Part shown: piece after piece, positions 1 to 21,531 of the stretch | Numbering within the stretch: the first letter of the stretch is position 1 | Layout: every line of letters begins with the position of its first letter | Virus record (IMG/VR): IMGVR_UViG_3300002460_001091 | Coordinates: 1 to 21,531 of that record | Source of the DNA: a virus | DNA length: 21,531 nucleotides | Direction: 5' to 3' (one strand) | Position numbers and translations under genes: made by a program | The notes under the pieces: generated by a model | What the model was told of the DNA's origin: nothing | Seen by the model: only the letters and a program-made list of their open reading frames with translations | Databases searched by the model: none

Positions 1-2
1 GC

Positions 3-158
3 GTCGCGAATCCGGTGGTATATAAATTCGCCAACGGCGACGGTGACATCAACCTGTCAGTCGCCGGCAAATTGGCGGCGGTGCTTGGGATGCACCTAGC
101 GCCGGCCGACCCGACTGCTGCAAAAATCCTCTTGACATGCCGCCGCCCTGGTCCGTAG
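3..158 (+). CDS. C-terminal fragment of a helix-turn-helix (XRE-like) regulator, cut by the window edge
   Basis: An open frame enters from the left edge and stops at TAG 156-158, giving the last 51 residues of a protein. The stretch GDINLSVAGKLAAVLGMHL resembles the recognition helix and following helix of XRE/Cro-type repressors, where a polar 'GxxxLS' turn precedes 'AxKLAxxLGLxL'. If so, it would bind operator DNA, possibly to control the genes that follow. The N-terminus, and therefore most of the domain, lies outside the window. The following gene reads in the same direction after a promoter-like sequence. The family call rests on one short motif, so an unrelated helical tail is possible. 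Confidence 0.5.
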   Translation, partial: VANPVVYKFANGDGDINLSVAGKLAAVLGMHLAPADPTAAKILLTCRRPGP

Positions 159-161
159 ATT
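132..161 (+). promoter_or_regulatory. Putative sigma70-type promoter
   Basis: A perfect -35 hexamer TTGACA (132-137) is followed after 18 bases by TAGATT (156-161), which matches 4 of 6 positions of TATAAT. It lies at the end of the HTH-like gene and about 95 bases before the start of the first complete gene, so it could drive the rightward cluster. The -10 match is modest and no transcript data are available. Confidence 0.4.
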
Positions 162-257
162 AAATCGCGTGAGCAGGGCGAAGCGGGCCACGTTGCCCGA
201 TCTGTCGCCGCCGCTATGGCACCTGCTCCCCTAAATCGCAAGGGGAGGGTGCCTACA

Positions 258-596
258 TTGACCGCCGAAGCAACCACATCCAACGGCAACGGCTCGCTCA
301 AAGCCGAACTCCTTTCAGCCGCAATCAAACAAGGTCCTTCGTTCGTCGTCTTGTGCGGGATTCTCTACGGCATCTACTATTTTGCCGACTACGCCATGCG
401 GACCGCCGTCCCGGCCCACCTTCAGCAGATCCAATCCGGCTACGAGAAGATCGCCAGCGACAACAAGGCGATGATCGAGGCCCATGCTCGCGTCGTCGAG
501 AAGCAATTCACCCAGTATGACCAGGCGATCGAGACGACAAAAGAACTCAACCGCTCACTCCAGCAGCTTGTCAAACAAGGGGAACGCACGCCATGA
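258..596 (+). CDS. Small membrane protein with coiled-coil tail, holin-like candidate
   Basis: The 112-residue protein has one clear hydrophobic segment (about residues 26-46, GPSFVVLCGILYGIYYFADYA) followed by a charged, Gln/Glu/Lys-rich helical tail likely to form a coiled coil. One N-terminal membrane span plus a soluble helix suits a phage holin or other inner-membrane lysis accessory, but no family signature was recognised. The TTG start at 258 is preferred because AGGGGAGGG lies 9 bases upstream. An ATG at 216 in the same frame would add 14 residues but has no Shine-Dalgarno site. The stop overlaps the next start (ATGA, 593-596), so the two genes are probably translationally coupled. 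Confidence 0.65.
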   Translation: MTAEATTSNGNGSLKAELLSAAIKQGPSFVVLCGILYGIYYFADYAMRTAVPAHLQQIQSGYEKIASDNKAMIEAHARVVEKQFTQYDQAIETTKELNRSLQQLVKQGERTP

Positions 597-940
597 CCTA
601 CCCAACCGAAATGCCGCTCGCCGAACTCCAGACGATTTACCGTATCGTCAAAAACAAAACGATCGCCTCCGAGCGGCAACTGTTCGCTGCGTCGATCTGG
701 CACGTCCAGGGCTACGTGCAGGGACAGGTGTTCGGCGAGCCGGGACGGCTCATGGCCGCGTCCGCCGCATGTCCGTGCGATCCGCTGGACGACGATGCCG
801 CGTGCGACCTGATCGCCCGCGTGACGACGCCGGAGGGGCCGGTCTACGGCTTCTTTCCGTTGGGGCCGGTGCTGATGAGCGCGTTTCTGTCGTGGCTCGT
901 CAACAAGTTGATTGACAATCTGCGTGACGAACTCGGGTGA
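593..940 (+). CDS. Hypothetical phage protein (115 aa)
   Basis: ATG at 593 overlaps the upstream stop by four bases (ATGA). The protein starts with a polar helical region (about residues 8-45), has a middle with Cys-Pro-Cys and acidic residues (about 60-75), and ends with an apolar amphipathic stretch (VYGFFPLGPVLMSAFLSWLV) that may associate with a membrane. I do not recognise the family. Its position between two membrane-protein genes suggests an accessory of the same cluster. About 80 GC-rich bases (941-1022) separate it from the next gene. They contain two copies of GGCCGGTCG and nothing else I could identify. Confidence 0.6.
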   Translation: MTYPTEMPLAELQTIYRIVKNKTIASERQLFAASIWHVQGYVQGQVFGEPGRLMAASAACPCDPLDDDAACDLIARVTTPEGPVYGFFPLGPVLMSAFLSWLVNKLIDNLRDELG

Positions 941-1022
941 TCTACTGCTGGCCGGCCGGTCGCGGGGGCGTGGCCTGCTGTGGCCGGTCGGTCGGCGGTT
1001 TACGCGGGGTCAGGGGGACAAC

Positions 1023-1601
1023 ATGCACGACGACTGGCGTAACCTGCTGAAATCCATCGCCGGCCTGAACTGGCGTCCCACGCTCGCCGCCGCCGTCGCG
1101 TGTCTGCTGCTGTACGGAGGCTGGCTCCAGGTCGATGTTCGCCTTTCCAATGTCGATCACGTCGCACCCGTCCCGCTACCGGGACCGCCGGAGCCGGGAC
1201 CAGTACCTCCATCCCCTGGGCCTGGTCCCGCTCCGGTTCCGGTTCCGCCTCGGCCGCCCGCTCCGCCCGTACCGCCGCCGCAACCGGAACTGACCGGGTT
1301 GGCAAAGCTCGCGTGCGATGAGGCGGAGCGGTTGAAACTGGACAAGACGCCTGAAGCGGCAGAAGTCTTCGCGTCGGTCGCCAGGAGCGTCCAGGCGGCA
1401 ATAGCGGCAGGGACGCCGCCGACGCGAGAGGAGATGTCGGCCACGACGAAGGAGCGGCTCGCCCCGCTTGGACTGTCGGCCGCATGGCAGGAGTGGGAAA
1501 AGACGCTCGCGGCCGGCTACCTCCGCGGCGAAGTGCGGACGGTGGAACAGCAAGTCAAGGCCTGGGAACAGATCGCGGAGGGGCTGAAGCGATGCCAGTA
1601 A
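1023..1601 (+). CDS. Proline-rich single-pass membrane protein
   Basis: The 192-residue product has a short N-terminal cytoplasmic part, one membrane span (about residues 19-36, LAAAVACLLLYGGW), a long Pro/Gly/Val-rich linker (about 50-92, repeated PVP, PGP and PPP units) and a charged helical C-terminal domain ending at Cys-Gln. This type of layout, with a membrane anchor, a stiff proline linker and a periplasmic domain, occurs in TonB-like and spanin-like envelope-spanning proteins. A cell-envelope or lysis role is an inference only. The ATG at 1023 is chosen for the AGGGGG site just upstream and for keeping the membrane span near the N-terminus. An in-frame ATG at 912 would prepend an Arg/Gly-rich shadow. 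The end overlaps the next gene by 10 bases. Confidence 0.65.
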   Translation: MHDDWRNLLKSIAGLNWRPTLAAAVACLLLYGGWLQVDVRLSNVDHVAPVPLPGPPEPGPVPPSPGPGPAPVPVPPRPPAPPVPPPQPELTGLAKLACDEAERLKLDKTPEAAEVFASVARSVQAAIAAGTPPTREEMSATTKERLAPLGLSAAWQEWEKTLAAGYLRGEVRTVEQQVKAWEQIAEGLKRCQ

Positions 1602-2524
1602 CGCCGACGAACGCACGCATGGGATGGGTTCCGCCGGATCAGCGATCGCTGGCCGTGCGCCGCATGTGCGAGAGCATCTTGTCGTCGATGCCGCGTTTCT
1701 TCATTTTCGGCCAGACGCAGGAGACGGACCGCAAGCGGGTCGTCTTGTGGGATGCGGCGAAGCAGGTGCTTGGTAAGCACTTGCCGACGCTGTTGCAAAA
1801 GTCCGGTTGCTGCGTGGGCGAAATGGGAAAGAACGTCGTGGACTATGTGGCGGTCGTCGAGATCGCCAACGGCGACGCGGAACAGTTCCACCCGATTTTC
1901 ATGCCCTATGGCTACGGCCGTGGGCGGCTGCATAGTGGTATTCGCGGCCGGGGCGAAGGGTCGACCGGATCAGGTCAGGCGAAAGCGATCGTACAGGATG
2001 GCGTGATTCGCTCCGACCTGTCCGGATTGCCGCAACCTTCGGGCGGCGACAGCGGACTGACATGGGGCGCGGAAGTTGAAATGAAGTGGTCCGACGGTGC
2101 TCGTATTGAGGACAAATGGATTGAGCTTGGCAAATTGCACCCGATCAAGTCGGCAGCGCCTGTCCAGAGCTATACGCAGGCCCGCGACGCACTAGCGAAT
2201 GGCTATCCAGTCGGCGTCTGCTCCGATCGTGGCTTTACGATGGACCCACAGCTTGACCGCAAGGCGGGAAAGAAGTTCGGCGTGCCGCGTGGGACGTGGC
2301 ACCATGCCATGACGTTCATCGGCGTGGATGATGATCCCCAACGGCCGGCAGTCTACTGCCAAAATAGTTGGAGTGCGGATGCGCACGGTCCGCCGGCTGG
2401 AGACGAGCCACCCGGAGGGTTCTGGGTCGATGCTGACGTGGCCGACTACATGCTGCGGCAGAATGATTCGTTCGCCTATAGCCAATTCGAGGGGTTCCCG
2501 GAACAACTTTGGGACTTTGTGTGA
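1592..2524 (+). CDS. Papain-like (C1 superfamily) cysteine peptidase
   Basis: The 310-residue protein has the order of catalytic features seen in papain-like peptidases. A Gln then Cys pair lies at QKSGCCVG (Q69, C73/C74, corresponding to the oxyanion Gln and nucleophile). A histidine in WHHAMTFIGVD (about H238) is preceded by a beta-rich region, and an Asn lies in QNSWSADAHGP (about N258, the papain 'NSW' motif). The spacing between Gln and Cys is one residue shorter than in papain. No signal peptide is seen, so it may act inside the cell or as a virion component, on an unknown substrate. ATG 1592 follows a GGAGGGG site and overlaps the upstream stop. An alternative is a transglutaminase-like fold, but NSW and HAMT favour C1. 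Confidence 0.72.
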   Translation: MPVTPTNARMGWVPPDQRSLAVRRMCESILSSMPRFFIFGQTQETDRKRVVLWDAAKQVLGKHLPTLLQKSGCCVGEMGKNVVDYVAVVEIANGDAEQFHPIFMPYGYGRGRLHSGIRGRGEGSTGSGQAKAIVQDGVIRSDLSGLPQPSGGDSGLTWGAEVEMKWSDGARIEDKWIELGKLHPIKSAAPVQSYTQARDALANGYPVGVCSDRGFTMDPQLDRKAGKKFGVPRGTWHHAMTFIGVDDDPQRPAVYCQNSWSADAHGPPAGDEPPGGFWVDADVADYMLRQNDSFAYSQFEGFPEQLWDFV

Positions 2525-2532
2525 GGGAAGAG

Positions 2533-2898
2533 ATGAAACGTGCATTGTTCGTTTGCGTCGCGTTGCTGCTGCTCGTCTCGCCACTTGTTGCACAATTTGC
2601 AACACCTGCCGGATACGTCTCGATTTGCGAGGGCGGCCGTTGCCGGCTCGTGGACGTGTTCTCCTTTGTGCCGGCAACCGGTGTCATCATGGAAGCACAG
2701 CCGGCCGTGTGGTCGTTCACGCCGACGGTCGAGTATTCGCTAGCCGAGCCGGTCGTCTACACCTACTCATCGGCGCCCGTGTTGATGAACGCGGCCGGCT
2801 ACCCGGCGTACTACGGGGCGATTCGCGCGGACGGGACGGCCCGGAGACGGGGACCGTTGCATGCGCTGGGCCGGGCGTTGTTCGGGCGGAGGCCGTGA
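2533..2898 (+). CDS. Secreted hypothetical protein
   Basis: ATG 2533 follows GAGGGAAGAG. The product begins with a classical signal peptide: MKR, then a hydrophobic core (ALFVCVALLLLVSPLV) and a likely cleavage after VAQ or nearby. The mature part (about 100 residues) contains two cysteines near the start (ICEGGRC, possibly a disulfide), a Tyr/Ser/Val-rich beta-like middle (VYTYSSAPVL) and a basic tail (RRRGPLHALGRALFGRRP). No family is recognised. It is exported to the periplasm or beyond. It ends 1 base before the next start, so it is in one transcriptional unit with the exported nuclease-like protein that follows. Confidence 0.6.
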   Translation: MKRALFVCVALLLLVSPLVAQFATPAGYVSICEGGRCRLVDVFSFVPATGVIMEAQPAVWSFTPTVEYSLAEPVVYTYSSAPVLMNAAGYPAYYGAIRADGTARRRGPLHALGRALFGRRP

Positions 2899-2899
2899 C

Positions 2900-3268
2900 A
2901 TGCCGTTTCACGTTGCCATGATCGCCGGCGTAATCCTGTGGTTCGTTCAGCAACCGCTCCAGGCGGAGGACGAACTGGCCGCGTGTCGCCGGCTGGCGCC
3001 GAAGTATCACGCGGTAGCGGAGCATCGCCTGTGGGACGGCACGCGGGTTGATCTGCTCAACGACGAGTACGCCATCGAGGCGGACTGGAGCCACAAACAT
3101 TACGAAGCGTTCGGGCAAGCGACGTGGTACTCGATCGTGACTGGAAAGAAGCCGGCCGTGCTGTTGCTCGTGAAAGACAAGGAGAAAGAGGCACAGCACA
3201 TTTACCGCGCGACGGCTATTGCGGTCCGGCTGAACGTGACGCTGTACGTGGAACCGTCGATGGAATGA
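2900..3268 (+). CDS. Exported protein with PD-(D/E)XK-nuclease-like core
   Basis: ATG 2900 has GGAGG about 7 bases upstream; an in-frame ATG at 2861 lies inside the previous gene and is less likely. The first 22 residues look like a signal peptide (VAMIAGVILWFV then QPLQA|ED). The mature 100 residues contain G-TRVDLL (Asp), then YAIEADWSHKHYEAFGQATWY and GKKPAVLLLV. The pattern 'VDLL...AIExD...GQALYY...GKKPxxxLxV' resembles the core of restriction-endonuclease-fold proteins, with the Asp and Glu as metal ligands. The usual catalytic Lys two residues after the Glu is Asp here. Activity is therefore uncertain and the fold assignment is an inference. Export of such a domain from a phage gene is unusual. 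Confidence 0.6.
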   Translation: MPFHVAMIAGVILWFVQQPLQAEDELAACRRLAPKYHAVAEHRLWDGTRVDLLNDEYAIEADWSHKHYEAFGQATWYSIVTGKKPAVLLLVKDKEKEAQHIYRATAIAVRLNVTLYVEPSME

Positions 3269-3319
3269 CCCGCGTCGGCCTGCTCTATCTCGTTTGGCGT
3301 CTCTCGTGGTGGTGGAAGT

Positions 3320-3586
3320 ATGGCGAAGTCTGTAAACCTGCAAGGTCTCTGTGAGCAGATCGCTGCGGTAGTTGAGGCTGGTTTCTGTGTCGAGACGCGA
3401 TCGCCGAAATGTTCGTTTCACCTGTACAAATCGGATTGGGGGCAAACGAAAATGCTTCGGTTCGATCGTCGAGGCGAACCGGCCCCGGAAGCCATCATGT
3501 TCGCATCTTCGCTCGAAGGGGCAAAGGCTCTTATCGCGAAACATGCTAAGTCGGTTGCGGCAATACAGGAGTGCGACGGTAAATGA
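3320..3586 (+). CDS. Hypothetical phage protein (88 aa)
   Basis: A small soluble alpha/beta-like protein. An N-terminal helix (LCEQIAAVVEAGFCVE) is followed by a predicted beta hairpin (CSFHLYKSDW...KMLRF) and a C-terminal helix (LEGAKALIAKHAKSV). I do not recognise it. The start has a weak GGAAG site. The stop overlaps the next small reading frame by four bases (ATGA at 3583-3586), supporting real translation of both. About 50 bases separate it from the exported nuclease-like gene upstream. Confidence 0.5.
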   Translation: MAKSVNLQGLCEQIAAVVEAGFCVETRSPKCSFHLYKSDWGQTKMLRFDRRGEPAPEAIMFASSLEGAKALIAKHAKSVAAIQECDGK

Positions 3587-3660
3587 CCGACATTCTTTTG
3601 GCCGGCATTGCCGTGGTCATAACGCTGTCGATCATGGCGATCCGGGACGCATGGAAATGA
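3583..3660 (+). CDS. 25-residue membrane micro-protein
   Basis: A very short frame (MTDILLAGIAVVITLSIMAIRD... ) consisting almost entirely of one hydrophobic helix followed by a charged end. It overlaps the upstream gene by ATGA and its own stop overlaps the next start region (3651-3660), the same coupling used throughout the cluster. Such frames are below most gene-finder limits. Phages often carry single-span micro-proteins near lysis or adhesin genes. The function is unknown and translation is inferred only from spacing and hydrophobic composition. Confidence 0.42.
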   Translation: MTDILLAGIAVVITLSIMAIRDAWK

Positions 3661-3797
3661 ACAGCTACCAACCACGCTATCGCCCGCCCGCTCCCGCTCC
3701 GCAACCGCGCGGCCCGTACTGGTGGGACTTCGCCATTTGGATCGGGCTGGCCGTGGCGTTGGTCGGGCTGCTCATGTGGGGGGCGTACTGGCGATGA
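3651..3797 (+). CDS. Proline-rich single-span membrane protein (48 aa)
   Basis: The N-terminal 22 residues are polar and proline-rich (YRPPAPAPQPRGP). They are followed by one strongly hydrophobic span (DFAIWIGLAVALVGLLMWGAYW) and a terminal Arg. ATG 3651 or ATG 3657 can start it; the second gives an exact ATGA overlap with the preceding micro-gene. The stop overlaps the next start by ATGA at 3794-3797. The topology is probably N-in with the hydrophobic tail inserted. It could be a holin-class, antiholin or envelope-targeted accessory protein, but no family was recognised. Confidence 0.5.
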   Translation: MEMNSYQPRYRPPAPAPQPRGPYWWDFAIWIGLAVALVGLLMWGAYWR

Positions 3798-4024
3798 GTC
3801 GAAAATACCCGCATGCTAGCAACTCCGCCGTCATCGCAGCTTGGCTCCGCGCCCACACGGGCGAGACGTGGCAGGTGACGGTAAACGCGGTCGGCGGCGT
3901 GCGGGCGGTGAACGTCGCAACGTCCTACACGATGGACGCAACCGTCGGGACGTACCGGGCCAGCTTCGAGCACAGTTTGCGGCGAGTTGGCGTGTGGATT
4001 GACGAGTCGGAGGCGGACGAATGA
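3794..4024 (+). CDS. Hypothetical phage protein (76 aa)
   Basis: The product has an N-terminal helix with WLRAHTGETWQVTV, a beta-rich centre (VNAVGGVRAVNVATSYTMDA) and an acidic end (WIDESEADE). It has no membrane segment or cysteine motif, and no family is recognised. ATG 3794 overlaps the upstream stop (ATGA) and its own stop overlaps the following fibre gene (ATGA at 4021). It sits immediately before the receptor-binding module, where small virion-assembly proteins are common, but nothing in the sequence proves that role. Confidence 0.5.
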   Translation: MSRKYPHASNSAVIAAWLRAHTGETWQVTVNAVGGVRAVNVATSYTMDATVGTYRASFEHSLRRVGVWIDESEADE

Positions 4025-5184
4025 CAATCGAGTACGCTTCCGCATGGTCCGCCGACAACGCTACGTCGATCGCCGCGTCGTCGATCGCGAACACAGCGAC
4101 AGACACAACTGGCGAGATCAGCGGCGACGCAGCATCCATCGAGTTCGGCTTCCAGATCGTCTACGGCGGCACGGCGACGCAGGGCGTCAAGGCGTATCTG
4201 CTCCATCATTCTGGCACGGCATATCAAGACGTGTCCGACAACCCGCCGGCGATTGAGCTTCCTTACTCCGTCTCGGGCACGCATGATTTTTCGTGGACCG
4301 TCACCGGGCTAGCGGCGGGAAAGTACAAAGTCCACCTGACGAATAACAGCGGTGCGACGGTCACGGCGACGGTCAATTACCGAACATCCACGGTCAATTC
4401 CACCGATACGAGCGCGGCGACGGCCGGGGACATGCTGGCGACGCTCATCAATGCTGACGTGTCGATCACGGGGGCAACGACGCTCACGTCTTCTGCGTTC
4501 GGCAAGCGGCACGTCTGCACGGGGTCGAGCGATTACACAATCACACTGCCGGCCGTCAGCAGCAATGACCAAAAGGCAATCGAGTTTATTTTCAATCAAA
4601 ACGCTGGCGTACTAATCACGATCGACGGCAACGGCTCGGAGACGATCGGGACAAACCTGACCCGCAGCTACATCCCTGACGAATCGGCGGTGATGCAGGT
4701 GGGCGGCGGGATTTGGAACTCGTTCGAGTCGCTCGTGTATCCCGAATTTTTTGCTCACCGAAATAGCGTAAATCAGACAGGCATCTCCGACGTGACTTGG
4801 ACGAAAGTTGAATACAACGATGATTCTACTGACCCAGGCACAGATCCATTTGCGATATTCGATGCGGCAACAAACTATCGTTTTACGGCAAATCGGCCCG
4901 GATCGTGGCAAATCAGGCATCAGGTAAATATCGCAGGCACAACGCTAACGGAAGGGTGGGCCGGCCTGTGGCTCAATACGAGCAGCGGCGGACCAACGCG
5001 GCAATCACCGCTAATTGTGGTTGGATCAGCGAATGGATACGGGGCGGTGGATGCCACGATGTCACTCGTCAAATCCGATTACCTCCATGCGATCACATAT
5101 GGCAACGTGGCGTCAGGCACAGTAACGGTAGTCGGCGGGGCAGTTGTATCCTATTTCACAGCAAGGTGGCTAGGTCATGGATAA
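4021..5184 (+). CDS. Tail-fibre/adhesin-like protein with C1q-like C-terminal domain
   Basis: The 387-residue product is Thr/Ser/Gly-rich and almost wholly beta in character. Residues about 1-128 form a module with YLLHHSGTAYQDVSDNP that recurs in the gene at 5506-5895. Residues about 150-220 form a second beta region (SSDYTITLPAVSS...GVLITIDGNGSETIG) of a type common in phage fibres. The C-terminal part (about 240-387) has FFAHRNSVNQ...WTKVEYND...NYRFTANRPGSWQI...SYFTARWLG, which looks like a C1q/TNF-like trimeric jelly-roll. It likely contributes to host-surface binding. GGAGG lies 8 bases before ATG 4021. The stop overlaps the next gene by 8 bases. Confidence 0.7.
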   Translation: MTIEYASAWSADNATSIAASSIANTATDTTGEISGDAASIEFGFQIVYGGTATQGVKAYLLHHSGTAYQDVSDNPPAIELPYSVSGTHDFSWTVTGLAAGKYKVHLTNNSGATVTATVNYRTSTVNSTDTSAATAGDMLATLINADVSITGATTLTSSAFGKRHVCTGSSDYTITLPAVSSNDQKAIEFIFNQNAGVLITIDGNGSETIGTNLTRSYIPDESAVMQVGGGIWNSFESLVYPEFFAHRNSVNQTGISDVTWTKVEYNDDSTDPGTDPFAIFDAATNYRFTANRPGSWQIRHQVNIAGTTLTEGWAGLWLNTSSGGPTRQSPLIVVGSANGYGAVDATMSLVKSDYLHAITYGNVASGTVTVVGGAVVSYFTARWLGHG

Positions 5185-5509
5185 ACTGGCCGCGCGATTA
5201 CAGTCGCTTGGATTCACCGTCGGGCCGATTCAGGCACCTGGTGTGGTCGTCCTTGCCAATAATGAAATTGCCTACTGGCCTCCCGACGTTGGTCCCCAAC
5301 CTACGGAGGCGGAGTTGTTGGCCGTCACTCCCAAACGCCAACGGACGCGGCAACAGATCATTGACGCCATCCAGGCGACGGGACAGGCGGCAGCGATCCG
5401 CACGGCGTTCGTCAATGAAGTGATGCTCGACTGGATCATAACTCATCCCCGGCGAGCCAAGACGATTCTAGCCGGCTTTGGCGTCGACCCCGAGGAGGAC
5501 GACGCTTGA
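5177..5509 (+). CDS. Small tail-associated protein, possible fibre-assembly chaperone
   Basis: This 110-residue soluble protein lies between two fibre-like genes. The N-terminal half is beta-like (LGFTVGPIQAPGVVVLANNEIAYWPPDVG), then a Pro/Glu linker (PTEAELLAV) leads to helices containing RTRQQIIDAIQATGQAAAIRTAFVNEVM. Small proteins with a 'WP...PTxAEL' linker directly after a fibre gene often act as fibre-assembly factors (XkdW-like or Tfa-like). The similarity here is positional and stylistic only. It overlaps the previous gene by 8 bases and the next by 4 (TTGA), indicating co-translation. Confidence 0.55.
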   Translation: MDKLAARLQSLGFTVGPIQAPGVVVLANNEIAYWPPDVGPQPTEAELLAVTPKRQRTRQQIIDAIQATGQAAAIRTAFVNEVMLDWIITHPRRAKTILAGFGVDPEEDDA

Positions 5510-5895
5510 GCACGGCCACGACCACATGGGGCACCGACCAAACGACCAGCATTGCCGCGTCGACCGTGACGAGCGGCGGCGGCACGGCCACGACGGGCGA
5601 GATCGACAACAACAGCAAAATGTCGGCGGAGGTGTTAGTAGAGATCACGTTCCATGCGTCGTCGGACCTTGATGTGGACGTGTACCTGTTGCGGCATAGC
5701 GGCTCCGCGTACCAAGACGTGAACGACAACCCGGATCACTATGTTGTTCCGCTTGATGCCGGCAACCTGGCCGGGATCACGATTCCGGTCGACGCTTTTG
5801 AGGTTCGGAAGTTTGAGATTCTGGTCGCGAATCCGGGAGCGCAGGATGTGACCGCGACAGTGAATTACCGACAATCCGTAGTGACGGTGACATGA
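5506..5895 (+). CDS. Beta-rich virion-surface protein, paralogue of the first fibre domain
   Basis: The 129-residue protein aligns along its length with the N-terminal domain of the fibre encoded at 4021-5184. Both have TSIAAS near the start, TGEI, YLLxHSGxAYQDVxDNP, and end in TATVNYRxSxV. It is therefore a free-standing copy of that domain. The start is TTG at 5506, overlapping the upstream stop as TTGA and preceded by GAGGAGGA at good spacing. No ATG fits. Its stop overlaps the next gene (ATGA). It probably forms part of the same fibre or a decoration that docks to it. Domain swapping or dosage could explain keeping both copies. Confidence 0.62.
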   Translation: MSTATTTWGTDQTTSIAASTVTSGGGTATTGEIDNNSKMSAEVLVEITFHASSDLDVDVYLLRHSGSAYQDVNDNPDHYVVPLDAGNLAGITIPVDAFEVRKFEILVANPGAQDVTATVNYRQSVVTVT

Positions 5896-6653
5896 CGTAC
5901 CACGTTCCTCGCCCGCGGCTGCCGATGATAAACGCCCATCATCCGACGCAGGGGATGCCGGGCGGGCTAGTAGTCGCGTTTCCGCTCAACGAGGGGAGCG
6001 GGAAGATAACGAACGGCTACCCACGCGGGTCGATTGGGACGGGCACGACACACGGTTGGCGCAAGACGCCGGCGGGATTCGGGGCAGAGTTCGTCGCTAC
6101 GTCGAACGAGCGAATCGACGTGGCGTTGCCAACGCTCCACGCAGCTACGTCCGGCTGCGTTTCATTATGGTGCATACCGGATTCGTTGGCTGCACAGATC
6201 CAATTGATTGGGTTCGGCGGAGCGGCCGATACAGGCAACGGCGGATTTCTCCAGCTACACGCGCTGACGACCGGAAAGGTTCAGATTCGCAAACGGGACC
6301 AAAACACAAGTAGCCTGCCGTCAGTGACAGGCGACACCGTGATGACGGCCGGCAACGTCTATCACGTAGTCGCATCAGCGACGGGAGCGGCGAACGGCTG
6401 GGCCATTTGGGTCAACGGCCATGCTGAGACGCTCACCACGAGCGTTGCCAATTCGGGGATCTGGTACGGGGCCGCGGTCGTGACGGCGCCGAAACATCTG
6501 ACGATCGGCCAGGTGCAGATCGACGGGCTATATTCGGCCGCGTCATGGGACGGCACGATCTGGGACGTGCGGTGGTATAACCGCATCCCGACGACGGCGT
6601 GGGTCAACGAACTGTACTTGCACGGCGACGAACTGTACAAGTTGAGGGCGTGA
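5892..6653 (+). CDS. LamG/concanavalin A-like lectin-fold protein
   Basis: The 253-residue protein has a typical LamG-like jelly-roll pattern: GLVVAFPLNEGSG near residue 25, SGCVSLWCIPDS in the middle, YHVVASATGAANGWAIWVNG (the 'WxxY/HVVATxxG...VNG' strand pair), then HLTIGQVQIDGLYSAASWDGTIWDVRWYNR near the end. 'ASWDGTIWDVRWYNR' matches the conserved last strands of these domains. Such domains bind glycans or pad fibre tips, and in phage they are usually adhesins. It overlaps the upstream gene by ATGA. A micro-gene starts 1 base after its stop. Confidence 0.72.
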   Translation: MTYHVPRPRLPMINAHHPTQGMPGGLVVAFPLNEGSGKITNGYPRGSIGTGTTHGWRKTPAGFGAEFVATSNERIDVALPTLHAATSGCVSLWCIPDSLAAQIQLIGFGGAADTGNGGFLQLHALTTGKVQIRKRDQNTSSLPSVTGDTVMTAGNVYHVVASATGAANGWAIWVNGHAETLTTSVANSGIWYGAAVVTAPKHLTIGQVQIDGLYSAASWDGTIWDVRWYNRIPTTAWVNELYLHGDELYKLRA

Positions 6654-6654
6654 T

Positions 6655-6753
6655 ATGGAGACGTTCTGGGTGTTCGTCGTGGCACCGATTGCGGCCGCTC
6701 CTGCTGGCTCGCCCATGCTGCTGTTCGATCTGTACGTGTCGGAGGTCGGGTAA
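6655..6753 (+). CDS. 32-residue hydrophobic micro-protein
   Basis: This frame begins 1 base after the LamG gene stop and ends directly before the next start (TAA then ATG, no gap). It fills exactly the interval between two genes. The product is METFWVFVVAPIAAAPAGSP then a short LLFDLYVSEVG end, with a hydrophobic first half. No family is recognised. Translation is supported only by the perfect fit between neighbours and the start/stop contacts. It might instead be untranslated spacer. Confidence 0.4.
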   Translation: METFWVFVVAPIAAAPAGSPMLLFDLYVSEVG

Positions 6754-8712
6754 ATGGGACGCGCAGTAAAAGGCGGGACGGCCGACCAATCGACGGTCAT
6801 CCGTATCATCGACTCGACCACGTTCCTGCCGGAGACGGGCGTCACGTCGGCCACGACCGGCCTCGACCTCAAGTATCGTCGTGAGGGTGCGGTGGCCGTC
6901 AGCATCACGGAATCCGATCTGTCGGCCCTGACTGACGCACATTCGGACGGTGGAATGTTGCATATCGGGGCCGGCTACTATCGGATCGACTTGCCTGACG
7001 CTGCTTTCACGGCTGGCGTGACCGGCGTGCTCGTGTTTGGCACCGTCACCGACATGATTGTGATTGGCGACTACCATCCGATTGTCGCCTATGATCCGGC
7101 CGACGGCGTTCGGCTTGGGTTGACGGCGCTGCCTAACGCGGCGGCGGATGCCGCGGGCGGGTTGCCGATCAGCGACGCGGGCGGACTGGACCTGGATGCG
7201 ATCTTGGCCGACACGGCGGACATGCAACCGAAGCTCGGCACGATCGTAGACCTCGGAGGCGGTGCGACGATCGGGGCGAACCTTGTCGATATCGAGGGTC
7301 AAACCGATGATATTGGAACGGCCGGAGCAGGATTGACGGCCGTTCCCTGGAATGCCGCGTGGGATGCGGAAGTCGAAAGCGAAGTGACCGACGCCCTCAA
7401 CGCCTACGATCCGCCGACGTACACGGAACTGCTCAATCTGATTCGCGTATCGCTTCGGAAGGACGCGGCTTTGGCGACGGACCTTGCGGCATTGTTGACG
7501 ACTCTCAACGCCGATCTTGGCAGCGGAGCGGGATCCTACGCCAGCACGACGGACAGCCAAGAAGCGATCCGCGACCGCGGCGACGCAGCATGGATCACAT
7601 CGACGTTCTCGATTACGGCTGGAGCGATCGCCGATCAGGTGTGGGAGGAGGCGATCGCCGATCACAGCGGCACGGCCGGATCGACGGCGGAAGCATTGGC
7701 AGCGGCCGGCTCAGCGGGCGATCCGTGGATTACGGCATTGCCAGGAGCTTACGGGGCCGGCTCGGCTGGCAAGATCGTCGGCGACAACCTCAATGCCACG
7801 GTCAGCAGCCGGGCGAGCCAGACGACGGCCGACGCCATCGAGACCGACACGCAGGATATTCAATCGCGATTGCCGGCCGCTCTGGTATCCGGCCGGATCG
7901 ACGCCAGCGTGGGAGCGATGGCTGTGAACACCTTGACGGCATCGGCGTTAGCGGCGGACGCCGTGACGGAAATTCAAGTCGGTTTGGCGACAGCGGCAAG
8001 TATCGCCGCTCTCAACAACCTGTCGGCCGCTCAGGTAAGAGCGGAAGTCGATGCCGCGATCGAAACCTACGGGCTCGACCACTTGGTATCTGCGAGCGTT
8101 GCCGGCACGGACATTGCCAATGATTCCATTTTTGCCAAGCTCGCTAGCAAGACAGCTCCAGCCGACTGGGACAGCTTCGTCAACACCAGCGACAGCCTCG
8201 AAGCGGTTCGGGATGCGATCACGTCATTGCCGTCCAATTCGTCTATCGCCGATGCCGTGTGGGACGAAAGCACAGGAACGCATTTGACGGTCGGGACGTT
8301 CGGCAAGATCGTCAACGATATCTACAATGACACCAATGAACTCCAGGGCGATTGGACGGACGGCGGACGCCTTGACCTGCTCATTGACGCCTTGCCGACA
8401 AACGCACAAATGGAAGCCAGGACGCTCGTGGCCGCCAACTACGCGACGGCCGCGAATCAGACGACGATCATCACGGACATTGCGGCATTGCCAACCGCAA
8501 TCGAGAACGCCGACGCCTTGCTGATTCGTAACGTGTCGAATGTCGAGGCGACGGCTGCGGAAGATTCACTCTGTACAATTGTCCTTGCTGCATTGCATTG
8601 GACATTGTCAGGAACGACGCTGACGATTTACCGCACGGACGGAAGTACGCCGCACGCTACGAAGACGGCAACAACCGATACTGACCTTGATCTGGTGAAA
8701 GGTATTTCATAA
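6754..8712 (+). CDS. Long repeat-containing tail/neck appendage protein
   Basis: The 652-residue product is Ala/Asp/Thr-rich and acidic. Residues 1-115 form a compact beta domain (STVIRIIDSTTFLPETGVTS...YYRIDLPDAAFTAGVTGVLVFGTVTDMIVIGDYHPIVAYD) of the kind that starts baseplate or fibre proteins. The rest is a long helical region with degenerate repeats such as IADQVWEEAIADHSGTAGST and IADAVWDESTGTHLTVGTFG, plus ITSLPSN/ALPT turns. This suggests a trimeric coiled shaft. A short beta tail (LSGTTLTIYRTDGSTPHATK) closes it. This is a virion structural protein, probably fibre or neck appendage. TAATG links it to the next gene. Confidence 0.68.
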   Translation: MGRAVKGGTADQSTVIRIIDSTTFLPETGVTSATTGLDLKYRREGAVAVSITESDLSALTDAHSDGGMLHIGAGYYRIDLPDAAFTAGVTGVLVFGTVTDMIVIGDYHPIVAYDPADGVRLGLTALPNAAADAAGGLPISDAGGLDLDAILADTADMQPKLGTIVDLGGGATIGANLVDIEGQTDDIGTAGAGLTAVPWNAAWDAEVESEVTDALNAYDPPTYTELLNLIRVSLRKDAALATDLAALLTTLNADLGSGAGSYASTTDSQEAIRDRGDAAWITSTFSITAGAIADQVWEEAIADHSGTAGSTAEALAAAGSAGDPWITALPGAYGAGSAGKIVGDNLNATVSSRASQTTADAIETDTQDIQSRLPAALVSGRIDASVGAMAVNTLTASALAADAVTEIQVGLATAASIAALNNLSAAQVRAEVDAAIETYGLDHLVSASVAGTDIANDSIFAKLASKTAPADWDSFVNTSDSLEAVRDAITSLPSNSSIADAVWDESTGTHLTVGTFGKIVNDIYNDTNELQGDWTDGGRLDLLIDALPTNAQMEARTLVAANYATAANQTTIITDIAALPTAIENADALLIRNVSNVEATAAEDSLCTIVLAALHWTLSGTTLTIYRTDGSTPHATKTATTDTDLDLVKGIS

Positions 8713-8909
8713 TGCCTGGCGGGTTCGGATCGATTGCATGGTGGTTATACCGGATCATGGGTGGCAAGCCCCCTGGCGGCGTCTGCGCGACTATCATCAT
8801 CCGGCCGCGAGTCTCAGCGGATATCACGATCCGGCCGCGCGTCGACGTATCGGGCGTGACGATCAGGCCGCGCGTATCAGCGACCATCGAAATCAACGAG
8901 TGCGATTGA
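8712..8909 (+). CDS. Small protein with three IRPRV beta repeats
   Basis: ATG 8712 overlaps the preceding stop (TAATG). The 65-residue product has a hydrophobic Gly-rich start (GGFGSIAWWLYRIMGG), then three near-identical units: TIIIRPRVSA, ITIRPRVDV and VTIRPRVSA, ending ATIEINECD. The alternating hydrophobic/polar residues suggest stacked beta strands or a small beta-helix, with Arg-Pro-Arg at each turn. The function is unknown. Its location among fibre genes suggests a virion or fibre-capping protein. The repeats are visible at DNA level too (atccggccgcg repeated near 8800 and 8830), so expansion by slippage is possible. Confidence 0.55.
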   Translation: MPGGFGSIAWWLYRIMGGKPPGGVCATIIIRPRVSADITIRPRVDVSGVTIRPRVSATIEINECD

Positions 8910-8921
8910 GAGGACTGCTGC

Positions 8922-9230
8922 ATGGAAAAGAAAAAGGATGTCCTCTACATCGACAACGATACCACGGTCATCGTCGAGGACGCGACGAACGGACCGGGCG
9001 GCGCAGCCTTGACGATCGCAACCGTTTCGATGCAGCTTTACGACGCGGATGACGTAGCGGTAGGCTCGCCGGTTGCACTGAGCCATGACGGAAGCGGAAC
9101 GTACAGCGGGCACTTGCCGGAGACGCTCGCCCTGGTCGATCGGGAGAATTACTTCCTGGAGATCACGCTCGACCAGTCGGGAATCAATGGGGCGTGGCGG
9201 ATGCCATGCGTGGCGAGGTATCGCACATAA
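8922..9230 (+). CDS. Small beta-sandwich-like virion protein
   Basis: The 102-residue product begins MEKKKDVLYIDNDTTVIVED and continues with alternating strands (AALTIATVSMQLYDADDVAVGSPVALSHDGSGTYSGHLP...NYFLEITL). 'V.LSHDGSGTYSGHLPE' is a typical Ig-like or baseplate-upper-protein hairpin, in which a payload value is compared and capped by a turn. It is probably a small tail or fibre structural component. ATG 8922 follows a GAGG site about 10 bases upstream. The stop TAA overlaps the methyltransferase start (TAATG). No catalytic motif is seen. Confidence 0.58.
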   Translation: MEKKKDVLYIDNDTTVIVEDATNGPGGAALTIATVSMQLYDADDVAVGSPVALSHDGSGTYSGHLPETLALVDRENYFLEITLDQSGINGAWRMPCVARYRT

Positions 9231-9760
9231 TGCAATGTCTTGAGATCGGACCCGGCAAGGACCGCATCGGCCCGGAATGGGTCACGCTTGATTGCGTGAA
9301 GCGCCCGAACGTCGATCATGTTCACGATATCGAACAGCGGATGCCGTTCCCGGATGGGTCATTCGATCTGATTTACGCCTCTCACATTTTGGAGCATGTA
9401 GACTGGCGAAAAACAGTTGCGGTCCTGAAGGACTTGAGGAGAATCTTGCGGTTCGGCGGATCGCTGGAGGTATGGGTGCCGGATGCTCGCAAGATCATTC
9501 GTTGCGCCATACAAGGTTTTATTCCCGTTGAGGAGAAATGGCGGGAGTCGAACCCGGACAACGACCCTTGGACGTGGATGCAGGGACGGTTGTTCGCGTA
9601 TTCGAAGCCCGATCAACAGAATTGGCATCGGGCCGCGTTTTCGGCAGAGCACCTGGAGAAATGCTTGCGGCGGGCGGAGTTCTCGGAGATCAAGCCATTG
9701 ACGACGCCGCGAGCGGAAAATCATGGGTGGATTAACTTAGGGATAAAGGGGGTAAAGTAG
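9230..9760 (+). CDS. SAM-dependent class I methyltransferase
   Basis: The 176-residue protein carries the class I methyltransferase core: motif I LEIGPGKD (SAM-binding glycine loop) near residue 4, an acidic second strand VTLDCVKRP, and MPFPDGSFDLIYASHILEHV, the usual post-motif-II/III signature of Methyltransf_11-type enzymes. FGGSLEVWVPDA follows. The substrate is unknown. Beside a PRTase-HAD fusion and a glycosyltransferase, a sugar or small-metabolite acceptor is more plausible than DNA, because no target-recognition domain is present. The start is ATG 9230 (TAATG with the upstream stop); an in-frame GTG 9194 and ATG 9206 lie inside the previous gene. It ends one base into the next gene's GTG. 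Confidence 0.8.
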   Translation: MQCLEIGPGKDRIGPEWVTLDCVKRPNVDHVHDIEQRMPFPDGSFDLIYASHILEHVDWRKTVAVLKDLRRILRFGGSLEVWVPDARKIIRCAIQGFIPVEEKWRESNPDNDPWTWMQGRLFAYSKPDQQNWHRAAFSAEHLEKCLRRAEFSEIKPLTTPRAENHGWINLGIKGVK

Positions 9761-10077
9761 TGGCGAGGAACAGCAAAGGCGAGCGGGTGTTCGGTGACGC
9801 ACAGTTGACGCTTGATGACTTGCGTTATCACAACCAACCAAACTCGATGATGGGACAAATCATCGCATATATCGACGATCTACGTTGCGAAAACCAGCGA
9901 CTGCGAGAGGTTAAGAGAACACTCAATCGTCCCTGCCTTATCTGCCGCGAGACCGAACGCTTGCCGACCGATCATCCTGTCTGCGATAGCTGCCGGGACA
10001 TCATCACCCGCATGGTATGGGATCAGCCGTTGACGGATCATTGCGTTTTAGGTCCTCCCTTCATGGAGGACAAATGA
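9760..10077 (+). CDS. Small four-cysteine zinc-binding protein
   Basis: The start is GTG at 9760, overlapping the previous TAG. The 105-residue product has an N-terminal polar helix region, a Lys/Arg patch, then CLICRE and CDSCRD about 15 residues apart. The two CxxC knuckles should bind one zinc, as in a zinc-ribbon. A DNA, RNA or protein contact role is possible but no known family was recognised. Its stop overlaps the next start as ATGA (10074-10077), so it belongs to the enzyme cassette that follows. Confidence 0.58.
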   Translation: MARNSKGERVFGDAQLTLDDLRYHNQPNSMMGQIIAYIDDLRCENQRLREVKRTLNRPCLICRETERLPTDHPVCDSCRDIITRMVWDQPLTDHCVLGPPFMEDK

Positions 10078-10898
10078 ACTTCGTCTCCTACGCCCAGCTT
10101 GCGAAGGACGTGACCGACTGGTGCTCACGATTGCCGCGTGATATCGACGCGGTAATCGGCGTGCCACGCAGCGGCATCATTCCCGCGTCAATGATCGCCT
10201 TGCAGCGGAACATCCCGATCCTGTATTCCGGACTCGAATCAGGCACGAGCAACCGTTGCAGCAAGAGGCTGTTGGAGCGGGTTCTGGTCGTCGACGATTC
10301 GCTGGACAGCGGCAAGTCGATGGAGCGGATGAAGTCGTGGATTCATGCCCGCTACTCTGGATCGACGATCCGCTTCGAGTATGCGGCAGTCTATCCGTCG
10401 CACGAGTCGCGCGTCACGAAAGTCGACCGCTGGTATCGCGTGGTCCAGGGTCCGCGGGCCTTCGAGTGGAACCTGTTCCATGCTGGCAACATGGCGACGG
10501 CGTGCCTCGATATGGACGGCATCTTGTGCCTTGATCCGCCGCCGGCCGCGATTGCCGATGACGCTAAGTACGAGGCATGGTTGCCGAACGCGACGCCGTT
10601 CCACCTTCCGACCGTGCCGATTTATGCGATTGTGACGGCTCGGCTGGAACGCTATCGGACCGCAACAGCGGAATGGCTGCGTCAGCACGGCGTCAAGTTC
10701 ACGCAGCTCATCATGGCTCCCTTCGAGCGCAAGGCGGAACTGTGGGCAGCCGGCCACGGGACATGGAAGGGCGGGATTTACCGCGAACTGGATGCCGCGA
10801 AGTTGTTCGTCGAATCGAGTCGGCCGCAAGCGAAAGAGATCAAGCGGTTGGCCGGAAAGCCGGTCATTTGCCTGGAGGGAATGGAGGCTGTCGCTTGA
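10074..10898 (+). CDS. Phosphoribosyltransferase fused to HAD-superfamily phosphatase
   Basis: A 274-residue two-domain protein. The N-terminal half has VIGVPRSGIIPASMIA and the PRPP-binding loop VLVVDDSLDSGKSME (about residues 75-90), both characteristic of type I phosphoribosyltransferases. The second half begins CLDMDGILC (DxDG, HAD motif I nucleophile Asp) near residue 145 and continues with YAIVTARLERYRTATAEWL (HAD motif II Thr), then KAELWAAGHGTWKGGIYREL and a C-terminal KPVICLEG. The fusion could make or recycle a phosphorylated sugar or nucleotide. ATG 10074 has GGAGG about 7 bases upstream. It overlaps the neighbours on both sides (ATGA, TTGA). It is likely cytoplasmic. Confidence 0.78.
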   Translation: MNFVSYAQLAKDVTDWCSRLPRDIDAVIGVPRSGIIPASMIALQRNIPILYSGLESGTSNRCSKRLLERVLVVDDSLDSGKSMERMKSWIHARYSGSTIRFEYAAVYPSHESRVTKVDRWYRVVQGPRAFEWNLFHAGNMATACLDMDGILCLDPPPAAIADDAKYEAWLPNATPFHLPTVPIYAIVTARLERYRTATAEWLRQHGVKFTQLIMAPFERKAELWAAGHGTWKGGIYRELDAAKLFVESSRPQAKEIKRLAGKPVICLEGMEAVA

Positions 10899-11692
10899 AC
10901 GGACGTTCCGCAATCCTGTTCATCGCTCATGGCCGGCCGGGGTTCACGCGGCAATCGCTCGCGGCCCTGGTCGAATCGCTTACCGAACGGATCGACCTGT
11001 ACCTGGTCGACAACGCGAGCGACGGGACGGAGATACATGACCTGTTTCTGGAGACGGCCACGAAGCTGCGTTGCCGGACGATCGTGGTCCGTAATGACCA
11101 CAACGATACGCTCTCCGAAGTGACGAACACGTTTTGGCAATGGGCGATCGCAGAGAACTACCAATTCGTCGGCAAGGTCGACAACGACACGATCATCCCT
11201 CATGGCTTCTGGTGGCACGCACGGCGAATCCACGAGTCGTTTCCGTTACAGCTTGGGGCCGTGTCGGCGTTGCACTTCTCGCCCAAGACGATCGACCGAA
11301 TGCCGATCGGCGAGTACCGGCACAACATCCACAACGGCTGGCCGTATGGCGTCCTGATCCAAACGCACGTCGGCGGATGCTGCTACCTGTTGCCGTTGGG
11401 GCTGGTGCGCAAGCATGGATTCTTGCAGGTGTCCGGCAAGATGCGTTCCGGCTGGACGGACTACCAACTCCTGCTCGGATCGAAGGGGTTCCCGTCATGC
11501 TACGTCTACCCGTTCCATTTCTGCCGGCACCTGGATGATGCGTATTATTGGATGACGCACGAGCTTTGCGGTGAGACATGTACGGAGCGGGTCCAAGCGA
11601 TCGGGCCGGAAAAGCAATGGGACCAGGAGGTCGGGATCGTCCGGAAATTGTTCACGCAGACGCGGTTTAGGGCGACGAAGCGGAGTTCGTAG
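10895..11692 (+). CDS. GT-A family glycosyltransferase
   Basis: The TTG start at 10895 overlaps the upstream stop (TTGA), with GGAGG 7 bases upstream; no ATG fits. The 265-residue product opens ILFIAHGRPGFTRQSLAALVE, then YLVDNASDGT (GT2-type nucleotide-sugar strand), and contains VGKVDNDTIIP, a DxD-type motif for divalent metal and nucleotide-sugar binding near residue 95. A later HVGGCCYLLP and WTDYQLLLG region resembles acceptor-binding loops. It probably transfers a sugar to a phage or host surface molecule, or to modified DNA. Its partners, the PRTase-HAD and methyltransferase genes, would supply or decorate the glycan. The exact donor and acceptor cannot be read from sequence. Confidence 0.75.
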   Translation: MNGRSAILFIAHGRPGFTRQSLAALVESLTERIDLYLVDNASDGTEIHDLFLETATKLRCRTIVVRNDHNDTLSEVTNTFWQWAIAENYQFVGKVDNDTIIPHGFWWHARRIHESFPLQLGAVSALHFSPKTIDRMPIGEYRHNIHNGWPYGVLIQTHVGGCCYLLPLGLVRKHGFLQVSGKMRSGWTDYQLLLGSKGFPSCYVYPFHFCRHLDDAYYWMTHELCGETCTERVQAIGPEKQWDQEVGIVRKLFTQTRFRATKRSS

Positions 11693-11703
11693 GGAGGCGG
11701 TAC

Positions 11704-12153
11704 ATGGTGACAGCGGAACCCAACAGCAACGGCAGCGAACGCAAGCCGACGTGCGGCAACTGCCGCTTCTGGCAGCCGGTCTACAATGAAAATGCAAAGT
11801 TCATCAATGCGAACGTCGATAGCAAACTCGGCGAATGCCGGGCCACGTCGCCGCAAATGTTCGTATTGCTCGAAGGACGCAACCCCGGCCGACGCGATCA
11901 TGACGAGCCGGACAGCATGTACCGTAACGGGATGATCGCGGCCCAGATCGGTGAGCCATTGGTTTCGTTTCCGGTCGTCCCATCGCATTGCTGGTGTGGT
12001 TGCCACGAGTTCGGCGAATCCAAGATCAAGGAACAACCGCCGCGGTGCGTGGGTCGGCATCGCTGGGACCGGTGCGGGAAGTGCAAGCGGTGCGGGGCGA
12101 CGCAGGCGGATACGGTGCAAGAGGCGAGTGGGAACGCGGTGGGGGCGAAGTGA
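11704..12153 (+). CDS. Cysteine-rich phage protein with two zinc-ribbon-like parts
   Basis: ATG 11704 has GGGAGG upstream. The 149-residue product contains CGNCRFWQP near residue 17, a Cys at GECRATSP, and CWCGCHEF near residue 99. This arrangement recurs in small phage proteins ('CxNCRxW ... GxCRxxxP ... WCGxF'). The C-terminal half has RHRWDRCGKCKRCGATQ, a second possible zinc ribbon. No catalytic residue is apparent, so binding of DNA, protein or an Fe-S or Zn site is plausible. It is coupled to the next gene by TGATG. The middle carries a conserved WPxVxxxxWCG-like pattern (FPVVPSHCWCG). Confidence 0.62.
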   Translation: MVTAEPNSNGSERKPTCGNCRFWQPVYNENAKFINANVDSKLGECRATSPQMFVLLEGRNPGRRDHDEPDSMYRNGMIAAQIGEPLVSFPVVPSHCWCGCHEFGESKIKEQPPRCVGRHRWDRCGKCKRCGATQADTVQEASGNAVGAK

Positions 12154-12710
12154 TGGCGAAGAAGAAGCAACCCGAGCCGGCCGATCCTACCGTCCCGGCC
12201 ATCCGGGACCGGATTGTCGACTTCCGGCGGGTCAAGGCTGGGATGCTGATTCCCAACGAAAAGAACTGGAGGAAGCACGGAGAGAAGCAACGGGCCGCGA
12301 TGGCCGGAATCCTTCGCGAAGTCGGCTACGTCGATGCACTGATGGTTCGCGAGACGGACGCTGGTTATGTTCTCCTGGACGGACACCTCCGCGCCGAGAC
12401 GACACCGGACCAGGAAGTGCCGGTCCTGGTGGTCGACCTGACGCAGGCGGAAGCGGATCTTGTGCTGGCCACGTTCGACCCGATCGCTGCGCTGGCCGAG
12501 ACGGGCGCGGCGGAACTCGATGCGCTGATTCGCGAGATCGACACGGGCGATGAGGCGTTGGCGGAATTGGTCGCGGGGATGGCGGAAGATGCGGGGATCG
12601 TGCCGCCAGATGCTAAGTATGCTCCGGAGGACTTCAAGAAAGTTGACGAGAATATCGAGGTGGAGCATACTTGCCCGCATTGTGGGTTCCAATGGAGTGG
12701 TGGCAAGTGA
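12153..12710 (+). CDS. ParB/Srx-fold nuclease-like protein with C-terminal zinc knuckle
   Basis: ATG 12153 overlaps the previous stop (TGATG). The 185-residue product has a ParB-like N-terminal domain: VKAGMLIPNEKNWRKHGEKQ, then IREVGYVDALMVRET...YVLLDGHLRAE, where 'DGHLR' replaces the usual 'DGHxR/GERR' catalytic or CTP-loop motif of this fold, then VPVLVVDLTQAEADLVLA. The tail has HTCPHCGFQWSGGK, a CxxC zinc knuckle. Phage ParB-like proteins with this architecture often sit beside DNA methyltransferases and may regulate or nick DNA. The broken methyltransferase remnant about 600 bases downstream fits that pairing. The activity is not certain. Confidence 0.72.
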   Translation: MAKKKQPEPADPTVPAIRDRIVDFRRVKAGMLIPNEKNWRKHGEKQRAAMAGILREVGYVDALMVRETDAGYVLLDGHLRAETTPDQEVPVLVVDLTQAEADLVLATFDPIAALAETGAAELDALIREIDTGDEALAELVAGMAEDAGIVPPDAKYAPEDFKKVDENIEVEHTCPHCGFQWSGGK

Positions 12711-12743
12711 CGGTTTCCGTAACTGGCAGGAACGAACGGCACC

Positions 12744-12772
12744 TAGACACAAATGGGAAACTATGGTATAGT
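12744..12772 (+). promoter_or_regulatory. Dedicated promoter of the HNH cassette
   Basis: TAGACA (12744-12749; 5/6 of TTGACA) lies 17 bases before TATAGT (12767-12772; 5/6 of TATAAT), and the bases just before it (TGG, 12764-12766) make an extended -10. A strong ribosome-binding site AAGGAGG (12781-12787) follows, 5 bases before ATG 12793. This is the best promoter in the window. It lies in the only AT-rich gap of this region, immediately upstream of the free-standing HNH gene, as expected for a mobile gene that brings its own expression signals. Confidence 0.62.
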
Positions 12773-12792
12773 GTACTTTTAAGGAGGACATT

Positions 12793-13323
12793 ATGCCAAG
12801 ATTCAAGCCGTTTGCGGAAAGATTTCTCGACAAGATTCTTAAAACGGATAGCTGTTGGATCTGGCGGGGGAAAAAATCCAAAAGCGGTTACGGTATGGTT
12901 TATCTTAGCGGCGGGCGTTACCGAAGCGCTCATCGGGTGTCATGGGAATTGTTTGTAGGATCAATACCCGATAATCTGTACGTTCTCCACAAATGCGACA
13001 ACCCTGCATGTGTCAATCCGTCATGCTTATTCATCGGTACACAGACTAACAACATGAAGGATATGAGCGCCAAGGTTCGTTCATGGTCACAAAATCATCG
13101 TACCGAAGCTGCGGCAAGAATCGCTAGAGTCAGAAAACGGCCACCTGTCGGAGAGTCTCATCATCTTTCTAGGCTCACGGACGAAAAGGTACGGGAGATC
13201 AGGAAGCGACGGGCTGAAGGACAGAAGTATGAAGATATTGCCGCAGCAGTTGGAGTCGGGAAATCAACTGTTGGTCGCGTCGTCAATGCTGATACCAATG
13301 GAGGATGGTCGCATGTTTTATGA
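12793..13323 (+). CDS. Free-standing HNH endonuclease with C-terminal helix-turn-helix
   Basis: The 176-residue product matches HNH_3-type phage endonucleases. It has SCWIWRGKKSKSGYGMV at the N-terminus, AHRVSWELFVG, then YVLHKCDNPACVNPSCLFIG (residues about 66-85) and TQTNNMKDM. The C-terminal RLTDEKVREIRKRRAEGQ...IAAAVGVGKSTVGRVV is a helix-turn-helix for target binding. The family usually has His in 'NPxHL'; here it is Cys (NPSCL). It has its own promoter and strong RBS, and its composition is more AT-rich than its neighbours. It may be a homing or site-specific nuclease. HNH genes beside terminases can also aid packaging (HK97 gp74 is the known precedent), so that role is an alternative. 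Confidence 0.85.
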   Translation: MPRFKPFAERFLDKILKTDSCWIWRGKKSKSGYGMVYLSGGRYRSAHRVSWELFVGSIPDNLYVLHKCDNPACVNPSCLFIGTQTNNMKDMSAKVRSWSQNHRTEAAARIARVRKRPPVGESHHLSRLTDEKVREIRKRRAEGQKYEDIAAAVGVGKSTVGRVVNADTNGGWSHVL

Positions 13324-13438
13324 TTTCGCACAGCAATGGGAACGACTCGGTAATAGTGTTCCGCCCGTAATGATGATGGCGATTGCGGAAGTAATCAAGA
13401 CGGACATACTCGATAAGGCAAAGACCAATGGCATCTAA
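13313..13438 (+). pseudogene. 3' remnant of a C5 cytosine DNA methyltransferase (motif X only)
   Basis: The reading frame from ATG 13313 (preceded by GGAGGATGG) encodes 41 residues: FYDFAQQWERLGNSVPPVM, then MMAIAEVIKTDILDKAKTN. 'QxxRLGNSVPPxxxxAIAExI' is conserved motif X, the SAM-binding tail that ends C5 methyltransferases. No upstream motifs (PC of motif IV, ENV of VI, TRD) occur in any frame before it. The ParB-like gene and the HNH cassette occupy that position instead. It overlaps the HNH end by 11 bases and the small-terminase-like start by 11 bases. The remnant is interpreted as what is left after the cassette inserted or replaced most of the gene. The fragment may still be translated. 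Confidence 0.6.
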
Positions 13439-14054
13439 ACGCCAAAAACGCCGCAACAAGAAAGCCGCGCACCAGAAGGTGAACGCGCCGCACGCGGCCG
13501 AACTGGCGGCATTGCCGAAACCGCCGCCGATGCCAGACGGCATGGGCGGGACGGGCGAGCTATTCGACCCGCACAGAACCAAACAGGACGCCCGGCTGGC
13601 GGCCCGGATTCTCTCTTGCGGCGTCGTGACGGAGGAACAGGCGGCGAAAGTTCTGGCCGGTGCGTTCCGGCTCGGCGCCCAGGCGGTCCAGGACGGATCG
13701 GCACGCGACTACGGGGCGGCCATGCGGGTTCCGGCCGCGATCGCAAAACTCGAAATGGACCGCGAGCGGCTGGAACTCGACAAGGAAAAGGCGGGTAAAG
13801 GTGAACAACCAGAACTCCACCAGCACGTCCACAGCCATGTCCACGTTGAGGCGGGAACTCCGGGAAGCGTTGAAGGCGTTGCCGAGCAAGCAGCGATCGC
13901 TCTTGAGGAACTCGATCGACTCCTGCTTGAAGACGGGCAACACGGACAGACTATCGACGTTGCTCCGAGCAATGGACACGCGGCCGATCATCCCATTCTG
14001 CCCACACCGACCAACGGCAAAGCAAACGGCATTCCTAAGAACGGACAGCACTGA
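13428..14054 (+). CDS. Small terminase-like (TerS) packaging protein
   Basis: The 208-residue protein immediately precedes the large terminase. A Lys/Arg-rich start (SKRQKRRNKKAAHQK) is followed by TKQDARLAARILSCGVVTEEQAAKVLAGAFRL and a long charged helix ending MRVPAAIAKLEMDRERLELDKEK, the layout expected of a DNA-binding N-terminus and an oligomerising helical core. The C-terminal part is His/Ala/Asn-rich and low in complexity (LHQHVHSHVH). It would recognise packaging sites and recruit TerL. The assignment is mostly positional. It overlaps the TerL reading frame by between 83 and about 250 bases depending on the TerL start, and it overlaps the methyltransferase remnant at its beginning. 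Confidence 0.58.
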   Translation: MASKRQKRRNKKAAHQKVNAPHAAELAALPKPPPMPDGMGGTGELFDPHRTKQDARLAARILSCGVVTEEQAAKVLAGAFRLGAQAVQDGSARDYGAAMRVPAAIAKLEMDRERLELDKEKAGKGEQPELHQHVHSHVHVEAGTPGSVEGVAEQAAIALEELDRLLLEDGQHGQTIDVAPSNGHAADHPILPTPTNGKANGIPKNGQH

Positions 14055-16215
14055 AATACTGTACGGAGGTTCAGCAGGTTCCGGGAAAAGTGATGTTCTT
14101 TTAATGTCTGTTTTGCAGTACGTTCATCATCCTAATTACTCCGCAATTCTCTTCCGTCGTACTTATGCAGACTTGGCATTGCCAGGGGCATTGATGGATC
14201 GCTCGCACGATTGGCTGCAAGGGTCCGGAGCGACATGGAATGGGACAGACAAGCGTTGGCGGTTCCCAAGCGGAGCAACGATCACGTTCGGATACCTCGA
14301 CCAGCGAAACGACCGTTACCGCTATCAAGGCATGGAATGTCAGACCGTTGTGTTTGATGAGCTAACGCAGTTCAAAGAAGAGGATTACCTATATTTGTTC
14401 AGTCGGCTCCGTCGCCTTGAAGGGAGTCGCATACCTATCAGGATGTTGTCAGCAAGCAATCCTGGAGGTATTGGCAACGACTGGGTGAAACAGCGATTCA
14501 TCGTTGACCCTGGTCTAAAGAGAACATTCGTTCCCGCCGGCCTGCGTGACAATCCGTTCCTTGACCAAGAGGAATACGTCCAGGCTCTGGGCCACCTCGA
14601 CCACATCACGCGGGCGCAATTGCTCGACGGCGATTGGGACGTGGTGGCGGACGGCAACATTTTCAAGCGCGAATGGTTCCAATCATGGCGGGCACAGGAA
14701 CAGCAATACATCCTTGGTCCGAACATCGTCCCGCAACGCTCGTTCCTGCCGTTCGGCGTAGTCGATCTGGCTGTGAGCGAATCGACGTCGGCGGATTACA
14801 CGGTTATCCTGTGCTGCGAGCACGACAGTACCGGGACGCTCATCATCCGGCACTGCTACCGCGGCCGCATCGGGGCACCGGAGACGCTGGAGAGAATCAA
14901 GGCGTTGGTCAATGAGTACGGGCTGCAATGGGTCGGGGTCGAGGACGTGGCGTACCAGCGGGCCATGATTCAGTTGCTTAATCGGCAGGGCGTTCAGGTC
15001 CGGCCGATCCATCCGAAGGGCGACAAGATCGTGCGGGCACAGGCGGCGTCGGTAAAGTTTGAGCAGGGGAAGGTATGGCTACCAAAAGATGCCGCGTGGG
15101 TGCCAGAATTTGAGAGGGAGTTGTTGGCGTTTCCGGACGGATCACACGATGACCAATGTTTTGTAGCGGATACACTAATCAGTACGCCGAGCGGTCCACG
15201 TCGCATCGACACGATTCGCGTAGGGGATTTTGTTACGACAAGATCAGGAACAAGAAAGGTAGTCGCATCTGGAATAACTAGCCATTCTGCAACCGTGTGT
15301 CGCGTGCGACTATCAAACGGCATGGAACTTGTTGGGACCAGAAACCATCCCGTATTTTCTCTTGATCGTGGATGGATACCACTCGACGCTATCTCTTACG
15401 AAGATACAATGGTGCCATGTGGAAATCAGGAGCTAAATCAGAATCAATCGTTTTTAACGGCATTGTCTTCCGGAGATATCCCGAAGCAAAACAAGAGGCA
15501 TATCGAAGATATTATCGGCCGCATGGCGGGCACGTTAAAAGAGGCATTCAGCACCTTCATCAGGAAATCTGGAAATCTCATTACGGCCCTATTCCTGACG
15601 GATGCCATATCCATCATAAAGATGGAGACTTCCTTAACAACGATATATCAAATCTTGAATGTGTATCGTCGGAAAAACATCATAAGGTTCATGGCGAGCG
15701 AGGAGACTACGCCACAACAAAAGCTTTGCAGCATCTTGCTAAGATACGTCACCTTACTGTCGCATGGCATCAATCAGCAGAGGGAAAAGAATGGCATCGG
15801 CGTCATGCAAAACAACACGGATTTGGAAAAGCAATACGTCGTTGCGCCATATGCTCAGAATGCGGAAAAGACTACTGTCATGAATATGTTGGCAAGAGCA
15901 AGTTTTGCTCAGGAAAATGCAGTCTCAGGTCACGTCGTAAATCAAAGATCGACAACGAAAACAGAATATGCGCAACATGCGGAAAAGTGTTTTCTGTCAG
16001 CCGGTATGCAAAGCAAAAGAATTGTTCGCGTGCATGCGGTAGAATTGCCAGCAATCTTGCCAGGGCGGCATGTCGTTTACAATCTAACGATTGAAGGCAA
16101 TCACGAATACTTCTCTTCAGGCATACTCGTTCATAATTGCGACGCAATTTCCTACGCTTGCCGTCTCGCGTCGAACGTCGGCACGAGTTCATTCATGCCT
16201 TACGTGGTGAAGTAA
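13837..16215 (+). CDS. terL: Terminase large subunit (TerL) interrupted by an intein
   Basis: This is the ATPase-nuclease that pumps and cuts phage DNA. Walker A is GGSAGSGKS (residues about 77-85), Walker B is VVFDEL (D174, E175), and there is ADLALPGALMDRSHDWL between them. The RuvC-like nuclease has VVDLAVSE (D310), GVEDVAYQ (E369) and motif III HDDQ|CDAISYA (D438, D439). A 327-residue intein (residues about 441-767) sits exactly between Q and C of motif III. The spliced protein would be about 465 residues, normal for TerL. Starts GTG 13801, ATG 13837 and ATG 13972 are all possible; 13837 gives a usual N-terminal helix. Unspliced protein would have a broken nuclease. Confidence 0.88.
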   Translation: MSTLRRELREALKALPSKQRSLLRNSIDSCLKTGNTDRLSTLLRAMDTRPIIPFCPHRPTAKQTAFLRTDSTEILYGGSAGSGKSDVLLMSVLQYVHHPNYSAILFRRTYADLALPGALMDRSHDWLQGSGATWNGTDKRWRFPSGATITFGYLDQRNDRYRYQGMECQTVVFDELTQFKEEDYLYLFSRLRRLEGSRIPIRMLSASNPGGIGNDWVKQRFIVDPGLKRTFVPAGLRDNPFLDQEEYVQALGHLDHITRAQLLDGDWDVVADGNIFKREWFQSWRAQEQQYILGPNIVPQRSFLPFGVVDLAVSESTSADYTVILCCEHDSTGTLIIRHCYRGRIGAPETLERIKALVNEYGLQWVGVEDVAYQRAMIQLLNRQGVQVRPIHPKGDKIVRAQAASVKFEQGKVWLPKDAAWVPEFERELLAFPDGSHDDQCFVADTLISTPSGPRRIDTIRVGDFVTTRSGTRKVVASGITSHSATVCRVRLSNGMELVGTRNHPVFSLDRGWIPLDAISYEDTMVPCGNQELNQNQSFLTALSSGDIPKQNKRHIEDIIGRMAGTLKEAFSTFIRKSGNLITALFLTDAISIIKMETSLTTIYQILNVYRRKNIIRFMASEETTPQQKLCSILLRYVTLLSHGINQQREKNGIGVMQNNTDLEKQYVVAPYAQNAEKTTVMNMLARASFAQENAVSGHVVNQRSTTKTEYAQHAEKCFLSAGMQSKRIVRVHAVELPAILPGRHVVYNLTIEGNHEYFSSGILVHNCDAISYACRLASNVGTSSFMPYVVK
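15157..16137 (+). other. Intein within TerL (327 aa)
   Basis: Read in the TerL frame. Block A is CFVADTLI, with Cys1 at 15157 and N-extein Gln before it. Block B is GTRNHPVF at 15334-15357 (T61, H64 form the TxxH motif). Block F is VYNLTIEGNHEYF. Block G is ILVHN, ending with Asn327, followed by Cys +1 of the C-extein (TGC 16138-16140). All residues needed for autocatalytic splicing are present. The segment between blocks B and F, where a homing endonuclease normally resides, contains no LAGLIDADG, HNH or other recognised domain in this frame. It spans about 230 residues of unfamiliar composition. Another frame carries an HNH gene there. Confidence 0.86.
15417..16094 (+). CDS. HNH homing endonuclease nested out of frame inside the intein
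   Basis: The 225-residue product (ATG 15417; an upstream in-frame ATG is at 15372) is in a reading frame different from TerL. It starts MWKSGAKSESIVFNG and carries LHQEIWKSHYGPIPDGCHIH, then HKDGDFLNNDISNLECVSS, the HNH core (HIHH at 15606-15617), and VHGERGD. A C-terminal region has paired cysteines (CSECGKDYC, FCSGKC, CATCGKVF, CSRACG), a probable zinc-binding DNA-recognition part. It lies entirely between intein blocks B (15334-15357) and F, ending within block F. The region is much more AT-rich than neighbouring genes. No clear Shine-Dalgarno site precedes either start, so the level of translation is unknown. The likely target is the intein-free TerL site. Confidence 0.78.
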   Translation: MWKSGAKSESIVFNGIVFRRYPEAKQEAYRRYYRPHGGHVKRGIQHLHQEIWKSHYGPIPDGCHIHHKDGDFLNNDISNLECVSSEKHHKVHGERGDYATTKALQHLAKIRHLTVAWHQSAEGKEWHRRHAKQHGFGKAIRRCAICSECGKDYCHEYVGKSKFCSGKCSLRSRRKSKIDNENRICATCGKVFSVSRYAKQKNCSRACGRIASNLARAACRLQSND

Positions 16216-16227
16216 CGAAGGAAATCA

Positions 16228-16617
16228 ATGAAGGAAGCTACGATACGGGCATTCGAACAGATCAGAAAATCCGAAGTCACGGACTGGCACCGGCTCATTG
16301 GCAATGCGGAAATCAAACGAGCGAAAGCGCTCGAAGCGATCGGGCTGTCTGGGTTTCAGTATTGTCGGCCGGATGACCAAATGCTTGCGGCGGAAGTGGA
16401 TCGCATCGAAGTGGAGTATCGCGAAGCGATCAAGAGAGCTGACGATCAATTTGACTACTCACTCACACCAGACAATACCGAACCGGTCACGAATCGCGAA
16501 TGGACGCTAGCGACAAAAGTAACGTATTGCACAAGGTGCATGAAGATCCATCTGTCGCATTGGCCGGTATGTCTATCGTGCGGCAGAAGCGATAAATTCA
16601 AAGAGAGGAAACTTTAG
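16228..16617 (+). CDS. Hypothetical protein with C-terminal CxxC zinc pairs
   Basis: Starts 12 bases after TerL behind AAGGAAA. The 129-residue product is helical and charged at the N-terminus (RAFEQIRKSEVTDWHRLIGN, KRAKALEAIGL), has a middle EVEYREAIKRADDQFDYSL, and ends with YCTRCMKIHL and CLSCGRSD, two CxxC pairs for one zinc. It may be a small packaging or DNA-binding accessory. No family was recognised. Its stop TAG (16615-16617) overlaps by 3 bases the TAA of the minus-strand gene (16614-16616), so the two genes converge with no spacer or visible terminator. Confidence 0.6.
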   Translation: MKEATIRAFEQIRKSEVTDWHRLIGNAEIKRAKALEAIGLSGFQYCRPDDQMLAAEVDRIEVEYREAIKRADDQFDYSLTPDNTEPVTNREWTLATKVTYCTRCMKIHLSHWPVCLSCGRSDKFKERKL

Positions 16618-17615
16618 ACACCTTGAGTGATCTGCGAATACAGATCGTTCCACCGTGTCCATTCCCCGCGGTCCTTCGAGGAATCGAACCGGTTCCGGAC
16701 CCGCTTGATGGCTTCCGCGCGGAACAGCCGAGCCTTGCGGCGATCGCTTGGCAGTTCGTGCCGAGAGCCGAGACGTTCCATTGCCAGGTTGAAATCGTGG
16801 TCGCGTGGGATAAACGCCATCTCTTTTTGGATCAGCGTCTCATCCGCTTTCGGCATGGTAGGTAGCGACGTGTGCTTGGCGTAGGTCCGTTTCGGTGCCA
16901 AGAGCGGGGCATACTTTTCCAGCAACTCGGCTTGGTTGGCTGGCAAGCTCTTGTGGATACGTTCAATCAATGCGTCGACTTTCTTTTGGTCGGCAGCGGC
17001 GATCGTGGCCGGGGCCTTGCGTTCACCGCGTGGCGGGATTCGCTTGTTAAGGGCCTGCGACGCCACGATGGAATTGACGCGGGTCAACTGCGGCTCCGTC
17101 AATTGCCTCGAGAATTTGGAAATCTGGTACTCCAACTCGCCTGGATTCGCGTTCGGATTGTGCGTCACGTCTACCCCGAGCCGCTTTAGGTGTCCGAGGG
17201 CTTTCGCCTGTTCGTTCGCGTGGGCCTCCGCGTGCGACGGTTCTTTCGCGGCGTCCGCAGCGGGGGATTTTGCCAGCTTCTTTGTCGGTTCCTTCTTCGG
17301 TTTCGCTTCCCGCTTCTTCCGCTCGACCTTGATCTCTTCGAACTTGCCAGACGCCAAGATGCCTTTCGGCACCTGCGACCGCGACGCGACGGTACGTGGT
17401 TTGCCGGATCGCGGACCGACGAACCGGAACGCGAATTGGAGGATCTCGCGAGCCAAACCTTTGGGATCGTGCAATTGGCCGTGAATCATCCGCTGCTCCG
17501 CGTCAGGGGCGTGACGCAGGAACAGGCGGATGCAGCGATCGGGCGACAGCGACATGCGGGACGCCTTGACAGGAGTCATGACCTTGACGCGATAACGAGT
17601 TTTGACCGTTGGCAT
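16614..17615 (-). CDS. Virion-associated Lys/Ala-rich protein with shared FRFVGPRSGK motif
   Basis: Minus-strand product of about 333 residues, starting at MPTVKTRYRVKV (ATG 17615, GAGG 7 bases upstream) or at ATG 17627, which forms TAATG with the upstream gene's stop. Residues about 60-100 hold a 36-residue module (AFRFVGPRSGK...SQ.PKG.LASGKFEEIK) shared with the protease/scaffold gene. A Lys/Ala/Pro-rich linker follows (ERKKREAKPKKEPTKK), then helical segments such as LTEPQLTRVNSIVASQALNK, KKVDALIERIHKSLPANQAELL and WNDLYSQIT. The shared module and gene position suggest a head-assembly role, but the protein is not recognisable as a portal. It is transcribed opposite to the genes around it. 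Confidence 0.6.
   Translation of the reverse strand: MPTVKTRYRVKVMTPVKASRMSLSPDRCIRLFLRHAPDAEQRMIHGQLHDPKGLAREILQFAFRFVGPRSGKPRTVASRSQVPKGILASGKFEEIKVERKKREAKPKKEPTKKLAKSPAADAAKEPSHAEAHANEQAKALGHLKRLGVDVTHNPNANPGELEYQISKFSRQLTEPQLTRVNSIVASQALNKRIPPRGERKAPATIAAADQKKVDALIERIHKSLPANQAELLEKYAPLLAPKRTYAKHTSLPTMPKADETLIQKEMAFIPRDHDFNLAMERLGSRHELPSDRRKARLFRAEAIKRVRNRFDSSKDRGEWTRWNDLYSQITQGV
17328..17435 (-). repeat. Shared 36-codon module, copy 1 (minus strand)
   Basis: Encodes AFRFVGPRSGK, then a middle with SQVPKGI, then LASGKFEEIK, within the minus-strand gene at 16614-17615. It matches 29 of 36 residues of the copy at 19654-19761 on the opposite strand, while the DNA differs at many synonymous positions. 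The two copies are inverted relative to each other. Such protein-level conservation with nucleotide divergence suggests an old duplication under selection for the encoded peptide. Confidence 0.8.
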
Positions 17616-17626
17616 GGATGACCTCA

Positions 17627-19018
17627 TTAGCTGACCGGGCTGGCTCCGTCGCCGTCGCCAGCGATTCCGCCGGCGAGCGTATCTGAAATCGTCGACGTTG
17701 CATTCGACGGCAACTGAATCCCGTAATGACGACGGAAGAAATCCTGAAACGTGCCAAGCTGGTCATTGGCGACGGTGAAGGTGAACCGATCCCCGCGCAT
17801 GAACCGATCGTCGCCGGCCACGATGACCGCCCCGACGCCGCCGTGGTATGTCATGGGACCGAATGCGAGCGAATCAATCCAGATCGACATGCCGCTGGTA
17901 AGGTTAGTCGTCTTGATGGCCAGCTCGATATCGTCCGGAATGACGGCCGGCAAGTTGATCTTGAAGTACGCGAGCGTCCAGACGGTCGCGTAGTTGATCG
18001 ACTGGATGACGATTTTCTCCGTAGACGAAAGCGTGAGGCCGGTCCCCTGGAGCTGGATCGTCAGGGTCGATGCGTCGCCGGAAGCCGGTTCTTCGCTCGC
18101 CTTGTACCAGACGGCTCCGACGTAGCGACGCAGCGGCCGCAATGCCGACACGGAGAGCGATTGCGAAATCTGGATCGTGGTCTGCGAAAGCTGGCCGTCG
18201 AACCGCAAGGCCGACTCGCCGCGGAAGAAGTCGCCTGCGCTTGTGTCCTGGAAAATGTGCGTTCCGGCCGTCCCGCTGTCGATATCCCACCGGCTCGGCG
18301 CGTTGCTGCTGAACGTCTCGAAGTCGCGGTTATTGACCAACGACGAAGCGTTCAACGTCTGCAGGGTCGGACCGTTGCCGCTCCCTTCCGTGGGATGGGC
18401 CAGCGACAGATTCTCCAGTTCGCCATGCCAGCGGAACGACTCCTGACCCTCGGGCCGGCCGTCACGCTGGGAATCGGCCACGCATTCCAACGTCATGGTT
18501 TCGCCGGGGACTGCAAGCTCCGTCGGCAGCTCGTTGTATTGCTGGTGGGCCGCCATGTTCGATCCGGGCTTGGTGTAGCCATCGAGGCGGCGGGTTGTGA
18601 TAACCACCCCGTTGCCGTTGTTTATCGCGTCGGCCGATACGGACGAAAGCGTGACGGCGCACGGCTCCACAGTCTCGTTGTCTTCGTTCATGCGGCGGAT
18701 GAGTTCCGCCAGAACGGCTGCGATCCCGTTTGTTTCCATCTTTAATTCGCGGACGATTTCTTCGGCGGTGATCCGGCGAGTGATGAATCCGGCCAGCGAT
18801 GACGCCCAGCCGTCGACGTTGGACTTGAAACCCTCATAGGCGGCGACGATCCCCTCAATCTCTTTGTCTTTGTCGCCGGCCTGGAATTTCTCGATGACTA
18901 CCTGTAGATCGGCGGGGAATGTCGTGTCGGAGTAGATTTCGTAGGCGTTGATACGTTGGATGATCGAGCCGATATGTGTGAAAAGGCCATTATTTGCGCC
19001 GTCGTAGTCGATCGCCAT
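17627..19018 (-). CDS. Phage structural protein with galactose-binding-like domain
   Basis: Minus strand, 463 residues from ATG 19018 (MAIDYDGANNGLFTHIGSII); an upstream in-frame ATG near 19114 would add an Arg-rich leader that looks like non-coding sequence. The first 140 residues are helical (GIVAAYEGFKSNVDGWASSLAGFI, ELKMETNGIAAVLAELIRRM). Residues about 220-385 contain SLVNNRDFETFSSNAPSRWD, a pattern seen at the start of jelly-roll carbohydrate-binding (CBM4/9-like) domains. Beta strands to SIWIDSLAFGPMTYHGG follow. The end has GDRFTFTVANDQLGTFQDFF and RHYGIQLPS. It is a virion protein by style, likely part of the head or neck, but I know no exact family. TAATG couples it to the next minus-strand gene. 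Confidence 0.62.
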   Translation of the reverse strand: MAIDYDGANNGLFTHIGSIIQRINAYEIYSDTTFPADLQVVIEKFQAGDKDKEIEGIVAAYEGFKSNVDGWASSLAGFITRRITAEEIVRELKMETNGIAAVLAELIRRMNEDNETVEPCAVTLSSVSADAINNGNGVVITTRRLDGYTKPGSNMAAHQQYNELPTELAVPGETMTLECVADSQRDGRPEGQESFRWHGELENLSLAHPTEGSGNGPTLQTLNASSLVNNRDFETFSSNAPSRWDIDSGTAGTHIFQDTSAGDFFRGESALRFDGQLSQTTIQISQSLSVSALRPLRRYVGAVWYKASEEPASGDASTLTIQLQGTGLTLSSTEKIVIQSINYATVWTLAYFKINLPAVIPDDIELAIKTTNLTSGMSIWIDSLAFGPMTYHGGVGAVIVAGDDRFMRGDRFTFTVANDQLGTFQDFFRRHYGIQLPSNATSTISDTLAGGIAGDGDGASPVS

Positions 19019-19131
19019 GTGTGCAACGTGACCGGCCCGACCGCGACGGGCACAGGAGACGCGGGAGCGACCCGCCGATTTTTTTCCATAATAGGCGGTT
19101 TTTTTGAAATACACCGCATCTAATTGGCCTT

Positions 19132-20754
19132 ATGGAGTTTCGCAAGCACATTCTGAACGCCGGAACCTACCGGGCACCCAAGCGGACGATCCGGATTACG
19201 CCGGAGCGGATTCGCCATTGGTGCGAGCAATTTGACCGCATGTCGCAAGCGGGCCTGCAAATTCCCGTCCCGTGGGGTCACGTCAATTCGACGCCGCGCA
19301 CGCCGGACGAAGAAGAGTTCTGGTCGAGCAAGTACAACGCTGGTTTCGTGAAGTCGCTCAAGACGGATGAAGCGGGCAGGCTCCTTGCCGAACTGGAAAT
19401 CCCACTCGAAGAAGATGCTCGCCGGGTCGGGACCGTAGTCCGCGAAGTCTCGCCGGAAATCTGCGATCGGTTCCGCGACGGATCCGGCAACGTGTGGGAG
19501 GACGTGATTACGCACGTCGCGCTGGTCAATATGCCGGTCGCGGCCGGTCAAGAGAACTTCGAACCGGCCGGGACGCCGTTGGTCGCGTCCGCCGGAACCG
19601 ACGGAGCCGATCTCATGCACCTGTCGCTTGGCATGGCTGTCACGACCGACCAGTTAGCGTTTCGCTTCGTCGGTCCGCGCAGCGGCAAGTCCCGTGTGGT
19701 TGGCAGCAAGAGCCAGATTCCCAAGGGCGTTCTGGCCAGCGGGAAGTTCGAAGAAATCAAGGGCGTCGGGGTCCGCAGCACGGAAAAGAAAGCGACGGAA
19801 AAGAAAGCCGTCAAGGCTGCGGACAAGCAGGACAAAGCAAAGGCCGCGAAGAAGCGTTCCGCGTCGGCAAAGAAGGCGGCGGAGTCTCGCAAGGCGGGCA
19901 TGAAGTCGGCGAAAACGACCGGGTTAGCATCGCCGGGTCCGTATCAGTCGGTCGACAAAAAGAAGGCGAAGCAACAAGGCAAGGCCAATATCGCCGCCGC
20001 CAAAACCAAACGTAAATCACGCATGTCTCTTTACGAGGTAACCCGCATGGCCACCGACACCGACGAAGAAGTCCTCGACGACGTTCAGGACGTGGAAATC
20101 CCCGACACGGACGCTGTCGAAGAGGGGGCGGACGACGAGCCGGAAGAAACCGGCATGGCCGACCTGCTCGCCAAGCTCGCCAAGCATGGCTTCATGCTCC
20201 CCGAAGACGCGACCCTCGAAGAGCTTCCCGACTTGCTCATGGTCGCGCTCGATACCAAGGAAGCAGTCGAGGCCCAGGCGGACGGCGAAGAGGAAGAGGA
20301 CGAAGACGACATGGCCGACATGGACAGCGCGGACATGAACGTCGAGCAGCCGAACGCCGAAGAGCAGATTGCCATGTCGCTCAAGGCGAATCCGCTCATG
20401 AAGTCAGTCTACAACCGGCTCGAAAAGACGGAGAAAGCCCGCATCAGCCGCGATATCGACGAACTGGTGAGTTCCGGCCGTATCTCGCCGGCTCTCGCGA
20501 ACGAGTTCCTCAAGCCACAGGCGACATCGTATCGCATGTCGCTGAACGCGAACGGCGAGACGGTCCCGCAAGACGTGGACCGCTTGATCGAGTTCGCGAA
20601 GAAGCTACCGGCCGGCGCGTGCTGGGAGCCGGGCGAGCGGGCTACGAAGATGAGCCTCCGGGCCGTCGATCATCCGAACGAGTTCAAGGACCACGACGGG
20701 AGCGGCAAGCTCTCGCAAGAGGAGATCGATGCCGCGGTGAAGCGGCTGATTTAA
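19132..20754 (+). CDS. Prohead maturation protease fused to scaffold
   Basis: A 540-residue protein. Residues 1-140 resemble Mu gpI-type head proteases: IPVPWGHV (H50), VVREVSPEICD (S107), and ITHVALVNMPV (H128), the 'HVALTNxPA' signature. After MHLSLGM, residues about 175-210 carry the FRFVGPRSGK...KFEEIK module also found on the opposite strand. A Lys/Ala-rich basic stretch follows (about 210-300). The acidic C-terminal half (LDDVQDVEIPDTDAVEEGAD, then a long helical KAELMK-like region) is scaffold-like. It ends with an EF-hand-like loop, DHDGSGKLSQEE (20689-20724). An internal ATG 20047 with GAGG at 20035-20038 may give a separate scaffold. It probably controls capsid assembly and processing. 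Confidence 0.72.
   Translation: MEFRKHILNAGTYRAPKRTIRITPERIRHWCEQFDRMSQAGLQIPVPWGHVNSTPRTPDEEEFWSSKYNAGFVKSLKTDEAGRLLAELEIPLEEDARRVGTVVREVSPEICDRFRDGSGNVWEDVITHVALVNMPVAAGQENFEPAGTPLVASAGTDGADLMHLSLGMAVTTDQLAFRFVGPRSGKSRVVGSKSQIPKGVLASGKFEEIKGVGVRSTEKKATEKKAVKAADKQDKAKAAKKRSASAKKAAESRKAGMKSAKTTGLASPGPYQSVDKKKAKQQGKANIAAAKTKRKSRMSLYEVTRMATDTDEEVLDDVQDVEIPDTDAVEEGADDEPEETGMADLLAKLAKHGFMLPEDATLEELPDLLMVALDTKEAVEAQADGEEEEDEDDMADMDSADMNVEQPNAEEQIAMSLKANPLMKSVYNRLEKTEKARISRDIDELVSSGRISPALANEFLKPQATSYRMSLNANGETVPQDVDRLIEFAKKLPAGACWEPGERATKMSLRAVDHPNEFKDHDGSGKLSQEEIDAAVKRLI
19654..19761 (+). repeat. Shared 36-codon module, copy 2 (plus strand)
   Basis: Encodes AFRFVGPRSGK, then a middle with SQIPKGV, then LASGKFEEIK, inside the protease/scaffold gene just after the protease domain. 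It matches 29 of 36 residues of the minus-strand copy at 17328-17435. In both proteins a Lys/Ala-rich stretch follows directly. The module could be a docking or cleavage segment for the shell; that is inference. Confidence 0.8.
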
Positions 20755-20768
20755 GACGATCATCGAAC

Positions 20769-20820
20769 GTGCGGCTAGGGTAGCTCCCGACCAGACGGCA
20801 ACCGCGTCCGTCAGCCGCAC
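20769..20820 (+). promoter_or_regulatory. Possible stem-loop leader before the decoration gene
   Basis: The 113-base gap before the decoration gene holds the inverted pair GTGCGGCT (20769-20776) and AGCCGCAC (20813-20820), exact complements with a 36-base loop. A second, weaker hairpin pairs AGCCT (20835-20839) with AGGCT (20849-20853) and covers part of the GGGGAGG site. These could modulate translation of a highly expressed head protein, or end upstream transcription. No U-tract follows, so a classical terminator is unlikely. Confidence 0.3.
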
Positions 20821-20867
20821 ACAACACACGCGGAAGCCTTTCGCGGGGAGGCTCGTGAGAATGAAAC

Positions 20868-21531
20868 ATGAGCCAAATGGGATTCGCCGTACCGGGCTTC
20901 ACGACCGCCCGCGAAAACTCGGAAGCCGAGATTTTTTGGGGTCCGCTGGAACTGCGGCACCTGCATAACGGGTTGATTTCCGGCGCGGCCCGCGATACCG
21001 CCAATTCGCCAACGACTGTCCTGCGTCCAGGCCTGGTGCTCGGCCTCATCACGGCCAGCAACCTGTACGCTCAGTACAGTCCGACCGCGACGGACGGCAC
21101 GGCGGTCGCGCGAGCGATCGCGTTGCTCGAATGCCGGGCGACCGACATCGACGGCAACAACCAGAATCGCTTGATGCCGATTGCGGTTGGCGGGCCGATC
21201 AAGGCCGCGAACTTGATCGGCCTCGACAGCCTGGCGCGTCGCCAGCTTGCCAACAACTTCCTTTTCGACGATGACCTGCCGGGCCGTCAGTTCCTTGGCG
21301 GTCCGCTCAAAGAAGTCGCGAAGACGGCCGACTACTCCGTGGTCGCGGCCGACAACGGCACGCTGTTCACCACCACCGCGGCGGCCGGCAACGTCGTCTT
21401 CACGTTGCCGACGATCGCCCGCGGCCTGATGTTCGAGTTTCTCAACGTCGTTGACTTCAACATGACGGTTGCCAGCGCGGCCGGTGACGACATGGTTTCG
21501 ATCAACGACGCATCGGCCGATTCGATCGCGT
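20868..21531 (+). CDS. Head decoration protein (lambda gpD-like domain), cut by the right edge
   Basis: ATG 20868 begins MSQMGFAVPGFTTARENSEA. The phrase TTVLRPGLVLGLITASNLYA, followed by YSPTATDGTAVARAIALLECR, matches the head-decoration domain ('VLRPGLVLGxITxSGKYxxYxPTATDGxxxAxGIL'), which trims and stiffens the capsid shell. After residue about 140 a second beta domain follows (NGTLFTTTAAAGNVVFTLP, MFEFLNVVDFN, MTVASAAGDDMVSIN), similar in style to the fibre region at 4480-4660. At least 221 codons are present before the edge. The Shine-Dalgarno site is weak (GAGAATGAAAC). It lies right after the scaffold gene, where decoration or major capsid genes are expected. Confidence 0.72.
   Translation, partial: MSQMGFAVPGFTTARENSEAEIFWGPLELRHLHNGLISGAARDTANSPTTVLRPGLVLGLITASNLYAQYSPTATDGTAVARAIALLECRATDIDGNNQNRLMPIAVGGPIKAANLIGLDSLARRQLANNFLFDDDLPGRQFLGGPLKEVAKTADYSVVAADNGTLFTTTAAAGNVVFTLPTIARGLMFEFLNVVDFNMTVASAAGDDMVSINDASADSIA

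Follow-up and report, generated by a model that had tools for sequence, protein, structure and literature searches.

A terminase mini-intein with a probable HNH homing endonuclease gene overlaid in a shifted frame recurs across phage sequences

Introduction

Canonical homing-endonuclease inteins such as PI-SceI carry their nuclease in frame, within the same polypeptide. The window analyzed here, a 21,531-nucleotide stretch of viral DNA (IMG/VR record IMGVR_UViG_3300002460_001091), raises the question of whether an intein and its nuclease can instead occupy different reading frames of the same DNA. A first-pass annotation of this sequence placed an intein in the terminase gene terL and a homing endonuclease in another frame on top of it. 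Here, we ask whether both are present, which frame is selected, how the nuclease might be made, and whether the arrangement is mobile.

Results

The terL gene of the window contains a predicted class 1 mini-intein

The TerL reading frame of the window is stop-free from 13660 to 16215, with candidate start codons at ATG 13837 or 13972, and its product is 40% identical to psiM2 TerL. Inside it lies a 327-residue intein at 15157–16137 with intact splicing residues; the first-pass annotation had both its coordinates and its motifs right. The intein starts at C1 with CFVADTLI, has GTRNHPVF as block B, ends in VYNLTIEGNHEYFSSGILVHN, and is followed by a +1 Cys. At the insertion point the window reads DDQ, intein, C, DA, versus an uninterrupted DDQ-V-DA in psiM2 TerL, where Val occupies the +1 position. 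The insert matches the Pfam models Intein_splicing and Hint_2 as well as the TIGR intein N and C models. In an AlphaFold model, the Hint domain is confidently folded (pLDDT ~95) and the linker is not (~45). The Hint model matches solved inteins, with the gp41-1 intein as the best PDB match (E = 3.5e-6). The sequence features of class 1 inteins are all found: an N-terminal Cys, TxxH in block B, a C-terminal Asn, C/S/T at +1, and the Hint fold. Sequence and model together suggest that the insert is a class 1 mini-intein that would be removed by protein splicing. The features of the locus are:

13972–15156, + strand: TerL N-extein, spanning the ATPase domain and the larger part of the RNase H nuclease domain (Pfam Terminase_6N / Terminase_6C, phrog_979)
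15157–15420, + strand: intein N-terminal Hint segment with C1, block A and block B (T61-x-x-H64) (motifs, Pfam/TIGR; model pLDDT ~96)
15372–16094, + strand, −1 frame relative to TerL/intein: putative HNH homing endonuclease gene (Pfam, PHROG, conservation, structure model)
15421–16029, + strand: intein-frame linker, stop-free, unconserved and of low model confidence, overlapping the HNH gene (pLDDT ~45; identity in pairs)
15552–15683, + strand, −1 frame: HNH_3 catalytic domain (HIHHKDGDFLNNDISNL...H...H), residues 61–104 (PF13392, E = 2.6e-16)
15852–15920, + strand, −1 frame: first zinc ribbon of the HNH protein, C-x2-C...C-x3-C (invariant Cys columns C146/C149/C164/C168)
15969–16037, + strand, −1 frame: second zinc ribbon of the HNH protein, C-x2-C...C-x3-C (invariant Cys columns C185/C188/C203/C207)
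16030–16137, + strand: intein C-terminal Hint segment with blocks F and G, last residues HN (TIGR01443; pLDDT ~94)
16138–16215, + strand: TerL C-extein, first residues CDAISYA (+1 Cys; psiM2 comparison)

An HNH gene overlies the intein in the −1 frame

A full HNH gene had been proposed in another frame, starting after block B and ending inside block F. Such an ORF is present at 15372–16094, offset by +2 (equivalent to −1) from the TerL/intein frame. Its start is likely ATG 15417 (225 aa), with ATG 15372 (240 aa) as the second candidate, and its stop is the TGA at 16092–16094. Database searches of both translations return matches: the intein models given above and, for the shifted frame, Pfam HNH_3 (E = 2.6e-16) and the PHROG family phrog_15471 HNH (E = 1e-34). 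This answers the concern, raised by the first-pass annotation itself, that the alternate frame might resemble no known HNH protein, and it bears out the architecture of one DNA segment that codes both for a mini-intein with the residues to splice and for an HNH gene of its own.

The catalytic motif and the zinc ribbons are both present in the window protein, and its AlphaFold model has a mean pLDDT of 92 (alignments for the structure models were built without the GenBank-record loci). A fold search with this model returned no significant whole-protein match. The closest solved HNH protein by sequence is I-HmuI, an intron-encoded endonuclease (E = 4e-4). The window protein resembles it in carrying an HNH_3 domain, although the whole-protein fold match is weak. 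A second HNH_3 gene, freestanding and with a helix-turn-helix C-terminus, lies at 12793–13323 (+), just 5′ of the terL region.

The same arrangement recurs in about 130 distinct phage sequences

Both signals were first seen together in Tetrasphaera phage TJE1, Rhodobacteraceae phage LS06-2018-MD07, Acinetobacter phage Highwayman, several IMG/VR contigs, and a phage scaffold from faeces. Pattern searches of IMG/VR with a single protein recovered few relatives, one finding only the window itself and another nine, and alignment-based scans were needed; these yielded 160 further loci, some on contigs already found. A scan of a contig collection added one relative (L017), and 299 genomes of the window's phylum gave no match except the window's own genome. 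HMM classification returned 153 loci with an HNH gene within a contiguous open intein frame, every one at offset 2 and none in frame. A looser C-block threshold gave 156 loci, which reduced to 132 unique loci and to 129 after clustering at 80% HNH identity.

A canonical in-frame endonuclease between blocks B and F is absent from the window and from all 132 unique loci, all of which have offset 2. An open frame was among the criteria used to recognize overlap loci. A search with HNH alone, which did not condition on openness, returned 80 loci: 64 overlaid, four in split inteins, eight with HNH and no intein, and four cut or partial. Most of the 129 non-redundant loci have their nearest HNH neighbor at 40–60% identity. 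Splicing residues are nearly invariant among them, with C1, the final N and a +1 C/S/T in 129/129 and TxxH in 128/129. The double-coded TerL intein is a large, recurrent class of about 130 distinct phage sequences, widespread and mostly unannotated. In all three annotated GenBank records examined (L012, which is TJE1; L014; and L015, which is Highwayman), TerL is annotated and the overlaid HNH gene is not listed; annotators miss such genes.

Substitutions follow the HNH frame

Over the HNH gene, the intein frame contains no stops in 129 loci, versus 2.06 expected per locus, and the third frame has 17.4 per locus. Among freestanding and split HNH controls, by contrast, the equivalent frame is closed in 22 of 22 scorable genes, with 1–14 stops each. 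Stops in the −1 frame depend on what follows nTA and nTG codons. In the freestanding and split genes, a purine follows 59% of nTA codons and an A follows 31% of nTG codons; the overlaid genes contain none of these contexts, because their intein frame is open. Content of Leu, Ile, Val and Met is nearly equal in the two sets. This unchanged protein composition suggests that the open intein frame is supplied by codon choice rather than by protein change.

In 14 related pairs, changes within the overlap concentrate on the third position of HNH codons (0.38 versus 0.21 and 0.16), and those in the Hint part concentrate on intein position 3. Nearly all pairs are less conserved across the overlap when it is read as intein than when it is read as HNH, and in most the linker identity falls far below that of HNH. 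Since overlap substitutions keep to the codon phase of HNH, selection acts on the HNH protein, and all that is asked of the linker is to avoid stops. Of the selection on both frames that the first-pass annotation proposed to look for, the HNH half is borne out, and the other half is not: the intein frame over HNH is an unconserved, stop-free linker.

Start codons point to internal initiation of the HNH gene

The HNH gene begins with ATG in 121/128 loci, at a median position of 260 nt into the intein. A Shine-Dalgarno (SD)-like motif precedes 42% of the nearest ATGs versus 7% of internal start codons, a six-fold enrichment; in the window itself, no clear SD precedes the HNH start. The HNH frame meets an upstream stop close to the ATG, at a median distance of 12 nt and within 30 nt in 81% of loci. 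A slippery heptamer appropriate to the frame occurs in 9/121 loci. Internal initiation is the simplest reading of these start codons and of the SD enrichment, and on that reading the enzyme would be made with no need to fold inside the precursor.

Relatives carry signs of recent homing and of nuclease decay

Two Acinetobacter phages allow an intein-bearing terL to be compared with an empty one. Without its intein, Highwayman TerL has the same length as Acba_21 TerL. Across 3.1 kb of alignment, the stretch from −163 to +12 nt around the insertion holds 15 mismatches. The flanks on either side, −1609 to −164 and +13 to +1473, hold none, and the few other mismatches start at +1474, where the alignment nears its end. 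Within the tract, a Leu-to-Cys change provides the +1 Cys that splicing requires. We read it as a co-conversion tract, the mark of recent homing, in a relative whose HNH protein is 37% identical to that of the window. The insert is absent from about 40 further Acinetobacter phage records that match Highwayman terL; among relatives of the window's host, no empty TerL site was found.

Insertion registers vary from +1 to +5 relative to RY around TerL motif III across the 129 loci, which is unusual for intein alleles. In L004, L005, L125, L133, L158 and L171, the overlaid element sits elsewhere in TerL, at what appears to be nuclease motif I or an ATPase motif. In L148, L172 and L046, the HNH gene is internally deleted or truncated and the intein frame is still open, as if the endonuclease were decaying. 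The first-pass annotation had counted a broken HNH frame beside intact splicing blocks as evidence against its claim, and the internal deletions in L148 and L172 are a milder form of this. Because about 127 relatives lack such deletions and a co-conversion tract is present, these two loci likely represent the endonuclease decay stage of the homing cycle.

Alternative explanations

Could the second frame be an accident, with a mini-intein crossing a meaningless ORF, or could sequencing errors have shifted a nuclease that is really in frame? At a single locus the numbers leave some room for this. When synonymous codons were permuted with the HNH protein and codon set kept, the intein frame over the window HNH stayed open in 0.8% of shuffles, so the earlier estimate of roughly 2 in 100,000 was too small and one such frame is only moderately unlikely by chance. 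Recurrence settles the matter: 129 non-redundant relatives share the same frame and geometry with a conserved, well-folding HNH protein, and dual coding is not chance. Sequencing error joining the frames is contradicted by the identical IMG/VR sequence and by the recurrence of the design in independent genomes, and we give this explanation almost no credence. An RNA-level self-splicing intron, for which an HNH gene in its own frame is the usual layout, is equally hard to credit. An Rfam scan of 14900–16400 found no catalytic RNA core of a group I or II intron, the host frame is stop-free in all overlap relatives, and the insert has complete intein splicing residues and a Hint fold. On the absent Rfam match, the residues and the fold, we rejected a group I/II intron.

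Two further proposals accept both frames and differ over the nuclease. Its position in the −1 frame would suit programmed −1 frameshifting out of the TerL-intein frame, yielding HNH fused to TerL-HintN. Such a product calls for a slippery site and an HNH frame open far upstream with no start of its own; the loci instead have a nearby upstream stop, enriched ATG and SD motifs, and few proper heptamers. We rejected this product and regard it as very unlikely. Alternatively, HNH might be a helper nuclease for DNA packaging, maintained for the sake of the terminase and not for homing, since nearly every locus examined has it inside or next to terL and HNH proteins belong to the packaging machinery of many phages (Kala et al. 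2014). The element is nevertheless missing from terL of near-identical phages, a co-conversion tract flanks an insertion, registers are scattered, and the copies in L148 and L172 have decayed, all of which make a packaging role improbable.

Discussion

With high confidence, we propose that the locus is a composite mobile element, made of a mini-intein and an overlaid, independent HNH gene with its own internal initiation, that homes into intein-less terL. A TerL-frame mini-intein, consisting of a Hint domain with a long disordered loop, would splice out of the terminase after translation. The HNH gene, laid over the loop in the −1 frame, would be initiated internally about 260 nt into the intein. 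Its product would cut intein-less terL at active-site codons, mostly those of nuclease motif III (D-[AST]-x-RY). The break would then be repaired with the intein-bearing copy as template, and the whole element would be transferred. Direct support comes from the architecture, its recurrence, HNH conservation, the stop-free frame and, in a relative, the co-conversion tract. Removal of the intein by splicing, translation of HNH on its own, DNA cleavage, and the capture of terL-adjacent freestanding HNH genes into mini-inteins are steps that we infer from sequence.

Why one frame is always used may follow from HNH composition. The many K, R, D, E, N and S residues of HNH proteins would place frequent stops in the other shifted frame, whereas −1-frame stops would arise only after certain Leu, Ile, Val and Met codons and could mostly be removed by synonymous changes. 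The −1 frame would be usable for this reason, with the intein frame over the HNH gene close to neutral save for a ban on stops.

The same HNH family also occurs outside overlaid inteins. It is freestanding directly 3′ of an intein-less terL with intact motif III in six loci (L019, L022, L029, L067, L078 and L094), and it lies between split TerL intein halves in L070, L080, L087 and L097, and probably in L016 (Vibrio phage 1.238.A). These three forms are consistent with possible capture of a freestanding, terL-targeting nuclease gene by a mini-intein; capture would be a protein-level analogue of collaborative homing. HNH distances correlate weakly with Hint distances (r = 0.09) and modestly with TerL distances (r = 0.35), so the unit may not always travel intact. 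The broadest reading, in which a large, previously uncharacterized class with its nuclease overlaid in the one HNH-permitted frame arose by capture of terL-adjacent HNH genes and is actively spreading, is one we hold tentatively, at slightly under even odds.

Several known systems share part of this design. As in canonical inteins such as PI-SceI, the window has a Hint domain, a nuclease between blocks B and F, and an insertion in active-site codons; unlike them, its nuclease is out of frame and predicted to be a separate protein. The fractured genes, in which split inteins flank a freestanding homing endonuclease gene (HEG) (Dassa et al. 2009), likewise place a separate HEG inside an intein-interrupted gene. 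The window intein, however, is contiguous, with the single open frame 13660–16215, and would splice in cis; its HEG overlaps the intein rather than separating halves. The split layout, with halves on separate ORFs and the HEG between them, is not found in the window and occurs in L070, L080, L087 and L097.

The nearest parallel is the ShiLan domain, where an HNH lies out of frame within a phage methylase; its authors found no intein or intron splicing domain and inferred homing from its distribution (PMC11855218). Like the window HNH, it is concealed in a second frame of a host ORF that has no stops; in our reading, the hidden HNH is also at offset 2, which supports the composition argument for the frame. 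Its HMM similarity to the window HNH is weak, its domain order (zinc ribbon, HNH, zinc ribbon) differs, and its target is a methylase with no splicing domain, whereas a complete intein surrounds the window HNH. In connection with overlapping actinophage frames, the same group cites a preprint of its own, which deals with "non-canonical architecture" in actinobacteriophage inteins (bioRxiv 10.1101/2025.01.02.630785). That preprint may already describe out-of-frame endonucleases in inteins, perhaps the present architecture. Among the papers covered by full-text literature searches, none describes an out-of-frame endonuclease in an intein.

An in-frame fused nuclease is not the sole layout of a mobile intein, and an overlaid gene with its own start is possible. 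Such a start leaves the nuclease free to evolve, and to decay, independently of the splicing domain, and the reverse. Because one HNH family occurs freestanding, overlaid, and between split halves, the joining of homing genes to self-splicing elements becomes directly testable. Elsewhere in the window, long ORFs overlap on opposite strands across 16614–19114 (17627–19114 minus, 17726–18745 plus, and 16614–17627 minus). The two minus-strand ORFs have no Pfam match, and each stretch there probably holds one real gene.

Follow-up and report, generated by a model that had tools for sequence, protein, structure and literature searches.

Head proteases and core proteins in described phages

In phage Mu, the record annotation gives a protease, I, with the scaffold Z made from an internal start. 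The Mu portal gpH is shortened by gpI. The locus described here carries a Mu-like head module with portal (PF06074) and F-like (PF04233) domains, and its protease ORF may share the I/Z layout. Unlike in Mu, a single ORF encodes both portal and F, and the protease is separated from the scaffold by a short module and a basic stretch. Pairwise blastp of the protease ORF against Mu I and the Jayan protease gave nothing significant.

In phage T4, short propeptides bring several internal proteins into the prohead core (gp21, gp22, gp67, gp68, IPI-III and Alt), and the prohead protease then trims these proteins (PMC9026906). For IPIII, the first 10 residues suffice; they are N-terminal and are removed. 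In contrast, the module described here is 36 residues long and internal, and is also found in the protease ORF. Capsid targeting of the T4 type involves an N-terminal sequence that the protease removes and that occurs in several prohead-packaged proteins, whereas the present module lies inside two proteins, of which the minus-strand one may be packaged.

In the Salmonella phage SPN3US, the prohead protease gp245 cuts the portal, itself and other head proteins; the N-terminal propeptides include some of 20 and 24 residues, and Ser is preferred after the cut (PMC10052503). Similarly, one motif of candidate sites here extends across the portal, the protease and another head-region protein. The candidate motif is, however, a different one, [RK]MSL, and the capsid protein is not among the candidate substrates. 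In the Staphylococcus phage 80alpha, capsid and scaffolding proteins are described as cleaved during maturation (PMC5744158), and the comparison extends to this cleavage.

A module shared by two oppositely encoded genes

The window is the whole stretch of 21,531 nucleotides that was analysed. In a sequence-only reading of it, the same 36-residue module had been noticed on opposite strands, with 29 of 36 residues identical (81%) and many synonymous DNA differences. Reading both copies confirmed this (Table 1), as the DNA matches at only 72 of 108 positions (26, 29 and 17 of 36 at the three codon positions). At the 29 shared residues, the codons agree in 14 cases against 12.6 expected by chance, and the synonymous sites are thus saturated. 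By two estimation methods, dN between the copies is 0.23-0.27 and dS is 1.6-2.5. These values indicate that the protein sequence of the module is maintained by selection in both genes. Since the protein has remained nearly identical while the DNA drifted to saturation, the module is probably a working part of the protein.

When the two carriers were compared by blastp in a four-protein database, a match of 49 residues was obtained (E 2e-17; protease 162-210, minus-strand ORF 52-100). Lys-rich sequence does follow both copies directly, as had been claimed, with a net charge of +22 over 87 residues in the protease ORF and +7 over 50 in the minus-strand protein. The module itself is only mildly basic, with the conserved blocks FRFVGP and KFEEIK.

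Table 1. Features of the two module-bearing genes in the window
Feature	Position	Strand	Remarks
Minus-strand gene with module	16614..17615	-	333 aa from ATG 17615; GAGGT 5 nt upstream
Lys/Ala-rich stretch after module copy 1	17178..17327	-	net +7 in 50
Module copy 1	17328..17435	-	in minus-strand gene; reads FAFRFVGPRSGKPRTVASRSQVPKGILASGKFEEIK
RMSL	17547..17558	-	candidate protease cleavage site; about 20 residues from probable start
Protease/scaffold ORF	19132..20754	+	540 aa
Prohead-protease domain	19132..19566	+	hhalign against phage prohead proteases
HLSL	19618..19629	+	possible weaker cleavage site ahead of module
Module copy 2	19654..19761	+	in protease/scaffold ORF, residues 175-210; reads LAFRFVGPRSGKSRVVGSKSQIPKGVLASGKFEEIK
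Lys/Ala-rich stretch after module copy 2	19762..20019	+	net about +22
RMSL	20020..20031	+	candidate cleavage site between basic stretch and scaffold
Possible separate scaffold product	20035..20754	+	GAGGT 20035-20039; internal ATG 20047
AMSL	20371..20382	+	possible cleavage site, scaffold part
RMSL	20533..20544	+	candidate cleavage site
KMSL	20647..20658	+	candidate cleavage site

The minus-strand frame is open from 17627, and the gene probably begins at the ATG with the ribosome-binding signal rather than there. Counted from this ATG, the module is internal, at about residues 61-96. The only candidate cleavage site of the protein precedes the module, which would therefore remain in the mature form. 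The gene had been described as a head-region gene, and its position agrees; its product is a putative virion protein, but it could be a non-virion one.

The protease/scaffold ORF

The label of protease/scaffold was borne out, as the first 145 residues match prohead proteases and the C-terminal part is acidic and scaffold-like. The protease match was obtained by hhalign (E 1e-4, probability 57.5%, 119 columns), and its score of 35.4 exceeded the highest of 60 shuffles (21.1); it did not appear in searches of Pfam, PHROGs and NCBIfam. In an alignment of ten sequences, the ORF and nine other phage proteases, His 50 and Ser 107 are invariant columns, and these we take to be the catalytic residues. 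By this profile similarity, the ORF is a homologue of the herpesvirus-protease-like prohead proteases of phages, with predicted activity.

The module and its basic Lys/Ala stretch are flanked by HLSL and RMSL and lie ahead of the acidic scaffold; residues 164-298 carry a net charge of +27 in 135 residues. The ATG at 20047 is in frame, with a ribosome-binding signal, GAGGT, 7 nt upstream, and the product read from it is acidic, with a net charge of -38 over its first 111 residues. The scaffold may be translated from this internal start, as is Z inside Mu I. The basic segment adjoins this acidic scaffold, an arrangement that was counted in favour of docking.

Candidate cleavage sites

Of the 17 words that occur at least three times in the protease ORF, MSL exceeds expectation most strongly (4 against 0.08 expected). 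Among 75 contig ORFs, [RK]MSL is present in three: the protease/scaffold, the portal-F fusion and the module-bearing minus-strand protein. These ORFs came from a greedy list over 60,000 of the 62,124 contig bases, from which four ORFs taken as antisense were removed and to which five head and tail ORFs were added; some spurious ones remain. Together the three proteins have six MSL sites, and in five of these Met is preceded by Arg or Lys. Only 1 of 3000 shuffles placed [RKA]MSL in both the portal fusion and the minus-strand protein. The motif was, nevertheless, noticed by eye, and a hold-out over the 74 other ORFs gave a P of 0.067 for at least two hits; over the whole contig, RMSL comes sixth of 8558 words, without correction. 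A wider motif, [RKQH]M[SA][LI], broadened post hoc after the portal linker had been seen, occurs 6 times against 1.3 expected (P 0.004); one of the six, HMAI in a 495-aa minus-strand ORF, is at a possible gene start and was not counted as a site.

The candidate sites lie outside the recognised domains, namely after the protease domain and, in the fusion, in the linker from the portal to the F domain, where four [RQ]M[SA][LI] words occur. The portal-F fusion has such sites and lacks the module, and the major capsid protein has no [RK]MSL-type site. With these mixed statistics, the [RK]MSL words are regarded as candidate protease cleavage sites. As for the proposal that the module is a maturation-cleavage segment, candidate sites are indeed found nearby; the module as the cleavage site itself fits less well.

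Searches for the module and its carriers

Within the sensitivity of the scans, the module recurs nowhere else, and the stray matches are at chance level. In the host assembly, only two strong matches were found, the third having an E of 0.13; in 60,000 bases of contig C55, the next best matches were at E 0.12 (copy 1) and 0.17 (copy 2). The module query matched none of the phages or plasmids searched and, among 100 genomes including its own, only its own. An alignment of the two copies gave 45 candidate stretches in viral contigs, of which the same contig alone was confirmed, and 69 in GTDB contigs, none confirmed; in 396 genomes including its own, six others matched at E 0.002-0.01 per genome, about the chance expectation. 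The sequence-only reading had proposed a search of other phages, in which absence would speak against its interpretation, and the module was not found in them. This absence says little, because the searches for the carriers, the major capsid protein and the portal also gave no close relative but one overlapping contig.

Searched whole, the carriers matched only the same contig in IMG/VR and nothing in phage records; no useful family match was obtained for them or the module. For the protease/scaffold, major capsid, portal and minus-strand genes, the one close match to emerge was contig 3300002460_000250 (17164 bp), identical where it overlaps. Its capsid-protein match begins inside that gene at the contig edge, and the module is therefore not reached. 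Otherwise, the capsid, portal and terminase searches returned distant homologues only. A tblastn search (E 0.5) of 22 viral contigs whose terminase is related gave one F-like match (L025, E 8e-6) and no match for the protease, the capsid protein or the minus-strand protein.

Some matches were set aside. One to the protease ORF (G168, E 5e-5), which besides the own genome was the only match in 297 genomes of the family, was attributed to composition; a 24-residue module match in L029, among the 22 contigs (E 0.42), and one in L046, in a frame full of stops, were taken as chance. In a T4-like marine phage (L045), a protein between portal and gp21 contains PKGxLASGK. Homology was not supported: when this word was kept fixed, flanking similarity gave P values of 0.31 (copy 2) and 1.0 (copy 1), and five other T4-like phages do not have the word in the gp21 regions that were retrieved from their head loci.

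A weak structure model was obtained for the module (pLDDT 60; best PDB fold match E 0.9), and the one for the protease N-region alone (pLDDT 34) was set aside. This weak module model, the failure to find the module in any other phage and the capsid protein without a site were counted against docking. A scan of 16100-21000 gave no promoter-like and six terminator-like sites, no more than in shuffles.

Possible roles of the module

The reading preferred here, tentatively and at somewhat less than an even chance, makes the module a small conserved segment for protein-protein docking inside the prohead; the protease would afterwards cut at [RK]MSL-type sites. The earlier suggestions of a docking tag or a head-targeting peptide are compatible with the sequence. 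In the Mu I/Z-like ORF, the module and its basic Lys/Ala tail separate the protease domain from the acidic scaffold, and the second protein, encoded on the opposite strand and sharing the module, would be retained as cargo in the same prohead core. Possible partners of the module are the portal, the scaffold and the inner surface of the capsid protein. Cleavage by the protease would then free the scaffold, the portal linker and the module together with its basic segment, and would trim about 20 residues off the front of the minus-strand protein.

The cleavage part of this proposal would fall if the [RK]MSL words were internal translation starts or chance, which is rather unlikely. Every [RK]MSL contains an ATG, the minus-strand one with AAGG 8 nt upstream, and the hold-out result leaves room for chance. 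Nevertheless, no Shine-Dalgarno match precedes any of the four MSL words in the protease ORF, whereas one precedes M306, an argument that is weak because the start of the ORF (19132) also has none; moreover, the Arg or Lys so often found before Met is needless for a start codon. That the module is instead a binding site for the phage protease, rather than for capsid or scaffold, is very improbable: it does directly follow the protease domain, with candidate sites near it in both proteins, but the portal fusion has the same sites and no module.

The basic stretches invite another explanation, in which the module and its Lys/Ala tail form a histone-like internal segment that binds the packaged genome, one copy being cut from the protease/scaffold precursor and the other being a separate internal protein. 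The Lys/Ala-rich sequence after both copies, and the strong positive charge between HLSL and RMSL, agree with this. Yet FRFVGP and KFEEIK in the mildly basic module are, by eye, unlike a DNA-binding tail, the tail of the minus-strand protein is short, and family searches of the module and its carriers gave no useful match; the explanation is held to be unlikely. The minus-strand gene may also have acquired a piece of the protease/scaffold long ago, the copies now having different roles or no shared one. There are only two copies, about 2 kb apart, the rest of the two proteins shares nothing by blastp at E 1, and the scans found no recurrence. Even so, such protein identity alongside saturated synonymous sites would not be expected of a fragment that had no role, and this origin is considered unlikely.

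Returning to docking, a bolder form can be stated, which we judge improbable. It would be a new head-assembly logic, in which an internal docking module is common to the protease/scaffold precursor and an oppositely encoded cargo, a new [RK]M-S-L cleavage code resolves the protease/scaffold ORF, the portal-F fusion and the cargo during maturation, and a histone-like basic peptide is freed into the head.

Significance for head assembly

The conservative part alone already offers an unusual clue to how heads are assembled: a module found only here, on whose protein sequence selection acts strongly in both genes. If the docking proposal is true, the locus would provide a compact, testable system for how a phage chooses the proteins that enter its prohead, with one module movable between proteins and a readable cleavage code, in a phage for which the searches gave no close relative.

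Two diverged copies of one protein segment

The window comes from a phage-like contig of 62,124 bases (G000:C55), of which it covers part on the minus strand; the contig is also present as IMGVR_UViG_2710723518_000006. Both 36-residue segments that the sequence-only reading had pointed out are indeed there, with 29 of 36 residues identical. In blastp of the full proteins, the minus-strand protein and the protease/scaffold match over 49 residues (E 2e-17), outside which no further similarity was found at E 1. A third copy was not seen, as the third-best matches reach only E 0.13 in the host assembly and E 0.12 in the contig. Separately, weak module matches occur at regular spacing at one contig end, which suggests a tandem repeat there.

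Common descent is almost untraceable in the silent sites. The DNA of the copies agrees at 72 of 108 bases, and at 17 of 36 third codon positions. Codons are the same at 14 of the 29 identical residues against 12.6 expected (P 0.36) under random choice of synonymous codons according to the usage of each gene, and at each of the four shared serines a TCN codon stands opposite AGC. By two methods, dN is 0.23-0.27 and dS 1.6-2.5. Such nearly memoryless silent sites, in copies whose protein is still 81% identical, argue for an old duplication or transfer, after which strong selection has acted on the protein in both genes. The blocks AFRFVGPRSGK and LASGKFEEIK are fully identical, and the variation is confined to the middle. 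A low-confidence AlphaFold model (two sequences, pLDDT 60) places two strands in these blocks, at FRFV and KFEE; no fold match was found for it.

Features of the window and of contig G000:C55
Feature	Position	Strand	Length	[RK]MSL words
Free-standing HNH_3 endonuclease	window 12793-13323	+
HNH_3 ORF (E 2.6e-16), inside 13660-16215	window 15372-16094	+
Minus-strand module gene	window 16614-17615	-		one, ~20 residues from probable start
Module copy 1	window 17328-17435	-	36 aa
Second minus-strand gene	window 17627-19018	-	464 aa if from ATG 19018
Protease/scaffold ORF	window 19132-20754	+	540 aa	three
Module copy 2	window 19654-19761	+	36 aa
Candidate internal scaffold start (ATG)	window 20047	+
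Weak, regularly spaced module matches	contig, first 260 bases
CsrA-like ORF	contig, about 3993-4172	+
Portal-F fusion, outside window	contig 17312-20335	-	1007 aa	one, residue 410

The carrier genes and their surroundings

Library scans of the protease/scaffold ORF found no protease family, and pairwise blastp against Mu I and the Jayan protease was not significant. Its residues 7-145 align with a profile built from nine sequences, all phage head-maturation proteases or homologues (119 columns, E 1e-4, probability 57.5%), with a score of 35.4 versus at most 21.1 in 60 shuffles; His50 and Ser107 are among the invariant columns. The protease and scaffold parts are separated by the module and then by 87 Lys/Ala-rich residues of net charge +22; the scaffold is acidic, its first 111 residues carrying a net charge of -38. 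Because GAGGT stands 7 nt before an internal ATG, this ATG may be a scaffold start, which would resemble Mu, where Z is annotated inside I (Mu record). A lambda-D-like decoration protein and the major capsid protein follow downstream.

For the minus-strand module gene, the most likely start is 17615, which has GAGGT upstream at a gap of 5. Its protein has no meaningful family match (GemA E 0.07, phrog_28979 E 0.17, best NCBIfam E 0.03). Directly upstream is another minus-strand gene, for which no Pfam or NCBIfam match was found; by its look, it may be a virion surface protein.

Elsewhere on the contig, a portal and a Mu F-like minor head protein share a single ORF (PF06074, E 1e-7; PF04233, E 2e-6, 29.1 bits, just under the cut-off of 29.6). 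One HNH_3 ORF lies within the terminase large-subunit intein and is read in another frame; the terminase frame itself continues open across it and carries Hint and intein-splicing domains. A second HNH_3 ORF, with a helix-turn-helix end, is located just upstream of the terminase region. Another ORF, judged by eye from its translation, resembles a CsrA-type RNA-binding regulator.

Candidate cleavage sites

Of the words that the protease ORF contains at least three times, MSL shows the strongest excess (4 versus 0.08 expected). [RK]MSL occurs in three of the 75 ORFs examined. The portal-F fusion has four [RQ]M[SA][LI] words between its domains, the look-alikes being RMAI, RMAL and QMAI, and RLSL after the F domain. 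Statistical support is mixed: with the motif taken from the protease ORF alone, two of the other 74 ORFs are hit (P 0.067); the fusion and the minus-strand protein were both hit in 1 of 3000 shuffles; and contig-wide, RMSL ranks sixth of 8558 words, uncorrected. These words are candidate prohead-protease sites. According to PMC10052503, the SPN3US protease acts on the portal, on itself and on further head proteins, two of which have propeptides of 20 and 24 residues, and it prefers Ser directly behind the cleavage site.

Recurrence

Recurrence in other phages, which had been proposed as a check, was not observed: within scan sensitivity, no copy was found in 50,697 phage records, nor in 72,556 plasmid records, GTDB contigs, the rest of IMG/VR or elsewhere in 396 own and related genomes. 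Six other genomes among these gave matches of E 0.002-0.01 per genome, about chance. A T4-like marine phage head locus matching PKGxLASGK (L045) was rejected as a second home, as similarity beyond the searched word failed the test. This lack is weak evidence, because the only close relative of the phage found was an identical, overlapping contig. A literature text search with three module stretches returned no paper.

Proposed role

The module may be a leftover duplication, which we consider unlikely, or, with slightly less probability, an internal segment that binds DNA; that it serves as an exosite of the protease is more doubtful still. The best reading, held tentatively, is a docking segment for the prohead core; docking, cargo status and cleavage are what we infer. 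In T4, according to PMC9026906, internal proteins are targeted to the core by propeptides, which are then removed. As a docking segment, the module would hold both carrier proteins in the prohead core, the basic tail after it would meet the acidic scaffold, and the protease would then separate the pieces.
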